From: Solwaraspora sp. WMMA2056
GTDB taxonomy: Bacteria > Actinomycetota > Actinomycetes > Mycobacteriales > Micromonosporaceae
Direction of reading: 5' to 3'
Assembly: GCF_030345095.1 (NCBI RefSeq)
Contig: NZ_CP128360.1
Coordinates: forward strand, 6,076,001-6,140,000
Length of the DNA: 64,000 nt
Position 1 is the stretch's first letter. Each line of letters opens with the position of its first letter. The notes under the pieces are model-generated. The model worked only from the letters and a program-made list of their open reading frames with translations, had not been told where the DNA came from and did no database searches. This document shows, piece after piece, positions 1 to 64,000 of the stretch. Made by a program: the position numbers and the translations under genes.

Positions 1-650
1 GCCCCGTCGCGCATCGCCGCCAGCGTCGCGGCGTCGACCAACCCCCGGGTCTGCGGGGTCAACGGCACGATCAGCACCACGATGTCCGCGTGCGGCAGCA
101 GTACGGGGAGTTCGTCGACGCCGTACACCTGCTCCTGCGGCCGTGCGGTCCGGGCCACCAGGGTGAACTCCACCTCGAACGGCGTCAACCGGGCCCGCAG
201 CGCCGCGCCGATCGAGCCGGCACCGACGATGAGCACCCGCTTTCCGGCCAGCTCGTCGGTGGGGGCGAACCTGTCGTAGGACCACTCCCGGCGGTCCTGT
301 GCCCGGATGAAGCCGGCGAAGTCGCGCAGGTCGGTGAGGATCGCCGCCACGATCCACTCCGCCGTAGACGAGTCGTGCACCCCTCGGGCGTCACAGAGGG
401 TGACCTGCTCGGGCAGCCGGCCCGCCCAGGCGTCGGCCCCGGCGGAGAGCAGCTGGACCACCTGCAGGTCCGGCATCCTGCCGACCAGCTCGGCGGCCTT
501 CGGCCGGGCCAGGAACGGCGGCACCCAGAACCGCACACCGGCCGGCGACGAGGGCAGCTCGGCGGGGTCGGCGACGACCTCGACGGTCACCTCGTCGGGC
601 AGCGGGCCGAGCAGTTCCCGACCTTGCCGGTGGGGGATCCAGACCTTCAC
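1..650 (-). CDS. D-isomer-specific 2-hydroxyacid dehydrogenase, 3' end outside window
   Basis: About 216 codons are visible; the C-terminus lies beyond position 1. The protein reads MKVWIPHRQGREL at its start and contains a dinucleotide-binding loop (VLIVGAGSIGAAL) followed by VPLTPQTRGLVD, the segment typical of NAD(P)-dependent D-2-hydroxyacid (glyoxylate/hydroxypyruvate-type) reductases. The catalytic Arg/Glu/His triad would lie partly outside the window, so the exact substrate cannot be called. The start is taken as GTG at 650 because a TATCGT box sits 7 nt upstream (658-663) and there is no Shine-Dalgarno, which is the leaderless pattern seen repeatedly in this window. It is divergent from the RCC1-repeat gene. 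Confidence 0.88.
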   Translation of the reverse strand, partial: MKVWIPHRQGRELLGPLPDEVTVEVVADPAELPSSPAGVRFWVPPFLARPKAAELVGRMPDLQVVQLLSAGADAWAGRLPEQVTLCDARGVHDSSTAEWIVAAILTDLRDFAGFIRAQDRREWSYDRFAPTDELAGKRVLIVGAGSIGAALRARLTPFEVEFTLVARTARPQEQVYGVDELPVLLPHADIVVLIVPLTPQTRGLVDAATLAAMRDG

Positions 651-657
651 CGCTCCG

Positions 658-663
658 ACGATA
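658..663 (-). promoter_or_regulatory. -10 box of leaderless promoter
   Basis: TATCGT on the minus strand, 7 nt from the GTG at 650. It fits TANNNT at the distance expected when transcription starts on the first base of the start codon. No clear -35 is visible. Confidence 0.45.
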
Positions 664-874
664 GCGGGCCGCTGCGGCTCGGCCGCCGATCGGGTCAGTC
701 GGCCGCCGTCACCTGATGAATACTTCTCTGGCACACCACTTCATCGATCACGCCACATAGTTCTATATTCAGATGAGAGGTGACCGTCGCCCACACCTGG
801 CGACAAAGTGAATTCCGATCACATTATCCGCGAATCTCGTCGCGGTCGTTTCTGTTCGCCGCGTGGAGGAACCG

Positions 875-1841
875 ATGGACATTCGTCGACGGTGGGCAAT
901 CAGCGCCACACTGGTCATGGTCCTGGTGTCCGGGCAGCCCGCCGCCGCCGGCACCACGGGTGGTGCCGCAGCCGGTGCCCGACCGCTTACCGACGTCATC
1001 GGCCCGGTGACCGCCGTCGCCGCCGGCTGGGGACACAACCTCGGTCTGCGCCCGGACGGCACCGTCATCGCCTGGGGCTGGAACGACGCCGGACAACTCG
1101 GCAACGGCGACCGCGGCTGGTACCAGAGCGAAACTCCGGTGCCGGTGTGCGCCGTCGGGCAGACCGCGCCCTGCACCCGGTTCCTCACCGGCGTGATCGC
1201 CATCGCCGCCGGCGAATACCACAGCTTGGCGCTGCTGCGGGACCGTACCGTCGTCGCCTGGGGCTACAACATCGCCGGGCAGCTCGGCGACGGCAGCACC
1301 GTCGACCGACTCACTCCGGTCCGGGTCTGCGCGCTCGACCAGACCGCCCCCTGCGACCAGGTCCTGTACGCGGTGAAGGAGGTGGCGACCGGCTACGCGC
1401 ACAGTCTGGCGTTGCGCGGCGACGGCGGCGTGGTGGCCTGGGGCAGCAACACCTCCGGGCAGCTCGGCAACGGCCTGCGTACCGCCGGGATCCCGGTCCC
1501 GGCCCGGGTGTGCGCCCTGGCGGAGGTCGCCCCCTGCGCCCGGTTCCTGTACGGCGTCCGGCACATCGACGCCGGCCACAGCCACAGCCTGGCCCAGCTC
1601 AGCAGCGGCGGGGTCCTCGCCTGGGGCGCGAACAGAGCCGGCCGGCGACGGCACCCACGAGCACGTGTACTCCCGGCCCGTCCCGGTCCGGGTCTGCGAG
1701 GTCGGCCAGACCGCCCCCTGTACGCAGTACCTGACCCTGATCAGGTCCATCGCCTCGGGCACTGATCGCAACGTGGCGCTGCGGGTCGACTACACCGTGG
1801 CCGTCTGGGGCGACTACCCGGGCAAACTCCTGTCGTACTAG
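875..1841 (+). pseudogene. secreted RCC1-repeat protein, frameshifted
   Basis: The start is ATG 875, 5 nt after GGAGG (865-869), followed by a signal peptide (MDIRRRWAISATLVMVLVSG, then an AAA-type cleavage region). The body is a run of about 50-residue RCC1/BLIP-II-type propeller repeats with the core H-S-L-A-L ... V-x-A-W-G-x-N-x-x-G-Q-L-G-[ND]-G. Blades are joined by a segment with a Cys pair (CAVGQTAPC and relatives). In the fourth repeat the frame is lost after WGANRAG, near 1640. The expected QLGDGT appears in the +1 frame, and that frame stays open with another CEVGQTAPC, a partial blade and a TAG at 1839-1841. Comparison with the other repeats suggests a net loss of 5 nt. If read in the original frame, translation ends at 1765. 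It is either a recent pseudogene or a sequence error. Partner and role are unknown. Confidence 0.8.
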
Positions 1842-1852
1842 GTTTGCCTGCC

Positions 1853-2371
1853 ATGCGGATCGACGACGCGACGGCGACGGTACGGGTGCGGGCGATGCGC
1901 CCCGCCGACGCGGCCGAGGTGCTCGGCATCTACCAGGCGGGACTGGACACCGGGCTGGCCAGCTTCGAGACGACCGCCCCGGACTGGGCGACGTTCGACG
2001 CCGGCCGGCTGGCGGGACACCGGTGGGTGGCCGTCGACGACGCGGACGGATCGCTGCTGGGCTGGGCCGCGGTCAGCGCGGTGTCCAGCCGGCCGGTGTA
2101 CGCCGGGGTGGTGGAGAACTCGGTGTACGTCGCCCCGGCCGCGCAGGGGCGCGGCGTGGGCACCCGGCTGATCGACGCGGTGATCTCCTCGACCGAGTCG
2201 GCCGGGATCTGGACGATCCAGGCCGGGATCTTTCCGGAGAACGGCGCGAGCCTGGCGGTGCACGCCCGCGCCGGTTTCCGTACGGTCGGGACCCGGCAGC
2301 GGATCGGTCGACGTGACGGCCGCTGGCGGGACGTGGTGCTGCTGGAACGGCGCAGCCCGGTCGTGGACTGA
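1853..2371 (+). CDS. GNAT N-acetyltransferase, phosphinothricin/methionine-sulfoximine type
   Basis: A 172-residue GCN5-related acetyltransferase. The acetyl-CoA pyrophosphate-binding motif is AAQGRGVGTRL, preceded by NSVYVAP. The C-terminal GIFPENGASLAVHARAGFRTVGTRQRIGR matches the phosphinothricin/L-methionine sulfoximine acetyltransferase (PAT/MddA) subfamily, which acetylates the alpha-amino group of glutamate analogues. The real substrate is not provable here. ATG 1853 lies 11 nt after the stop of the RCC1 frame, so the two may be co-transcribed. An in-frame TTG at 1844 is an alternative start. Confidence 0.85.
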   Translation: MRIDDATATVRVRAMRPADAAEVLGIYQAGLDTGLASFETTAPDWATFDAGRLAGHRWVAVDDADGSLLGWAAVSAVSSRPVYAGVVENSVYVAPAAQGRGVGTRLIDAVISSTESAGIWTIQAGIFPENGASLAVHARAGFRTVGTRQRIGRRDGRWRDVVLLERRSPVVD

Positions 2372-2444
2372 GCCCGACCGGGCCTGCGCCGGTGGTTCGG
2401 CGGGTCGTGCGGCCGGCCGTGCGGCCAGCTGTCCGTGCGACAGG

Positions 2445-2744
2445 TCAGGCCGGCTCGTAGGTCATGCAGTCGGCCATGTCCCGGCTGGGTCCGACCCGGA
2501 TCGACGGGGCCCGGCACTCCAGCTCGGCGTTGAACCGGCAGTCGGCCCGCTTGCAGGCACCGACCTGGGCGATCACCGCGTCCAGTCCGCCCTTGGCGGA
2601 GATGTCGAAGAAGGTGGTGCAGCTGGCGCTGTCCGCCTCGGTGCCGATGGTGATCGCAAAGGCGTGACAGCCTTCGTGCTGGTTGTACGCGCACTCCACA
2701 GCGGTGCACTCCTGCACCCGGGGCATCTCCATCATCGCGGTCAT
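2445..2744 (-). CDS. DUF1540 protein with two four-cysteine modules
   Basis: 99 residues, starting at ATG 2744 behind AGGAGG. It contains two modules with identical cysteine spacing, C-x4-C-x7-C-x15-C: C13, C18, C26, C42 and C64, C69, C77, C93. The surrounding residues (EC..Y/FN...CxA..I) match Pfam DUF1540. Four cysteines per module suggest metal binding, but no function is established for the family. There is no signal peptide or membrane segment, so it is probably cytoplasmic. A sigma-A-like promoter (TTGCAA, 17 nt, TATTGT) and three iron-box-like sequences lie upstream, suggesting iron-responsive expression. It stands alone as a transcription unit. Confidence 0.88.
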   Translation of the reverse strand: MTAMMEMPRVQECTAVECAYNQHEGCHAFAITIGTEADSASCTTFFDISAKGGLDAVIAQVGACKRADCRFNAELECRAPSIRVGPSRDMADCMTYEPA

Positions 2745-2820
2745 CGTGGTCCTCCTAGCTCGGCGGCATCCGACAGCGGCGGCCTCGCCACTGTGGTGAA
2801 ACCGTATTCCACTACGACCG

Positions 2821-2849
2821 ACAATAGGGTGCTTATTCAATGGTTGCAA
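2821..2849 (-). promoter_or_regulatory. sigma-A-like promoter of the DUF1540 gene
   Basis: On the minus strand, TTGCAA (2844-2849) and TATTGT (2821-2826) are separated by exactly 17 nt. Transcription would begin near 2814, about 70 nt before the ATG at 2744. The first iron-box-like repeat ends one base upstream of the -35. Confidence 0.6.
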
Positions 2850-2850
2850 T

Positions 2851-2938
2851 TTTGGAAACCCTCACCTAAGCCGATCGGCCACCCTTTTGGCTACCCTTAC
2901 CTAAGGGACGGCAGAGCCATTTGGTTACCCTTACCTAA
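2851..2938. promoter_or_regulatory. three tandem DtxR/IdeR-type iron boxes
   Basis: Three 19-bp sites at 2851-2869, 2886-2904 and 2920-2938, spaced 35 and 34 bp. Against the IdeR/DmdR consensus palindrome TTAGGTTAGCCTAACCTAA they match 14, 15 and 16 of 19 positions. All three share TTTGG at one end and CACCTAA or TACCTAA at the other. They lie between the divergent DUF1540 and sugar dehydrogenase genes, upstream of both predicted -35 regions. That resembles the tandem iron boxes through which IdeR activates mycobacterial bfrB more than a simple repressor site over a -10. Confidence 0.6.
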
Positions 2939-2980
2939 GAATTCAGGGGCACCGTCGGATGCGGATATCGGGCAGCGGGC

Positions 2981-2986
2981 TAGTCT
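2981..2986 (+). promoter_or_regulatory. -10 box of leaderless promoter
   Basis: TAGTCT, 7 nt before the GTG at 2994. No Shine-Dalgarno precedes that codon. Confidence 0.5.
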
Positions 2987-2993
2987 GGTGCGG

Positions 2994-4202
2994 GTGAACG
3001 CCCGTCTGCCGTCGCGCCGCCAGTCGTACCGCTGGTCGCCGTACCGCCGTCCGTCGCGCCGCACGACCACCGCGACCGTCGCCGCCAGCCTGACCGCCCT
3101 GCTGCTCGCCGGCGGGTGCACGTTCGGCGAGCCGGAGCCGGACCAGGCCGGCGCGCCCCCCACCTTCCCCGCCCCCACGGCGACCCCGACCGGCGGCGGC
3201 GTGGACCAGCAGATCGCGGTCACCGTGCTGGCCAGCGGGCTGGCGGTGCCCTGGGGGGTGGCGTTCCTGCCCGACGGGGCGGCGCTGGTCACCGAGCGGG
3301 ACAGCGCCCGAATCCTGCAGGTCGGGCCCGGTTCCAGCACCGACGGGCTGGACGTCACCGAGGTGCAGACCATCGACCAGGCCGACAGCGGCGGTGAGGG
3401 CGGGCTGCTCGGCATCGCGGTCTCCCCCGAGTACGCCACCGACGAGACCGTGTTCATCTACTACTCCACGGCGCAGGACAACCGCATCGCCCGACTCACC
3501 CTCGGCGGCGAACCGGAGCCGATCGTCACCGGTATCCCGGTGTCCGGCATCCACAACGGCGGCCGGCTCGCCTTCGGCCCCGACGGGTTCCTCTACGCCA
3601 CCACCGGCGACGCCTCCGACACCGGGCTGTCCCAGGATCCGGAGAGCCTCGGCGGCAAGATCCTGCGGATGACGCCGGACGGCGAACCGGCTCCGGGCAA
3701 CCCGACGGCCGACTCACTGGTCTGGTCGTTCGGACACCGCAACGTGCAGGGCATCGCCTGGGACGCCCAGGACCGGCTGTACGCCACTGAGTTCGGCCAG
3801 AGCACCTGGGACGAGATCAACCTGATCGAACCGGGCGGCAACTACGGCTGGCCGCAGGTCGAAGGCACCGGCGACGACGACCGGTACGTCGACCCACTGG
3901 TCGTCTGGCCGACCGAGGAGTCGTCCTGCTCCGGGGCGGCCATGGTCGACCGGGTCCTCGTCGCCGCCTGCCTGCGCGGCGAGCGGCTGTGGCTGGTCGA
4001 GATGACCGACGACGGCACCGTGTTCGGGCAGCCCCGCGCGCTGCTCACCGAGGAGTACGGTCGGCTGCGTACCGTCGTGCAGGCACCTGACGGCTCGGTC
4101 TGGGTGACCACCTCGAACACCGACGGCCGGGGTGAACCGGCTCCGGAGGACGACCGGATCCTCCGGCTGGTCTTCGCCGACGGCGGAGCCGGCCGCAGTT
4201 GA
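2994..4202 (+). CDS. PQQ-type glucose/sorbosone dehydrogenase lipoprotein
   Basis: 402 residues. A twin-arginine-rich N-terminus leads to a hydrophobic stretch and lipobox (LTALLLAGGC, lipidated Cys about residue 42), followed by a Pro/Thr-rich linker, so the protein is anchored outside the membrane. The rest is a six-bladed glucose/sorbosone dehydrogenase (GSDH) propeller: LASGLAVPWGVAFLPDG, GEGGLLGIAVSPEY, HNGGRLAFGPDGFLY, GDASDTG and GHRNVQGIAWD are family signatures. GSDH proteins oxidise aldoses with PQQ and Ca2+; no PQQ biosynthesis genes are visible here, so the cofactor is assumed. The start is GTG 2994, placed by the TAGTCT box; an in-frame GTG at 2988 is less likely. Confidence 0.88.
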   Translation: MNARLPSRRQSYRWSPYRRPSRRTTTATVAASLTALLLAGGCTFGEPEPDQAGAPPTFPAPTATPTGGGVDQQIAVTVLASGLAVPWGVAFLPDGAALVTERDSARILQVGPGSSTDGLDVTEVQTIDQADSGGEGGLLGIAVSPEYATDETVFIYYSTAQDNRIARLTLGGEPEPIVTGIPVSGIHNGGRLAFGPDGFLYATTGDASDTGLSQDPESLGGKILRMTPDGEPAPGNPTADSLVWSFGHRNVQGIAWDAQDRLYATEFGQSTWDEINLIEPGGNYGWPQVEGTGDDDRYVDPLVVWPTEESSCSGAAMVDRVLVAACLRGERLWLVEMTDDGTVFGQPRALLTEEYGRLRTVVQAPDGSVWVTTSNTDGRGEPAPEDDRILRLVFADGGAGRS

Positions 4203-4247
4203 CCTGGCTGACCTTTCCCCTCCCTACCAGGCAGGCATGATTCGACC

Positions 4248-5939
4248 ATGAGTGACGAGCAACCAGCCGACTCCCGTACGGCCGGGCGCGGCGAGGCCGG
4301 ACCGGCCACGGCCGGCGGCCGGCCACGGCGCGCCGTGCGGCGGCTCGGACCCTTAGCCCGGGCCACGGCCCGCCAGCTCGGTCGGGCTGCCCGGTCCCGG
4401 CCGACCCGGCGGGCCGGTACGGCGCTGGCCGTGGTCGCGGTCAGCCTGGCCGGCATCGCCATCGGCATCCTGCTCGGGGCCCGTACGGAGGTCGACGTCG
4501 GGCCGTTCCGGGCCGAAATGGCGGTCACCCCGGCGGTCGACGGCGGCACCACCGTGGCCATCCCGCCGCTGGGCGCGCTGCACCTGGACAGCCACGAAGG
4601 GCCGGTGCAGTTGTCCATCCGGCTCGGCTCGCTCGACCAGGGCCGCACCCTGGCGCTGCTCGACGACCCGGCGGCGATCACCCGGGCCAGCCAGACGGTG
4701 GTCAGCGACGTCACCGAGGGGGTGCTGCGGCTCGGCATCCGTACCCTGGCGGTGGCGGTGCTGGCCACCCTGATCCTCGCCGCGCTGGTCTTCCGCGACA
4801 CCCGCCGGGTGGCCTGGTCCGGCACGCTGGCGCTGCTGGTCACCGGCGGTAGCGTCGGCGTCGCCGCGCTCACCCTGCGCCCAGAGGCGATCGAGGAGCC
4901 CCGGTACGAAGGTCTGCTGGTCAACGCCCCGGCGGTGGTCGGGGACGTGCAGCAGATCGCCAGCAACTACAACCGGTACGCCGAGCAGCTGCAGCACATC
5001 GTCACCAACGTCAGCCGGATCTACACGACGGTGTCGACGCTGCCGGTCTACGAGGCGGCCGAGGGCACCACCCGGGTGCTGCACGTCTCCGACATGCACC
5101 TGAACCCGACCGGCTGGTCGATGATCCGGACCGTCGTCGAGCAGTTCAACATCGACGTCGTCATCGACACCGGCGACATCACCGACTGGGGCAGCGAGCC
5201 GGAGGCCAACTTCGTCGCCTCGATCGGCCTGCTGGAGGTGCCGTACGTGTTCATCCGCGGCAACCACGACTCGGTCCGCACCCAGGAGGCGGTGGCCGGC
5301 CAGCCGAACGCAATCGTGCTGGACAACGAGATCACCGAGGTGGCCGGGCTGCGGATCGCCGGGATCGGCGACCCCCGGTTCACCCCGGACAAGCAGACCA
5401 GCCCGGCCGACGGCGGGTTGTCCAAGCCGGCGGCCGAACAGGTCATCGGGGTCGGCGAGCAGCTCGCCGCGACGATCCGGGCCGCCGAGGAGCCGGTGGA
5501 CATCGCCCTGGTCCACGACCCGGTGTCGGCCGGCCCGCTCTCCGGCGTCACCCCGCTGGTGCTGGCCGGACACACACACAACCGGGAGGTACGCCGACTC
5601 GCCGAGGTGCCGGGCGAGCAGTCCACCCTGCTGATGGTGGAGGGCTCGACCGGCGGGGCCGGGCTGCGCGGGCTGGAGGGTGAGGAGCCGACCCCGCTGG
5701 CCATGTCGGTGCTCTACTTCGATGCCGAGGACCAGTTGCAGGCGCACGACGACATCCGGGTCGGCGGCACCGGTCAGGCGCAGGTCACCCTGGAGCGGCA
5801 CGTGATCGCCGCGCCGGTCGACCCGGTCGATCCGTCCGCGACGCCCACCGCCGCCGACCCGGCCGGCACCGACCCGGCCGCCCCTGGGGCGGGGCCGGCC
5901 AGCCCGGTCCCCGGCCCGCCGGCGCCCAGCCCGTCCTGA
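4248..5939 (+). CDS. membrane-bound metallophosphoesterase
   Basis: 563 residues. A basic cytoplasmic tail precedes a transmembrane helix at about 57-77; two more helices lie at about 163-182 and 190-210. The C-terminal half is a calcineurin-type phosphoesterase with all metal-binding motifs: D282-M-H284, G-D310, GNHD 338-341, a later VHDP and GHTH. The last 50 residues are Pro/Ala-rich and probably extracytoplasmic or disordered. The family hydrolyses phosphomonoesters or diesters with a dinuclear metal centre; the substrate is unknown. It follows the sugar dehydrogenase by 45 bp and is followed by a strong inverted repeat at 5953-6003. Confidence 0.87.
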   Translation: MSDEQPADSRTAGRGEAGPATAGGRPRRAVRRLGPLARATARQLGRAARSRPTRRAGTALAVVAVSLAGIAIGILLGARTEVDVGPFRAEMAVTPAVDGGTTVAIPPLGALHLDSHEGPVQLSIRLGSLDQGRTLALLDDPAAITRASQTVVSDVTEGVLRLGIRTLAVAVLATLILAALVFRDTRRVAWSGTLALLVTGGSVGVAALTLRPEAIEEPRYEGLLVNAPAVVGDVQQIASNYNRYAEQLQHIVTNVSRIYTTVSTLPVYEAAEGTTRVLHVSDMHLNPTGWSMIRTVVEQFNIDVVIDTGDITDWGSEPEANFVASIGLLEVPYVFIRGNHDSVRTQEAVAGQPNAIVLDNEITEVAGLRIAGIGDPRFTPDKQTSPADGGLSKPAAEQVIGVGEQLAATIRAAEEPVDIALVHDPVSAGPLSGVTPLVLAGHTHNREVRRLAEVPGEQSTLLMVEGSTGGAGLRGLEGEEPTPLAMSVLYFDAEDQLQAHDDIRVGGTGQAQVTLERHVIAAPVDPVDPSATPTAADPAGTDPAAPGAGPASPVPGPPAPSPS

Positions 5940-5952
5940 CCAGTTCCCCATT

Positions 5953-6003
5953 GCGATCTAGAAGGATCTGGCCGGTATATCGACCACGATCCTTCTAGAT
6001 CGC
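5953..6003. terminator. 16-19-16 perfect hairpin after the metallophosphoesterase gene
   Basis: GCGATCTAGAAGGATC (5953-5968) and its exact complement (5988-6003) flank a 19-nt loop, 13 nt after the stop codon. There is no T-tract. It resembles in layout the two 64-bp hairpins at 18845 and 41484 but has a different sequence. Confidence 0.55.
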
Positions 6004-6032
6004 CTCCGTCGTGGCGCGCTGGCCGGCTCACG

Positions 6033-6179
6033 GTGCATCCGGGCACCCTTGACGACCTGCCCGCGTACCGGTTGCGGGAGTTGCTGGACGCGCGGATCGT
6101 CGTCGGCCTCACCCCGGGCCGGTTCGCCCGACCCCACCATCTGTCGCAGGATCGACCGACCACGCCGCCGGCCGGCTGA
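6033..6179 (+). CDS. possible small ORF
   Basis: A 48-codon reading frame from GTG 6033 reads VHPGTLDDLPAYRLRELLDA and then RIVVGLTPGRF, a protein-like composition with high third-position G+C. No ribosome-binding site is seen. It overlaps the tail of the opposite-strand gene 6109-6417, so at most one of them is likely to be real over 6109-6179. It could be the remnant of a longer gene. Confidence 0.22.
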   Translation: MHPGTLDDLPAYRLRELLDARIVVGLTPGRFARPHHLSQDRPTTPPAG

Positions 6180-6417
6180 CCGCGCCGGGGCGACGTAGCG
6201 CCGATGCCCGTACCGTCACCATCATCATCTGTCCTTCGCGGTCGCCGTGCAGACGGTTGCCGAGCAGATGAATCCACTCGATCCTCGGGTGATCGGCTTC
6301 CGCTCGGACGTGAATGACGCGGAGTCGCAGCATTCCGTCGCCGTTGAGATAGTCGGCCGCGCCAATCTCGATGATGTCCCGCGGTTGCACCAGCGGCGGG
6401 ATCTGCGGCTCAGTCAT
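6109..6417 (-). CDS. small hypothetical protein
   Basis: 102 residues beginning MTEPQIPPLVQPRDIIEIGA, with a compact beta-rich middle (MLRLRVIHVRAEAD, RIEWIHLLGNRLHGD). The conserved-looking part ends near RASALRRPGA, and the last 25 residues are low-complexity. Its ATG overlaps the stop of the upstream gene in ATGACTGA (6417-6410), indicating translational coupling. I recognise the pair as a recurrent but uncharacterised actinomycete arrangement. No function can be assigned. Confidence 0.55.
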   Translation of the reverse strand: MTEPQIPPLVQPRDIIEIGAADYLNGDGMLRLRVIHVRAEADHPRIEWIHLLGNRLHGDREGQMMMVTVRASALRRPGAVSRPAAWSVDPATDGGVGRTGPG

Positions 6418-6675
6418 CGTCACCTGCCCCGGTCGTCGAGCTGTCGGTGTGCCAGATGCCGGCCGAGGCCAGCAGCCGGCGAATGGTCCGGGCGGCGTCG
6501 CGGTCGTACCGGTCCAGTAGGCCACTGCGAGTCGTAGCGCCGGACAGCTGATCGTGCCGCAGCGCGGACACCCGGTCACCGGGTCGGGCAGGTGCAACGC
6601 GGCCAGGTGCCGGGCGCGGGCGATCACCGGGTGGTCGACGTAGCCGGGCACGGCGCTGCCGGTCGGCACCGACAT
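6410..6675 (-). pseudogene. small hypothetical protein with a one-base frame break
   Basis: From ATG 6675 the protein reads MSVPTGSAVPGYVDHPVIAR and continues through a CPRCGTISCP cysteine cluster to LRLAVAY. The frame then breaks. The continuation LDRYDRDAARTIRRLLASAG is in the next frame and runs to the TGA at 6410, coupled to the following gene. Adding one C in the GCCTAC/TGGACC junction near 6515 restores a single frame. The four-cysteine cluster suggests metal binding. An in-frame GTG further upstream is possible as a start. It is either a pseudogene or a sequence error. Confidence 0.5.
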
Positions 6676-6957
6676 CCAGCCGAGTACGCCGTGCCGGCGC
6701 GCCGCGCCGGGCTGACGCACCACACCGGACCGACGTACCACTCCAACCGGTCGCAATTGATCTTTGCCATTCTTCCTTGCGCCATGAATCCCCCATAGGG
6801 ACAACGATGGACGCCTTCTCAAATTCGCCACCCCTCCACCCTGGACTCCGCCACCCCCGCAATAGAAGATGGGCAGCACACCCGTACCGCCCGCATCCGG
6901 GCCCGGGTGAGCCCTGCCCACCGCCGATCGATTCTGTAGCGAAGATGGAGGAAGCGA

Positions 6958-7749
6958 ATGTCTGGACCCGCAAGCGCTTATCTGGTAGCGGAGCTGCGCC
7001 GGCGACGCGAGTTGGCCGGGCTCACCCAGGAGCAGTGGGGGGCGGCCCTGCACTGGTCGGCCCAGCACGTCAGCTCGATCGAGCGCGGCGTCCGGCCGAT
7101 CCGGCTCGACTACCTCGCCGCCATCGACCGGGTATTCAACTGCGACTACAGCACCCTCTACGCGCTGCTGCTGCGGGCCGAGCGGGCCCCGGTCTGGCTG
7201 CGCCCGTGGCTGGAGCACGAACGGGAGGCGATCATGCTGCGCTGGTTCGAGCCGATGCTGGTCCCCGGCCTGCTGCAGACCGAGGCGTACGCCCGCGTCG
7301 TCCTGACCCAGGCCGGGGTGATGATCGACGACGTCGACACCACGGTCGGCGACCGGCTCAGCCGCCAGGAGATCCTGCACCGGGCCGAACGGCCGTGCCG
7401 CTTCGTCGGGGTGATCGACGAGGCGGTGCTGACCCGGGCGGTCGGCGGCCCGGCGGTGATGCGCGAGCAGATCCTGGCGCTGATCGCCGCCTGCGACCGG
7501 CCCAACATCTCGCTCCAGGTGGTGCCGGCCGGGGTCGGCGCCTACCCGGGGCTGAACGGCCCGTTCATCCTGGCCAGCCTGGAAGGCCGGGCGGCGGGTT
7601 TCCTCGACGGGCCGTTGGAGGGCCAGACCATCGAGTTGGAGGCCGATCTGACCAGACTGGAGCATGCCTGGGAGTCGCTGCGGGAGTACGCTCTGCCCGG
7701 TGACCAATCCATGGCGTTGATGCAGGAGGCGGCAGACAGATGGGCATGA
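6958..7749 (+). CDS. Xre-family regulator with DUF5753 domain
   Basis: 263 residues. An N-terminal helix-turn-helix of the Xre/HipB type (about 8-65: ELRRRRELAGLTQEQWGAAL, HVSSIERGVR) is followed by the DUF5753 domain (about 85-260: EREAIMLRWFEPMLVPGLLQ, RQEILHRAERP, QVVPAGVGAYPG). This is the Scr1/WhiJ-like family typical of Streptomyces and Micromonospora, which works with a small DUF397 partner. The start ATG 6958 follows GGAGG. Its 3' end overlaps the DUF397 gene, so both are made together. Confidence 0.93.
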   Translation: MSGPASAYLVAELRRRRELAGLTQEQWGAALHWSAQHVSSIERGVRPIRLDYLAAIDRVFNCDYSTLYALLLRAERAPVWLRPWLEHEREAIMLRWFEPMLVPGLLQTEAYARVVLTQAGVMIDDVDTTVGDRLSRQEILHRAERPCRFVGVIDEAVLTRAVGGPAVMREQILALIAACDRPNISLQVVPAGVGAYPGLNGPFILASLEGRAAGFLDGPLEGQTIELEADLTRLEHAWESLREYALPGDQSMALMQEAADRWA

Positions 7750-7934
7750 CCACCGACCCGCGACCGGCCTGGCGGACCAGCAGTCGTAGCAACGGCACTG
7801 GCGGCGCGTGCGTCGAAGTCGCCGACAACCTGCCCGGCCGGGTCCTGGTCCGCGACAGCAAGGACCGCACCGGCGGCACCCTCGCCTTCTCCCCCACCGC
7901 CTGGCACACCTTCGTCAGCCACACCGCCCGATAG
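7740..7934 (+). CDS. DUF397 protein, partner of the upstream regulator
   Basis: 64 residues with the DUF397 hallmarks WRTSSRSNGTGGACVEVAD, VLVRDSKDRTGGTLAFSP and W-x-x-F. ATG 7740 lies 10 nt after GGAGG inside the regulator gene; a second ATG at 7746 forms an ATGA overlap with its stop. Studied pairs of this kind behave as a regulator and a small antagonist or toxin-antitoxin-like partner. That role is inferred here from family and position only. Confidence 0.92.
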   Translation: MGMTTDPRPAWRTSSRSNGTGGACVEVADNLPGRVLVRDSKDRTGGTLAFSPTAWHTFVSHTAR

Positions 7935-8009
7935 CCGGTCCGGGGCGCGACCGACGACACCAGTCCGCCGATCGGCAGGGGCACCTACTACATGCTCGAC
8001 GGCGGTTTC

Positions 8010-8708
8010 ATGACAACGATGAGCGCCCTCACCGTCGATCTGCTCGACGGTGAGGGCTACAACGGGGCAACCCTGTTCCTGGCGACCGCCGCACTGATCT
8101 CCACCGTCGTTGCCGCGTACTTCGCTCGTGAAGCACTGTTCCCGCCGAGGCGACGGCTGGTTGTCCGGGTGCTCTCCCCGGTCAGCCTGCTCCACGCCGA
8201 TGCAGGTCTCCTCGGTGGCGCCGAGGGCGTCGCAGGGATCACCGGTGCCGGCGGCGTCGAGGTGTCCCGAAACGGGGAGCCGATTCCCGATCCGTACGTG
8301 GTCACCGTGTTGTTACGCAACACCGGGCGGCATGCCATCTCGACAGCTCAGTTCGATCAGCAGCGACCGATCACAATAGACATTAAGACGTCGATCGTGG
8401 CGGTGCTGAGCCCAGCCGGACCCGTCGCGCCGGCCACGGTCGAGGCCGAGGGTACGACGCTGAGGTTCCACCCCGACCTCATCCGCCAGAAGCAGGAAAT
8501 ATCAATTCAGCTGCTCACCTCAGGCCGGCCCGGCCCGGACCTCACCGTATCCGAGCACCTGGTGGACACCAGAGTCGATGTCGAACGTGGCGGAGTCGAC
8601 CAGCATCCCTCTGCCGGCCTCGAACAGCACCTGCCGATCGCATTCGCCGTCGCCGGCACGGTCGGCCTGATCACGCTGATCATCGCGGACGTGCTACTGG
8701 GCGGCTGA
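8010..8708 (+). CDS. hypothetical two-TM protein
   Basis: About 232 residues (ATG 8010; ATG 7992 and 8019 are alternatives, none with a clear ribosome-binding site). One membrane helix lies near the N-terminus (ATLFLATAALISTVVAAYF) and one at the very C-terminus (LPIAFAVAGTVGLITLIIAD). Between them is a soluble beta-rich region (VVTVLLRNTGRHAISTAQF). No family was recognised. It could belong to the Xre/DUF397 locus as a third gene, but there is no direct evidence. Confidence 0.65.
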   Translation: MTTMSALTVDLLDGEGYNGATLFLATAALISTVVAAYFAREALFPPRRRLVVRVLSPVSLLHADAGLLGGAEGVAGITGAGGVEVSRNGEPIPDPYVVTVLLRNTGRHAISTAQFDQQRPITIDIKTSIVAVLSPAGPVAPATVEAEGTTLRFHPDLIRQKQEISIQLLTSGRPGPDLTVSEHLVDTRVDVERGGVDQHPSAGLEQHLPIAFAVAGTVGLITLIIADVLLGG

Positions 8709-8755
8709 CCGCGCCGCACCGGCCGCTCGTCAGACCGGCAGGTAGCCGGGCCCGG

Positions 8756-9280
8756 TCACCTCGCCGAGCGCGTCCGCGTCGGCTCAGACTGTGCAAACCA
8801 CGCCTGGGCAGACGCGGGTACGAGCAGGAGCACCACCAGGATCAGACCGACCGGCACCGACACGACACCGAGGATGATCGCGGTGATCAGCGAGCCGCGT
8901 CGGCCCTGCCACAGTCCATGCATCACCGAGCCGAAAATGGCTCCGATGACCACGCCTCCGATCGACAGCGCCCAGAACTCGATCAGCACACCGAGGACGA
9001 TGAGCGCGAGTCCCAGCGCGACGCCGAGTGCGTAGCCGGCAACGGCGATGATCACCGGCACTGGTGGAGTCCTGCGGCGAGCCGCCGAGCCGACGTCCGT
9101 CACCGCTGCCGGTGACGTCGGCCGACCGGTAAGCCCGGAGAACCGCTGGTCGGTAGCGGCGGCCGCGACCAGCCATTCGATCTCGGCACGGCTCAGGTCG
9201 TACTGTCGCTCGAGCTCACCGACGTCGCGGCCCGCCGCGTATTCCGCGACCACCCGCTCATACTCGGCGTCCCACTGCAT
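8756..9280 (-). CDS. hypothetical membrane protein with N-terminal helical domain
   Basis: 174 residues. The first 45 residues ([20 protein letters not shown], then LSRAEIEWLVAAAATD) form a short charged helical domain. Two or more membrane helices follow (PVIIAVAGYALGVALGLALI, GGVVIGAIFGSVMHGL, SLITAIILGVVSVPVGLILV). The start at ATG 9280 is supported by TACTTT 6 nt upstream, so it is probably leaderless. It is convergent with the preceding hypothetical gene and lies downstream of gatB on the same strand. Function unknown. Confidence 0.7.
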   Translation of the reverse strand: MQWDAEYERVVAEYAAGRDVGELERQYDLSRAEIEWLVAAAATDQRFSGLTGRPTSPAAVTDVGSAARRRTPPVPVIIAVAGYALGVALGLALIVLGVLIEFWALSIGGVVIGAIFGSVMHGLWQGRRGSLITAIILGVVSVPVGLILVVLLLVPASAQAWFAQSEPTRTRSAR

Positions 9281-9286
9281 GTACAG

Positions 9287-9292
9287 AAAGTA
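9287..9292 (-). promoter_or_regulatory. -10 box of leaderless promoter
   Basis: TACTTT on the minus strand, 6 nt before ATG 9280, with no Shine-Dalgarno. Confidence 0.4.
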
Positions 9293-9365
9293 TCCGACTG
9301 CGCCATTTCACGAAAGGCCAGGTTCGATGCCGCCGACCTGTCGGCGCGGCGGCACCGCACCACCA

Positions 9366-10871
9366 TCAGCCCTGCGCGCCGAGGCGGGACAGGATCAGTT
9401 CCCGGACGGTACGCGCGTCCGCCTGGCCCTTGGTCGTCTTCATCACCGCGCCGACCAGTGCACCGGCCGCCGCCACCTTGCCGTCGCGGACCTTCGCCGC
9501 GATGTCCGGGTTGGCGGCGATCGCCTCGTCGACGGCGGCGGTCAACGCACCGGTGTCGGAGACGACGCCGAGACCCTTCGCGGTCATCACCTCGGTCGGC
9601 GTGCCCTCTCCGGCGGCCACCGCCTCCAGGACCGTACGGGCCAGCTTGTCGTTGAGCTTGCCCGAGTCGACCAGCCCCTGCAGTTCGGCGACGTGTGCCG
9701 GGGTGACCCCGAGCGCCGCCAACTCCACACCGGACTCGTTGGCCCGGCGGGCCAGCTCCCCCAGCCACCACTTGCGGGCACCGGCCGGCGTGGTGCCGGC
9801 CGCCACGGTCTGCTCGATCAGCTCGACCGCGCCGGCGTTGACCACCGACTGCATGTCGTGGTCGGTCAGCCCCCACTGCTCCTGCAGCCGCTTGCGGTGC
9901 ACCCGGGGCAGCTCCGGCAGAGCCGCCTTCAACTCGGCCACCCAGGCGGCGTCCGGCGCGAGCGGCACCAGGTCCGGCTCCGGGAAGTAGCGGTAGTCGG
10001 TGGCGGTCTCCTTGGACCGCCCCGACGTGGTGTCGCCGCTGTCCTCGTGGAAGTGCCGGGTCTCCTGCACGATCCGGCCACCGGCGTCGAGCACCGACGC
10101 CTGGCGCAGCATCTCCGCGCGTACCGCCCGCTCCACCGACCGCAGCGAGTTGACGTTCTTGGTCTCGGTGCGGGTGCCCCACTCGGTCTGCCCGACCGGG
10201 GTCAGTGAGGTGTTGACGTCGCAGCGCAGCGAACCCTGCTCCATCCGTACGTCGGAGACGCCCAGCGAGCGGATCACGTCCCGCAGCTCGGTGACGTACG
10301 CCCGGGCCACCTGCGGTGCCCGGTCCCCGGTGCCGGGGATCGGCTTGGTGACGATCTCCACCAGCGGGATGCCGGCCCGGTTGTAGTCGACAAGCGACTC
10401 GGTCGCCCCGTGGATCCGCCCGGTCGCGCCGCCGACGTGCAGCGTCTTGCCGGTGTCCTCCTCCAGGTGCACCCGTTCGATGCCGATCCGCACCAGCTCG
10501 CCGTCGACCTCGACGTCCAGCCAGCCGTCCACGCACAGCGGCTCGTCGTACTGGCTGATCTGGTAGTTCTTCGGCATGTCCGGGTAGAAGTAGTTCTTCC
10601 GGGCGAACCGGCACCAGTCGGCGATCGAGCAGTTGAGCGCCAGCCCGATCCGGATCGTCGCCTCGATCGCCGCCTTGTTGGCCACCGGCAGCGAGCCGGG
10701 CAGCCCGAGGCAGACCGGGCAGACCTGGGTGTTCGGCTCGGCGCCGAACCCGGTCGGGCAGCCGCAGAACATCTTGGTGTTGGTGCCCAGCTCGACGTGC
10801 GTCTCCAGGCCGATCACCGGCTCGTAGCGGGCGACGACGTCCTCGTACGTGGGCAACGCGGTCGTGCTCAT
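9366..10871 (-). CDS. gatB: Asp-tRNA(Asn)/Glu-tRNA(Gln) amidotransferase subunit B
   Basis: 501 residues, the usual size. The catalytic N-terminal domain shows [13 protein letters not shown], the Cys-rich MFCGC...[10 protein letters not shown] zinc site and [19 protein letters not shown]. The helical and YqeY-like tail domain that recognises tRNA occupies the last third. It activates the side-chain carboxylate of misacylated Glu-tRNA(Gln) or Asp-tRNA(Asn) and transfers ammonia delivered by GatA. ATG 10871 is preceded by GGAG. Last gene of gatC-gatA-gatB, 26 bp after gatA. Confidence 0.97.
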
Positions 10872-10897
10872 CACAAACTCCAACTCTCGATCGCAGG

Positions 10898-12391
10898 TCA
10901 GCGCGTCGCCGCGGAGAGCTCCGGCGGGGTAAGGGTGCCGACCGCCGACTCCAGGGCGGCCGCGACCCGGTACATCCGGTCGTCGGCCATCGTCGGCGCC
11001 ATCACCTGCAACCCGACCGGCAGCCCGTCGGCCAGCCCGCACGGCACCGAGATGGCCGGGCCGCCGTACAGGTTGGTCGGGATGGTGAACAGGTCGGCCA
11101 GATACATCTGGTACGGGTCGGCGGTGCGTGCCCCGAGCGGGAACGCCACGAACGGCGTGGTCGGCGAGATCAGCACGTCGACCTGCTCGAACGCGGCGGT
11201 GAAGTCCCGGGTGATCAGCGTACGGACCTTCTGCGCCTGGCCGTAGTAGGCGTCGTAGTAGCCGCTGGACAGCGCGTACGTGCCGAGCATGATCCGCCGC
11301 TTGACCTCCGGACCGAAGCCCTGGTCGCGGGTCAGCGACATGACCTCCTCCAGCGACCGGTTGCCGTCGTCGCCGCTGCGCAGCCCGTACCGGACGCCGT
11401 CGTAGCGGGCCAGGTTCGACGAGCACTCACTCGGCGCGATCAGGTAGTACGCCGGCAGGGCGTAACCGAAGTGCGGGCAGGAGACCTCGACGACCTCGGC
11501 CCCGAGCTTGGTCAACGCGTCGACGGCGTCGCGGAACGCGGCCTGCACGCCCGGCTCGACGCCGTCGCCGGTGGCGAACTGGGTGACCAGGCCGAGGCGC
11601 ACCCCGGTCAGGTCACCGGAGGCACCGGCGCGGGCGGCCTCGACGACCGGCGGTACGGCGGCCGGGATGGAGGTGGAGTCACGCGGGTCGTGCCCGGCGA
11701 TCGCCTCGTGCAGCAGCGCGGCGTCGAGCACGGTCCGGGCGCACGGGCCGGGGGTGTCCAGCGAGGAGGAGAAGGCGATCAGCCCGTACCGGGAGGTGCC
11801 GCCGTAGGTCGGCTTGGCACCGACCGTACCGGTGACCGCGCCCGGCTGGCGGATCGAGCCGCCGGTGTCGGTACCGATCGCCAGCGGCGCGGTGTAGGCG
11901 GCGATCGCGGCCGCGCTGCCGCCGCCGGATCCGCCGGGGATCCGGGTCAGGTCCCACGGGTTGTACGTCGGCCCGTACGCCGAATACTCGGTCGACGAGC
12001 CCATCGCGAACTCGTCCATGTTGGTCTTGCCGAGGATCGGCATCCCGGCGGCGCGCAGCCGGGCGACGATCGTGGCGTCGTACGGCGGTCGCCAGCCGTC
12101 GAGGATCTTCGACCCGGCGGTCGTCGGCACCCCCTTGGTGGTGACGACGTCCTTGACCGCGATCGGCACCCCGGCCAGCGGGCCGAGCGGCTGCCCGGCG
12201 GCGCGGGCGGCGTCGACGGCCTGCGCGGCGGCGAGCGCCCCCTCGCCGTCGACGTGCAGGTAGGCGTGGACCCGCTCGTCGACACCGGTGATCCGGTCCA
12301 GGTGGGCGCGGGTGACCTCGATGGCGGAGGTGCTGCCGTCGGCGATCAGGCCGGCGAGCTGCGCGGCGGTCATCCTGGTGAGTTCGGACAT
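10898..12391 (-). CDS. gatA: Asp-tRNA(Asn)/Glu-tRNA(Gln) amidotransferase subunit A
   Basis: 497 residues of the amidase-signature family. The Lys-cis-Ser-Ser triad is visible: Lys in [12 protein letters not shown], the Gly/Ser-rich signature [14 protein letters not shown] and the nucleophile segment [11 protein letters not shown]. GatA hydrolyses glutamine and channels ammonia to GatB. It starts at ATG 12391, 3 bp after the gatC stop. Confidence 0.98.
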
Positions 12392-12394
12392 GGC

Positions 12395-12694
12395 TCAGAC
12401 CTCCTCGTCCAGGATGCGCGGCACCCGGAACCGGCCGTCCTCGGCGTCGGGGGCGGCGGCGAGCGCGGCGTCCCGGTCCAGGCCGGGAACGACGACGTCC
12501 TCGCGCAGTACGTTGGTCAGCGGCACCGAGTGCGAGGTGGGCGGGATGTCGTCGGCGGCGACCTCGCCGACCCGGGCCACAGACTGCAGGATGACGTCGA
12601 GCTGGCCGGCGAACGTCGCCAGTTCGTCCTCGGTCACGGCCAGCCGCGACAGTCGCGCCAGGTGCGCGACCTCCTCGCGGGAGATGGCGGCCAT
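12395..12694 (-). CDS. gatC: Asp-tRNA(Asn)/Glu-tRNA(Gln) amidotransferase subunit C
   Basis: 99 residues starting [20 protein letters not shown], the typical GatC opening, with [11 protein letters not shown] and the C-terminal [10 protein letters not shown] motif. GatC stabilises the GatA-GatB interface. It is the first gene of the operon; a TAGACT box at about 12773-12778 inside the end of the upstream gene could be its promoter, but there is no good -35. Confidence 0.96.
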
Positions 12695-12775
12695 CTGCGC
12701 CCCCTTCGTACGGTGGTGGAACGGTCGTCCCGGATCGTCGCGCGGCGTGGCCCGCCGGCGCCGGACCCGACGAGT

Positions 12776-15016
12776 CTATTTCTCGGCCGCGCCGGGCGGC
12801 TCATCGGGCGGGCCCGGCGGGTCGTCCGACGTCGCACCCAGCGGCTTCGCGGGCGGGCCCGGCGGGTCGTCCGAGGGCTCGTCGCCCGGGGCGGCGGGGT
12901 CGTCGCCCGGGGCGGCGGGGTCGTCGCGCGGGCCGGGGGCCAGCGGCCGGTAGCGGGCCAGCCAGCTGACCAGTTCGTCGGCCGGCATCGGTCGGGCGTA
13001 GAACCAGCCCTGGGCGACGTGGCAGCCGAGGGCGTGCAACCGCCGCCAGGACGCCTCGTCCTCCACCCCTTCGGCGACCACCCGCAACCCCAGCGCGCGG
13101 GCCAGCTCGATCACCGACCGGACGATCGCCGCGTCGTCGGTGTCGGTCGACATCCCGAGTACGAACGACCGGTCCACCTTGACCTCGGACAGCGGCAGCC
13201 GGCGCAGGTGCTGCATCGACGAGTAGCCGGTCCCGAAGTCGTCCAGCGCGATCGCCACCCCGATGGCGTCCAACCGGGAGATGGTGGCCAGCACCCGGCG
13301 CGGGTCGGCCATCAACGCCCCTTCGGTGATCTCCAGCTGCAGCTGGTCGGGCGGGAGGTTGTAGCGGGTCAGCCGGTCGGCGATCTGGTCGGCGATCTCC
13401 CCGGTGTGCAGGTCGCGGACGCTGACGTTGACGGCGGCGCGCAGCGAGATCCCGGTCGCCGCCCACTTGGCGATCTGCTCGACGACGTCGTCGACGACCC
13501 GGCGGGTGAGCAGGCGCATCACCGCGCTCTGCTCGGCCACCTTGATCAGCTCCTCGGGGTCGACCATGCCCCGGCGGGGGTGCCGCCACCGCAGCAGCGC
13601 CTCGACCCCGACCACCTCGCCGGTGGCGACCTCCACCTGCGGCTGGTAGTACATGGTGATCTCGCCGACGTCGTCGACCTCCCGGCCAGGGTCGACGGCG
13701 TGCGCGCCGTTGACGTCGAGCACCCGGCGCAGGTCGGCCAGCAGGCCGAGCCGTTCCGGGGAGTTGTGGTCGGACTCGGCAGCGTAGACGGCGGTGCCGT
13801 CGCCGGTGTCCTTCGCGTCGTACATGGCCACGTCGGCGTGCTGCAGCAGGGTGGCGAAGTCCTCGCCGTGCTCCGGGTAGAGGGCGATGCCGACCGAGCC
13901 GCCCACGTCCAGCGGCAACCCGTCGAGAGCGACCGGCTCCGCCAGGGCGGTCACCACCTGGTCGGCGATGTCACGGGCCTGGTCGGCACCGGTCAGCCGG
14001 GTGGCGAGGATCGCGAACTCGTCACCGCCGAGGCGTACCACCAGGTCCTGCGGCCGGACCACCATCGCCAGCCGCAGCCCCACCTCGACGAGCAACCGGT
14101 CCCCGACCAGGTGGCCCAGCGCGTCGTTGACGTGCTTGAAGCGGTCCAGGTCGAGCAGCAGCAGCGCCATCTGCGCGTCGGCCGCGCCGCGTCGACGCGC
14201 CTCGGCGTGCACCGGCACCTGGTCGGCGATCTCGACGATCAGCGCCTTGCGGTTGGCCAGCCCGGTCAGCGGATCCAGCCGGGCCGAGCGCTCCTGCTCG
14301 CTGGCGAGCGCGGCCATCCGGTACACGGCGTACAGCGGCACCAGGACCAGCGGGATCAACGCCGGATCGGCCTGTGCGGCCACCACCAGGACCGGCCCGA
14401 GCAGCAGCAACGACCCGGTGGAGAGCAGCTCGAACCCGACGCCGCGCTGCGCCGCCCGCCACCACCGGCCGCCGAAGCGCAGCCGGATCGCCAGAGTCAC
14501 GGTGCTGTAGTTGACCGCCGACCAGGCGGCGGCCGCGCCGACCGCCACCGCAACGTCGATCCACCGCAGGTCGGTGACGCCGGCGAAGGCACCCGGCCCG
14601 GCCAGCCCGGCGACCAGCGCGGCGGCGGCGAGCGCCAACGCGTACTGCGAACTGTTGAACAGCGCCCGCCACGGCACGTGCCGGGCCCGCCAGGCGAACA
14701 CCGTCACCGCGACCGCCTGCACCGCGACGGCCGGGCCGAGCCCCCAGGCGAGCAGGATCGCGAACGTGAAGCAGACCGACGGGAAGACCTCGGAGCGCCG
14801 CCGCCGGCCCGGCGGGGTGAACGGCCGGGCGTCGCCGACCACCGCGAGCGCGGCCATCAGCCAGAATGCGACCGGCAGCTGCGGGACCTGCGCCGGGAGC
14901 GTGATCAGCGGTACGGCGCAGACCGCGACCGCGGCCGCGGTGACCCCGCCGACGTAGCCGAAGAACAGGGGCGCACGCTCCGGAGGTACGGAGTTCCGCA
15001 GTGCCGCGGCCTCCAT
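12776..15016 (-). CDS. membrane GGDEF-EAL cyclic-di-GMP enzyme
   Basis: 746 residues. The N-terminal third has about six to eight membrane helices (MASE-like sensor). The GGDEF domain starts at LDPLTGLANRKAL and has an intact RLGGDEFA signature and an intact inhibitory site RPQD five residues before it. The EAL domain has the intact VGVEALLRWRHP, FGTGYSSMQHLR and VKVDRSFV segments. Both diguanylate cyclase and phosphodiesterase activity are therefore possible; which dominates cannot be read from sequence. The last 60 residues are a Pro/Gly/Asp-rich tail with short repeats (DDPAAPG, DDPPGPP). It is upstream of gatCAB on the same strand. Confidence 0.95.
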   Translation of the reverse strand: MEAAALRNSVPPERAPLFFGYVGGVTAAAVAVCAVPLITLPAQVPQLPVAFWLMAALAVVGDARPFTPPGRRRRSEVFPSVCFTFAILLAWGLGPAVAVQAVAVTVFAWRARHVPWRALFNSSQYALALAAAALVAGLAGPGAFAGVTDLRWIDVAVAVGAAAAWSAVNYSTVTLAIRLRFGGRWWRAAQRGVGFELLSTGSLLLLGPVLVVAAQADPALIPLVLVPLYAVYRMAALASEQERSARLDPLTGLANRKALIVEIADQVPVHAEARRRGAADAQMALLLLDLDRFKHVNDALGHLVGDRLLVEVGLRLAMVVRPQDLVVRLGGDEFAILATRLTGADQARDIADQVVTALAEPVALDGLPLDVGGSVGIALYPEHGEDFATLLQHADVAMYDAKDTGDGTAVYAAESDHNSPERLGLLADLRRVLDVNGAHAVDPGREVDDVGEITMYYQPQVEVATGEVVGVEALLRWRHPRRGMVDPEELIKVAEQSAVMRLLTRRVVDDVVEQIAKWAATGISLRAAVNVSVRDLHTGEIADQIADRLTRYNLPPDQLQLEITEGALMADPRRVLATISRLDAIGVAIALDDFGTGYSSMQHLRRLPLSEVKVDRSFVLGMSTDTDDAAIVRSVIELARALGLRVVAEGVEDEASWRRLHALGCHVAQGWFYARPMPADELVSWLARYRPLAPGPRDDPAAPGDDPAAPGDEPSDDPPGPPAKPLGATSDDPPGPPDEPPGAAEK

Positions 15017-15085
15017 CTGCCCCTCCCGTCGCGCGTGGGTGGCCGTCGCCGGCTCGCCCGGTCGGGCACCGCGCCGACGCCATAC

Positions 15086-15114
15086 ACCTTAGGGACGCCC
15101 AGCGACCGGGTCAG
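15086..15114 (-). promoter_or_regulatory. probable promoter of the GGDEF-EAL gene
   Basis: TAAGGT (15086-15091) with CTGACC 17 nt upstream (15109-15114). Transcription would start near 15079, leaving a leader of about 60 nt. The remaining gap to ligA (to 15255) is AT-richer than its surroundings but shows no gene. Confidence 0.4.
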
Positions 15115-15255
15115 GGCCGAAGCGCGGTCGTGATTGATTTGAGACGCGGTCAGCGGTCCCCGGTGGGAAATACTGCGGTCCCGACGGCAATGGCGTACAC
15201 CAATTGTTGCCGGCGCAAGATATTCACCCTGGCCGGTCGGCTCACGGCGCTGCTG

Positions 15256-17511
<2,256 letters not shown>

Positions 17512-17670
17512 TCAGCCGCCCTGCACCAGGCTGAACACGGCCACGCCGGCGCACCACAGGAAGCAGAGCACGAACACCACGGCGACGATCGCGACGATCA
17601 ACCCGCGGTACATCGTCCACCAGCCGGGGCGCTCCGGCGGGCCGTCGACGCCGTCATCGTGATAGCTCAT
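17512..17670 (-). CDS. small single-pass membrane protein
   Basis: 52 residues: a charged Pro-rich N-terminus (MSYHDDGVDGPPERPGWWTM) and one hydrophobic helix (RGLIVAIVAVVFVLCFLWCA), ending VFSLVQGG and TGA. Third positions are almost all G or C, as in neighbouring genes. It sits between the MetE-like gene and ligA on the same strand. Function unknown. Confidence 0.72.
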   Translation of the reverse strand: MSYHDDGVDGPPERPGWWTMYRGLIVAIVAVVFVLCFLWCAGVAVFSLVQGG

Positions 17671-17751
17671 CGCCACCAACCGTAACCGCTGCCACGGCAG
17701 CGCGCGACGATCCGGCGGCCCTCCCCTCGTCGCCGCTCCATCTCGCGGCCG

Positions 17752-18798
17752 CTACATCTCGGCGAGACGTCGGCCGGCGTCGCGGCAGGCGGCGAGCGCG
17801 GTCCGCGCGTACGCCGGGGTCGCGCCGGCCAGCCCGCAGGCCGGCGTCACCACGACCTGCGCGGCGGCCTGAGACGCCGGAAAACCGAGCTTCGACCAGA
17901 GGGTACGCACGGCGTCGGCCGCCTGCGCCGAGGTCGGCGCGGTGCCCGGCTGCCGAGGGGTGCCCGGCACGGCACCGGCGAACAGGCCGAGCCCGGCGTC
18001 GATCGCCTCACCGAGCGGATCCAGGTCGGTGACCAGGTCGAGGTCGACGGCGACCGCCGCCGCACCGGCGGCCCGCAGCAACGCCAGCGGCACCGCCGGC
18101 GCGCAGCAGTGCACCACCACCGGTACGCCGACCGTGCCGATCACCTCGGCGAGCAGGTCCCGGACGACACTGGCGGCCACCGCCCGGTAGGTGTGCAGCC
18201 CGCTGTCGGTGCGCACCGCTCCGGCCAGTACGGCGGGCAACGACGGTTCGTCGAGCTGCAGCAGCACCTGTGCACCCGGCACCCGGCGGGTCACGTCGGC
18301 GACGTGCGCCCGCAGCCCTTCGGCGAGGGAGGCGGCCAGGTCACGGACCGCACCGTGGTCGCGGACCAGCCGGCCCCCGAGCCCGACGTCGAGGTTGGCC
18401 GCCAGCGTCCACACTCCGGCGGCCTGCAGTTTGACCGGCCCGACGTACCCGTCGGCCTGCTCGGTCAGCTGGTCGAGGTCGCGTTCCCGCAGATCGAGTG
18501 CGTGTCGCAGGTCGCGCCCCGGCCGGCCGGCGACCCGCCAGCGGCCGGCGTACAGCTCGATCGGCAGGTCGACCAGGAAGGCCGCGCCGCGCCCGATCAG
18601 CTCCGCGCCCGGGCCCCTGGCCGGCAGCTCGGCCAGGTGCGGCAGCTGCGGCAGTTCACCCAGCACGATCCGCTGGGCTTCGGCGACGTCGGTGCCGGGC
18701 AGTGAGCCGATGCCGGTGGCGGCACCCGCCGGCCATGGCCAGGGCTCGCTGCGGCGGGCCGGATCGTCCGTCCGGGAAGACTCACTCGGGTCGGTCAC
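17752..18798 (-). CDS. MetE-like (cobalamin-independent methionine synthase C-terminal type) protein
   Basis: About 348 residues with the UROD/MetE-like barrel. It opens with TGIGSLPGTDVAEA and carries LLQLDEPSLP, the putative zinc ligands H230 and C231/C232 in VVVHCCAP, and C321 in VVTPACGLAG. It is less than half the length of true MetE and lacks its N-terminal barrel. Its natural substrate is therefore uncertain, though methyl transfer to a thiol is the family chemistry. The start is taken as GTG 18798, 8 nt after TAGAGT; GTG 18804 is an alternative. Confidence 0.8.
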   Translation of the reverse strand: MTDPSESSRTDDPARRSEPWPWPAGAATGIGSLPGTDVAEAQRIVLGELPQLPHLAELPARGPGAELIGRGAAFLVDLPIELYAGRWRVAGRPGRDLRHALDLRERDLDQLTEQADGYVGPVKLQAAGVWTLAANLDVGLGGRLVRDHGAVRDLAASLAEGLRAHVADVTRRVPGAQVLLQLDEPSLPAVLAGAVRTDSGLHTYRAVAASVVRDLLAEVIGTVGVPVVVHCCAPAVPLALLRAAGAAAVAVDLDLVTDLDPLGEAIDAGLGLFAGAVPGTPRQPGTAPTSAQAADAVRTLWSKLGFPASQAAAQVVVTPACGLAGATPAYARTALAACRDAGRRLAEM

Positions 18799-18806
18799 GG
18801 CCACGG

Positions 18807-18812
18807 ACTCTA
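18807..18812 (-). promoter_or_regulatory. -10 box of leaderless promoter
   Basis: TAGAGT on the minus strand, 8 nt before GTG 18798, with no Shine-Dalgarno. Confidence 0.45.
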
Positions 18813-18844
18813 CCCAGTCGCACCCGCCCACCACCCCATGATCG

Positions 18845-18908
18845 CGACGATCTTGCACTTATCGATGGACAAGTCGGACAAAAGCTCTCGACAACTGCAA
18901 GATCGTCG
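18845..18908. repeat. 64-bp hairpin element, copy A
   Basis: Arms of 21 nt (18845-18865 and 18888-18908) flank a 22-nt loop. The outer 13 bp (CGACGATCTTGCA) pair perfectly and two mismatches lie inside. It has the same geometry and a similar loop (GGACAA..CGGA.AAA) to copy B at 41484-41547. It lies between the MnmA stop and the MetE-like promoter, so it may end mnmA transcription. Confidence 0.8.
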
Positions 18909-18950
18909 GGGAGGTGGTCCGGGAAAGGGAGGGGTGGAACGGGCGGGGGG

Positions 18951-20024
18951 TCAGCCGGTGATGGTGGCCGAGCCGAGCACCACGTCGCCGGCCGGGTCCG
19001 GCCGGTACGCGACCATCGCCTGCCCGGCGGCGACCGCCCGCAGCGGTCGACGCAGCTCGGCCCGCATCCCGTCGACGCCCACCTCGACCACCGCCGGCAC
19101 CACCGAGCCGTGTGCCCGGACCTGCAGCAGCGCCTCGACCGGGCCGTCGGGGCGGGGCCCCCCGGTCCACACCGGACGCTCACCGACCACCGTGCTCACG
19201 TCGAGGGCCTCGGCCGGGCCGACGGTCACCGTGTTGCTGACCGGCGTGATCGACAGCACGTAGCGGGGCCGCCCGTCCGGTGCCGGTGCTCCCAGGCCGA
19301 GGCCACGACGCTGCCCGACGGTGAAGCCGTACGCCCCGTCATGGCTGCCGACCACCGCCCCGGAAACCGCGTCGACCACGTCACCAGGGGCGCTGCCGAG
19401 GCGCTCGGTGAGGAACCCACGGGTGTCACCGTCGGCAATGAAGCAGATGTCGTGCGAGTCCGGCTTGTCAGCCACCGCCAGGCCACGCTCGGCGGCCTCG
19501 GTACGCACCTGCGCCTTGGTCGAGTCGCCGAGCGGGAACATCGCCCGGTCCAGCTGCGCCCGGTCCAGCACCGCGAGCACGTACGACTGGTCCTTGGCCT
19601 CGTCGACGCTGCGGCGCAGCAGACCGTCGGGGCCCAGCCGGGCGTGGTGGCCGGTCACCACCGCGTCGAAGCCCAGCGCCACCGCCCGGTCCAGCACCGC
19701 CGCGAACTTGATCTTCTCGTTGCAGCGCAGGCACGGATTCGGGGTACGCCCGGCGGCGTACTCGGCGACGAAGTCGTCCACCACGTCGGCGTGGAACTGG
19801 TCGGCCATGTCCCACACGTAGAACGGAATGCCGATCACGTCGGCGGCCCGGCGGGCGTCCCGGGCGTCCTCGACCGTACAGCAGCCCCGGGCCCCGGTGC
19901 GGTACGTCTGCGGGTTGCGGGCCAACGCCAGGTGCACCCCGGTCACGTCGTGCCCGGCCTGCGCCGCACGCGCGGCGGCCACCGCCGAATCGACCCCGCC
20001 GGACATCGCCGCCAGCACCCGCAC
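18951..20024 (-). CDS. mnmA: tRNA-specific 2-thiouridylase
   Basis: 357 residues. The PP-loop SGGVDS is at residues 8-13 ([19 protein letters not shown]); catalytic cysteines are in [12 protein letters not shown] and [10 protein letters not shown]; the central and beta-barrel domains follow. It adds the 2-thio group to wobble U34 of Lys, Glu and Gln tRNAs using sulfur passed from a cysteine desulfurase, whose gene lies immediately upstream. The start is GTG 20024, 8 nt after GGAG; GTG 20033 would overlap the ribosome-binding site. Confidence 0.96.
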
Positions 20025-20055
20025 CGTACCCACTCCTGCCCGCTGTCGCTTCGCT

Positions 20056-20097
20056 GTCGAGCCTAGCCGGTGAACGAGTCGAGCCTAACCGGTGACC
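20056..20097. repeat. 22-bp imperfect tandem duplication at the desulfurase 3' end
   Basis: GTCGAGCCTAGCCGGTGA (from 20056) recurs as GTCGAGCCTAACCGGTGA (from 20078). The copies cover the last codons and stop of the cysteine desulfurase and the space before mnmA. Confidence 0.7.
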
Positions 20098-21272
20098 GGC
20101 CGGCTGTTCCGGACCGCGCCGGCCCGCCGGGCCCGGTCCACCGCGCCCGGCAACGCCGCCAGCAGCGCGTCCACCTCGGCGGAGGTCGAGTCGTGGCCCA
20201 GGCTGAACCGCAGCGACGACCGGGCCCGGTCGTCGTCGGCCGCCATCGCCAGCAGGACGTGCGACGGCTGGGCCACGCCGGCCGAGCAGGCCGAGCCGGT
20301 CGAACACGCGATGCCCTGCGCGTCGAGCAGCAGCAGCAACGCGTCGCCCTCGCAGCCGGGGAAGGAGAAGTGGGCGTTGCCCGGTAGCCGGTCGACCGGG
20401 TCACCGTTGTAGACCGCGTCCGGCACGACCGCGCGTACCCGGTCGACCAGGTCGTCGCGGAGCGCGCCGACCCGCGCCGCGTGCTCGGCCTGCCGCTTCA
20501 CCGCTATCTCGACCGCGACGGAGAACGCCGCGATCCCGGCCGTGTCGAGGGTGCCGGAACGCACGTCGCGCTCCTGGCCGCCGCCGTGCAGCAGCGCGGT
20601 GCAGGCGACGTCGCGGCCGAGCAGCAACGCCCCGACGCCGGCCGGGCCGCCGACCTTGTGCCCGCTGACGGTGAGCGCGGTCGCGCCGCTGGCGGCGAAG
20701 TCGACCGGCAACTGTCCGACCGCCTGGACGGCGTCGGTGTGCAGCGGTACGCCGGACCGGGCGGCCAGTGCCGCGAACGTCGCCACCGGCTGGACCGTGC
20801 CCACCTCGTTGTTCGCCCACATGACGCTGACCAGCGCCGTGCTGTCGGCGGCCGTGTCGAGGGCGGCCCGCAGGGTGTCGACGGCGACCCGCCCGTCGGC
20901 GTCCACCGCGAGCCAGGTCACCTCCGCCTGCTCGTGGGTGGCGAGCCACTGCACGGCGTCGAGGACCGCGTGGTGCTCGACGGCGCTGGCCAGGATCCGG
21001 CGGCGCTTCGGCGCGGCCGCGACCCGGGCCCAGAAGATGCCCTTGACCGCGAGGTTGTCACTCTCGGTGCCGCCGGCTGTGAAGATCACTTCCGATGGTC
21101 GCGCGCCGAGCGCGGCGGCGACCCGCTCCCGCGCCTCCTCGACCGTCCGCCGGGCCGCCCGGCCGGCGGCGTGCAGCGAGGACGCGTTACCGACCCGACG
21201 GGCGGTGGCGACGTAGGTCTCCACCGCCTCGTCGAGCATCGGCGTGGTCGCGGCGTGGTCGAGGTAGGCCAT
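20085..21272 (-). CDS. cysteine desulfurase (NifS/IscS family)
   Basis: 395 residues. The pyridoxal-phosphate lysine is K206 in [27 protein letters not shown] and [11 protein letters not shown] are the cofactor motifs. The active-site loop cysteine is in [13 protein letters not shown]. It releases sulfur from cysteine as a persulfide; the adjacent mnmA makes tRNA thiolation the likely use, though iron-sulfur assembly is possible. ATG 21272 gives the canonical [12 protein letters not shown] start and is 8 nt after TAGGCT, so it is probably leaderless. Confidence 0.96.
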
Positions 21273-21280
21273 CGTCGACA

Positions 21281-21286
21281 AGCCTA
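21281..21286 (-). promoter_or_regulatory. -10 box of leaderless promoter
   Basis: TAGGCT on the minus strand, 8 nt before ATG 21272 of the cysteine desulfurase. Confidence 0.5.
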
Positions 21287-21354
21287 TCCGTCGGTCCGGG
21301 CGCGGCGGCGGCGGCGGCCGTACCGGTGCAGGTCCGCCCCGTGACGCGCGGCGG

Positions 21355-22008
21355 TCAGACCGGTACGGCGGTGACCACGACGTTGTTGCGGTACCGCCGG
21401 GCCGCCTCGTCGAACGGTCCGCCGCAGGTGATCAGGGTCAGCCGTACCTCGCCGTCGCGGGCGAAGTAACGCTCCAGCGGGATCACCGACTTGTCGTACT
21501 CCTCGCGGCCCACCACCCGGAACTCGCGCACCTGGTCGCCGGCGACCACCTCGATCCGGTCACCGGCGTCGAGCTCACGCAGCCGGAAGAAGGCACCCGG
21601 TCCCTGACCGGCGCCGTCGACGTGCCCGGCGATCACCATCGACCCGGACCGCGCCTCCAGGCCGGGGCCGAACTTGTACCAGCCGACCTCGTCGACACTG
21701 GGCGGCACGTCGAACTCGCCGGTGTCGGCGGCGACGCCGACCGGGTCGACCCGGGCGACGACGTCGATCGCCGGGATCGCCAGCCGGGTCGGGGCGAGCG
21801 CGGCGACCGGGTCGGGCAACGCGCCGGGGCGTACCGGCACCGTCGCGGTCGACGCCGGTGCCGTGGCCGACGTCGACGGTTCGGCCAGTTGCCGTACCTC
21901 GTCGGCACCGACGGTGGAGTCGGTGCCGCAGCCGGCCAACGTGACGCTGAGCAGGGCGGCGGCGCTGGCGGCCACGGCCGCCAGCGCCCCCTTGGTGGAA
22001 ACCGTCAC
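21355..22008 (-). CDS. class F sortase, lipoprotein type
   Basis: 217 residues. The N-terminal signal ends in a lipobox (SVTLAGC, Cys27) followed by a Ser/Thr/Ala linker. The sortase fold has the catalytic residues His129 ([10 protein letters not shown]), Cys195 (TLITCGG) and an Arg at about 205 (RRYRNNVVV). Class F sortases anchor or ligate surface proteins outside actinobacterial membranes. The gene overlaps the upstream LAxTG protein by 4 nt, making that protein the obvious substrate. Confidence 0.93.
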
Positions 22009-22853
22009 CGACGCGCTGCCGGCCCGGCCACGGCCCGCCGCCGGACCGCGAACAGCCCGCCGCCGGCCAGGAGCAGGACGCCGACCAGAGCGGCCAGGGT
22101 CCAGACGGCGGTGTTGGACCCGGTGTCGGCCAGGCCGCCGGTGCCGCTGGGCACCCCGTCCGGTGCCGAGTGCAGCCCGGAGATGGTCTGGGCGACCACG
22201 TTCAGGGTCTCCTCCTCGGCGGAACCGATGGCGTAGACGATGGTGGCGGTGCCTTCGTTGAGGTTCAGGTCGGTCGGCCCGAGCACCACCGTGTCGGTGC
22301 CGGTCAGCACGACATCCGCAGCGACGGTGCCGGCCGGCAGGTCGGCCGATTCCTCGTTGGGGTTGGTGAGGTTCCGGAACACCGGCTCCCCACCGGCCCG
22401 TACGTCGACCCCGGGGGCCGCCGCCGTGTGCCGGACGATCAGCCGGGCCTGCCCGGCGTCGGTCGCCGAGACATCGTTGACGAACGGGGTGATCGTCGGC
22501 GCGCCGTCGGCACCCAGGTGGGCGACGATGCTGATGTTCGCGCCACCCGGTACGGCGGCGTCGTCGGCGGTCAGGATCGCGTCCGCGACCGGCTCACCGG
22601 GACGGGTCAACGCCAGGTCGTACGAGCCTTCCGGAAGCTCCAGGGGTCCGGCGACGTCACCGGGCTGGAAGTTCTCCAGGGTCCGCTCGCCGTTTACGTA
22701 CACGTCGACCGGGGTGCCCGGGATGCCGTGCACCACCGAGACGTCGGACGTCGCGGCGAACGCCGGGGTGGCGGTCACGGCACTGAGCCCGACGAACGCG
22801 GCGAGGGCGGCGGCCGCTCCGACAGCGGCCCGGCGAGAGTACGTTGCGCGCAT
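22005..22853 (-). CDS. DUF4397 surface protein with LAxTG sorting signal
   Basis: 282 residues. A signal peptide ending near TPAFA precedes two DUF4397 beta domains (DVSVVHGIPGTPVDVYVNGE; ARLIVRHTAAAPGVDVRAGG). The C-terminus is a sorting signal: LADTG (about 241-245), a hydrophobic helix and an RRR tail. It is probably displayed on the cell wall. ATG 22853 follows GAGGAGGAG. It shares an operon with its sortase (ATGA overlap) and is divergent from the ECF sigma gene. Confidence 0.92.
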   Translation of the reverse strand: MRATYSRRAAVGAAAALAAFVGLSAVTATPAFAATSDVSVVHGIPGTPVDVYVNGERTLENFQPGDVAGPLELPEGSYDLALTRPGEPVADAILTADDAAVPGGANISIVAHLGADGAPTITPFVNDVSATDAGQARLIVRHTAAAPGVDVRAGGEPVFRNLTNPNEESADLPAGTVAADVVLTGTDTVVLGPTDLNLNEGTATIVYAIGSAEEETLNVVAQTISGLHSAPDGVPSGTGGLADTGSNTAVWTLAALVGVLLLAGGGLFAVRRRAVAGPAARR

Positions 22854-23131
22854 TTCTCCTCCTCGGAAACGATTGGCAGCTCTGCTCCGGCGCCGGGGCC
22901 CTCGGCGGTCGGCCTTGCGATGAGGGATTCGACCGGGCCCGGGCAGGCGGATGCAGGGTGGCCGGATCTTTTTTCCGCCGCACCGGGCCGGGCCCCGGAC
23001 GAACGGTCCGGATCGGCCGGGTGCATCCGTTCGGCGGCCGACGGCCGAACCGTGTGGTGACCTGGATTTCCCAGCAGGGCGGCACGGTCGGAGCGAGAAC
23101 GGTGGGAGTTACAGTCAGGCATGCCCCACAG
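22854..23131. other. divergent intergenic region
   Basis: This 278-bp gap separates the LAxTG/sortase operon from the sigma factor gene. A run of six T (about 22968-22974) and a TACAGT box at 23110-23115 were seen; no ECF-type GGAAC -35 could be identified. Confidence 0.4.
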
Positions 23132-23150
23132 ATGGCGATGTCCCGGGTGA
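23121..23150 (+). other. putative leaderless 9-codon upstream ORF
   Basis: ATG 23121 lies 5 nt after TACAGT (23110-23115) and reads MPHRWRCPG then TGA. The TGA overlaps an in-frame GTG (23147) of the sigma gene as GTGA. If real, the sigma factor would start at 23147 and be translationally coupled. Confidence 0.3.
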
Positions 23151-23785
23151 GCGGGGACACCGACGGCGGTCGCCGTGCCGACCGTCACCCGGCGCCACCC
23201 GACGTCGGTGACGACGAACTGCTGGCACAGCGGTTCGCCGCCGGCGACGAGAAGGCGTTGCGGCAGGTCTACGACCGGTACGGCCGCGCGGTGCTGCACC
23301 TGGCGACGGCCACCCTGGTCACCCGGGCCGACGCGGAGGACGTGGTGCAGGCCACGTTCGTGGCCGCCTGGCTGGGGCGTGACGGGTTCGACCCGGCCCG
23401 GGGGTCGCTGCTCGGCTGGCTGCTCGGCATCGCCCGGCGCAAGGTGGTCGACCGGATCCGGGCACTGACCCGCGAGAACCGGGTCACCGACTCGGTTCGG
23501 CAGGCCAGCGCCGCCGCACCGGCCGTCAGCCCGGATCCGGCCCGGGTGGTGGACCGGTTGGTGATCGCCGACGAATTGGCGCGGTTGCCCGCCGAGCAAC
23601 GCCGAATGCTCGAGTTGGCGTTCTTCGACGACCTGACCCACCAGCAGATCGCGGCGGTCACCGGGGTTCCGCTCGGCACGGTCAAGAGCCACATCCGCCG
23701 TGGCATGGCGGTTCTGCGACGACGTTGGGAGGTGGACGGTGCCGCACCTGGAACACGACCGGCTGGTCTTCCTGGCACTCGGTGA
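23132..23785 (+). CDS. ECF sigma factor, SigK-like
   Basis: About 217 residues. Region 2 (YDRYGRAVLHLATATLVTRA, DAEDVVQATFVAAW) and region 4 (LARLPAEQRRMLELAFF, LTHQQIAAVTGVPLGTVKSH) are complete. It is followed, with a 47-nt overlap, by a zinc-containing RskA-type anti-sigma, which fits the SigK/SigL group. The start is uncertain: ATG 23132 and 23138 and GTG 23147 are in frame and none has a Shine-Dalgarno. Its regulon may include the divergent LAxTG/sortase operon, but that is only positional inference. Confidence 0.9.
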   Translation: MAMSRVSGDTDGGRRADRHPAPPDVGDDELLAQRFAAGDEKALRQVYDRYGRAVLHLATATLVTRADAEDVVQATFVAAWLGRDGFDPARGSLLGWLLGIARRKVVDRIRALTRENRVTDSVRQASAAAPAVSPDPARVVDRLVIADELARLPAEQRRMLELAFFDDLTHQQIAAVTGVPLGTVKSHIRRGMAVLRRRWEVDGAAPGTRPAGLPGTR

Positions 23786-24545
23786 GACCGAGGCGGACGC
23801 CGGCGAGTCCGGTCACCTCTCCGGCTGCCCGCGCTGCCGTACCGAACTGGAGACGATCCGCTATGTCGGTCAGGTCGGCGCGGAGACCCAGGATCTGACC
23901 GACCTGCCCGAACCGGCCGACCACGTCTGGCAGCGCATCGTTGCGGAGCTCGACGAGCCGGCTGCCGGCCACGACCCGGTGCCGTCAGGGGTGGACGAGC
24001 CGACCGCCGCACCGGCACCGGCACCGGCACCGGCACCGGCACCGACGAGCGCCGTACCGGCCCCGGCACCGGTCGTGCCGCTGCGGCCCGGTCGCCGGTC
24101 GCGGCGCTGGCCGCGTCAGTGGGTGCCGGTCGTCACGGCGATCGCCGCCGCGATCGCCGGGGTCGTCGGTACGGTGACCGTGGTCCGGCTGGTCTCCCCG
24201 CCACCGGCGGGGTCCGAGGTGGTGGCCAGCGCCGCGCTCGCCGCGTTCGGCGACGCACCGGCCGACGCCGCCGGTGAGGCCCGGGTGTTCGACGACGGCC
24301 GGCTGCACCTGCACGTCGCCGGTCTGCCCCGGCCGGCCGGCTACTACCAGGTCTGGCTGATCGACCCGGACACGATGCAGATGTTCCCGGTCGGCACGCT
24401 GGCCGACGCCGCCGACGTGCTGATGCCGCTGCCGACAAACGTCGATCTCGACGCCTACCGGCTGGTCGACGTGTCGGCGGAGGAGTACGACAACGATCCG
24501 TCGCACTCCGGGCAGAGCTTGCTGCGCGGCACGTTGTCCGGCTGA
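23739..24545 (+). CDS. RskA-like zinc anti-sigma factor
   Basis: 268 residues from GTG 23739 behind GGGAGG. A cytoplasmic anti-sigma domain has the HxxxCxxC zinc motif (H26, C30, C33). It is followed by an Ala-Pro repeat linker encoded by six GCACCG units, one membrane helix ([20 protein letters not shown]) and an extracytoplasmic RskA/anti-sigma-K domain ([20 protein letters not shown]). It should hold the sigma factor inactive until the outer domain receives a signal and regulated proteolysis follows. Convergent with etfA. Confidence 0.92.
24009..24044 (+). repeat. six tandem GCACCG units
   Basis: The hexamer GCACCG is repeated six times within the anti-sigma gene and encodes the Ala-Pro linker. 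Unit loss or gain keeps frame, so linker length may vary between strains. Confidence 0.85.
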
Positions 24546-24563
24546 GCACCCGGGTACGCCGGC

Positions 24564-24591
24564 GGGCCGGGACCTTGTCAGGTCCCGGCCC
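24564..24591. terminator. 12-bp perfect hairpin between convergent genes
   Basis: GGGCCGGGACCT and its exact complement around a TGTC loop, between the anti-sigma stop (24545) and the etfA stop (24613). No T-tract; probably terminates both directions. Confidence 0.7.
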
Positions 24592-24612
24592 GGTGGGTGG
24601 ACACCGTTGGTG

Positions 24613-25575
24613 TCACTTGCGCTTGCGGATCTCCTCGGCGGCCTGCGGGACCACCTTGTTGAGGTCGCCCACCACGCCGAAGTCGGCGAGTTCGAAGATC
24701 GGTGCCTCGGCGTCCTTGTTGACCGCGACGATGGTCTTCGACGTCTGCATGCCGGCCCGGTGCTGGATCGCCCCGGAGATGCCGAGCGCGACGTAGAGCT
24801 GCGGGGATACCGTCTTGCCGGTCTGCCCCACCTGGAACTGGTGCGGGTAGTAGCCGGAGTCGACGGCCGCCCGGGAGGCGCCCACCGCGCCGCCGAGCAG
24901 GTCGGCCAACTCCTCGACCAACTTGAAGTTGTCACCGCTGCCGATGCCGCGGCCGCCGGAGACCACCACCGACGCCTCGGTGAGCTCCGGACGGGAGCCG
25001 GACTGCTCGGCGACCCGCTCGACGACCGTGGCGAGCTTGTCGGTCTCGGTTACCTGCACCGTGAGCTGCTCGACCTGCGGGGTGGTCGGGGCCGGTTCGG
25101 GGGCCACCGAGTTGGGCCGCAGCGTCACCAGCGGCAGCCCCCGGGTCACCCGGGAGGTCACGATGGTGGAGCCGGCGAACGCGACCTGGGTCGCGGTGCC
25201 GTCGGCTGCCAGGTCGACCACGTCGGTCAGCAGGCCGTTGTCCAGCCGTACGGCGAGCCGCCCGGCGATCTCCTTGCCCTCCTGGGAGGAGGCGAGCAGG
25301 ACGGCGGCCGGCTGGACCCGACCGATCAGCTCGGCCAGGACGGTCACCTTCGGGGCGACCAGGTAGCCGTCGATCTCCTCGCTCTCGGCGGCGTACACCG
25401 TGGTGGCGCCGTACTCGCCGAGTTTGTCGGTCATCGCGGCGGCCGCGCCGGGCCCGCCGAGCACCACCGCCGATACCTCGCCGCCGAGCCGGCGGGCGAG
25501 GGTCAGCAGTTCGAGGGTGACCTTCTTGACGCCGAATTCACCGGTGGCCTCGACGACGACGAGAATCTCTGCCAT
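24613..25575 (-). CDS. etfA: electron transfer flavoprotein alpha subunit
   Basis: 320 residues. The N-terminal domain starts [20 protein letters not shown]. The C-terminal FAD-binding domain has [60 protein letters not shown] and [20 protein letters not shown]. With EtfB it carries electrons from acyl-CoA and other dehydrogenases to the quinone pool. Start ATG 25575; 14 bp after etfB. Confidence 0.97.
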
Positions 25576-25589
25576 TTCATCCACCCCGC

Positions 25590-26369
25590 TCACACGAACT
25601 TCTCGGACGCCAGGAACTGGACCAGCCGTACGCCGCCGTCGCCGTCGTCGACGAGCTTCTCCCCTGCCGAACGCGGCGGACGCTTGTGGTGGTCGACGAC
25701 GGTGCTGGTGGCGCCGTCGAAGCCGACCTCGTTCGCGGCGACGCCGAGATCGGCCAGGGACAGGGTCTGCACCGGCTTCTTCTTGGCGGCCATGATCCCC
25801 TTGAACGACGGGTACCGGGGCTCGTTGATGGTGTCCCAGACCGAGACGACGGCCGGGGTGGCGGCGCGGACCACCTCGTAGCCCTCCTCGCTCTGCCGCT
25901 CGACGGTGAGGGTGTCGCCGTCGACGGTCAGTTTGCGGGCCCCGGTGAGCGCGGCGATTCCGAGCCGTTCGGCGAGCATGTGCGGCATGACCTGCACCCG
26001 GCCGTCGGTGGACTCCGCACCGCAGAGGATCAGGTCGGCGTTCAGGGTGGCCAGCGCGGTGGCGAGCACCTTCGACGTGGCGACGGCGCAGGAGCCGTGG
26101 AGTGCGTCGTCGACGACGTGCACGGCCTTGTCCGGGCCCATCGACAGCGCCTTGCGGATCGACTCGGCCGCCCGGTCCGGGCCCATGGTGAGGATGGTCA
26201 CCTCACCGCCGTTGGCCTCCTTGAGCCGCAGCGCCTCCTCGATCGCGTACTCGTCCATCTCATTGATCACGTTGTTGGCCGAGCCGCGGTCGACGGTGTT
26301 GTCGTCACCACGTAGGGCGCGTTCCGCGCCGGAATCGGGCACCTGCTTGACGAGTACGACGATGTTCAT
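25590..26369 (-). CDS. etfB: electron transfer flavoprotein beta subunit
   Basis: 259 residues: MNIVVLVKQVPDSGAERALR, NEMDEYAIEEALRLKE, GPDRAAESIRKALSMG and the AMP-site region LNADLILCGAESTDG are all typical. ATG 26369 follows AGGAGGGG. A near-palindrome TTAACGATCGGTCAA lies upstream (26435-26449) and could be a TetR-type operator. Confidence 0.97.
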   Translation of the reverse strand: MNIVVLVKQVPDSGAERALRGDDNTVDRGSANNVINEMDEYAIEEALRLKEANGGEVTILTMGPDRAAESIRKALSMGPDKAVHVVDDALHGSCAVATSKVLATALATLNADLILCGAESTDGRVQVMPHMLAERLGIAALTGARKLTVDGDTLTVERQSEEGYEVVRAATPAVVSVWDTINEPRYPSFKGIMAAKKKPVQTLSLADLGVAANEVGFDGATSTVVDHHKRPPRSAGEKLVDDGDGGVRLVQFLASEKFV

Positions 26370-26434
26370 CGCGCTTCGACACCCCTCCTGTAGGTGGTGC
26401 TGTTTGCCGCTCTCGGCGCAGCCTGCCGCTTACC

Positions 26435-26449
26435 TTAACGATCGGTCAA
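26435..26449. promoter_or_regulatory. candidate operator upstream of etfBA
   Basis: TTAACGATCGGTCAA, centred on the CGATCG palindrome, 65 bp before etfB. TetR-family regulators of beta-oxidation often bind such sites; no regulator gene is nearby. Confidence 0.25.
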
Positions 26450-26538
26450 CCGAGCAGCGGTGTGGAATGTCCCACGGGCTATGTTACCCGCTAGTAGCCA
26501 AGGGCGAAACGTCACCACCGCCCGGGCCGGACGACAGG

Positions 26539-26943
26539 TCAGGAGGGGTCGGCCAACGCCTGGGTGATCTTGTCGATCATCTTCTGCTCCGCCGGGTCGA
26601 CCCCGGAGGCGGCCCGCGCCACCCGGTCCACCGCGCCGAGCACCGTCGACCGGTACTCGTCCAGGTCGTGCGGGGACTTCGCGGTGAGAACGGCCACCGA
26701 GCGCCGCAGCAACGGCAACACCAGTCCCTCCACCGCCGCCGGCGTGTCGCGAGGAAGTTTCGGCAGCTCACCGCTGGTCAGCACGTCCTTGACCAGACCA
26801 CTGGCGCCAGCGAAGGCGTCCGAGGCGGCGAAGCTCTCCCGCACCATCGAAAAGATCCCCGGGTCAGCGTTCGACACCAGGTAGACCGCGCCGAAGGCCC
26901 CGGTCTTCAGAGTGCTGCGCTCGTCATCGGTCAGCTCCGCCAC
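26539..26943 (-). CDS. hypothetical protein
   Basis: 134 residues, largely helical (LTDDERSTLKTGAFGAVYLV, RDTPAAVEGLVLPLLRRSVA, STVLGAVDRVARAASGVDPA). No membrane segment or signal. I do not recognise a characterised family. GTG 26943 is placed by TAGACT 8 nt upstream. It is head-to-head with the DUF202 gene; the two start codons are only 33 bp apart. Confidence 0.78.
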   Translation of the reverse strand: MAELTDDERSTLKTGAFGAVYLVSNADPGIFSMVRESFAASDAFAGASGLVKDVLTSGELPKLPRDTPAAVEGLVLPLLRRSVAVLTAKSPHDLDEYRSTVLGAVDRVARAASGVDPAEQKMIDKITQALADPS

Positions 26944-26951
26944 AGTCGGTG

Positions 26952-26969
26952 AGTCTAGTCGTCGATAAT
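26952..26969. promoter_or_regulatory. back-to-back leaderless promoters
   Basis: TAGACT (26952-26957, minus) serves GTG 26943 with an 8-nt gap; GATAAT (26964-26969, plus) serves GTG 26977 with a 7-nt gap. The -10 boxes are 6 bp apart, so each -35 would lie inside the other gene. Confidence 0.5.
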
Positions 26970-26976
26970 CGGCCAG

Positions 26977-27366
26977 GTGTGGAGTGCGCTGCGCCAATGG
27001 TTCGATCCCAGCCAGACCCGGCAGGTGGGTACCGCGCCGGACTACCGGTTCTCGTTGGCCAACGAACGAACTTTCCTGGCCTGGATCCGTACCGCCCTGG
27101 CCCTGGTCGCCGGCGGCCTGGCCGTCGCACAGTTCCTCCCGGAGCTGTCCGTCGCGCACCTGCGGGAAGCCCTCGCCGTCATCCTGATGCTGCTCGGCGG
27201 GGCCGTGGCGGTACGGGCGGTCGACCACTGGGCGCGCACCGAACGGGCGATGCGCCTCGGCGCTGAGCTCCCGGCGTCCCGATTCCCCGCTTTCCTGGCC
27301 ATCTGCGTCGGTATCGGAGCCGCTGTCCTCACCGTCGTCGTGGTGATCGAGGCCGCCCGTGGCTGA
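26977..27366 (+). CDS. DUF202 (YidH-type) membrane protein
   Basis: 129 residues with the DUF202 signature DYRFSLANERTFLAWIRTALAL, three membrane helices and a short cytoplasmic loop. Function of the family is unknown. GTG 26977 is probably leaderless. It overlaps the next gene, a second DUF202 protein, by 8 nt. Confidence 0.9.
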   Translation: MWSALRQWFDPSQTRQVGTAPDYRFSLANERTFLAWIRTALALVAGGLAVAQFLPELSVAHLREALAVILMLLGGAVAVRAVDHWARTERAMRLGAELPASRFPAFLAICVGIGAAVLTVVVVIEAARG

Positions 27367-27661
27367 GCCGAACGATCCCGGCCTGCAGCCGGAGCGGACC
27401 CGACTGGCCTGGCGGCGCTCCGCCCTGGCCCTGACCCTGGTCGTGCTGCTGACCGTCCGGTTGGCGATCGACCGGGGCGGGCCGGCGCTGCTCGCCGCCC
27501 CGGCGGCGGTCGTCGGCTGGGCCACGCTGATCGGCTACGCCTACCGCCGGGCACGCGGGCCACGCCGGCCCGCCGCCGGACAGATCGGTGCCGAGGTGCC
27601 GCTGCTGGGGCTGGTCACCGCCGGTTACGCCCTGCTGGGTGCACTCCTGATCCTGCGCTGA
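27359..27661 (+). CDS. short DUF202 membrane protein
   Basis: 100 residues: GLQPERTRLAWRRSALALTL matches the DUF202 N-terminus, followed by three helices. It probably forms a pair with the preceding DUF202 protein, as is common in actinobacteria. Confidence 0.88.
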   Translation: MAEPNDPGLQPERTRLAWRRSALALTLVVLLTVRLAIDRGGPALLAAPAAVVGWATLIGYAYRRARGPRRPAAGQIGAEVPLLGLVTAGYALLGALLILR

Positions 27662-27697
27662 CTAGGCTGCGCCGCCGCAGCGGGGCATCATTGCGGG

Positions 27698-28165
27698 ATG
27701 GCCCGCGTGTTCATCGTCCTCTTCATGCTCCACGTCGTGCTCATGGCAGTGGCGTTGATCAGCTGCCTCTCGGCTGAGAAAGGTGAGGTCCGCGCCCTGC
27801 CCCGTGCGCTCTGGGTGCCGGTCATCATTCTCCTCCCCTTACTCGGGCCGGCTGCCTGGTTCCTCAGCCGCCGGCCCGCCTTCGGCAGCGGTGCACCGCT
27901 CACCGGCCCCGGCCGACCAGGGCCGACGACGCCACGTAACCGCCCACTCGCCCCCGACGACGACCCGGAGTTCCTTCGCGCTCTCGACGCCGAGCAGTCG
28001 AAGCAGGACCGGGAGCTGTTCGAGCGGTGGGAGGAGGATCTGCGTCGTCGCGAGGACGAGATCCGCCGGGAGGCACAGACCCGGCAGCCCGACGAGCCCG
28101 GTCCGGAGACCGACACCCACAGCCGGGACGCCGCCGACCGGGAGGACCGGCGCCCCGAGCAGTGA
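27698..28165 (+). CDS. PLDc_N membrane protein with charged C-terminal helix
   Basis: 155 residues. Two helices (ARVFIVLFMLHVVLMAVALI; RALWVPVIILLPLLGPAAWF) form the PLDc_N (cardiolipin-synthase N-terminal) module. The rest is a highly charged helix (SKQDRELFERWEEDLRRRED). There is no phospholipase D catalytic domain. A TAGGCT box at 27663-27668 may be its promoter. Role unknown. Confidence 0.82.
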   Translation: MARVFIVLFMLHVVLMAVALISCLSAEKGEVRALPRALWVPVIILLPLLGPAAWFLSRRPAFGSGAPLTGPGRPGPTTPRNRPLAPDDDPEFLRALDAEQSKQDRELFERWEEDLRRREDEIRREAQTRQPDEPGPETDTHSRDAADREDRRPEQ

Positions 28166-28198
28166 GCGCACCGGGTCCGCGCCGGCGGCCGACGCGGG

Positions 28199-29026
28199 TC
28201 AGGTCCGCCGCTTGAAGCGGGCCAGGGCCAACGGTGCGAAGACCACGGCGATGCCGGCTGCCCAGAGCAGGGAGTACGCGACCGGTCCGGCGGCGGCGTG
28301 ACCACCGAGCAGCCCCCGCAGCGCGTCGGCCAGGATCGTCACCGGGTTGACCTCCACCCACGCCTGCAGCCAGCCGGGCATCGTCTCGGCCGGGACGAAG
28401 GCGTTGCTGGTGAAGCTGAGCGGAAAGATCACCATGAAGCCGAAGATCTGCACCTTCTCCGGCTCGCTGACCAACACCCCGACCAGCACCGAGATCCACG
28501 AGGCGGCCAGGGTGAACGCCAGGATCAACGCGAACGCACCGAGCAGCCCGAGCAACCCACCGCCGACGCGGAACCCGAGGATCATCCCGACCCCCAGCAG
28601 CAGCGTCACCGACCAGGCCTGCTTGACGGTGTCGGCAAGGATCCGCCCGGCCAGCGGTGCCCACCGTGCGATCGGCAGCGACCGTAGCCGGTCGAACACG
28701 CCCTTGGTCAGGTCGGTGTTCAGGCCGAACCCGGTCGTCATCGTGGCGAACAGGGCGTTCTGCACGATGATGCCGGGCAGGGCGAAGGTCAGATAGTCCC
28801 CCGGGGAACCGGCGATCGCGCCACCGAACACGTACGTGAACAGCAGGACGAACATCAACGGCTGGATGCTGAGGTCCAGCAGCTCCATCGGGTTGTGCTT
28901 GATCTGCACCAGGCTGCGCCAGGCCAGGGTGCCGGTGTGGCGTAGCCCGGCGACCGGGCCGACCCACTGTGACCCGGCGGGACGTCGCGGACCGGCGGTG
29001 GTCGCGGTGGTCGCGGTGGCGGTCAT
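28199..29026 (-). CDS. ABC-2 type transporter permease, DrrB-like
   Basis: 275 residues with six membrane helices and the ABC-2/DrrB signatures (NPMELLDLSIQPLMFVLLFT, FTSNAFVPAETMPGWLQAW, NPVTILADALRGLL). It starts at ATG 29026, overlapping the ATPase stop (ATGA). With the ATPase it forms a daunorubicin-resistance-type exporter; the substrate is unknown. Confidence 0.94.
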   Translation of the reverse strand: MTATATTATTAGPRRPAGSQWVGPVAGLRHTGTLAWRSLVQIKHNPMELLDLSIQPLMFVLLFTYVFGGAIAGSPGDYLTFALPGIIVQNALFATMTTGFGLNTDLTKGVFDRLRSLPIARWAPLAGRILADTVKQAWSVTLLLGVGMILGFRVGGGLLGLLGAFALILAFTLAASWISVLVGVLVSEPEKVQIFGFMVIFPLSFTSNAFVPAETMPGWLQAWVEVNPVTILADALRGLLGGHAAAGPVAYSLLWAAGIAVVFAPLALARFKRRT

Positions 29027-30060
29027 CGGATCTGCTCCATCGTGGCGTCGGGTCGTGGCCCGGACCCGGTCGGGGAGGTCCGGTCGGTCGGCTGCTGGCC
29101 GGTGGTGGTCTCGGGACCGGTGCCGCCCGGCTCGGCCCGGTGACCGGTCAGCGACAGGAACACCTCGTCGAGGCTCGAACCCCGCAACGCCAGCTCGCCC
29201 ACCTTGACCCCGGCCTCGTCGAGGCGGCGCACCACGGCGGGCAACAGCTCGGAATCGGCGGTGCTGACCGTCACCGTCGTCTGCGACAGCGCCGGCTCGT
29301 TACCGGACAGCTCCCGGAGCGTGGCCAGCACCGTCGGCAAGGTGGTCGGGTCCGTCGGACGCACCGCCAGCACCTGTGCCCCGGTCTTGGCCTTCAGCTC
29401 CTCCGGGGTGCCGCTGGCGATGACCCGGCCGTGGTCGACCACGGCCAGCTCGTCGGCGAGCTGGTCGGCCTCCTCCAGATACTGGGTGGTGAGCAGCACC
29501 GTCACACCGGAGGCGACCAGGCCACGGACCAGCTCCCACAGCTCGTTGCGGCTGCGCGGATCCAGACCGGTGGTCGGCTCGTCGAGGAACAGCACCTGCG
29601 GCCGACCCACCAGGCTGGCGGCCAGGTCGAGCCGGCGGCGCATGCCGCCCGAGTACGTCTTCGCCGCGCGGGACCCGGCGTCGGTGAGGTGGAACTCGGT
29701 CAGCAGCTCACGGGCCCGGGACCGGGCGTCGGCCCGGGACAGCCCGAGCAGCCGACCGATCATGATCAGGTTCTCCGTACCGGTCAGCGTCTCGTCGACC
29801 GAGGCGTACTGACCGGTCAGGCCGATCACCTGGCGGACCTGGTGGGCCTGGCGCACCACGTCGAACCCCTGGACCCGGGCCTGCCCGGCGTCCGGCTGCA
29901 GCAGGGTGGCCAGCACCCGTACCGCGGTGGTCTTGCCGGCACCGTTCGGCCCGAGCAGCCCGAACACGGTGCCGGTCCGTACCGCCAGGTCCACCCCGGC
30001 CAGGGCGGTCGTCGGACCGAACCGCTTGACCAGCCCTTCCGCCCAGATCGCGTGCGACAT
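29023..30060 (-). CDS. ABC transporter ATP-binding protein, DrrA-like
   Basis: 345 residues: Walker A GPNGAGKTTA, signature YSGGMRRRLDLA, Walker B VLFLDEPTTGLD and the H-loop region LTTQYLEEADQLADE. The C-terminal DUF4162-like extension (VLAVRPTDPTTLPTVLATL) ends in a Thr/Pro/Gly tail. ATG 30060 follows GGGAG. First gene of the pair. Confidence 0.95.
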   Translation of the reverse strand: MSHAIWAEGLVKRFGPTTALAGVDLAVRTGTVFGLLGPNGAGKTTAVRVLATLLQPDAGQARVQGFDVVRQAHQVRQVIGLTGQYASVDETLTGTENLIMIGRLLGLSRADARSRARELLTEFHLTDAGSRAAKTYSGGMRRRLDLAASLVGRPQVLFLDEPTTGLDPRSRNELWELVRGLVASGVTVLLTTQYLEEADQLADELAVVDHGRVIASGTPEELKAKTGAQVLAVRPTDPTTLPTVLATLRELSGNEPALSQTTVTVSTADSELLPAVVRRLDEAGVKVGELALRGSSLDEVFLSLTGHRAEPGGTGPETTTGQQPTDRTSPTGSGPRPDATMEQIR

Positions 30061-30122
30061 CCCCGCTCCCGTCATTGGTCTCCGCACACAATGAACGACG
30101 GGTATGACATTCCGCCACGCAT

Positions 30123-30146
30123 TTGCCGACCCGGACGGGTCGGCAA
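30123..30146. terminator. 10-bp perfect hairpin
   Basis: TTGCCGACCC and its complement around a 4-nt loop, 5 nt after the stop of the TPP-enzyme gene (30151) on the minus strand. No T-tract. Confidence 0.55.
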
Positions 30147-30150
30147 CCCG

Positions 30151-31773
30151 TCAGGCGAGGTTCGACGAGCGGGGGTACGCGTCGGCCGGGTCGGTCAGCA
30201 CGTTGACCAGATAGGGCACGCCGGCGGCGAACGCCCGGCGCAGCGCCGGCCCGATCCCGTCGGCCCGGTCCACCGTCTCCCCCGCCCCGCCGAGAGCGCT
30301 GACGATCTCGTCGTAGCGCAGTCCGGGCTGCAGGTCGGCGGCGACGTCGTAGCCGTACATGGCCCGCATCGGGTGCTTCTCCAACCCCCAGATGCCGTTG
30401 TTGCCGACGACGATCACCACCGGCAACTTCTGCCGTACCAGCGATTCGACGTCCATCAGTGAGAAGCCGGCGGCGCCGTCGCCCATCAGCACGCACACCT
30501 GCCGGTCCGGATAGGTCAGCCGGGCACCCATGGCGTACCCCATGCCGGTACCGAGGCAGCCGTACGGGCCCGGGTCGAGCCAGCTGCCGGGCACGGACGG
30601 TTCCAGATAGCGACCGGCGTACGAGACGAAGTCGCCGCCGTCGCCGATGGTGACGGCGTCCGGTTCGAGCACCGCGCGCAGCTCGCCGTAGATCCGCCCC
30701 GGCCGGATCGGGTCGCTGTCCGCGGCGAGTTCGGCGGCGTCGCGGGCCTTGGCCTTGTCCTCGGCGGCGCGCAGGTCGGTCAGCCAACCGGAGTGGTCGG
30801 CCCGGTCGCCGCCGTGGTCGGCCAACGCCGACAGGATCAGCCGCAGGTCACCGGCGGGTGACACCGCCGGCTGTACGTGGGTCGCCCGCTGGCTGGGCGC
30901 GTCGACGATGTGCACGACCTGGGCGGCGCCGAAGTCGCCGAAGCCCAACCGGAAGTCCAGCGGGGTGCCGATCACCGCGACGACGTCGGCACCGCCGAGC
31001 GCGACCCGCCGTGCCTTGGCGAACGCGAGCGGGTGGCCTGGCGGCAGCGCTCCCCGGCCCATGCCGTTGGTGAAGACGGGCACCTGCAGCGCCTCGGCCG
31101 CCTCCCGCAGCGCGGCGACGGCGTCGGCGGCGTACACGTCGGATCCGGCGACGATCACCGGGCGGTGCGCGGCGGCGAGCAGCCGGGCCGCAGCGGCGAC
31201 GTCGTCCGGGTCCGGTTCGATCACCGGCACCGGCGCGGCGACCGGGGCCGGCAGGTCCGCGGTCGAGAAGATCACTTCGAGGGGGAGGTCGAGGAAGGCC
31301 GGCCCCCGGTGCGGGGTGAGCGCGGCGGTCAGCGCCGCGGCGACCGCCGCCGGGATCTCCTCGGTCGAGGTGACGGTGGCGGCGTGCTTGGTGACCGGGG
31401 CGACCAGCGGTACGTGGTCGATCTCCTGCAGGCTGCCCGATCCCCAGCGGAACGCCGGCGCGCGACCACCGAGCACCAGCACCGGAGCGGCGTTGAAGAA
31501 GGCACTGGTCAACCCGGAGATGCCGTTGGTGACGCCCGGCCCGGCGGTGAGTGCGGCCAGCCCGGGACGCCGCTGCAGCTTGGCGATCGCCTCGGCGGCG
31601 AAGACGGCGGTCTGCTCGTGCCGGACGTCGTAGATCGGGAATCCGGCGGTGTGTGCGGCGTCGTAGAGCGGGAACAGGTGACCACCGGAGAGGGTGAACA
31701 GCTCCTGTACGCCGTACGCCCGCACCGCGGCCAGGGTGAGTGCCCCGCCGTGCCCGTCGATCCGTTCCACCAT
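30151..31773 (-). CDS. thiamine-pyrophosphate enzyme, acetolactate synthase-like
   Basis: 540 residues with three TPP-enzyme domains. The PYR domain holds the catalytic Glu in YDVRHEQTAVFAAEA; the central domain follows (ARLLAAAHRPVIVAGSDVYA); the PP domain has GDGAAGFSLMDVESLVRQKL and GNNGIWGLEKHPM. It resembles acetolactate synthase-like and 2-hydroxyacyl-CoA lyase/oxalyl-CoA decarboxylase relatives, so the donor 2-oxo acid or acyl-CoA is not certain. No regulatory subunit (IlvN) adjoins, arguing against biosynthetic IlvB. ATG 31773 is behind GGGAGG. A repeat-rich 141-bp spacer separates it from the enoyl-CoA hydratase. Confidence 0.85.
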   Translation of the reverse strand: MVERIDGHGGALTLAAVRAYGVQELFTLSGGHLFPLYDAAHTAGFPIYDVRHEQTAVFAAEAIAKLQRRPGLAALTAGPGVTNGISGLTSAFFNAAPVLVLGGRAPAFRWGSGSLQEIDHVPLVAPVTKHAATVTSTEEIPAAVAAALTAALTPHRGPAFLDLPLEVIFSTADLPAPVAAPVPVIEPDPDDVAAAARLLAAAHRPVIVAGSDVYAADAVAALREAAEALQVPVFTNGMGRGALPPGHPLAFAKARRVALGGADVVAVIGTPLDFRLGFGDFGAAQVVHIVDAPSQRATHVQPAVSPAGDLRLILSALADHGGDRADHSGWLTDLRAAEDKAKARDAAELAADSDPIRPGRIYGELRAVLEPDAVTIGDGGDFVSYAGRYLEPSVPGSWLDPGPYGCLGTGMGYAMGARLTYPDRQVCVLMGDGAAGFSLMDVESLVRQKLPVVIVVGNNGIWGLEKHPMRAMYGYDVAADLQPGLRYDEIVSALGGAGETVDRADGIGPALRRAFAAGVPYLVNVLTDPADAYPRSSNLA

Positions 31774-31914
31774 CGCCGATGCCTCCCGTCGATCGGGCCG
31801 GGCCGATCGACCCGGCCCGTGCAGGTTACCGCCCGGTACACAAGGCCGGCAGGCCGGCAGCGCCGTAGGCCGGCAGCGCCGGGCCGACATCCTTCACCGG
31901 CAGCGGGCCGGGGC

Positions 31915-32694
31915 TCAGCGGCCGGTGAAGTCCGGCTTGCGTTTGGCGACGAACGCGGCCATGCCCTCGGCCCGGTCCTCGGTGGCGAACAGGCCGGCGA
32001 AGAGCTGGCTCTCCCAGGCCAGGCCGGAGCCGAGATCCATCTCCAGGCCACCGTCGATGGCCAGTTTGGCCGCCTTCACCGCCTGGGCCGGGCCGGTGAC
32101 GAAGGGACGGACCAGGTCGAGCGCCGTGGCGTACACCTGGTCGGCCGGGACGACCCGGTCGGCCAGCCCGATCCGCTCGGCCTCGGCGGCGTCGACCATC
32201 CGGCCGGTGAGGATGATGTCCTTGGCCCGGGCCGGACCGACCAGTCGGGCCAGCCGCTGGGTGCCGCCGGCACCGGGGATGACGCCGAGTTTGATCTCCG
32301 GCTGGCCGAGCTTGGCGTCGTCGGCGACCACCCGCCAGTCACAGGCCAGCGCCAGCTCACACCCCCCGCCGAGGGCGTAGCCGGTGATCGCCGCGACCAC
32401 CGGCTTGGGGATCCGGGCGATCGCGTCGAACGCGCTGGACAACCGGGCGGCCCGCGCCGACATCGCCACGTACGACATCTCGGCCATTTCCTTGATGTCG
32501 GCACCGGCGGCGAAGACCTTGTCGCCGCCGTACACCACGACCGCCCGGACCCGCTCGTCGTCGGTGACGGTCCGCGCGGCGTCGCGCAACTGCTCCTGTA
32601 CGGCCGCGTTCAGCGCGTTCATCGGCGGACGGGCGAGCCGGATGGTGGCGACGCCCTCCTCGACCCCGACCTCGACCAGCATCGGACCGGACAC
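31915..32694 (-). CDS. enoyl-CoA hydratase/isomerase family protein
   Basis: 259 residues of the crotonase fold. The oxyanion-hole segment is AAGADIKEM, and the catalytic glutamates are in LGGGCELALACDWR and QPEIKLGVIPGAGGTQRL, so both hydratase residues appear present. It likely hydrates enoyl-CoA in fatty-acid beta-oxidation, consistent with etfBA nearby. GTG 32694 follows GGGAGG. Confidence 0.93.
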   Translation of the reverse strand: MSGPMLVEVGVEEGVATIRLARPPMNALNAAVQEQLRDAARTVTDDERVRAVVVYGGDKVFAAGADIKEMAEMSYVAMSARAARLSSAFDAIARIPKPVVAAITGYALGGGCELALACDWRVVADDAKLGQPEIKLGVIPGAGGTQRLARLVGPARAKDIILTGRMVDAAEAERIGLADRVVPADQVYATALDLVRPFVTGPAQAVKAAKLAIDGGLEMDLGSGLAWESQLFAGLFATEDRAEGMAAFVAKRKPDFTGR

Positions 32695-32785
32695 GTCAGA
32701 CCTCCCGTCGTCGCGTTGTGGGACAGCCTACGACGATCACCGGAGAGTGGGTAACGTGATCCACAAGCGTGAGGAGGTAGCCGGG

Positions 32786-33379
32786 GTGTTCACCTACTAC
32801 GATGACAAATCCGTACGGATCACCTCCGTCGAGTTCCGGTCCGACCAGCAGCGGTACCCGCTGACCGAGGTGGACCGGATCTGGCAGCGGCGCGGTGCCC
32901 GCCACTGGCGGGCGTACGCCGGTCGGGGCATGGTCGGCATCGCCTTCGTCGCCCCGGTGGTCACCGCGATCCTGGGGCTGGTCACCGCGCTGAGCATCAA
33001 CGCCTCGCCGACCGTCACCATCGCACTCGTCGGCGGCTCCATCCTGGTCGGACTGATCGTCGTCCCGCTGGCCGACCTGCTGCTCGGGCTGCTCGACGAC
33101 TCCTACGACCGGGGCGCGCACCAGCTCGAACTCTGGGCGCAGGTACGTCAGACGCCGGTGCTGCTGGTGTCCAGCCGCGACGCGCTACGGATCGGGCGCA
33201 TCCACCGGGCGCTGCGCCGAGCCGTCGAGGCCGCGTTGGAGGCCGAGGCGGACGGCTCCGCGCCCGCCCGGGCGGTAGCAGCGAAACGACCGACCCGCCA
33301 GTTGACCGCCGGACAGCCGCAGCGGCAGACACGGCAGGCACAGCCACAGGCACAGCGGCAGCCGCGTCGCCGTACCTAG
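32786..33379 (+). CDS. DUF6232-type membrane protein
   Basis: 197 residues from GTG 32786, 8 nt after GGAGG. An N-terminal soluble segment (VFTYYDDKSVRITSVEFRSD) precedes two helices (IAFVAPVVTAILGLVTALSI; IALVGGSILVGLIVVPLADL). A cytoplasmic tail rich in Gln, Arg and Ala follows. Matches my memory of the DUF6232 family; function unknown. Confidence 0.72.
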   Translation: MFTYYDDKSVRITSVEFRSDQQRYPLTEVDRIWQRRGARHWRAYAGRGMVGIAFVAPVVTAILGLVTALSINASPTVTIALVGGSILVGLIVVPLADLLLGLLDDSYDRGAHQLELWAQVRQTPVLLVSSRDALRIGRIHRALRRAVEAALEAEADGSAPARAVAAKRPTRQLTAGQPQRQTRQAQPQAQRQPRRRT

Positions 33380-33450
33380 ACCGGCTGCGACCGGGACGAT
33401 TCGCCTCCGCTGGCGAGCGGATGGTGGCCGATGGGCCGCACAATGGTGGG

Positions 33451-34251
33451 ATGCCCTTCCCGCTGCCCACGCCGGCGAGCCTCTACGCACTGACCAGGTC
33501 CACGGTCGGACAGGTGACCGATGCCGTCACCGGGACTGTGAGCGGCACCGTGAGCGCGGCGGCCGGAGTGGCCGGTCGGGCCACCAGCCAGGCCGGCCAG
33601 GCGGCAGCACAGGTCGGGCAGCTGGCCGCCGGGTACGCGGCGGTGCCGGGCCGGGCGTTCGCCGTACTGGACGAGATCGAGGCGCTGGTGCAGCGGGTCG
33701 GCACGGTGGTCGACCGGGTCGAGGTGCTGCTGGAACGCAGTGAGCGGGTGGTTGAGGAGACCGAGGAGGCGACCCTCCGGGTGGAGTCGATCGCGACGGC
33801 GGCCACGACGGCGGTGCAGGCGGCGACCCGGGTCGCGGCGGCGGCGGAGACGCTGCTCACCGACGCCGACCGGGTCGCGGTCGGGGCGAGCCGGGTCGTC
33901 GGGCGCAGTGAGCAGATCGCCGACCGGTCGGCCGAACTGCTCGGCGAGTTCGAGCCGGCGTTGCGGCGCGGTGCGCCGATGGCCCGGCACTTCGTGGAGC
34001 AGCTCAGCGAGGACGAGGTGGAGGCGGCGGTACGGCTGGTCGACGAGCTGCCCCGGCTGACCCGGCACATCACCGCCGACGTCCTGCCCATCCTGGCGAC
34101 CCTGGACCGGGTCGGGCCGGACATTCACAGCCTGCTGGAGGTGACCCGGGATCTGAAGCTGGCCGTCGCCGGCATCCCGGGGTTGAAGATGCTGCGCCGG
34201 CGGGGCGCGGACCGGCTCAGCGAGGAGGAGGAGCCGCCGGCGACGAGTTGA
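33451..34251 (+). CDS. hypothetical coiled-coil protein
   Basis: About 266 residues, almost entirely Ala/Val/Glu/Arg-rich helix with long heptad-like stretches (RVEVLLERSERVVEETEEAT, AAETLLTDADRVAVGASRVV, RSEQIADRSAELLGEFEPAL). Composition is reminiscent of apolipoprotein-like or phasin-like helices. No family recognised. ATG 33451 has only a CACAAT box 6 nt upstream and no Shine-Dalgarno. Its 3' end overlaps the end of the convergent tnpB frame. Confidence 0.75.
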   Translation: MPFPLPTPASLYALTRSTVGQVTDAVTGTVSGTVSAAAGVAGRATSQAGQAAAQVGQLAAGYAAVPGRAFAVLDEIEALVQRVGTVVDRVEVLLERSERVVEETEEATLRVESIATAATTAVQAATRVAAAAETLLTDADRVAVGASRVVGRSEQIADRSAELLGEFEPALRRGAPMARHFVEQLSEDEVEAAVRLVDELPRLTRHITADVLPILATLDRVGPDIHSLLEVTRDLKLAVAGIPGLKMLRRRGADRLSEEEEPPATS

Positions 34252-35503
34252 CCGCCGCGCCTACCCTGCCCGGTTTGACTTCCTCCCCGCCCTGAAGGAC
34301 GGGGATTCCCTTGGTCACCCTCGGGGTTTCCTGTTTCACCGACGACCGCCCCGTCCGAGAGGAGGACTCCCGGTGAGGTCTTACACCGCCTCCACAGGCA
34401 ATCACGGAGAGCCCCTCCGCGAGAATGTTGCGGGCCGCGTTCACGTCCCGGTCATGGGCCTGCCCGCACCGGCAGGTCCACGACCGGACGGTCAACGGCA
34501 TCCGCTCGGCCAGTTCGCCGCAGGCGGAGCATCGTCGGGTCGACGGGAACCAGCGGTCGACTACCACCAGATTGCGGCCGTACCAGTCGGCCTTGTAGGC
34601 CAGCATGGTGCGGAACTGCCGCCAGGCCGCGTCGGAGATGGCGCGGGCCAGACTGTGGTTGGCCATCATGTTGCGGACGGTCAGGTCCTCGATCACGATC
34701 GTTTGGGTGTCACGAACGAGCCGAGTGGTCAACTTGTGCAGATGGTCGCGGCGGCGGTCGGCGATCCGGGCATCAACCCGGGCCACCGCCAGTCGGGCTC
34801 TGGCCCGGTTCGCCGAACCTCGGGCCTTGCGGGCGAGGTTCCGCTGGGCGCGGGCCAGCCGATCGCGGTCGCGGCGTTCGTGCCTCGGGTTGGCGATCTT
34901 CTCCCCGGTCGACAGGGTGAACAGGCTGTCGAGGCCGGCGTCGACCCCCATCCTGCCCGACGCGGCCGGGGCTGGCTCGATCCGGTCGTCGCAGAGCAGG
35001 GAGACGAACCAACGGCGTGCCGCGTCCTGCGACACCGTCACCGTCGACGGCACCGCACCCTGCGGGAGTGGCCGGGACCAGACGATGTCCAACGGATCAG
35101 ACATCTTCGCCAGGGTCAGCCGACCGTCGCGCCAGCGGAACGCGCTGGTCGTGTACTCCGCCGACCGCCGCGACCGCTTCTTCGACTTGAACGTCGGATA
35201 CCGGGCCCGTTTCGCCCAGAAGTTGGTGAACGCGGTCTGCAGGTGCCGCAGCGCCTGCTGCAGAGGGACGCAGGAGACGTCGTTGAGGAACGCGAACTCG
35301 TCGGTCTTCTTCCACCCGGTCAGCATCGCCGACGACTGGTTATAGGTGATCCGTTCCTGGCGTTGGGTCCACGCCTCGCTGCGGGCGGCCAGGGCCTTGT
35401 TGTAGACCAGCCGGACACAACCGAACGTCCGGGCGAGCTCGACCGCCTGCTCCGGGGTGGGGTAGAAGCGGTACCTGAACGCCCGCTTCACGGTCCTGGA
35501 CAC
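34217..35503 (-). CDS. tnpB: TnpB RNA-guided nuclease, IS200/IS605 family
   Basis: 428 residues. The N-terminal OrfB helix-turn-helix region opens with KRAFRYRFYPTPEQAVELAR. All RuvC residues are present: D188 (MGVDAGLDS), E272 (VIEDL) and the final Asp at about 353 (DRDVNAARNI). A Cys4 zinc ribbon lies at C325, C328, C344, C346. The protein therefore looks catalytically intact. From residue about 378 the frame reads through the right-end RNA (RTGRSSVKQETPRVTKGIPV) and 11 codons past the element into flanking DNA. No tnpA transposase is adjacent, so movement would depend on a TnpA elsewhere. Confidence 0.95.
   Translation of the reverse strand: MSRTVKRAFRYRFYPTPEQAVELARTFGCVRLVYNKALAARSEAWTQRQERITYNQSSAMLTGWKKTDEFAFLNDVSCVPLQQALRHLQTAFTNFWAKRARYPTFKSKKRSRRSAEYTTSAFRWRDGRLTLAKMSDPLDIVWSRPLPQGAVPSTVTVSQDAARRWFVSLLCDDRIEPAPAASGRMGVDAGLDSLFTLSTGEKIANPRHERRDRDRLARAQRNLARKARGSANRARARLAVARVDARIADRRRDHLHKLTTRLVRDTQTIVIEDLTVRNMMANHSLARAISDAAWRQFRTMLAYKADWYGRNLVVVDRWFPSTRRCSACGELAERMPLTVRSWTCRCGQAHDRDVNAARNILAEGLSVIACGGGVRPHRESSSRTGRSSVKQETPRVTKGIPVLQGGEEVKPGRVGAAVNSSPAAPPPR
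34275..34420 (-). ncRNA. candidate omega RNA (reRNA) of TnpB
   Basis: The 3' part of tnpB ends in CCCCGTCC-TTCA-GGGCGGGG (34285-34304; 8 bp with one G-U), then AGGAAGTCAA. This is the layout of TnpB guide-RNA scaffolds. The 16-20 nt beyond 34275 (starting ACCGGGCAGGGTAGG) would be the guide. The 5' boundary given is a guess. Confidence 0.45.
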
Positions 35504-35520
35504 AGTCCACAGTCTAACAA
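34275..35520 (-). mobile_element. tnpB-only IS605-type element
   Basis: The right end is the GAAGTCAA motif at 34275-34282 next to an 8-bp hairpin; the left end lies shortly upstream of the tnpB GTG, near TTAGACTGTGG (about 35506-35516), with low certainty. It sits between the coiled-coil gene and a hairpin at 35558-35584 that may have been that gene's terminator. Confidence 0.65.
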
Positions 35521-35557
35521 TCCCGTCATGAGCCCAGGGGATGGCGTGTAGGCGGAC

Positions 35558-35584
35558 GCCGATCCGCCCCGGCGGCGGATCGGC
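35558..35584. terminator. 11-bp perfect hairpin
   Basis: GCCGATCCGCC and its complement around a 5-nt loop, between the tnpB left end and the lipoprotein gene. No T-tract. It may be the displaced terminator of the coiled-coil gene. Confidence 0.5.
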
Positions 35585-35658
35585 TATCCCTGCCCTGCTC
35601 CCTAGGGGTTCCGTTTCCTCTCTGACCTGAAGGCCGAAGTATCCACGGAAGGACTCTG

Positions 35659-36192
35659 ATGACTGGATCGAGCATCGGGCGCGGCACTACGATCGGCGGT
35701 GTGCTGGCCGCGCTGGTCGCGACGGCGGCGTTCGGTGGCTGCGGGGTGGTGGGCACCGGTGCGGGTCGCGCCGCCGACCGTACTGTGGACCGGGCCGCCG
35801 GTGACCCCGGCGGCGGGGACCGGGACGTGCGCACCTTGAGCGCCGCCGAGGTCGAGGCCAACGCCAAGGTACGGCTGCCGCCGGGCACGGTGCTGTTGTC
35901 GACGTCGTTCGCCAGCGCCCTGGACTGGCACCTGACGGCGATGTTCCGCATCCCCGGCGACGAGCTGCCCGGGTTCCTGGACGACAGCCGGTTCCCCGCT
36001 CCCGAGCCGGGGTTGCGGGCGGTGCGGACCGCCGATCACCCCGGCGGCGACACCTGGCGGCCGGACGACGCGGTGTCGGTGTCCGGCATCGACCAACGCG
36101 ACGAGCCGGTGGACGGGGTGTTCCGGACGGTGCTGCTCGATCTCGACGCGCCGGACGAGGTGACGGTCTACCTGGTGGCGTTCACGACCTGA
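35659..36192 (+). CDS. hypothetical lipoprotein
   Basis: 177 residues. Signal and lipobox AAFGGC (Cys about 28) are followed by a Gly/Asp-rich linker and a compact domain (VRLPPGTVLLSTSFASALDW, MFRIPGDELPGFLDDSRFP, GVFRTVLLDLDAPDEVTVYL). ATG 35659 follows GAAGGA. No family recognised. Probably membrane-anchored outside the cell. Confidence 0.8.
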   Translation: MTGSSIGRGTTIGGVLAALVATAAFGGCGVVGTGAGRAADRTVDRAAGDPGGGDRDVRTLSAAEVEANAKVRLPPGTVLLSTSFASALDWHLTAMFRIPGDELPGFLDDSRFPAPEPGLRAVRTADHPGGDTWRPDDAVSVSGIDQRDEPVDGVFRTVLLDLDAPDEVTVYLVAFTT

Positions 36193-36263
36193 CCCGTCTC
36201 ACCGGACGTCAGGGGCCACCCGCCGCAGCGGGACGACCCGACGCCGCCCCGACCGCCGACGCG

Positions 36264-36671
36264 TCAGGCGCTGACCAGGCCGGGCCGACGTAGGTCCTCG
36301 ACGTCGACCACCTCGCGCCCCAGCGGCCAGAACGCGGCCGGCACCAACTTGAAGTTGGCGATGCCGAACGGGATCCCGATGATCGTCAGGCAGAGGGTGA
36401 TCCCGGTGACGATGTGGGTGAGCGCCAACCACCAGCCGGCGAGCAGCACCCAGAGGATGTTCGCCAGCCCGGAGCCGATCCCGGCGCCGGGCTTGGCCAC
36501 CAGCGTCCGACCGAACGGCCAGAGGGAGTAGTAGGCCAACCGCAGCGAGGCCACCCCGAACGGGATCGTGACGACCAGCACGAAGCAGATCAGCGCGGCC
36601 AGCCCGTACGCGACGCCGAGCACGATGCCGCCGCCGAAGAACAACCAGAGCAGGTTGAGAATGACTCGCAT
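36264..36671 (-). CDS. YccF-domain membrane protein
   Basis: 135 residues with two YccF (DUF307) repeats: LLWLFFGGGIVLGVAYGLAA/TIPFGVASLRLAYYSLWPFG and ILWVLLAGWWLALTHIVTGI/IGIPFGIANFKLVPAAFWPLG. Four membrane helices. Inner-membrane protein of unknown function. Confidence 0.93.
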   Translation of the reverse strand: MRVILNLLWLFFGGGIVLGVAYGLAALICFVLVVTIPFGVASLRLAYYSLWPFGRTLVAKPGAGIGSGLANILWVLLAGWWLALTHIVTGITLCLTIIGIPFGIANFKLVPAAFWPLGREVVDVEDLRRPGLVSA

Positions 36672-36766
36672 GACTCGATGATCCCGTACCCGCGCCACCC
36701 GCCGCCGGCCAATGGCTGCGACACCGGCGCGGGCGCTGCGGCGGGCGCTTCCGCTGGCGCGGGCGC

Positions 36767-37708
36767 TCAGCCGGCCAGGGCGTCGATCTCGGCCCGCTGC
36801 GGCAGCGACACCGAGGCCCCCAACCGCCGTACGCAGGCCGCCCCGGCCGCCGACGCCCACCGTACGGCCGACACGAGGTCCCGGCCCTCGCCCCAGGCGA
36901 CGGCCAGCGCACCGGTGAACGCGTCACCGGCGGCGGTGGAGTCCACCGTCTCGACGGCGAACGCCGGCACGTGCTCATGGGTACCGTCCCGGTCGACGTA
37001 CCAGGCACCCTGCGCACCGAGGGTGAGCACCGCACGGCGTACCGCGGTCAACAGTGCCGCCGGGTCCTCCTGACCGGCACCGGCGATCGCCCGGGCCTCC
37101 GCGTCGTTGACCACCAGCAGGTCGACGGTGTCCAGCAGTTCGGCGGGCAGCGGCCGGGCCGGCGCCGCGTTCAGGATCACCCGGGCACCCGCCTGCCGGG
37201 CGGCCGTGGTGGCGGCCAGTACGGTCTCCAGCGGGATCTCCAACTGCGCGACCAGGACGTCGGCCGCGCGGACCGCCGCCAGCTCCGGTTCGGTCAGCCC
37301 GTGGAACGCGGCGTTGGCTCCCGGAGTGACGACGATGGCGTTCTCGCCGGCCGCGTTCACCATGACCACCGCGACCCCCGACGCGCCGTACACCACGCGC
37401 AGTTGCCCGGTGTCCACGCCGGAGCGTGCCAGTCGGCCGGTGAGGGTGACCCCGAAGGCGTCCGAACCGACCGCGCCGAGGAAGACACAGTCGCCGCCGG
37501 CCCGCGCGGCGGCGATCGCCTGGTTGGCACCCTTACCACCGGGGACCATGACGAAGTCGCTGCCGAGCAGGGTCTCCCCCGGTTGCGGCAGTCTCGGCGC
37601 GGTGGCCACCAGGTCCATGTTCGCGCTGCCCACCACCGCGATCCGGGGACGCGGCACGGGAGCCGGCCGGGCACCGGCGTCGGGTGCCGGCACGGGTTCG
37701 GATTCCAC
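36767..37708 (-). CDS. rbsK: ribokinase (PfkB family)
   Basis: About 313 residues. VVGSANMDLVATAPRLPQPG and FVMVPGGKGANQAIAAARAG are the ribokinase substrate-binding motifs. LTLGAQGAWYVDRDG and DSTAAGDAFTGALAVA (catalytic Asp) are the ATP/anion-hole motifs. It phosphorylates ribose for entry into the pentose phosphate pathway. GTG 37708 lies 5 nt after the ABC ATPase stop, with no clear ribosome-binding site; GTG 37693 is possible. Confidence 0.92.
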   Translation of the reverse strand: MESEPVPAPDAGARPAPVPRPRIAVVGSANMDLVATAPRLPQPGETLLGSDFVMVPGGKGANQAIAAARAGGDCVFLGAVGSDAFGVTLTGRLARSGVDTGQLRVVYGASGVAVVMVNAAGENAIVVTPGANAAFHGLTEPELAAVRAADVLVAQLEIPLETVLAATTAARQAGARVILNAAPARPLPAELLDTVDLLVVNDAEARAIAGAGQEDPAALLTAVRRAVLTLGAQGAWYVDRDGTHEHVPAFAVETVDSTAAGDAFTGALAVAWGEGRDLVSAVRWASAAGAACVRRLGASVSLPQRAEIDALAG

Positions 37709-37712
37709 CGGC

Positions 37713-38510
37713 TCAGGCGGCCCGGGCGGTGTAGCGCGCACCGACCCGGTCCAGGACCAACGGCAGACCGAACGTCTTGGACAGGTGCTCACCGGTGAGC
37801 GTCGCGGCAAGTTCCCCGGCGGCGACCACCGCGCCCTGGCGTAGCAGCAGCGCGTGGGTGAAGCCGGGCGGGATCTCCTCCACGTGGTGGGTGACCAGCA
37901 CCAGCGCCGGGGCGTGCGGGTCGCGGGCGAGGCCGCCGAGGCGGCCGACGAGGTCCTCGCGGGCACCGAGGTCGAGGCCGGCGGCCGGCTCGTCGAGCAG
38001 CAGCAGCTCCGGGTCGGTCATCAGGGCGCGGGCGATCTGCACCCGCTTGCGTTCCCCTTCGGACAGGGTGCCGTACTCGCGGGCGGCGAATCCGCCGACG
38101 CCGAACTGGTCGAGCAGGTCCCGGGCCCGGTCGGCGTCGAGGGCGTCGTAGCTCTCCCGCCACCGGCCGACCACCGACCAGGCGGCGGTGAGCACCACGT
38201 CGAGAACCCGCTCGGTCGCGGGGATCCGCTCGGCGAGCGCCGCCGTGGTCAGTCCGATGCGGGTACGCAGCTCGGCCAGGTCGGTGCGGCCCAGCTGCTC
38301 GTCGAGGACACGTACGGTCCCGGTGGTCGGATGCATCCGGCCGGCGGCCAGGCTGAGCAGGGTGGTCTTGCCGGCACCGTTCGGGCCGAGGACCACCCAC
38401 CGCTGCTCCGGGCGTACCTGCAGGGTGACGTCCTGCAGCAGGGCCGTGCCGGAGCGGGTCACGCCCACGGAGTCGAACTCGATCACCAGGTCGTCTGCAA
38501 CGGTAGGCAC
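37713..38510 (-). CDS. ABC transporter ATP-binding protein
   Basis: 265 residues: Walker A GPNGAGKTTLL, signature LSEGERKRVQIARAL, Walker B LLLLDEPAAGLDLG, H-loop THHVEEIPPGF. It resembles the YfmR/ModF-like stand-alone ABC ATPases (MolC type); no permease is adjacent. The start is chosen as GTG 38510 before the first beta-strand (LVIEFDSVGV); an upstream GTG at 38546 is possible. It may be co-transcribed with rbsK, but a functional link is unclear. Confidence 0.85.
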   Translation of the reverse strand: MPTVADDLVIEFDSVGVTRSGTALLQDVTLQVRPEQRWVVLGPNGAGKTTLLSLAAGRMHPTTGTVRVLDEQLGRTDLAELRTRIGLTTAALAERIPATERVLDVVLTAAWSVVGRWRESYDALDADRARDLLDQFGVGGFAAREYGTLSEGERKRVQIARALMTDPELLLLDEPAAGLDLGAREDLVGRLGGLARDPHAPALVLVTHHVEEIPPGFTHALLLRQGAVVAAGELAATLTGEHLSKTFGLPLVLDRVGARYTARAA

Positions 38511-38621
38511 CGGACCATCCAACCACGCCGACTGGCGGACCGGCACCGGGCCGCGTCGGCGGTGGCGCGGGCCACCACCCGGCCCGGTCGGTCCGGCGGG
38601 ACCCGCAGGACGGAGGTCGGT

Positions 38622-39797
38622 TCAGGCCACGGTGGAGGCGAAGACCTCGTCGCGGACGGCGTCCAACGCGATTCGCAGCGCGCCCTGCAGGACCGGCTCG
38701 TCGACCACCTCGGTGACCACCACTCGGGGGGCGACCAGGGTGATCGCGGCGACCTCGTGCTGCACCCGTTCGGCGAGCGCGCTGCCGCCGGCCCGGCCGA
38801 CCTCACCGGTGAGCACGACCAACGGTGGGTCGAGCACGACGCAGCTGCTGGCGACACCGAGGGCGAGCCGGCGGGCCAGCTCGTCGAGGAACGGGCCGCC
38901 CCGGGTGCCGGCGGCGATCGCGGCCTGGACGGCCTCGCCGGCGCTGGCCGCCCGGAAGCCGTGCTCGCGGGCCACCGCCCGGACCGCGTCCGCCCCGGCC
39001 ACCTGCTGGAACGCCGGCTTCGCGCGACGCGACACGTCGCGGGGAATGGGTGCGCCCGGCACCGGCAGGTAGCCGATCTCGCCGGCGGCACCGGTGCTGC
39101 CGTGGTGCAGCCGGCCGCCGAGCATGATCGCCAGGCCGACGCCGACACCTGCCCAGACCAGCACGAAGTCCGGTACGTCGCGGGCGGCTCCGGCGTGGGC
39201 CTCGGCGACGGCGGCGAGGTTGACGTCGTTTTGGAACACGACGGTGGTGTCCAGGTCCTCGCGCAGGGCGGCGAGCAGGCCGCGGTGCCAGCGGGGCAGG
39301 TTGTACGCGAAGGTGATGTCGCCGGTGCCCGGGTCGACCAGGCCGGGGGTGCCCAGCACCACCCGCCGGACGCTGGCGAGCGGGGTGTCGGCGCTGCTGG
39401 CCGCCTGGACCACCGCGCGGTGCACCACGCCGACCGGGTCGTCGGTGTCCTTGGTGGAGTGTTCGACGGTTCCGGTGACCGCGCCGGTGATGTCGGCGCA
39501 GGCGGCGACCACCCGGTCCGGGCCCACGTCGACGCCGATCACGTGTGCGCTGCCCGGTTGTACGGCGTACAGCTGGGCGTTGGGTCCTCGCCCGCCGGCC
39601 TGCTCGCCGACCCGGGTCACCAGCCCGCGCCCCTCGAGTCGTTCGACCAGTTGCGACGCGGTGACCTTGGACAGGCCGGTCAGCTCGCCGAGCTGCGCGC
39701 GGGTGAGCGGCCCCCGGGCGATGAGCAGTTCCAGCGCGGCCCGGTCGTTGAGTGCGCGTAGCAGGCGGGGTGTGCCGGGCAGGCGCGGAGAACCCAT
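38622..39797 (-). CDS. ROK-family transcriptional repressor
   Basis: 391 residues. N-terminal winged helix (RAQLGELTGLSKVTASQLVERL) and ROK sugar-kinase-like domain (VIGVDVGPDRVVAACADITG, LGTPGLVDPGTGDI, NDVNLAAVAEAHAG, GLAIMLGGRLHHGSTGAAGE). The usual ROK zinc motif (CxCGxxGC after the GE...H region) is absent: the segment reads GYLPVPGAPIPRDVSRR. It therefore probably senses a ligand without the structural zinc. ATG 39797 follows GAGG. It is divergent from a GH3 N-acetylglucosaminidase gene, with GTTAAC repeats between. Confidence 0.92.
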   Translation of the reverse strand: MGSPRLPGTPRLLRALNDRAALELLIARGPLTRAQLGELTGLSKVTASQLVERLEGRGLVTRVGEQAGGRGPNAQLYAVQPGSAHVIGVDVGPDRVVAACADITGAVTGTVEHSTKDTDDPVGVVHRAVVQAASSADTPLASVRRVVLGTPGLVDPGTGDITFAYNLPRWHRGLLAALREDLDTTVVFQNDVNLAAVAEAHAGAARDVPDFVLVWAGVGVGLAIMLGGRLHHGSTGAAGEIGYLPVPGAPIPRDVSRRAKPAFQQVAGADAVRAVAREHGFRAASAGEAVQAAIAAGTRGGPFLDELARRLALGVASSCVVLDPPLVVLTGEVGRAGGSALAERVQHEVAAITLVAPRVVVTEVVDEPVLQGALRIALDAVRDEVFASTVA

Positions 39798-39814
39798 GTG
39801 TCGTCCTCTAGTTT

Positions 39815-39845
39815 TTAGGAAAGTTAACTATTATCTTGGTTAACC
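39815..39845. promoter_or_regulatory. candidate ROK operator
   Basis: AT-rich island TTAGGAAAGTTAACT (39815-39829) and GGTTAACC (39838-39845): two GTTAAC cores 16 bp apart, with a GATAAT -10 for the repressor gene (minus, 39830-39835) between them. The GGAAA/TTAAC character resembles operators described for ROK repressors such as CsnR. Confidence 0.5.
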
Positions 39846-39974
39846 TAGCGGAAGTAGCCGTAGCGTAGTCGGCGTCGACACCCTCAGCGGTCGGTCGACC
39901 CGGCAGACGCGGGCAACGACAGTGCCTGCCCGGTGCGACACTCGGACCGCGCGGACCTCACGGAGGGGGACACG

Positions 39975-41456
39975 ATGTCGAACGACCCAGGGGCGCGCGG
40001 ACCGGTGGCGGCCGATCCCGGACTACGCCGCCTGGCGCTGCGCACCCTGCTCGCCGCCTTCGACGGCACCACTGTTCCACAGTGGGCGGTGGAGCTGGTC
40101 GGCGACGGACTCGCCGGGCACACGCTCTTCGGTGGCAATGTCACCGACCCCGACCAGGTCCGGATCGGCACCGCCGCACTGCGGGCCGCCCGCGCCGACG
40201 TCCTCGTCGCCATCGACGAGGAGGGCGGCGACGTCACCCGGCTGGCCCACGCGACCGGCAGCCCCTACCCCGGCAACGCCGCCCTGGGTGCGGTCGACGA
40301 CCCGGCGCTGACCCGGCAGGTGTACCGGGCGATCGGCGACGAACTCGCCGGCTGCGGAGTCAACCTCAACCTCGCGCCGACCGTCGACGTCAACACCGCC
40401 GACGACAACCCGATCATCGGCACCCGGTCCTTCGGCGCCGACCCGACGCTGGTCGCCACGCACGCGGCCGCCGCCGTCGCCGGGCTCGCCGACGCCGGCA
40501 TCGCCGGCTGCGCCAAGCACTTCCCCGGGCACGGGGCCACGGTCACCGACTCGCATCTCGAACTGCCCACTGTCGACGTACCGATGGCGGTGCTGCGGGC
40601 CCGGGACCTGCCGCCGTTCGCGGCGGTGATCGCCGCCGGCGTCGCCGCGATCATGACCGCGCACATCCGGGTCCCCGTGCTGACCGGCCAGGCACCGGCC
40701 ACCTTCAGCCGCGCCGCCCTGACCGGCCTGCTCCGCGAGGAGTACGGGTACCAGGGGGTGATCGTCACCGACGCCCTGGAGATGCGCGGCGCCACCTCGG
40801 CCACCGGCGGCATCGTGCCCGCGGCGGTCGCCGCCCTGACCGCCGGTGCCGACCTGCTCTGCGTCGGTGCCCGCGTCGACCGGCAGCTGGTCGAACGGAT
40901 CGCCGCCGGCATCGCCGCCGCCGTCACCGACGGTGTCCTGCCGGTGGCGCGGGTGGAGCAGGCCGCAGCCCGGGTCGCCGCGCTCGCCAGCGCCGTGCGG
41001 CCGGCGCCCTCCGACGCCGGTGCGGCCACCGATCTGGGGTACGCCGCCGCCCGGCGGGCCGTGAAGGTCGAAGGGGTGCTCGATGGGCTGGCGTCGGCGC
41101 TGGTGGTGCAGCTCACCGCCGGCTCGACGATCGCCGAGGGTCGGGTGCCCTGGGGGCTCGGCCCGCACCTCGACGGCACGACGCAACTGCGGGTGGTCGC
41201 GACCGGAACGACCGCCGACGAGGTCGCGGTGATTGCCGGATGCCGGCCGGTGGTGCTGGTCGGCCGGCATCTGCACCGGGTCCCCGGCGCGCCGGAGCTG
41301 ATCGAGGCGCTCGCCGCCCGCTGCCCGGTCTCGGTGGTGGAGATGGGCTGGCCGTCGGCCTGGCGGCCGGCCGGTGTGCGGGCCTTCGTCACCACGTACG
41401 GCGCGAGCCACGCCAACGGCCGGGCCGCCGCCGAAGCCCTCGGACTGGCCGCCTGA
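39975..41456 (+). CDS. glycoside hydrolase family 3 beta-N-acetylglucosaminidase (NagZ-like)
   Basis: 493 residues. The acid/base loop KHFPGHGATVTDSH (K181, H182, D192, H194) is the hallmark of GH3 N-acetylglucosaminidases, which use His/Asp instead of a Glu. The nucleophile is D266 in GVIVTDALEMRG. A C-terminal domain extends to 493. There is no signal peptide, so it likely acts on imported GlcNAc oligomers or muropeptides. ATG 39975 follows GGAGGGGGA. Control by the divergent ROK regulator is likely. Confidence 0.92.
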   Translation: MSNDPGARGPVAADPGLRRLALRTLLAAFDGTTVPQWAVELVGDGLAGHTLFGGNVTDPDQVRIGTAALRAARADVLVAIDEEGGDVTRLAHATGSPYPGNAALGAVDDPALTRQVYRAIGDELAGCGVNLNLAPTVDVNTADDNPIIGTRSFGADPTLVATHAAAAVAGLADAGIAGCAKHFPGHGATVTDSHLELPTVDVPMAVLRARDLPPFAAVIAAGVAAIMTAHIRVPVLTGQAPATFSRAALTGLLREEYGYQGVIVTDALEMRGATSATGGIVPAAVAALTAGADLLCVGARVDRQLVERIAAGIAAAVTDGVLPVARVEQAAARVAALASAVRPAPSDAGAATDLGYAAARRAVKVEGVLDGLASALVVQLTAGSTIAEGRVPWGLGPHLDGTTQLRVVATGTTADEVAVIAGCRPVVLVGRHLHRVPGAPELIEALAARCPVSVVEMGWPSAWRPAGVRAFVTTYGASHANGRAAAEALGLAA

Positions 41457-41483
41457 GCCGCTGCTCCCGCTCTCCCCCGTGTT

Positions 41484-41547
41484 CGACGATCTTGCGCTTA
41501 TCGACGGACAAAGCGGAAAAATATTCTCGATAAGCGCAAGATCGTCG
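41484..41547. repeat. 64-bp hairpin element, copy B
   Basis: A perfect 21-bp inverted repeat (41484-41504, 41527-41547) with a 22-nt loop (GGACAAAGCGGAAAAATATT and flanks). It shares arm sequence, arm and loop length and a conserved loop core with copy A at 18845. It lies between the convergent GH3 and ahcY stops, so it probably terminates both transcripts. Confidence 0.85.
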
Positions 41548-41569
41548 GAGGAAGAGGCGGGATGGTGGG

Positions 41570-43039
41570 TCAGTAGCGGTAGTGCTCCGGCTTGTAGGGG
41601 CCGGCCACGTCGACGCCGATGTAGTCGGCCTGGGCCTTGCTGAGCACGGTGAGCTTGGCACCGAACGCGTCCAGGTGCAGTCGGGCCACCTTCTCGTCCA
41701 GGTGCTTCGGCAGTACGTAGACCTTCTTCTCGTACTCGCCAACCTTGGTGAACAGTTCGATCTGGGCGATCACCTGGTTGGAGAAGGAGGTCGACATCAC
41801 GAAGCTCGGGTGACCGGTGGCGTTGCCCAGGTTGAGCAGCCTCCCCTCGGAGAGCACGATCACCGCGTGGCCGTCCGGGAACCGCCAGACGTCGACCTGC
41901 GGCTTGATGTTGACCTTCTCGATCCCCGGTACCTTGGCCAGCCCGGCCATGTCGATCTCGTTGTCGAAGTGGCCGACGTTGCCGACGATCGCGTTGTGCT
42001 TCATCTTCGCCATGTGCTCGGCCAGGATGATGTCCTTGTTGCCGGTCGTGGTGATGAAGATGTCGCCGCGCTCGACGACGTCGTCCAGGGTGACCACGTC
42101 GAGACCGTCCATCGCCGCCTGCAGCGCGCAGATCGGGTCGATCTCGGTCACCACGACCCTGGCCCCCTGGCCGCGCAGCGACTCCACCGCGCCCTTGCCG
42201 ACGTCGCCGTAGCCGCAGATCACCGCGAGCTTGCCGGCGATCATCACGTCGGTGGCCCGGTTGATCCCGTCGACCAGCGAGTGCCGGATGCCGTACTTGT
42301 TGTCGAACTTGCTCTTGGTCACCGAGTCGTTGACGTTGATCGCCGGGAAGAGCAGGTTGCCCTCACGGGCCAGCTCGTAGAGGCGGTTGACACCGGTGGT
42401 CGTCTCCTCGGAGACCCCGATGATCGGCTCGGCCATCTCGGTGTACTTGGTCGGGTTCGTCGCCAGCGAACGCCGCAGCGTGTCCAGGATGATGCCGTAC
42501 TCGTGCGAGTCGGTCGGTGCCGTCGACGGCACCGCCCCGGCGGCCTCGAACTGCTTGCCCAGGTGGATGAGCAGGGTCACGTCACCGCCGTCGTCGACGA
42601 TCGAGTCCGGCCCGCTGCCGTCCGGCCAGGTGAGCATCTGCTCGGTGCACCACCAGTACTCCTCGAGCGTCTCGCCCTTCCACGCGTACACCGCGACACC
42701 CTGCGGGTCGTCGATGGTGCCGTTCGGGCCGACGACGACCGCCGCGGCGGCGTGGTCCTGGGTGGAGAAGATGTTGCAGGAGACCCAGCGCACGTCGGCG
42801 CCGAGGGCGGTCAGGGTCTCGATCAGTACGGCGGTCTGCACGGTCATGTGCAGCGAACCGGCGATCTTCTTGCCCTTGAACGGCTGCTGGGCGGCGTACT
42901 CGCGGCGCAGCGCCATCAGGCCGGGCATTTCGTGCTCGGCGAGCTCGATCTCCTTGCGACCGAACGTCGCCAGGGACAGGTCGGCGACCTTGAAGTCGCT
43001 GACCTGTCCGGCGCTGTCGGCGGTCAGAGTGACGGTCAC
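41570..43039 (-). CDS. ahcY: adenosylhomocysteinase
   Basis: 489 residues, the actinobacterial length with the long insert. Substrate-site segments [36 protein letters not shown] and NINDSV-like [20 protein letters not shown]-binding [21 protein letters not shown]-terminal KPEHYRY. It reversibly splits S-adenosylhomocysteine into adenosine and homocysteine, relieving inhibition of methyltransferases. The start is GTG 43039, 5 nt after GAGGAG. A short upstream ORF ends at that codon. Confidence 0.97.
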
Positions 43040-43098
43040 TACAGCTCCTCGGGTTTCAACGGATGCGTCCGTCCTGCCGGGTACGGCGCGCACGACAC
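43039..43098 (-). other. putative leaderless 19-codon upstream ORF of ahcY
   Basis: GTG 43098 is 6 nt after TATGGT (43105-43110). It reads [19 protein letters not shown] then TAG, and the TAG shares its G with the ahcY GTG (TAGTG). The ahcY ribosome-binding site GAGGAG is its Glu-Glu codons. An 8-bp inverted repeat (43047-43054 with 43133-43140) also covers that site but would need transcription from further upstream. Confidence 0.35.
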
Positions 43099-43154
43099 CT
43101 CTCCACCATACGGCCAGCCGATGGTGTTTCCGACCCGAGGCGGTCGAGGAGGGC

Positions 43155-43784
43155 TCAGTCGCGGGCGATCGCGAAGCCGACCGTCGGGCCGGCCCCGCCG
43201 CCGTACGCGAGCTGGATGAGCAGCGCGGCGACCGGCTCCAGATAACGGGCACTGGTCAGCGGGCCGGCGTCGACGGCGTCGAACCCCAGCTGGGTGCCGA
43301 GCTCCTGGACCGTCTTCTTCGCCACCAGGTCGTCGCCGGCCACCGGGACGGACTGCCGTACGCCACCGAGCACCGGCCGGGCGTGGTTGGGGGCGAGCAC
43401 CGTGTTGAAGGCTTTCACCACGTTGGCCTCCGGGATCATCGCCGCGACCTGCTCGGCGGCGGAGGTGTCGTGCCCGATCCGCAGTGACATGTGGTCCGGT
43501 CCGAGCGGATTCGTCACGTCGATCACCGTGGTCCCGGTCAGCGCGTCGGCGACCGGGCCGGTCAGGGTGTCGGCGATCCCGGTGTACGGCACCGCCAGCA
43601 CGACCAGTTCGGCGGCGGCGGCCTGGGCCGGCTCGCCGGCGGTCACCCCGGTGCCCGTCGTGGCGTCGGCCAGCCGGGGTGAATCCGGGCTGGACGCGGA
43701 GATCGTCACCTGGTGGCCCACCTCGGTCAGTCGGCGGGCCAGCGCGGATCCGACGTTGCCAGCCCCGATGATGCCGATGTCCAT
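43155..43784 (-). CDS. NADPH-dependent F420 reductase/NAD(P)-binding oxidoreductase
   Basis: 209 residues. N-terminal Rossmann motif [20 protein letters not shown], then [25 protein letters not shown] and [20 protein letters not shown], all typical of the F420:NADP oxidoreductase family. The family includes true F420 reductases and members of unknown function; Micromonosporaceae make F420. ATG 43784 follows GGAGGGAG. Confidence 0.86.
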
Positions 43785-43884
43785 CAGTCTCTCCCTCCGG
43801 CGGTTGCCTTGTCGGTGAGGTACCCCGTGGGCTTGGCCGAAAACGGCTGGCCGGGACGATCCCAAATAGGTTGTGGCACTACCT

Positions 43885-43901
43885 AGATAGCGCTGCTATC
43901 T
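43885..43901. promoter_or_regulatory. PadR operator overlapping its own -10
   Basis: Perfect 7-3-7 inverted repeat AGATAGC-GCT-GCTATCT. The right arm contains TATCTT (43897-43902), the -10 of a leaderless promoter 6 nt before GTG 43909. Binding there would block the operon's own promoter. Confidence 0.6.
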
Positions 43902-43908
43902 TCACCCG

Positions 43909-44247
43909 GTGGACCAGGACCGGCGCGGCCAGTGGCTACGGGGCGTGCTGGAGCTGTGCGTCCTGGCCGCGCTGCGCCAGCGGGAGTCGTACGGCTACGA
44001 GCTGGCCCAGTCGCTGCAGGCCGCCGGGATCGGCCCGATCAAGGGCGGCACTCTCTACCCCGTCCTGCTGCGGCTGCAGCGCACCGGGCTGGTGAGCGCC
44101 CAGTGGCGCGAGGGCACCAGCGGCCCGGCCCGCAAGTACTACCGGCTCACCCCGGCCGGCGCGCAGACCCTGCGCCACGCCGCTGCCGACTGGCGGGCCT
44201 TCGCCACCGGCGTCGACACGATCCTGCAGGAGGTGACCGACTCGTGA
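43909..44247 (+). CDS. PadR-family transcriptional regulator
   Basis: 112 residues: LRGVLELCVLAALRQRESYGYELAQSL, GIGPIKGGTLYPVLLRLQRT and the wing GPARKYYRLTPAGAQTL define a short (PadR-s2) repressor. GTG 43909 is leaderless. It overlaps the next gene as GTGA. It most likely represses the operon 43909-45748 through the palindrome over its promoter. Confidence 0.95.
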   Translation: MDQDRRGQWLRGVLELCVLAALRQRESYGYELAQSLQAAGIGPIKGGTLYPVLLRLQRTGLVSAQWREGTSGPARKYYRLTPAGAQTLRHAAADWRAFATGVDTILQEVTDS

Positions 44248-45068
44248 ACCACCAGTCCTGGCTCGCCGCCCTCACCGGTGAACTGCACCGGCACGGCGTC
44301 GACCGCGAGGTGGCCGGGCACGTCGTCGCTGAGGCGGCGGCGCACCTGTACGACAGCGGCGAAGCCCCGCTGGCGGTCTTCGGCACTCCGGCCGACTACG
44401 CCGGCGCCGTGGTCCGCAGCGTCGGTGGCCCGGCACACCTGCCGCGCCGCACCGGCCCCGGCCCGGTCCGGCTCGACGTCCGCGACGTCCGCAAGCGGTA
44501 CCGCCGGCAGCAGGTCCTCGACCGGGTCCGGCTGACCGTGCGCGCCGGCGAGGTCGCCGCCGTGGTCGGGGCCAACGGCAGTGGCAAGAGCACCCTGCTG
44601 CGCATCTGCGCCGGCCTGGTCAGCCCGGACAGCGGGTCGGTGCACGTCCACGGCACGGTCGGCTACTGCCCGCAGGACGGTGGCACCGCCGACTTCCTGT
44701 ACCCCGACGAGCACTTCGCGCTGGTCGGTGCCGGTCGCGGCCTCGACCGCGCCCGGTCCCGCGCCGAGGGCCGGACGCAGGCGGCGGTCCTCGACTGGGA
44801 CGCCTCCGCCGCTGTCGCGGCCCGACAGTTGTCCGGCGGCACCCGGCAGAAGCTCAACCTGGTGCTGGCCGGGCTCGGCGATCCCGACCTGCTCCTGCTG
44901 GACGAGCCGTACCAGGGCTTCGACCGGGGCACCTACCTGGACTTCTGGCACCAGGTGTGGCGCTGGCGCGACGACGGCAGGGCAGTGGTGGTCGTCACCC
45001 ACCTGCTGAACCAGCTCGACCGGGTCGACCTGGTGCTCGACCTCAGCCACCGGGAGGCGACGCGATGA
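44244..45068 (+). CDS. HAAS-ABC ATPase fusion
   Basis: 274 residues. The first 60 (VNHQSWLAALTGELHRHGVD, AAAHLYDSGEAPLAVFGTPA) form a small helical domain of the type found next to PadR regulators (HAAS/DUF1700-like). Residues 75-274 are an ABC ATPase: Walker A GANGSGKST (109-117), signature LSGGTRQKLNLVLAG, Walker B LLLLDEPYQGFD. The fusion puts the PadR-linked domain directly on the transporter ATPase. GTG 44244 overlaps the PadR stop. Confidence 0.88.
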   Translation: MNHQSWLAALTGELHRHGVDREVAGHVVAEAAAHLYDSGEAPLAVFGTPADYAGAVVRSVGGPAHLPRRTGPGPVRLDVRDVRKRYRRQQVLDRVRLTVRAGEVAAVVGANGSGKSTLLRICAGLVSPDSGSVHVHGTVGYCPQDGGTADFLYPDEHFALVGAGRGLDRARSRAEGRTQAAVLDWDASAAVAARQLSGGTRQKLNLVLAGLGDPDLLLLDEPYQGFDRGTYLDFWHQVWRWRDDGRAVVVVTHLLNQLDRVDLVLDLSHREATR

Positions 45069-45748
45069 CAAGAATGCTGACCGTGGCCGAGATGACGCTG
45101 CGGGAGACGGCGCGGCGGCGCGGCGTACTGGTGATCCTGCTGCTCTTCCCGCTCTGTTTCTACCTGGCCCGGCGCGGCGACCACGCCGGACAGTCGATCC
45201 GGTTCGTCTGTCTCGGGCTGGGCTGGGCGCTGAGCACGGCCGCGCTGTTCGCCGGCAACGCGAACCGTGGTCTGGAGACCCGGCTGCGGTTGACCGGCTA
45301 CCGGCCGGTGCACCTGTGGTCGGGCCGGATGGCCGCGCTGTGGGTGGTCGGCGTGCTGCTGTCGGTGCCGTACTTCCTGCTGGTGCTGATCGACCAGCCG
45401 CAGGTCCGACACGGTGCGATCGCCCTGATCATGCTGATCATGGTGCTGGTCGCGGTGCCGTTCGGGCTGGCCGTCAGCGCGGTGCTGCCCCGCGAACTGG
45501 AGGGCACGCTGGTCCTGCTGACCATCGTGGGCCTGCAGATGGTGATGGACCCGTCCAGCCCCGCCGCCCGGGCCCTGCCGTTCTGGTTCAGCCGGGAGAT
45601 CGCGACCTACGCGATCGACCACACCGACAGCGGATACCTCGACCGGGGTCTGCTGCACGGCGTGGTCGTCGCCATGGTCCTGGTCGCGCTGGTCGCGCTC
45701 GCCACCGGCGTACGGCTGCGCCGCCGCCCCCACCTGCGCTTCGGCTGA
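45065..45748 (+). CDS. ABC transporter permease
   Basis: 227 residues with six hydrophobic segments (GVLVILLLFPLCFYLA, LWVVGVLLSVPYFLLVLI, ALIMLIMVLVAVPFGLAVSA, LLHGVVVAMVLVALVALATG). ABC-2-like permease of the HAAS-ABC system; ATGA overlap with the ATPase. The exported substrate is unknown. Confidence 0.85.
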   Translation: MTRMLTVAEMTLRETARRRGVLVILLLFPLCFYLARRGDHAGQSIRFVCLGLGWALSTAALFAGNANRGLETRLRLTGYRPVHLWSGRMAALWVVGVLLSVPYFLLVLIDQPQVRHGAIALIMLIMVLVAVPFGLAVSAVLPRELEGTLVLLTIVGLQMVMDPSSPAARALPFWFSREIATYAIDHTDSGYLDRGLLHGVVVAMVLVALVALATGVRLRRRPHLRFG

Positions 45749-45814
45749 ACCGACCGTCCTTACCGGGGCGACGCCGCGCGGGGCGAGCGGCCGACGTCGC
45801 GCGCGGGGGGGCGG

Positions 45815-47122
45815 TCAGCGGCCGACCGGGTGGACCAGCTCCGGAGAGGCGGTGTCCAGCGGCACCGCCGACGGCGGCACCAGACCCAGCTGCACCCCCT
45901 GGCGCGACAGCAGCGACTCCAGCATCCAGTCGGCCGCCACCCGCACCCGGTTGCCCGGGATCGACGCCAGGTGGTAGCCCCGGGTCACCACCTTGGCCAA
46001 CGGGCCGGAGATCGGCACGTGCAGCGGGTTCGCCGCCGCCTGGGCACCACCGAGGTCGACCACGAAGCCGAGGTCCTTGTGCCGGTACGGGCGGAACGAC
46101 CCGTGTCCGTACGAGGCGGCCACGTTCTGCGCGGCCAGCCGACCCTGCCGTACGGCGTGCTGTGCGGTCATCGGGGTGACCTCGCCCGGTGCGCTCGGGT
46201 CCGGTACGGCGGCCGCGTCACCGCAGGCGTACACCTCCGGATGCCGTGGTACGGCGAGGAACTCGTCGACCACCAGCCGCCCCTTGACCGTGTCCAGCCC
46301 GAGCGCGTCCACCACCGGGTCCGGCCGTACCCCGACACACCAGATCAGTGACCGGGTCGGAATGAACTCGCCGTCGGACAGATGCACCCCGTCGCCGGTC
46401 GCCTCCCGCACCGAGGTGCCGAACCGGGTCTCGACGCCCCGGCTGTCGAGCACCCGCTGGGCGGTGACCGACATCCGTTGGTCGAGTTCCGGCAGCACCC
46501 GGTCGGCGAGGTCGAGCAGCAGCCAGCGCACCTGCTGTCCGGCGAGCCGCGGATGGCGACGCACCAGCAGGTCGGTCGCGGTCACGCAGTGCGCGGCGAC
46601 CTCCGTACCGGTGTAGCCGGCCCCGACCACGACGAAGGTACACCGGGCGGCCCGCTCGGCCGGGTCGTCGGACAGGTCGGCCAGCTCGATCTGCCGGGTC
46701 AGGTGGTCGCGCAGGTAGAGCGCCTCGGGCAGGGTACGGAACCCCTTCGCGTGCTCGTTGGCCCCGGGGATCGGCAGCAGCTTGTTGACGCTGCCGACGG
46801 AGACGATCAGCCGGTCGTAGCGCAGATCGGCCCGACGGCCGTCCCCGTCGAGGTAGCAGATCCGCCGGCCCGGCAGGTCGATGTCGTCGACCTCGCCGAG
46901 CACGACCCGGACCCCGGGCAGGGTGTCCGGCAGCGACACGGTCACCCGACGCGGTTCCAGCACCCCGGCGGCGACCTCGGGCAGCAGCGGTACGTACAGG
47001 AAGTAGTCGGTGGGGTTGACCAGGACGATCTCCGCCGCGCCACGGGCCAGCCGGGACAGGGTGCGGGCCGCCTGGTAGCCGGCGAATCCGGCGCCCACGA
47101 TGACGATTCGCGGTCGACTCAT
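45815..47122 (-). CDS. ndh: type II NADH dehydrogenase
   Basis: 435 residues. FAD-binding IVIVGAGFAGYQAARTLSRL, NADH-binding FVVVGAGYTGTEVAAH, the quinone-oxidoreductase segment NPTDYFLYVPLLPEVAAGVLEP and VYACGDAAAVPDPSAPGEVT followed by TAQHAVRQGRLAAQNV are all present. It transfers electrons from NADH to quinone without proton pumping, at the inner face of the membrane. ATG 47122 is behind GGAG. Confidence 0.92.
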   Translation of the reverse strand: MSRPRIVIVGAGFAGYQAARTLSRLARGAAEIVLVNPTDYFLYVPLLPEVAAGVLEPRRVTVSLPDTLPGVRVVLGEVDDIDLPGRRICYLDGDGRRADLRYDRLIVSVGSVNKLLPIPGANEHAKGFRTLPEALYLRDHLTRQIELADLSDDPAERAARCTFVVVGAGYTGTEVAAHCVTATDLLVRRHPRLAGQQVRWLLLDLADRVLPELDQRMSVTAQRVLDSRGVETRFGTSVREATGDGVHLSDGEFIPTRSLIWCVGVRPDPVVDALGLDTVKGRLVVDEFLAVPRHPEVYACGDAAAVPDPSAPGEVTPMTAQHAVRQGRLAAQNVAASYGHGSFRPYRHKDLGFVVDLGGAQAAANPLHVPISGPLAKVVTRGYHLASIPGNRVRVAADWMLESLLSRQGVQLGLVPPSAVPLDTASPELVHPVGR

Positions 47123-47297
47123 CTGCTGAACTCCGATCGGTTGCGAGGCCTGCGGTGCCCCGGGCGTCGACGGCGGGTGCCGTGGAACGTCCGGAAGAGG
47201 GTGTCCCTGCCGTCTACCGGACCCGGGCGCCGGGGAGACCGGGCAGACGTGCGAGGACACCCACCAGAGGGTTCCGGCACCACTCGTCGATGAGCGG

Positions 47298-47717
47298 TCA
47301 GTTGTTGGGCTCGTCGGTGCTGATGTCGGCGAGCACCGAGTCCGGTTCCCACTCGACGGCGAGGTCACCCATGGAGACCACACCCACCAGGCGGCCGTCG
47401 TCGACGACCGGCAGTCGCCGTACCGAGTAGGTCCGCATCAGTTCGGCGGCGGCGACCGCGTCGTCGTACGGTGAGACCACCACGACGTCCTCGGTGATGA
47501 TCTGGTCGAGCGGGGTGCTCGCCGGGTCCATTTCGGACGCTACTGCCCGGACGGTGATGTCCCGGTCGGTCACGATCCCCTGGATCTCACTACCGTTGGT
47601 GACGATGATGTCGCCGATGTCCGCGTCACGCATCTGTCGCGCCGCCGCGGTCAGCATGTCGCTGGCGTCCATGGTGAACGGCCGGGCTGTCATGAACTCT
47701 CCGACGGTCGTCATCAT
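47298..47717 (-). CDS. CBS-domain protein
   Basis: 139 residues: two CBS motifs (VGEFMTARPFTMDASDMLTA...GIVTDRDITVRAV; ITEDVVVVSPYDDAVAAAEL...RRLPVVDDGRLVGVVSMGDL). Stand-alone CBS pairs bind adenosine nucleotides; the target is unknown. ATG 47717 follows GAGGAGC. Upstream of ndh on the same strand with a 175-bp spacer containing nothing recognisable. Confidence 0.94.
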   Translation of the reverse strand: MMTTVGEFMTARPFTMDASDMLTAAARQMRDADIGDIIVTNGSEIQGIVTDRDITVRAVASEMDPASTPLDQIITEDVVVVSPYDDAVAAAELMRTYSVRRLPVVDDGRLVGVVSMGDLAVEWEPDSVLADISTDEPNN

Positions 47718-47864
47718 GTGCTCCTCTCGGTGTCGGCGCCATGCTCGGGGTACCCGCAGTGGTAGCGGGAAAACCCCGGCCCGCCCGGCCGGACGCAGGC
47801 GGGCAGCGGGGCGGGTAGCGGGGCGGGTGCGTGCGCGGGACCGGCCGGGTGCGGGCTGATCGGC

Positions 47865-47870
47865 TAGGCT
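47865..47870 (+). promoter_or_regulatory. -10 box, PP2C phosphatase gene
   Basis: TAGGCT; transcription from about 47877 would give a leader of some 60 nt before GTG 47937. The -35 is unclear. Confidence 0.3.
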
Positions 47871-47936
47871 CGCAGGCAGGTACGGCTGCCGGCACCTGGG
47901 GTGCCCGGCACGGGCAGGCCGAGTAGGGAGCAGGAC

Positions 47937-49091
47937 GTGTGGGCACGCCGGAGCAGCTGGCGCATGCCCTATTTGTCAGCTTTGCGGCGCCCGCCGTTGG
48001 CCGACCGGTCACTCTGGCAACGCACCGAGCGCTGGCGCGGCATGCCGGCGGCGCTGGCCCTGATCGCCGTGATCACCGTGATCGACGTGGTCACCCAGAC
48101 CTCGGCGGTCGTCCTCGGGTTCCTCTCCCTCGCCCCACTGCTCGCCGCCGCCGTGGAGAAGACCCGCCGTACTGCCCTGGTCACGGTCGTCGCCTGCCTG
48201 GTCGCGCTGATCGCCGGGCTGCCCAGCGGCATGTTCGGCAGTCTGGACCACCTGTTGCGCAGCAGCGTCGTCTTCGCCGTCGGCATCGTGTCGATCTACG
48301 TGGCCCGGTCCCGCAACCTGCGGGAGGCCCGACTGCGCCGGATGACCGAGATCGCCGAGGTCGCGCAACGCGCGGTACTGCGTTCCCCACCGCCGGTGCT
48401 CGACGACGTCGCGCTGGTCGCCCGGTACCTGTCGGCCTCCGAGGCGGCCAATGTCGGCGGTGACCTGTACGCCACCGTCGCCAGCCCGTACGGCGTCCGC
48501 CTGATCATCGGCGACGCCTGCGGCAAAGGGCTGCAGGCGGTCCAGATGGCGGCGACCGTGATGGGGGCGTTCCGCCAGTCCGCCTTCGTCCAGCCGGAGC
48601 TGACCGCCGTCGCCGCCGACCTGGATCAGGCGGTGCACCGGGACGCGGTCAGCACCGGGCAGCCGGCCCAGTTCGTCACCGCCGCACTGGTGCAACTGCA
48701 CGGCGACACCGTCACCGTGATCAACTGCGGCCACCCGGCTCCGGCGCTGCGGACCGCCGAGGGCACGCTGGAGATTCTCGAACCGGCGGACCGGCACCCA
48801 CCGTTGGGGCTGCGCCGCGACGCGCCCGACCCCGCACCGGTGATCCGCGTCTGGCATCCCGGCGACCGGCTGCTGCTCTACACCGACGGGCTGATCGAGG
48901 CGCGCAACGGCGGCGGCGAGTTCCTCTCCTCCACCCGGGTCACCGCCTGCCTGGACCTGCCCGACCGTTCCGAGGCGTTGGACCGGATCGTCGCTGAGCT
49001 GCAACGGCATGCCGGCGGTCAGATCAGCGACGACGCCGCCCTGCTGCTCGTCGAGCGGCAGGGCGGCGCGGGGTCGCACCAGCAGCGATGA
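47937..49091 (+). CDS. membrane PP2C/SpoIIE-type serine phosphatase
   Basis: 384 residues. Four membrane helices lie in the first 130 residues. The SpoIIE/RsbU phosphatase domain follows: EAANVGGDLYATVASPYGVR, GDACGKGLQAVQMAATV, INCGHPAPALR and LLLYTDGLIEARN, with the metal-binding Asp residues intact. Such proteins dephosphorylate anti-anti-sigma factors in partner-switching pathways; no anti-sigma partner is adjacent. GTG 47937 follows GGGAG. Confidence 0.92.
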   Translation: MWARRSSWRMPYLSALRRPPLADRSLWQRTERWRGMPAALALIAVITVIDVVTQTSAVVLGFLSLAPLLAAAVEKTRRTALVTVVACLVALIAGLPSGMFGSLDHLLRSSVVFAVGIVSIYVARSRNLREARLRRMTEIAEVAQRAVLRSPPPVLDDVALVARYLSASEAANVGGDLYATVASPYGVRLIIGDACGKGLQAVQMAATVMGAFRQSAFVQPELTAVAADLDQAVHRDAVSTGQPAQFVTAALVQLHGDTVTVINCGHPAPALRTAEGTLEILEPADRHPPLGLRRDAPDPAPVIRVWHPGDRLLLYTDGLIEARNGGGEFLSSTRVTACLDLPDRSEALDRIVAELQRHAGGQISDDAALLLVERQGGAGSHQQR

Positions 49092-49101
49092 CGCGGCTGG
49101 C

Positions 49102-50160
<1,059 letters not shown>

Positions 50161-50237
50161 CCGACGGGCCGGGGTGCGACGGAACCGAGTTGGTCCCACA
50201 TCACCTCCGGCCCATCGGTGACCACCGATCGGACGGG

Positions 50238-50861
50238 TCAGCCGTAGCGGCGGGTGAGCTGCGGTTGACGCCACATCGGCCACAGCAGCGGACCGCCGTC
50301 GGGCAGGTGGAACGGCGCCGCCGCAGTGACCCGGTAGCCGAGCCGGGCGTACAGGTCACGGGCACCTCGGGTGCTCGCCACCACGTAGGCGGCGCTGCCG
50401 GCGGTGTCGAAGATCGCGTGCCGGTGGGTCAGCAACGCCGTACCGAGGCCGTAGCCCTGCCGGTCCGGCGCGACCCCGAGGTACGCCAGGTAGTGGTGCT
50501 CCCCCACCGGGTGCCGCTCGGCAAGCGCGTTGTCCAGCAGCCGGAACCGGTAGGCGTACTCACCGCAGGCGTCGTCGAGCAGCTGCTCGTACTCGACCGG
50601 GTTGGGCAGGATCAGGCTGCACGGGCGCCAGACTGCGACCGCCTGGTAGTCCTCGGTCAGGTAGATGCTGCCCTGCCGCAGTCCGTAGTCGATCAACGCT
50701 GGGCAGAACCGCTGGAACACCTGCCGACGTGCGACGGGATCCGGGATCAGCCAGGTGGCCTCGGGGGTGTCCAGGAATGCCTCCACCAGTGTCTTGGCCA
50801 CTCGCGGGGTGTCGGTGTAGGTCGCGTAACGGATCATCACCGACGTGTGGAGCTGGGGCAT
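50238..50861 (-). CDS. GNAT family acetyltransferase
   Basis: 207 residues. The acetyl-CoA motif is YLGVAPDRQGYGLGTALL; preceding HYL and following ASTRGARDLYARLGYRV complete the fold. It resembles actinobacterial GNATs of the Mec-17/MbtK-unrelated puromycin-acetyltransferase-like group, but the substrate is unknown. ATG 50861 is behind AGAGGCGAG. Confidence 0.88.
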   Translation of the reverse strand: MPQLHTSVMIRYATYTDTPRVAKTLVEAFLDTPEATWLIPDPVARRQVFQRFCPALIDYGLRQGSIYLTEDYQAVAVWRPCSLILPNPVEYEQLLDDACGEYAYRFRLLDNALAERHPVGEHHYLAYLGVAPDRQGYGLGTALLTHRHAIFDTAGSAAYVVASTRGARDLYARLGYRVTAAAPFHLPDGGPLLWPMWRQPQLTRRYG

Positions 50862-51028
50862 CAGCGCTCGCCTCTCTGCGGCACATTTGCGGACACCCGG
50901 GTACAACGGACGACACACCGTCAGGGGTTCGAATGTATTTGTCCGCCTACTTTCGGCGAGGCGGTAGCCGTTACGTCACCGTCCGACCGGATGCCAGGTC
51001 GGACGGCGACGTTCTCCTCGGCGGCGAC

Positions 51029-51337
51029 TCAGCTGGTGCAGGGTACGCAGTACCGGGCGTGCGGCAGGATCTCCAACCGCTCCCGGGGGATGTCGCCACC
51101 GCACCTGTCGCAGCGACCGTAGCGGCCGTCGGCGATCCGGCCCAGCGCCTCCACGGCCTGGTCGTAGCCGCGCCGGGCGGCCACGATCAATGCGGCGCGG
51201 GTGTGCGCCTCCTGCGGGTCGCCGGTGTCGGCGGTGAGTTCGGTCAACTGGGCCCGGTGCAGGTCCAGTTGATCAGCCAATTGCACTCGTGCCTGCTCGA
51301 TCCATTCACTGTTCCTGCCCTGCAGTTCGGTGCTCAT
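51029..51337 (-). CDS. TraR/DksA-type zinc-finger protein
   Basis: 102 residues. A helical hairpin (LADQLDLHRAQLTELTADTG) is followed by a Cys4 zinc finger CDRCGGDIPRERLEILPHARYCVPC. DksA-type proteins enter the RNA polymerase secondary channel; actinobacterial members are little studied. ATG 51337 has GAGGAGC. Immediately upstream are a terminator hairpin with T-tract and a leaderless ORF, so the gene is probably controlled by attenuation. Confidence 0.93.
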   Translation of the reverse strand: MSTELQGRNSEWIEQARVQLADQLDLHRAQLTELTADTGDPQEAHTRAALIVAARRGYDQAVEALGRIADGRYGRCDRCGGDIPRERLEILPHARYCVPCTS

Positions 51338-51554
51338 GATGTGCTCCTCGAAAAGAAAAAGGGCCGAAGCTGATGCGCTTCGCCCCTGGCGGCCGTTCGG
51401 GTGGATGGAATCCGGCCGCCGGGGGACCCCGGTCGGCGGGATTCGGCCGCCCCGGCCGCCCCTCGGCGGTTGCCACGGCGGTCGATCCGGCGGCGCGCAC
51501 GCCGATGGGAGCCGTGACAGTCACGGCTCCGTCGCGCTGCGCAGACCCAGCCAT
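51306..51554 (-). CDS. putative leaderless leader ORF of the DksA-type gene
   Basis: 82 codons from ATG 51554 (MAGSAQRDGAVTVTAPIGVR) to TGA 51306, ending 32 nt inside the DksA gene. The ATG is 6 nt after TATGGT of a promoter with TTGGCT at 17-nt spacing. The ORF spans all three leader hairpins, including the terminator, so its translation would melt them. Third-position G+C is high in the first 50 codons. It could instead be untranslated leader. Confidence 0.35.
   Translation of the reverse strand: MAGSAQRDGAVTVTAPIGVRAAGSTAVATAEGRPGRPNPADRGPPAAGFHPPERPPGAKRISFGPFSFRGAHHEHRTAGQEQ
51351..51385 (-). terminator. leader terminator upstream of the DksA-type gene
   Basis: On the minus strand GGGCGAAGC, a 6-nt loop and GCTTCGGCCC (51361-51385; one bulged base) are followed by TTTTTCTTTT (51351-51360). 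The T-tract is directly followed by the gene's ribosome-binding site. A rho-independent terminator in this place implies regulated read-through. Confidence 0.7.
51408..51530 (-). promoter_or_regulatory. two further strong hairpins in the DksA leader
   Basis: 51508-51530: an 11-1-11 perfect inverted repeat (GGAGCCGTGAC). 51408-51444: GAATCC..GCCG..CGGGG paired with its near-complement. With the terminator they fill most of the 217-nt leader. Confidence 0.65.
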
Positions 51555-51560
51555 CCGGCA

Positions 51561-51589
51561 ACCATAGGCCGGCCCTACCGGAAAGCCAA
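51561..51589 (-). promoter_or_regulatory. promoter of the DksA leader transcript
   Basis: TTGGCT (51584-51589), 17-nt spacer, TATGGT (51561-51566) on the minus strand. Transcription would begin at about 51554. Confidence 0.6.
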
Positions 51590-51653
51590 CCCGGTTACCC
51601 GTCACCAGACTTGACGGGGCAATTCGCCCAGAACTCCGCAGTTGCGCGACCCC

Positions 51654-51708
51654 ACTAGTCTGAGATACAACTAGTTGACAAGCGATCTACAGCCGGATGT
51701 GGACTAGT
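51654..51708. promoter_or_regulatory. three ACTAGT palindromes before the second PadR gene
   Basis: ACTAGT at 51654, 51670 and 51703; the middle one is extended to CAACTAGTTG and runs into TTGACA (51675-51680), a consensus -35. Candidate PadR operators. A matching -10 was not found at 17 nt. Confidence 0.45.
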
Positions 51709-51727
51709 CAGGGAAGGGAAGTGCGTG

Positions 51728-52141
51728 ATGGGCGGCGCGACCGATCCGGCGGCGAACTGGATCCGGGCCGGACTCGGGCTGGCGATCATGGCGGCCCTCA
51801 CCGAGGGCGACCGGCACGGCTACGCACTGGCACAGCGGCTGGCCGAGTTCGGGCTCGGCCCGATCCGGGGCGGCGCACTGTATCCGGTGCTCAACCGACT
51901 GGAGGCCGAGGAGGCGGTGCGCTCCGACTGGCTGCCGGGCGAGGGCGGCCCGGGGCGGAAGGTCTACGCGATCACCGAGGCCGGCCGACGACGACTGGCG
52001 GACGAACGGACCCGGTGGGGCGAGTTCACCGACGCGTTCGACCGGCTGCTCACGGCGACCGGCGACGGCGACGGCGACGACCAGCGGCACCTGAAGCAGG
52101 ACAGTGAACTGGGGAGGATTTCCGATGACGAAGACCACTGA
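51728..52141 (+). CDS. PadR-family transcriptional regulator
   Basis: 137 residues: GLGLAIMAALTEGDRHGYAL, GLGPIRGGALYPVLNRLEAE, GPGRKVYAITEAGRRRL, then an Asp-rich tail. Start ATG 51728 (GTG 51725 just before) after a GGGAAGGGAA ribosome-binding region. It overlaps the next gene by 17 nt and is the likely repressor of this two-gene unit. Confidence 0.94.
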   Translation: MGGATDPAANWIRAGLGLAIMAALTEGDRHGYALAQRLAEFGLGPIRGGALYPVLNRLEAEEAVRSDWLPGEGGPGRKVYAITEAGRRRLADERTRWGEFTDAFDRLLTATGDGDGDDQRHLKQDSELGRISDDEDH

Positions 52142-53175
52142 ACCGTTCGAGCGGTGGGAGATACCTGCCCGGCTGGCGCTGAGCGACCAGGGCGTCGGGC
52201 ACCACCTGGCGAACCCGATCATCGCCGACGTGCAGGCGCACTGCGCGTACACCGGGCAGAGCCCGTACGACGCGTTCGGCTCCCCTGAGGAGTTCGCCAT
52301 GGTCGCGGCGGCCGAGCAGCCGGCGCACCTGCGTGAGAATCCGGACCGGCACGGCCTGACCGCAGCCGACTACCTCTCCGGCGGTCTGCTGAGCCTGGGG
52401 CTGATCGGGCTCGGCGGATCGCTGTTCTACGCCGTGCTGGAACAGACGCTCACTTTCCCGGCCAACCCGGCGGCGTTGACCGGGACGGCCTTCGTCGGCC
52501 TGGCGGTGTTCGTCGTCCGTGGCGTACCGGGCGCGCTGCGCGCCGTCGGCCGGCCACGGCTGGCGACCGCGTCGTTCGCCCTCGTCGTGCTGCTGGCCGG
52601 GCTCGCCGTCACGGCGTTCTTCACGCTGCCCCGTGGGCCGGCGCTCCCGGTTCCGGTTCTCGCGGTCGCCGCCGCGTCGCTGCTGGTGCTGCTGTGGCAG
52701 CTACGTGGGCCGGGCAAGCCGAAACAGCCGATCGAGCACACCCCACCCACCCCACGCACGGCGGAACACGACACCGACGAGGCGGACGCCGACGCCTGGT
52801 TCCGCCGGCTGACCGGCCTGCTGGTCGGCCGCTACGACCTCACCCCGCAGCGGGCCGGCGAGCTCGCCCGGCAGGCCCGCAACCACCTTGTCACGGCTGG
52901 GGGCACCGCCCCGGACAGCGAGTTCGGTCCGGTCGAGGAGTACGCCCGGGAGATCGCCGAGTACGAACCGCAGCGACGCGTACCGTTCTGGCGGACCGCG
53001 CCGGCCGGCCTGATCGGCAGCCTCGCCGGGCTCAGCCTCTCGGTCAGCGCGTTGCTGTCCTGGACCGCCGAGGGCCACTACTGGGCGGCGTACGGGGTCG
53101 CCCTGCCGGTCGGCCCTCGGCTCGGTCTGGTACGCCGGTGTCTACCTGCTCCGCACGCTGCGCCTGCTGCGCTGA
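52125..53175 (+). pseudogene. HAAS-domain multi-TM protein, frameshifted near the C-terminus
   Basis: ATG 52125 follows GGGGAGG. Two similar helical domains (SDQGVGHHLANPIIADVQAH ... YDAFGSPEEFAMVA; DLTPQRAGELARQARNHLVT ... FGPVEEYAREIAEY) are each followed by membrane helices. After AAYGVALPVG the frame is wrong. In the +1 frame the sequence continues LGSVWYAGVYLLRTLRLLR to TGA at 53173-53175. One extra C in the CCC near 53115 explains it. Without correction the frame runs to 53318 with an implausible tail. HAAS-type domains normally pair with PadR regulators in membrane stress or efflux control. Confidence 0.78.
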
Positions 53176-53198
53176 AGCTGACCACCACGTGGACGCGA

Positions 53199-53230
53199 CG
53201 ATGGCCGGTACCGTTGCGCACCGGCCATCG
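53199..53230. terminator. 11-bp perfect hairpin
   Basis: CGATGGCCGGT and its complement around a 10-nt loop, 23 nt after the corrected stop of the HAAS gene. No T-tract directly after. Its position supports 53175 as the true end of that gene. Confidence 0.6.
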
Positions 53231-53388
53231 TTCATCGACGGGCAAGGCTGGGCATCGACGCTCGCCTTTGTCGACACTCTTTTACCCATCAGCCGTGGCG
53301 CACCGCCGATACACTTGATGACAGAGGGCGCCACAAATCGGAATAATAAGCCACCAACAGGACCTCGGAATGATTTCGGGAGTCCCGC

Positions 53389-55980
53389 ATGGACAGCACA
53401 CCACCTCAGCGGCGACGGACTCGCCTGGCCAGGGCGGCGATGGTTTCCGCCATCCCGCTCACCAGCGCGGCTGTCGGAATAACGACAAACCTCGTCACCG
53501 CCGCCTGGAATTGGGCTCTGGCTGGCGCGCTGCTCGCCTTCGTCATCGGCAGCATCATCGCGACCGTACTGGTCGACTGGGGGGAGGCCGGACCGGACAC
53601 ATCACGTCGGGAGCAATCCGACCGGCAGCAGGACACCCGGCCTGTCACGACAGAACAACCGCCGACCACCGTAGCCGGCGTCAATACTCTCCCCCGCGAC
53701 CTCGGCGTCTTCACGGGTCGACACGAGGAGGTGCGACTCCTCGTCGAGGCCGCCACCAGCCGAGCCGAATCCGCCCTTGCGATCCATGCGGTCGACGGGA
53801 TGGGCGGCGTCGGCAAGACCACCCTCGCCGTGCACGTCGCACATCTACTCGCCACCGAATATCCGGATGCGCAACTGTACGTGAATCTACGCGGCTATCT
53901 CAGCGACCAGGCTCCGATGCGACCCGGCGAAGCACTCGAGGTGCTCCTTGTCGCACTCGGCCTACCATTGGATCGGATCCCACCCAGCCCAGATGCCAGA
54001 TCCGCGTTGTGGCGAGCCCAGATCTCACGTCGACGCGCCGTGGTCGTCATCGACAACGCATCGGACGCGGAGCAGGTCCGTCCGCTGCTGCCCGGCTCCG
54101 GCGGATGCCTGGTGATCATCACCAGTCGTCGGCGACTCACCCTGCCGGACGTACGCCCACTGTCGTTGGCCGCGATGCCGGCCCGGGAAGCAGCCACGCT
54201 GTTCATCTCGACTGTCGGGGCGATTCGCACGGCGGACCAGTTGCCGATGGTAGACGCCGTGGTGAGCCGATGCGGGCATCTCCCGTTGGCCATCGAGGTC
54301 GCAGCGGCGTGGCTGGCACATCGTCCATCGAAGAAGATCGACGACCTGCTCGCCGCGTTGGACACACCGCTCGACGCCGTGACCGCCACCCTGGAGCTGT
54401 CGGTCCGCAGCCTGCCGACAGCCGCCAGACAGGTGTTCCTGCATCTCGGGCAGCACCCGGGACCGATCATCACGGCTGCGGTGGCCGCCGCCCTCACCGG
54501 CCTCGACGTCACTTCCGCCAGCCGAGCGATCGACGTCCTGTACGAACACAACCTGCTACAGGAGATCTCCCGCAGCCGTTACCAGTTCCACGACCTCGTA
54601 CGTGAGTTCGCCCGGCAAGCTGCCGTCGAACTGGACAGTAGCGGCGTGGAGCGCCTGCTCCGCAGCTATCTCGAAGCGGCGGCAGCAGCCGACAGGCTGC
54701 TCGGCCCGGGCGTACCGGGCACCCCGGAGCCCGCCGACGAGGAGTGGACAAAGCCACCCACCGACACCGCCGCTCGCGCGTGGTTCGAGGCGGAGCTGCC
54801 CAACCTGCTGGCCTGCGCGCGTCACGCCATCGAGCATCGCGTCGTTCCGCACGCGTGGATGCTGCCGTCGGTGATGTCCCGATATTTCCGAGAGCGCGGC
54901 TACGCCCTTCAAGCGAGGCCGTTGCTGATCGGCGCGCTGCGGATCGCGACCACCGCCGGCGATCCTCTGGCGCAGGCCAACTGCCACCTCGGACTCGGCA
55001 CGCTTGATCAGATCGCCGGCAACCACACCGCCGCCCGGAGCCACTTCAACGAGGCGAACGCCCACTACGAGCAGGTCGACAGCGCGCTCGGCAGCGCGAA
55101 CGCATCGATGGAGCTGGGCGTGCTCGACCAGATTTCCGGCGACTACGCCGCCGCTCAGCGCAGATTCGAGAAGGCAATGCAGGGCTACCAACAGCTCGGC
55201 AACGTACTGGGTCAAGCCTATGCGCATGCAGAACTTGCCGCAGTGGCGAAGCTGCTGAACGCATACGCGGAGGCTAGGAGACACGTCAACTCGGCACTGA
55301 CGTACTACGACCAGGCCGGAAGCCAGGCCGGGCAGGCCGAGGCGTACTCGAGCCTGGGCGGGATCGATCGACTGACCGGCGACTGGGATGCCGCACGGGT
55401 GCACCTCAGTCGAGCGCTGCACCTGCACACCGCTCTGGGCCACGGCCGGGGACAGGCCTATGCGCAGGTCCAGCTCGGCGCGTTGCACAGGGCGACAGGA
55501 GAGCACACCGCGGCACGCAAACTGCTCTACGACGCGCTGACCAGCTACCACGATGCCGGCGACCGGATGGGGATGGCGTTCGCCTACAGCCAGCTCGGCA
55601 TGCTCGACCGTGTGATCGGCGAGCATCCGGCCGCGCGCGGTCACTTCGAACAGGCGTTGAGCTTGTACCGTGGTGTCGGTAGCCTCGCCGGCGAAGCCAA
55701 CACCCTGACCAGCCTGGGCATTCTCGAACGGTTGATGGGCGACTACACCGCCGCGTTGAGCAACCTCGATCGCGCACTCGCCCTCTACACCACGTTGCAC
55801 GACCGTGCCGGGCAAGCTGACGCGCACACCGAACTCGCCGCCACCTACCGGGAGAGCGGGGACGCCGCATCGGCCCACGCCGAGCTCTCCCTCGCCCTGC
55901 CGCTGTGGATCGCGGTCGACAACACCGCCGCCGCAGACCGGGCAAGGACCGCTCTGGCAGCGTTACAGGAATCAACCTGA
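53389..55980 (+). CDS. membrane-anchored STAND (NB-ARC) ATPase with TPR array
   Basis: 863 residues. Two membrane helices (about 17-39 and 42-63) form the only N-terminal module. A linker leads to an NB-ARC/STAND domain: TLPRDLGVFTGRHEEVRLLV, P-loop GMGGVGKTT (137-145), Walker B region RRAVVVIDNASDAEQ, sensor GCLVIITSRRRL, GHLPLAIEVAAAWL. From about 500 to 850 there are eight or more TPR-like repeats of about 40 residues (GLGTLDQIAGNHTAARSHFN type). It resembles AfsR/SARP-linked STAND proteins but has no DNA-binding domain. STAND ATPases are ligand-triggered switches, including phage sensors; here output would be at the membrane. ATG 53389 follows GGGAG. Codon use is somewhat less G+C-extreme than its neighbours. 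Confidence 0.9.
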   Translation: MDSTPPQRRRTRLARAAMVSAIPLTSAAVGITTNLVTAAWNWALAGALLAFVIGSIIATVLVDWGEAGPDTSRREQSDRQQDTRPVTTEQPPTTVAGVNTLPRDLGVFTGRHEEVRLLVEAATSRAESALAIHAVDGMGGVGKTTLAVHVAHLLATEYPDAQLYVNLRGYLSDQAPMRPGEALEVLLVALGLPLDRIPPSPDARSALWRAQISRRRAVVVIDNASDAEQVRPLLPGSGGCLVIITSRRRLTLPDVRPLSLAAMPAREAATLFISTVGAIRTADQLPMVDAVVSRCGHLPLAIEVAAAWLAHRPSKKIDDLLAALDTPLDAVTATLELSVRSLPTAARQVFLHLGQHPGPIITAAVAAALTGLDVTSASRAIDVLYEHNLLQEISRSRYQFHDLVREFARQAAVELDSSGVERLLRSYLEAAAAADRLLGPGVPGTPEPADEEWTKPPTDTAARAWFEAELPNLLACARHAIEHRVVPHAWMLPSVMSRYFRERGYALQARPLLIGALRIATTAGDPLAQANCHLGLGTLDQIAGNHTAARSHFNEANAHYEQVDSALGSANASMELGVLDQISGDYAAAQRRFEKAMQGYQQLGNVLGQAYAHAELAAVAKLLNAYAEARRHVNSALTYYDQAGSQAGQAEAYSSLGGIDRLTGDWDAARVHLSRALHLHTALGHGRGQAYAQVQLGALHRATGEHTAARKLLYDALTSYHDAGDRMGMAFAYSQLGMLDRVIGEHPAARGHFEQALSLYRGVGSLAGEANTLTSLGILERLMGDYTAALSNLDRALALYTTLHDRAGQADAHTELAATYRESGDAASAHAELSLALPLWIAVDNTAAADRARTALAALQEST

Positions 55981-55994
55981 CGGTGTCACCGTCA
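55978..55994. terminator. 8-1-8 palindrome between convergent genes
   Basis: TGACGGTG-T-CACCGTCA begins at the STAND stop codon and ends one base before the M16 stop. Confidence 0.45.
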
Positions 55995-57341
55995 TCAAGC
56001 GGATTCGTCGAGCAGCTCCCCCAGGCCGGAGGCGGCCAGCTCGTCGCGGATCTGCGCCGCGTCGCCCTCCACCACCAGGGTCAGCCCCTGGGCGTGCAGG
56101 TGGGTCGCGGCGGCGGCGGAGACCTGCTCGACGGTCGCCGACAGCAGCTGTTCCCGCAGCGTCGCGTGATAGTCGTCCGGCAGCCCGTGCACCACCAGGG
56201 TCGCCAGGGCACTGGCGATCGCCCCCGGGGTCTGCAACTCGACGGAGAGCTGCCCGGCCCGCCAGGACCGGGCCACCGCCAGCTCCTCCTCGGTCACCCC
56301 GTCGGCCTGGGTCCGGGAGACCTCGCCGACCGCGTCGACCAGGGCCGGCGCGGTCACCCCGGTCTGCACACTGGAGCTGACCGAGAACCGGCCGAACCGG
56401 CGGGACATGCCGAAGTCCGACCGGATGCCGTACGTGTAGCCGCGCACCTCACGGATCAGGTGGTTCAGCCGCGACGTGAACGCACCACCGAGGACGGTGC
56501 TGGCCAGGCTCATCGGCACGTAGTCCGGATGGGCGCGGTGCGGAGCCGGGTGCCCGAGCCGCAGGGTGGACTGCACCGCCCCGGGCCGGTCCACCAGGAT
56601 GATCCGCCGGCTGTCGCGCAGCACGACCGGCAGCGCCGGCTCGACCTGCGGCGACGCGCCGCTGGCACCGCCGAAGGCTGTCGCACCCAGTGCGTCCAGG
56701 TCGATCAGGTCCAGGTCACCGGCGACGAGCAGGGTGCCGGGCCGGGTGAACCAGGCACGGTGGAAGTCGACCACGTCGGCCACGGTCACCGCGGCCACCG
56801 AAGCAGGGTCGCCGCCCATCGGCCGGCCGTGCCGCTGGTCGGCACCGAACAGGTCGGCACGCAACGCGGCGTCGGCCCGGGGGCCGGGGTTGGCCCAGTA
56901 CATCCGCAGCGCGGTGGCCTCGTCGTCGCGGACCCGCTCGACGTCGGCCGGGTCCAACGCCGGGGTGCGGACCGCTTCGGCGAGCAGCTCGACGGCAGCG
57001 CCCAGCCGGTCGGCGGGCACCTGCACACCGACCCGGAACGCGTCCCAGTCGGCGGAGTAGAACAACTCGGTGCCGAGCCCTTCCAGGGCCAGCGCGTACG
57101 CCCCGGAGTCCCGCCTCGCGGTGCCCTCCTCCAGGGCCTTGCCGAGCACCCCGGCGAGACCTTCCCGGCCGGCCGGCTCCCGGCCGGCGCCGGCGTCGAG
57201 CAGCAGAATCGCCACCGCGAGCCGGTGGCCGGGCAGGTGCGCGGCCACGACCTCGCCGCCGCCGACCGCGCGGCGGGCCACCTCCGGGAAGCGGTACGGC
57301 CGGGCGGCGCCCGGTTCGGGACGCTGCGCGATGATGGTCAC
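55995..57341 (-). CDS. M16-family peptidase-like protein, no HxxEH
   Basis: 448 residues with the M16B fold (LDAGAGREPAGREGLAGVLG, LNHLIREVRGYTYGIRSDF) but no HxxEH zinc motif. It contains the C-terminal R/Y motif region (LIREVRGYTYG) used to bind substrate in the partner subunit. It thus looks like the non-catalytic half of a processing-peptidase-like heterodimer. ATGA overlap with the catalytic gene. Confidence 0.93.
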   Translation of the reverse strand: MTIIAQRPEPGAARPYRFPEVARRAVGGGEVVAAHLPGHRLAVAILLLDAGAGREPAGREGLAGVLGKALEEGTARRDSGAYALALEGLGTELFYSADWDAFRVGVQVPADRLGAAVELLAEAVRTPALDPADVERVRDDEATALRMYWANPGPRADAALRADLFGADQRHGRPMGGDPASVAAVTVADVVDFHRAWFTRPGTLLVAGDLDLIDLDALGATAFGGASGASPQVEPALPVVLRDSRRIILVDRPGAVQSTLRLGHPAPHRAHPDYVPMSLASTVLGGAFTSRLNHLIREVRGYTYGIRSDFGMSRRFGRFSVSSSVQTGVTAPALVDAVGEVSRTQADGVTEEELAVARSWRAGQLSVELQTPGAIASALATLVVHGLPDDYHATLREQLLSATVEQVSAAAATHLHAQGLTLVVEGDAAQIRDELAASGLGELLDESA

Positions 57342-58630
57342 TTGTCGCCCTCCGGCAGGTAGCTGAGCTGAACCCGGTGCTGCGGCCGCAGCAGCCGCGC
57401 GGCTTCGTCGTTGACCGCCTCGGCGCTGACCGACAGCCAGCCGGGCAGCCGCTCACCGGCGCGGGCCGGGTCGCCGAACTGGGTGGCGTAGCGGCCGAGG
57501 ATGTCGGCCCGACCTTCGCAGGTGGCGACCTGCCGCCACCAGGCGGTCGCCAGCAGCGCCTTGGCCCGGTCCACCTCCGCGTCGGTGACACCGTCGCGGG
57601 CCACCTCGTCGAGCACCTCGATCAGCCCGTCGGCGAGCCGTTCGGCGCTCACCTGCGGCTGGGCGGTCGCGGTGATGATCAGTGGGGCGGGGGCGTGGGC
57701 GAGGTCGACCCCGTACGCACCGAGGTAGTCCGGCTGGGCGATCCGCGCGCCGTCGGCGAGCCGCTGGTAGAGCCGGCTGCCCCGGCCGCTGCCCAGCACG
57801 GTGCTCAGCACCGTGGTCACGTCGTAGGCGGGGGTGCCGAACGGATGGGTGCGGTAGGCGACGTACTGCCGGATGCCGGGCACCTCGGCGGTGACGGTCT
57901 CGACGACCGGGCCGGTCAGCGGTGCCGGGGCCCGCCCGTCGGGTGCCGGTGGGATGTCGTCGCGGGCGGGAATGCCGCCGAAGTACTTGTCGGCGAGGCT
58001 GAACACCTCGTCGGCGTCGGTGTCACCCACGACGGTCAGCACCGCGTTGTTCGGGGCGTAGTACATCTCGTGGAACGCCTGGAAGGTGGCCAGGTCGGCG
58101 GCGTTCAGGTCGTCCATGGAGCCGATCGTGGCGTGATGGTACGGGTGCCCCGGCGGGTAGAGCAGCGGCAGCAGCCGCAGCCAGGCGTCGCCGTACGGCA
58201 CGTTGTCGTAGCGCTGCCGCCGCTCGTTCTTGACCACCTCGCGCTGGTTGTCCAGGGTCTCCTGGGTCAGCGCCGGCACCAGCCCGCCCATCCGGTCCGC
58301 TTCCAGCCACAGGGCGAGCGCCAGGTGTTCGGCCGGTACGGTCTCGAAGTAGTTGGTCCGGTCGGGATTGGTGGTCGCGTTGAGCGAGCCACCGGCACCC
58401 TGCACCAGTTTCATGTGTTCGGTCTTGGCGACGTTGACCGAGCCCTCGAACATCAGATGCTCGAACAGGTGGGCGAAACCGGTCCGGCCAGCCGGCTCGT
58501 GGCGGGAGCCGACGTCGTACCAGAGATTGACCGCGACCACCGGCACGCTGGAGTCGGTGCTCACCACGACCCGGAGGCCGTTGTCCAGCCGGGTGGTCTC
58601 GATCGGCCAGGGGTACCCGTTCGGCGACAT
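57338..58630 (-). CDS. M16-family zinc metallopeptidase, catalytic subunit
   Basis: 430 residues. The inverted zinc motif HLFEH (H54, E57, H58) occurs in GRTGFAHLFEHLMFEGS, preceded by VAVNLWYDVGSRHEPA. It probably degrades or processes peptides together with the downstream partner. ATG 58630 is 7 nt after TAACGT and lacks a Shine-Dalgarno, so it is probably leaderless. Confidence 0.95.
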   Translation of the reverse strand: MSPNGYPWPIETTRLDNGLRVVVSTDSSVPVVAVNLWYDVGSRHEPAGRTGFAHLFEHLMFEGSVNVAKTEHMKLVQGAGGSLNATTNPDRTNYFETVPAEHLALALWLEADRMGGLVPALTQETLDNQREVVKNERRQRYDNVPYGDAWLRLLPLLYPPGHPYHHATIGSMDDLNAADLATFQAFHEMYYAPNNAVLTVVGDTDADEVFSLADKYFGGIPARDDIPPAPDGRAPAPLTGPVVETVTAEVPGIRQYVAYRTHPFGTPAYDVTTVLSTVLGSGRGSRLYQRLADGARIAQPDYLGAYGVDLAHAPAPLIITATAQPQVSAERLADGLIEVLDEVARDGVTDAEVDRAKALLATAWWRQVATCEGRADILGRYATQFGDPARAGERLPGWLSVSAEAVNDEAARLLRPQHRVQLSYLPEGDK

Positions 58631-58637
58631 GTGCCCG

Positions 58638-58643
58638 ACGTTA
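58638..58643 (-). promoter_or_regulatory. -10 box of leaderless promoter
   Basis: TAACGT on the minus strand, 7 nt before ATG 58630 of the M16 peptidase. Confidence 0.45.
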
Positions 58644-58687
58644 GCCGATCCGGACGCTGGGCGAGCGCACCGGCCCGCCCGGCCCGG

Positions 58688-58915
58688 TCAGCCCGGCGGT
58701 TCCTCGCGCCGGTCGGAGTCGTGCAGGATCGCGGCGGCCTGACCGACGGGGTCGTCGCTGCCGGCGGACTCCTCCTCCGGGAGCAGGTGTCCGGCGCGGG
58801 ACTCGATCCGGTCCGACTCGATCCGGTCCGACTCGGGCGGGGGTGCCGTGACGTCGGTGCCGTCCGTGCCGGGCGGTGGTGGGCCGGTGAACGTGTCTTC
58901 GGTGTCGGGGCTCAT
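58688..58915 (-). CDS. small acidic hypothetical protein
   Basis: 75 residues, Pro/Asp/Glu-rich (MSPDTEDTFTGPPPPGTDGT), with a tandem DRIES-DRIES encoded by a duplicated 15-bp unit. Probably disordered. An in-frame GTG at 59002 would extend it into the region of two AT-rich palindromes. Function unknown. Confidence 0.55.
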   Translation of the reverse strand: MSPDTEDTFTGPPPPGTDGTDVTAPPPESDRIESDRIESRAGHLLPEEESAGSDDPVGQAAAILHDSDRREEPPG

Positions 58916-59010
58916 GGCCCTCGCAGTTACCCCGTCGGCCCACCGGTCATGCCTGTACCCGGTGGGCCGGTGGGCCGGCGTCCTGGTGGACAGGTACCAC
59001 ACCAGCGCGT

Positions 59011-59047
59011 TATTCCTCTGAGGAATATTTATACCTCTGAGGAATAT
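59011..59047. promoter_or_regulatory. two CCTCTGAGG palindromes around a TATAAA
   Basis: TATTCCTCTGAGGAATA (59011-59027) and ATACCTCTGAGGAAT (59031-59045), cores 19 bp apart. On the minus strand TATAAATATT lies between them. It is a strikingly AT-rich island upstream of the small acidic protein gene. Looks like an operator pair on a promoter; the regulator is unknown. Confidence 0.5.
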
Positions 59048-59106
59048 CGTCCGGGCCGATGCCCCGATGAGGTCCCATCACGCACAGTGACATCGCCGGG
59101 CGGGGG

Positions 59107-60261
59107 TCATCGGCGGAACGGGCCCCGCACCTCGTAGGTGATGCCGCCGGAGGACAGCCCCGAGGTGCCGCGCTGCGACGAGAAGTACAGCCGGGTGCCG
59201 TCCGGGGAGAACGCCGGCCCGCAGATCTCCGACGCCGACTGCCCACTGATCCGCGCGAACGGCGCGACCCGGCCGTCCGGCGTGATCAGGCAGATCTCCA
59301 TGTTGCCGCCGTCCTCGGCCACGTACAGGTCGCCGCCGGGCGTACCGGTGATGTTGTCGACGCCGGTCAGCGGTGCCGTGCCGGTCACCAGCGAGTCGTC
59401 GTAGGCCAGGTCGATCCGCTGGGCGACGGCGTCGTACGCCCAGACCCGGTTGTCGCCCTTGGTCGTGAACCAGCAGGTGCCGTCGGCGTAGTGGCAGCCC
59501 TCGCCACCGTTGAACCGCTTCGCGCCGGAGACCTGGTTTCGGGTGGCCGTCGGTGCGCCGTCCGGGTCGGGCACCCGCGACCAGCTCACCGGGCCGCTGG
59601 TGGCGGTGCCGGCGACGAGCACCTCCAGGGTGCCGGCGGACAGGTCGCCCCAGGTGTCCGGCCGGAACCGGTAGAAGCAACCGTTGGACTCGTCCTCGGT
59701 GAGGTAGACCACCCGACGGTCCGGGTCGACGGCGGCGGCCTCGTGGTTGAACCGGCCCATCGCGTCGTGCCGCACGGCGGCGGTGCCGCCCAGCGGGTAC
59801 GTCTCGTAGACGTACCCGCGGCTGACCTCCTCGCAGGACAGCCAGGTCCCCCAGGGGGTCGCGCCACCGGCGCAGTTGCGGTTGGTGCCGGCCAGGATCC
59901 GGTACGCCGAGACGACGTCGCCGTCGGCGTCGAACCGGATCGCCGAGGCACCGCCGGTGCGGGAGATCTCCGAGTTGGAGACGTACACCCAGCCGGAGCC
60001 GGCGGGGAAGCAGGCGCCACCGTCCGGGGCGTCGTGCCAGACGTACGAGGTGGCGCCGACCCGCTGCCGGGAGCGGGCCACGACCCGGCTGCTGAAGCCG
60101 CCGGGAAGCGCGATGCCGTTGGCGTCCGGGCTGCCCAGGGCGCCGTACGGGCTGGCCCCGGGCTGCGCGGGGGCGGCGAACGCCCCCGTCCACAGGCTGC
60201 CGGAGAACGCGGCGGCGCCGGCGCCGACCACGGCGGTACGCAGTACCGTACGACGATCCAT
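59107..60261 (-). CDS. Tat-exported DUF839 (PhoX-related) protein
   Basis: 384 residues. Twin-arginine signal MDRRTVLRTAVVGAGAAAFS; then a DUF839 beta-propeller (GWVYVSNSEIS, GATPWGTWLSCEEVSRGYVY, GRFNHEAAAVDPDRRVVYLT, VWAYDAVAQR). DUF839 includes the calcium/iron alkaline phosphatase PhoX; this protein is shorter than classical PhoX, so activity is uncertain. ATG 60261 follows GGAGG. Three ATCGACGnnGGT repeats lie upstream. Confidence 0.87.
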   Translation of the reverse strand: MDRRTVLRTAVVGAGAAAFSGSLWTGAFAAPAQPGASPYGALGSPDANGIALPGGFSSRVVARSRQRVGATSYVWHDAPDGGACFPAGSGWVYVSNSEISRTGGASAIRFDADGDVVSAYRILAGTNRNCAGGATPWGTWLSCEEVSRGYVYETYPLGGTAAVRHDAMGRFNHEAAAVDPDRRVVYLTEDESNGCFYRFRPDTWGDLSAGTLEVLVAGTATSGPVSWSRVPDPDGAPTATRNQVSGAKRFNGGEGCHYADGTCWFTTKGDNRVWAYDAVAQRIDLAYDDSLVTGTAPLTGVDNITGTPGGDLYVAEDGGNMEICLITPDGRVAPFARISGQSASEICGPAFSPDGTRLYFSSQRGTSGLSSGGITYEVRGPFRR

Positions 60262-60271
60262 CTCGACCTCC

Positions 60272-60334
60272 ATCGACGTGGGTGACAATCGACGAAGGTA
60301 GGCCGCGACGATGGCCGCAGACATCGACGAAGGT
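60272..60334. promoter_or_regulatory. three ATCGACGnnGGT repeats upstream of the DUF839 gene
   Basis: 60272-60283 (TG in the middle), 60288-60299 and 60323-60334 (both AA). On the minus strand each is preceded by a GTnACC- or CTACC-like sequence, weakly resembling PhoP direct repeats. Candidate phosphate-responsive operator. Confidence 0.3.
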
Positions 60335-60390
60335 TAACGGCGAACGAGGTCCGGTCGAAGTCCGGTGGTGTCGTCCGGCACGAAATCCGG

Positions 60391-60396
60391 TACAGT
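60391..60396 (+). promoter_or_regulatory. -10 box of the DAHP synthase leader transcript
   Basis: TACAGT, 7 nt before GTG 60404, the first codon of the leader peptide. Confidence 0.55.
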
Positions 60397-60403
60397 GTGC
60401 GTC

Positions 60404-60463
60404 GTGGTGCACACGTATCGATGGTTTAGGCAGCCGGCCCTGATGCCGGTGACGCGGCCTTGA
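60404..60463 (+). CDS. attenuator leader peptide of DAHP synthase
   Basis: 19 codons reading VVHTYRWFRQPALMPVTRP and TGA at 60461-60463. It is leaderless. Codons 5-8 are Tyr-Arg-Trp-Phe (60416-60427), the three aromatic amino acids made by the pathway. Ribosome stalling there would control folding of the downstream RNA. Confidence 0.8.
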   Translation: MVHTYRWFRQPALMPVTRP

Positions 60464-60511
60464 CCTGACGTCACCCCACCAGAGCCGGCCAAGGGCAGAG
60501 GGCATCGGGCC
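60436..60511 (+). promoter_or_regulatory. antiterminator helix of the aro attenuator
   Basis: GGCCCTGATGCC (60436-60447) can pair with GGCATCGGGCC (60501-60511): 11 bp with one bulged T. The second strand overlaps the terminator's left arm end, loop and right arm start, so the two structures exclude each other. Confidence 0.7.
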
Positions 60512-60522
60512 CCTGCCCTTTT
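60491..60522 (+). terminator. intrinsic terminator of the aro attenuator
   Basis: AAGGGCAG-A-GGGC and GCCC-CTGCCCTT form a 12-bp stem with one bulge and a 5-nt loop, ending in TTTT. It lies 74 nt before the DAHP synthase ATG. Confidence 0.85.
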
Positions 60523-60595
60523 GCATGCCAACGAACAGCCGGCTCGGGCTGGGGGCGCCGGCTCCCCAGGCGGCTGGCGAAAGGAAGAGCACCGC

Positions 60596-61678
60596 ATGAT
60601 GACCTCCGGACGGATCACCGATCAGCGCATCGACCGAGTCGTCCCACTGACCACCCCCGCCCTGCTGCACCACGAACTGCCGCTGGACGATCAGCTCACC
60701 GCCCGGGTGCTGGCCGGTCGACAAGCCGTGGCCGGAGTGCTCGACGGCCAGGACGACCGGCTGCTGGTCGTGGTCGGGCCCTGCTCGGTGCACGACCCGG
60801 CCGCCGCGCTGGAGTACGCCCAACTGCTCGCCACCGCCGCGCAGCGGCACGCCGAGGACCTGTTGATCGTCATGCGGGTCTACTTCGAGAAGCCCCGCTC
60901 CACCGTCGGCTGGAAGGGCCTGATCAACGACCCCGGCCTGGACGGCTCCGGGGACGTCAACTCGGGGCTGCGGATCGCCCGGTCGCTGCTGCTGGAGGTG
61001 CTGCGGACCGGTCTGCCGGTGGGGTGCGAGTTCCTCGACCCGATCACGCCGCAGTACATCGCCGACACCGTCGCCTGGGGTGCCATCGGCGCCCGTACGG
61101 TGGAGAGCCAGGTGCACCGGCAGCTCTCCTCCGGTCTGTCGATGCCGATCGGCATGAAGAACCGTCCCGACGGCAGCGTGGCCACGGCCGTGGACGCGAT
61201 CCGGGCCGCAGCCGTACCGCACGTCTTCCCCGGCATCGACATGTCCGGGACCCCGGCGATCCTGCACACCCGGGGCAACGCCGACTGTCATCTGGTGCTG
61301 CGGGGCGGGGCCGGCGAGCCGAACTACGACGCCGCGTCGGTGGCCGCCGCGCTGGACCTGCTGCGGGCCAGTGACCTCCCGCAGCGGCTGGTCATCGACG
61401 CCAGCCACGGCAACAGCGGCAAGGACCACCGTCGGCAGCCGCTGGTGGTCGAGGACATCGCCGGTCAGCTCGGCGGCGGCCAGCGGGGCATCGTCGGGGT
61501 GATGCTGGAGTCGTTCCTGGTGCCCGGCCGGCAGGATCTGGACCCGACCGGGGAGCTGGTCCACGGCCAGTCGATCACCGACGCCTGCATGGGGTGGGAG
61601 CAGACCGCCGAGGTGCTGCAGCGGCTCGCCGCAGCGGTCGGTGACCGGCGGGCGGCGCTCGCCACCGCCTCACGGTGA
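60596..61678 (+). CDS. aroG: 3-deoxy-7-phosphoheptulonate synthase, class I (AroFGH type)
   Basis: 360 residues. LVVVGPCSVHDPAAALEYAQ, MRVYFEKPRSTVGWKGLIND, SQVHRQLSSGLSMPIGMKNR, DCHLVLRGG and IDASHGNSGKDHRRQP are the metal, PEP and E4P ligands of the class I enzyme. It catalyses the first step of the shikimate pathway. Most actinobacteria also have a class II enzyme, so this is probably one of two. ATG 60596 follows AAGGAAG. Regulation by aromatic-amino-acid attenuation is indicated by the leader. Confidence 0.96.
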   Translation: MMTSGRITDQRIDRVVPLTTPALLHHELPLDDQLTARVLAGRQAVAGVLDGQDDRLLVVVGPCSVHDPAAALEYAQLLATAAQRHAEDLLIVMRVYFEKPRSTVGWKGLINDPGLDGSGDVNSGLRIARSLLLEVLRTGLPVGCEFLDPITPQYIADTVAWGAIGARTVESQVHRQLSSGLSMPIGMKNRPDGSVATAVDAIRAAAVPHVFPGIDMSGTPAILHTRGNADCHLVLRGGAGEPNYDAASVAAALDLLRASDLPQRLVIDASHGNSGKDHRRQPLVVEDIAGQLGGGQRGIVGVMLESFLVPGRQDLDPTGELVHGQSITDACMGWEQTAEVLQRLAAAVGDRRAALATASR

Positions 61679-61714
61679 CCAGGACCGGGACCGCCACCGC
61701 CTCGCGCTGACCTG

Positions 61715-61751
61715 CACCGGGATCCGGCCGGCCCCCGGCCGGATCCCGGTG
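61715..61751. terminator. 17-bp perfect hairpin between convergent genes
   Basis: CACCGGGATCCGGCCGG, loop CCC and its exact complement, between the DAHP synthase stop (61678) and the stop of the GlsB-family gene (61759). Confidence 0.75.
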
Positions 61752-61758
61752 ACCGCCG

Positions 61759-62049
61759 TCAGCGGGTGGCCCGCCCCGGCGCGTCGGTCGGCCGGTGCCC
61801 GGCCGCCCGGGCGGCGATCCAGACGAAGAAGACGGCCAGCGCCACCTGGATCGCGTGCCGCAGCCAGTCGACCCCGGCGGTCTCGCCGATGCCGAGCCAG
61901 GTCGCGATCACGCCGCCGAGCAGCGCGGCGGCGATGCCGACCCCGATGGTCAGCCAGATCGAGATGTTCTGCCGGCCCGGCAGCAGCAGCCGGCCGAGTG
62001 CGCCGATGACGGCGCCGGCAATGAGCGCCCACAGGATGGTGCCGATCAT
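61759..62049 (-). CDS. GlsB/YeaQ/YmgE-family membrane protein
   Basis: 96 residues: MIGTILWALIAGAVIGALGR, LLLPGRQNISIWLTIGVGIA and two further hydrophobic stretches. These small stress-associated membrane proteins have unknown function. ATG 62049 follows GGAGGTGG. Confidence 0.92.
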   Translation of the reverse strand: MIGTILWALIAGAVIGALGRLLLPGRQNISIWLTIGVGIAAALLGGVIATWLGIGETAGVDWLRHAIQVALAVFFVWIAARAAGHRPTDAPGRATR

Positions 62050-62217
62050 GATTCCACCTCCGGGGCCGAGCCTAGGTGCCAGGTCGGGCCGGCCGAGGGA
62101 GAACGGGCAAGCCTGCGCCACGGCTCTCCGGCCGAACGTTTCCCGTCCGGGTGTGTGCCGGGTCACCCTCACCCGTCCGCGTTGTTTGCCACCGGACGCC
62201 CGGGGTAGCACGCCGGG

Positions 62218-62430
62218 GTGACCGATGAGAGTTCGCGGGTCGGGCTGTACGAGTTGCTCGACGACATCTATCTCGGCAAGGAGCGGGTGAGTCGGGGTGA
62301 GATCGCCCGCCGGGCGGTCGCCGCCGAGCTACCTGCCCACCTGCTCACCAGGATCAACGCCATGCCCGAGGGCGAGTACGCCCAGGACGAGGCGGAAGAG
62401 GTCCTGCACTCCTCGACGGAAGGCAGCTGA
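62218..62430 (+). CDS. small conserved hypothetical protein
   Basis: 70 residues from GTG 62218: VGLYELLDDIYLGKERVSRG, EIARRAVAAELPAHLLTRIN. Mostly helical with an acidic tail. It resembles small actinobacterial helical proteins (DUF2795-like), without certainty. The next small gene follows 5 bp later, so the two are probably co-transcribed. Confidence 0.7.
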   Translation: MTDESSRVGLYELLDDIYLGKERVSRGEIARRAVAAELPAHLLTRINAMPEGEYAQDEAEEVLHSSTEGS

Positions 62431-62435
62431 TCGCG

Positions 62436-62642
62436 ATGACCGACGACGACGACCGGAGCACGTCACGCCCCGCTCTGGGCCAGAGCCCGGACGGCAGCCC
62501 ACCGCCGGACGATCCCGACTTCGCCGGCGAACACGACGACACGGCGGTCGCCAACGACATCATCGAGGGCACCGACACCCGCGAACCGGAGTCACCGCGA
62601 GGCTGGTCCGGGATGGAGAAACCGGGCGTCACCGTCGACTGA
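62436..62642 (+). CDS. small acidic hypothetical protein
   Basis: 68 residues, Asp/Ser/Pro-rich and probably disordered (MTDDDDRSTSRPALGQSPDG). AAGG lies upstream of ATG 62436. Function unknown. Confidence 0.55.
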   Translation: MTDDDDRSTSRPALGQSPDGSPPPDDPDFAGEHDDTAVANDIIEGTDTREPESPRGWSGMEKPGVTVD

Positions 62643-62657
62643 CGGACCGGGTGGTGG

Positions 62658-63188
62658 TCAGTGGTGGGTGTCGGCGTGCCGCGCCGCCGCGTACGCCATC
62701 TGGAGAAAATCGGATCCGGCCACCGCGGTGAAGCAGGTCGCCACCAGGCGGGTCGCCCGTGGGGCGAAGACCAGTCCGATGGTCAGCCCGGTCGCGACCC
62801 ACACGGCCAGGCAGAACGGGCAGCTGACCATCTCACCGAACACGTGTCGGGAGCCGCTGCCGTCGTCGCGGACCTCCTCGGCCACCTCGCCAGCGCCGGT
62901 CGGCCCGTCGTAGCGGGTGAACGGGGCCCGCAACGGGCTGGTCACCGCGTCCTTGCTGACCAGTCGGCTCAGCTTGTGGGTGGCGACGCTGATCAGCACG
63001 ACGTCACCGAGCCCCACCCGGGGCGGTAGTTGCCGTCCGGTGAGCAGCACGGCCGCACCGGCCCCGGCCACCACCGACGCGTACACGGTCAACGCCCGGG
63101 CGTACCCGCCGAGCGGACGGTCGCCGCCTGGCGCGTACGCCCGTAGCAGCGCGGCACCTCGGCCGCGTACCCGGTCACCCACCGCCAT
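62658..63188 (-). CDS. DUF1360 membrane protein
   Basis: 176 residues with the DUF1360 features VLISVATHKLSRLVSKDAVT, PLRAPFTRY and VSCPFCLAVWVATGLTIGLV, and about three membrane helices. ATG 63188 follows GGGGGAG; in-frame upstream codons are only translation of the 14-bp tandem repeat. Related proteins occur as sporulation-associated membrane proteins in Bacillus; the role here is unknown. Confidence 0.88.
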   Translation of the reverse strand: MAVGDRVRGRGAALLRAYAPGGDRPLGGYARALTVYASVVAGAGAAVLLTGRQLPPRVGLGDVVLISVATHKLSRLVSKDAVTSPLRAPFTRYDGPTGAGEVAEEVRDDGSGSRHVFGEMVSCPFCLAVWVATGLTIGLVFAPRATRLVATCFTAVAGSDFLQMAYAAARHADTHH

Positions 63189-63203
63189 GTCGCACACTCC
63201 CCC

Positions 63204-63259
63204 GCTCGCTCGATGCCGCTCGCTCGATGCCGCTCGCTCGATGCCGCTCGCTCGATGCC
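63204..63259. repeat. four tandem copies of GCTCGCTCGATGCC
   Basis: A perfect 14-bp unit repeated four times (56 bp) directly upstream of the DUF1360 gene. The unit number is likely to vary between strains. Confidence 0.9.
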
Positions 63260-63296
63260 CGCCCGCTCGGTCCTGGACAGGCACAGGTGGTCCACC

Positions 63297-63626
63297 TCAG
63301 CCCGCGTTGAGGTTGTCGGTGACGGCGCGGGCCAGCCCGGTCAACGTCTCGTCGGCGATCCGGGTGAGATCCTCGTGGGGCAGCTCGGCGTCCAGTTCCA
63401 GCCGCAGCATCGCCCCGCCGGCCTGCACCGGGTAGACCCGCAGCACCGCCGACCACGGCGCGTCCGGGGCGGTCCAGCGGGCCTGCAGCGGGCCGTCGCC
63501 GGCCGGTTGCGCGCTGGCCCGTTTCAGCATTTCAGGCAACCAGGCGGTACGGCGGTCCGGGTCGGTCGCGGTGCCGTAGGCCACCTCGGGGGGAGCGGAG
63601 ACGCCCCGTTCGGCGTACGCCGGCAC
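63297..63626 (-). CDS. SRPBCC-family protein
   Basis: 109 residues: ERGVSAPPEVAYGTATDPDR at the start and a C-terminal helix EDLTRIADETLTGLARAVTD, with beta-strands between; a START-like polyketide cyclase/lipid-binding fold. Ligand unknown. Its GTG start is 3 bp after the neighbouring DUF6158 gene, so they form an operon. Confidence 0.75.
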   Translation of the reverse strand: MPAYAERGVSAPPEVAYGTATDPDRRTAWLPEMLKRASAQPAGDGPLQARWTAPDAPWSAVLRVYPVQAGGAMLRLELDAELPHEDLTRIADETLTGLARAVTDNLNAG

Positions 63627-63629
63627 GGC

Positions 63630-63992
63630 TCACCGCCCGTCACGTAGCCGGGCCGGATCGATCTCCCGCCCCGGGTTGCGGGTGAGGTACTCGGTCTCCA
63701 GATCGGCGGTCCGCCGCAGGTGGTTCGCCAGCGCCGCGTCGGTGCCGTGCCGCAAGGTGTCCAGCCGGGTGCGGTGCAGGCTGCCCATCTCCCGGATCAG
63801 GTCGCCGTCGGTCAGTTCGACCGCGTCGATGCCGGGGTCGACCTCCGGGGCGGCGTCGTCGACGCCGAGGCAGCCGTCGTCAGCCTGGTCGCCGTCCCAG
63901 CCGGTCATCTCGGGCGGGTGGCCGGTGCGGGGTGGGAACGGGGTGCCGGCTGATGCCGGCGAGTAGTCGCCGTAGCGCGCTGGTCCGGTCAT
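63630..63992 (-). CDS. DUF6158 family protein
   Basis: 120 residues. A Pro/Asp-rich N-terminus leads to a conserved helical C-terminal half (LTDGDLIREMGSLHRTRLDT, DAALANHLRRTADLETEYLT, RNPGREIDPARLRDG). Matches the actinobacterial DUF6158 family found next to SRPBCC proteins. Function unknown. ATG 63992 is complete within the window. Confidence 0.75.
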   Translation of the reverse strand: MTGPARYGDYSPASAGTPFPPRTGHPPEMTGWDGDQADDGCLGVDDAAPEVDPGIDAVELTDGDLIREMGSLHRTRLDTLRHGTDAALANHLRRTADLETEYLTRNPGREIDPARLRDGR

Positions 63993-64000
63993 CTCCGGCC

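Follow-up and report, generated by a model that had tools for sequence, protein, structure and literature searches.

Does the short reading frame that precedes a class I DAHP synthase gene in Solwaraspora sp. WMMA2056 sense the supply of aromatic amino acids, and how would a ribosome stalled on it change the expression of that gene? We addressed this question in a stretch of 64,000 nucleotides, the window, for which an initial annotation made from the letters alone had proposed a leaderless attenuator of the trp/phe type. We conclude that class I DAHP synthase is probably governed here by a leader-peptide switch that works through ribosome sensing and belongs to the same type as AroR of Corynebacterium glutamicum, a judgement that takes in both the sensing and the proposed output. 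The sensing step is well supported and the output step is a proposal.

The elements read from the window in the initial annotation, from the TACAGT hexamer, the GTG at 60404 and the 19-codon frame with its Tyr-Arg-Trp-Phe codons to the two complementary stretches and the hairpin followed by TTTT, all lie where it had placed them (Table 1). The target is likewise borne out: the gene at 60596-61678 matches Pfam DAHP_synth_1 (E 8.7e-85) and NCBIfam aroFGH (E 3.2e-140), and the leader in front of it is conserved. Rfam 15 gave no match above the gathering score on positions 59500-61500, and none of the seven sub-threshold matches is an amino acid gene leader. In front of the genome's class II DAHP synthase we found no leader, nor did the 20-base sensor motif have a second copy at three or fewer mismatches.

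Table 1. Features of the DAHP synthase leader region in the window (positions of the window; A1 to A5, pairing arms; T, terminator hairpin)
Feature	Position	Strand	Remarks
-10 element TACAGT	60391-60396	+	Start of transcription predicted on GTG 60404, seven bases on
Leader ORF MVHTYRWFRQPALMPVTRP and stop	60404-60463	+	GTG start, 19 codons, TGA 60461-60463; probably leaderless
Sensor codons TAT CGA TGG TTT (Tyr-Arg-Trp-Phe)	60416-60427	+	
A1, GCCGGC-C-CTGATG	60433-60445	+	Soon after the Phe codon; partner A3 (or A2)
Proposed antiterminator 5' arm GGCCCTGATGCC	60436-60447	+	Partner GGCATCGGGCC 60501-60511; duplex of 11 pairs with one bulged base, -22.5 kcal/mol
A2, GCCGG	60445-60449	+	Short hairpin with CCGGC 60434-60438
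Stop-codon hairpin GGTGAC/GTCACC	60448-60475	+	Arms 60448-60453 and 60470-60475
A3, CACCAGAGCCGGC	60477-60489	+	Partner A1 or A4; 3' end one base before the terminator
Terminator hairpin T and TTTT	60491-60522	+	Arms AAGGGCAG-A-GGGC/GCCC-CTGCCCTT; 12 pairs, one bulged A; TTTT 60519-60522
A4, CAGCCGGCTC	60536-60545	+	3' of the terminator; possible partners A3 or A5
A5, GCTGGC	60573-60578	+	Adjoins the Shine-Dalgarno; possible partner A4
Shine-Dalgarno GAAAGGAAG of the DAHP synthase gene	60579-60587	+	
Class I DAHP synthase gene (aroF/G/H type)	60596-61678	+	Pfam and NCBIfam matches

Conservation of the leader peptide

Of 150 genomes searched in the Micromonosporaceae, the family of the window, 121 yielded the enzyme. 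We read 123 family upstream regions, window included; these exclude G066, G097, one of three places in G086, a second place in G079 and three matches that were short. Of the 123 regions, 111 contain a leader, namely the 109 that we analysed in detail, L176, and L177, which has Tyr and Phe only. The 12 regions lacking it are L047 and L178-L188, the latter located before divergent or second copies of the enzyme gene. A relaxed rescan of the 36 regions without a listed leader gained only L177; one ORF with two aromatic residues (L237) also appeared in this rescan and was left uncounted. Six further family genomes that came from an order-wide search (L111-L115 and L120) all carry the leader.

The proposal that the peptide is probably leaderless, with a start predicted from sequence, agrees with the position of the putative -10 element: TANNNT lies 6-8 nt 5' of the start codon in 109 of 109 leaders (71 at 7, 37 at 6 and 1 at 8), a count biased by our having chosen the starts among in-frame codons for their TANNNT match. 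Tyr is present in 108 of these leaders, Trp in 102 and Phe in 109, with all three together in 101, and the test set beforehand, that the YRWF codons be kept in close relatives, thus came out in favour of the leader. The order of the residues (YRWF, WYxWF, FYWF, YWRF, WYQRF, WYRF) and their neighbours vary between leaders while the composition is retained, which looks like selection for composition. Codon usage at these positions departs from that of the window: the family leaders have 108 TAT to 1 TAC and 116 TTT to 10 TTC, compared with 13 to 219 and 2 to 253 over 31 window ORFs of high GC3. A device that works by stalling would be well served by rare codons where it senses. Leaders within a genus are related and the counts are not independent. 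On the strength of these sequence comparisons we regard the leader as a real, conserved and probably leaderless aromatic leader peptide.

The initial annotation had held that a single leaderless peptide able to sense all three products would be unusual in design. This is only partly right, as three-aromatic leaders precede DAHP synthase in many other actinobacteria. The order-wide search covered 200 genomes, family included, with the enzyme in 95, and we read 53 regions from other families of the order, chosen so as to span families. The leader with TANNNT at 5-8 bases is present in 35 of the 53 (f15 14/23, f8 16/16, f3 2/2, f4 3/3, f16 0/9). Among the best 80 named loci listed, 22 are actinobacterial and 17 of these have the leader, the carriers including Micromonospora, Paractinoplanes, Kribbella, Amycolatopsis, Rhodococcus, Williamsia, Streptomyces sp. 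150FB, Arthrobacter and Isoptericola; the five lacking it are two Nocardiopsis, two Streptosporangiales-type MAGs and one Bifidobacteriaceae MAG. Across 162 leaders, some of them repeated (L154/L220 and L138/L223, by matching peptide), all three residues are found in 152, with 160 TAT to 7 TAC and 172 TTT to 33 TTC.

Helices of the leader RNA and the amino acid sensed

We compared pairing between arms of the same leader (cognate) with pairing between arms exchanged between groups, in a coarser set of 103 leaders and in finer windows of 123. The cognate arms are better for A1:A3 in 100/103 and 117/123 leaders and for A3:A4 in 85/103 and 101/123. For A4:A5 they are better in 62/103 and, in the finer windows, in 95/123, with only 12/35 in group B and 8/14 within f15; A4:A5 as a universal pairing was rejected, being unsupported in group B. 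Pairings that no model needs served as controls and over all leaders are cognate-better in 53/103 (A1:A4) and in 59, 70 and 63 of 123 (A1:A4, A1:A5 and A3:A5). In the window's own group the swap test lacks specificity, because such unneeded pairings are also mostly positive there (A1:A4 31/34; A1:A4 27, A1:A5 24 and A3:A5 30 of 33). The energy differences in that group are -2.3 to -3.9 for the controls compared with -6.5 for A1:A3, -5.8 for A3:A4 and -10.6 for A4:A5.

Compensatory changes add to this picture for A1:A3. Within group B this helix has 94% pairing, and two of its pairs vary on both sides (C-G/U-A 17:7 and G-C/A-U 23:1); its covariation score was reached by 0/500 shuffles and its number of two-sided pairs by 91/500. 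A predicted helix ends 0-1 nt before T in at least 99 of 120 leaders and has its partner in A1 in at least 76. The A1:A2 hairpin is 99% paired in group A and 100% in group B, with no compensatory change in either, and A3:A4 is 94% paired in group A with no compensatory pair. In lineages without a terminator A3:A4 hardly varies, and the cognate arms are no better than swapped ones (7/14, 3/6 and 0/3). An end-pair test of A4:A5 gave 58/66 compared with a shuffle maximum of 57, 96 of the 162 leaders being unscored, and the two arms change together from GACCGGC:GCCGGTC in L129 and L131 to CAAGCCG:CGGCTTG in L133. The stop-codon hairpin appears in the predicted folds of L001 (the window), L008 and L022; over 28 group A leaders it is 97.6% paired with one-sided changes only, and shuffles do equally well. 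Shuffles of group C often reach the observed values.

To ask which codon matters, we folded the RNA of each leader as far as the terminator under a ribosome mask that reached from 15 bases behind to 17 bases ahead of the P-site base and sat either on the stop codon or on the final codon for Tyr, Trp or Phe. L147, which has a hairpin without a T-run, was left out, and four weakly paired leaders were left out of the ratios. The seven bases adjoining T make 5.9 expected pairs with A1 in the stop state (120 leaders), 4.4 with no ribosome (120), 6.2 at Tyr (119), 4.0 at Trp (113) and 1.0 at Phe (120). Pairing falls below half of the stop state in 104/116 leaders at Phe, 36/109 at Trp and 1/115 at Tyr. 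With the front edge at 13, 15, 17 and 20 the values are 3.2, 1.3, 0.9 and 1.5 for Phe, 6.3, 5.2, 3.7 and 1.7 for Trp, and 6.3, 6.3, 6.2 and 5.0 for Tyr, so that the Phe effect is strongest at every front edge and comes near that of Trp at 20 (103 Phe and 96 Trp leaders). The window itself has 6.0 A3-A1 pairs in the stop state, 6.0 at Tyr, 3.1 at Trp and 0.2 at Phe; L067 has no Phe effect.

In these folding models the geometry of the leader predicts mainly Phe sensing, with Trp partial and Tyr hardly sensed. Of the idea that all three amino acids are sensed, the equal sensing is therefore doubtful, and what stands on its side is that Tyr is conserved like Phe. The near-invariant Tyr is without explanation if Phe and Trp are what counts. 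Among the observations against the main reading is that the A3-A1 pairing is weaker with no ribosome than with a ribosome at the stop codon.

The terminator and the output step

The terminator of the initial annotation holds up across the family. T was placed in 103 of the 109 leaders with 43 distinct arm pairs, 98 by a scan with a threshold of three T and five by hand; the hand-placed T of L016 and L028 has no run of three T, and T-runs are short in general. In group B (24 leaders) T is 97.9% paired and five of its ten pairs are changed on both sides, a number reached by 5/500 shuffles, the covariation score being reached by 0/500. Of the covariation expected for both helices, that of the terminator is thus seen in group B, while the antiterminator is not conserved. 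Group B also has a stem 3' of the terminator (helix 3) with 79.2% pairing and three two-sided changes. By eye, the terminator 3' arm in this group has a further possible partner, the A1/A2 stretch GGGTGGAG. The leader is also kept in places without T, namely six cases from a single genus (L068-L070 and L072-L074), 14 f15 leaders and four f8 leaders (L150 by eye).

We propose the following course of events. With enough charged tRNA the ribosome would reach the stop codon, A1 would pair with A3, the terminator would form beside A1:A3, and expression would be low. When charged tRNA-Phe is short, and less so tRNA-Trp, the ribosome would wait on the last codons and cover A1. The pairing of 60436-60447 with 60501-60511 may then keep the terminator from forming in the window and its sister L002; elsewhere in the family A3 would be left free and the terminator may work less well. 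The first output route supposes that A1:A3 stacks on T and makes an efficient terminator of a weak one, and that stalling removes A1:A3. By the alternative route the free A3 would take A4, releasing A5 near the ribosome binding site and reshaping the region before it. Leaders without T would need something like A3:A4 and the release of A5. The end effect of stalling would be more DAHP synthase.

It is possible, though less likely than not, that most lineages work with no base-paired antiterminator: A1:A3 would dock end-to-end on a weak terminator and the stalled ribosome would withhold it. The same sensor would be wired through A1:A3, A3:A4 and A4:A5 to the terminator or, where there is none, to the binding site, and the window and its sister may have added an antiterminator of their own.

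In a classical trp/phe-type transcription attenuator, as the initial annotation proposed, stalling would let 60436-60447 pair with 60501-60511 and the terminator would be prevented. We folded RNA that stops short of the 3' arm of T, using a front edge of 17 bases. The expected pairs between the two stretches in the window are 11.0 at Trp, 9.0 at Phe, 4.7 at Tyr and 0.0 at the stop codon, and the same pairing likewise forms at Trp and Phe in L002. This favours the classical design, all the more as the duplex is the strongest of its kind among 103 leaders and the behaviour matches region 2:3 of the E. coli trp leader (L279), which, treated alike, makes 9.4 and 10.3 pairs at its two Trp codons and 0.0 at the stop. 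However, L001 and L002 are sister species with enzymes 99% identical, and with the same footprint the congeners L003-L005 give 0.0 and L006 a partial 2.1-3.8 pairs; the fifth congener, L007, gives 0.1. The pairing is also partly there in the window with no ribosome (5.8) and does not extend beyond the inner part of the terminator. When the 3' arm is included the pairing disappears at equilibrium, a test that is not passed by the E. coli control either. In 97 leaders besides L001-L006 the same stretch gives at least 9 pairs somewhere in the terminator in 76 (mean -12.8 kcal/mol), and such matches are therefore common.

Over 103 family leaders, folded without the 3' arm, there is no general stall-driven capture of the terminator 5' arm: capture rises by more than 0.25 above the stop state in 3/103 at Phe, 1/96 at Trp and 0/102 at Tyr, and is lowered by stalling in 40, 57 and 88 leaders respectively. 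At equilibrium T stands at 0.96-0.97 overall (0.91-0.99 by group) in every ribosome state. Excluding antiterminators by equilibrium folding was dropped, since the E. coli trp leader also keeps T at 0.86 throughout; equilibrium folding cannot decide on an antiterminator because this control fails it too. The 60436-60447 antiterminator was rejected as a family-wide mechanism, as it is not conserved. Of the mutually exclusive folds of the initial annotation, the folding model thus leaves an antiterminator plausible for the window and L002 only and not for the family, and a classical attenuator appears distinctly unlikely as the explanation of the locus.

A further candidate is a translational attenuator in which A1:A3 together with A4:A5 would be the off state and stalling would free A3 to take A4, so that A5 and the Shine-Dalgarno are freed and the terminator is optional. 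That the leader is kept in the lineages without a terminator suits such a device, and so do the A4:A5 arms that change together in L129, L131 and L133. We estimated the cost of opening the binding site in 138 leaders, seven of 145 being left out, and the accessibility of the Shine-Dalgarno, for which 15 leaders without a found gene start were left out. Stalling lowers the opening cost in the window from 17.3 to 10.6-11.2 kcal/mol, a fall of 6-7 kcal/mol, yet the Shine-Dalgarno bases are predicted to become less free (from 0.99 to 0.62 at Tyr and about 0.3 at Trp and Phe). Nor does the cost fall consistently across groups: with the ribosome at Phe, opening is easier in 68 and harder in 48 of the 138 leaders relative to the stop state, and easier in 49 and harder in 56 relative to no ribosome. 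A translational switch judged by predicted accessibility was set aside as not consistent across leaders. The low A4:A5 counts of group B and f15, the failure of A3:A4 to surpass swapped arms where the terminator is missing and the shuffles of group C tell against it as well, and in several f8 leaders A5 may pair, by eye, with the flank of the Shine-Dalgarno, which would reverse the sign. We consider translational attenuation an unlikely but serious candidate. It is highly improbable, finally, that the leader merely tunes basal expression through translation of a first ORF or mRNA stability, with the aromatic residues serving the peptide itself: non-aromatic residues such as PA are also kept in the group A peptide, but these coincide with A1 and A2, and the variable order and neighbours of Y, W and F at retained composition, with TAT and TTT as codons, argue against a role in the peptide.

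Relation to known leader peptides

The closest counterpart is the AroR leader of C. glutamicum aroF (Neshat et al. 2014), which reportedly carries Phe-Tyr-Phe (PMC4046766). According to a 2025 review (PMC11802643), transcription of the aroF operon goes up when the ribosome stalls on AroR under Phe limitation, with no effect of Tyr. Both are leaders with aromatic codons before DAHP synthase, and the reported response to Phe and not to Tyr is what the mask predicts here. They differ in that AroR has Phe-Tyr-Phe and the present leader Tyr, Trp and Phe; the likeness is one of leader peptide and reported response.

In the part available of a 2005 survey (PMC1262725), trp attenuators of Corynebacterium and Streptomyces are given with conserved antiterminator/terminator triples, and the text states no conserved structures outside Trp, Cys, Leu and ileS T-boxes. 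By that partial account these attenuators share with our locus a short ORF with regulatory codons and a G+C-rich terminator, but their antiterminator is conserved, unlike the one seen here in the window and its sister only. For Streptomyces lividans TK24, the excerpts of PMC8079986 describe eight leader peptides (leu, trp, ala, ilv, met, thr), and the likeness, within those excerpts, lies in leader ORFs whose transcripts are leaderless, several of them with no evident terminator. The word DAHP has 0 occurrences in the text of PMC8079986.

In the literature, subscription papers aside, we found no report of such a leader in Micromonosporaceae, nor of a three-aromatic DAHP synthase leader; a work by Wolf from 2017 reportedly treats Actinoplanes. 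If our reading is true, leader-peptide control of the entry into the aromatic pathway would be widespread in actinobacteria and not a Corynebacterium speciality. The actinobacterial genera concerned include antibiotic producers. Leaders with and without a terminator, and with and without an antiterminator, would form a natural series on how one sensor is wired to transcription or translation, and the leader lets one ask whether three codons in one peptide are three signals or mostly one.

Compared with the E. coli trp attenuator, the regulatory codons are likewise 5' of the terminator, and the pairing that stalling brings about ahead of 3' arm synthesis is similar to the one in the window. The E. 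coli leader differs in sensing a single amino acid and in having an ORF led by a Shine-Dalgarno, and its antiterminator is conserved in relatives of E. coli. With translational attenuators of the ermC type, which sense an antibiotic, the locus would share a chain of alternative pairings that, in the folding models, could carry the stall to the binding site.

Pairing within the genus

In the window (L001) and the sister species (L002), the terminator holds an inner stretch that has its complement in the last part of the leader ORF and is predicted to fold in an antiterminator-like manner, as the initial annotation had proposed for the window. Across the seven leaders compared within this one genus (L001-L007), no such fold was seen in L003-L005 or L007, and only a partial one in L006. 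It is possible that the antiterminator-like stretch of L001 and L002 is a recent gain within the genus.

Leaders and enzyme copies

Three genomes of one genus in f15, another family of the same order, each carry several class I DAHP synthases. Scanning of the upstream regions found no leader at the copy nearest to the window protein (66-67 % identity; L124, L126, L128), and the leader is present at their copy with 62-63 % identity (L141-L143). Upstream of the class II DAHP synthase of the window's genome (G000:C1:3373088-3374371, L190) no aromatic leader was found.

Variant leaders

Seven leaders lack Trp and keep Tyr and Phe (L071, L080, L081, L089, L099, L100 and L105; for example MILDYRRFTVAPGG), and one genus accounts for five of them. 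The terminator hairpin is absent from otherwise similar leaders (L068-L070, L072-L074, L129-L138, L141-L143, L145, L149-L151 and L164), where segment A4, CCGGCTC, lies shortly 3' of segment A3, GAGCCGG.

By eye, A5, the recurrent segment near the Shine-Dalgarno sequence, can also pair with the Shine-Dalgarno flank GGCACCTG in several leaders of the Mycobacteriaceae (f8; L157, L159, L161 and L163; A5 is, for example, CAGGTGCC). Such a pairing would extend the chain of alternative pairings by one step and reverse the sign of a translational switch.

Proteobacterial ORFs and the divergent neighbour

Among the best 80 named loci listed, short ORFs crowded with aromatic codons precede proteobacterial DAHP synthase genes (for example MSAKFYFYFFWHLKPLADREGES and MITVATSYFWYFSYDSSLAAGGSRSI), with Xanthomonas, Bradyrhizobium, Burkholderia, Caballeronia and Dyella among the genera. 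They look like a multi-aromatic leader that is either unrelated or convergent.

Positions of the divergent neighbour and of the proteobacterial ORFs
Feature	Location	Strand	Remark
PhoX-type protein, divergent neighbour	window 59107-60324	-	Pfam PhoX, E 4.7e-36
Proteobacterial multi-aromatic ORFs	L224, L226, L228, L238, L243, L248, L249, L251, L254-L257, L259, L260, L264, L267, L269		upstream of DAHP synthase match
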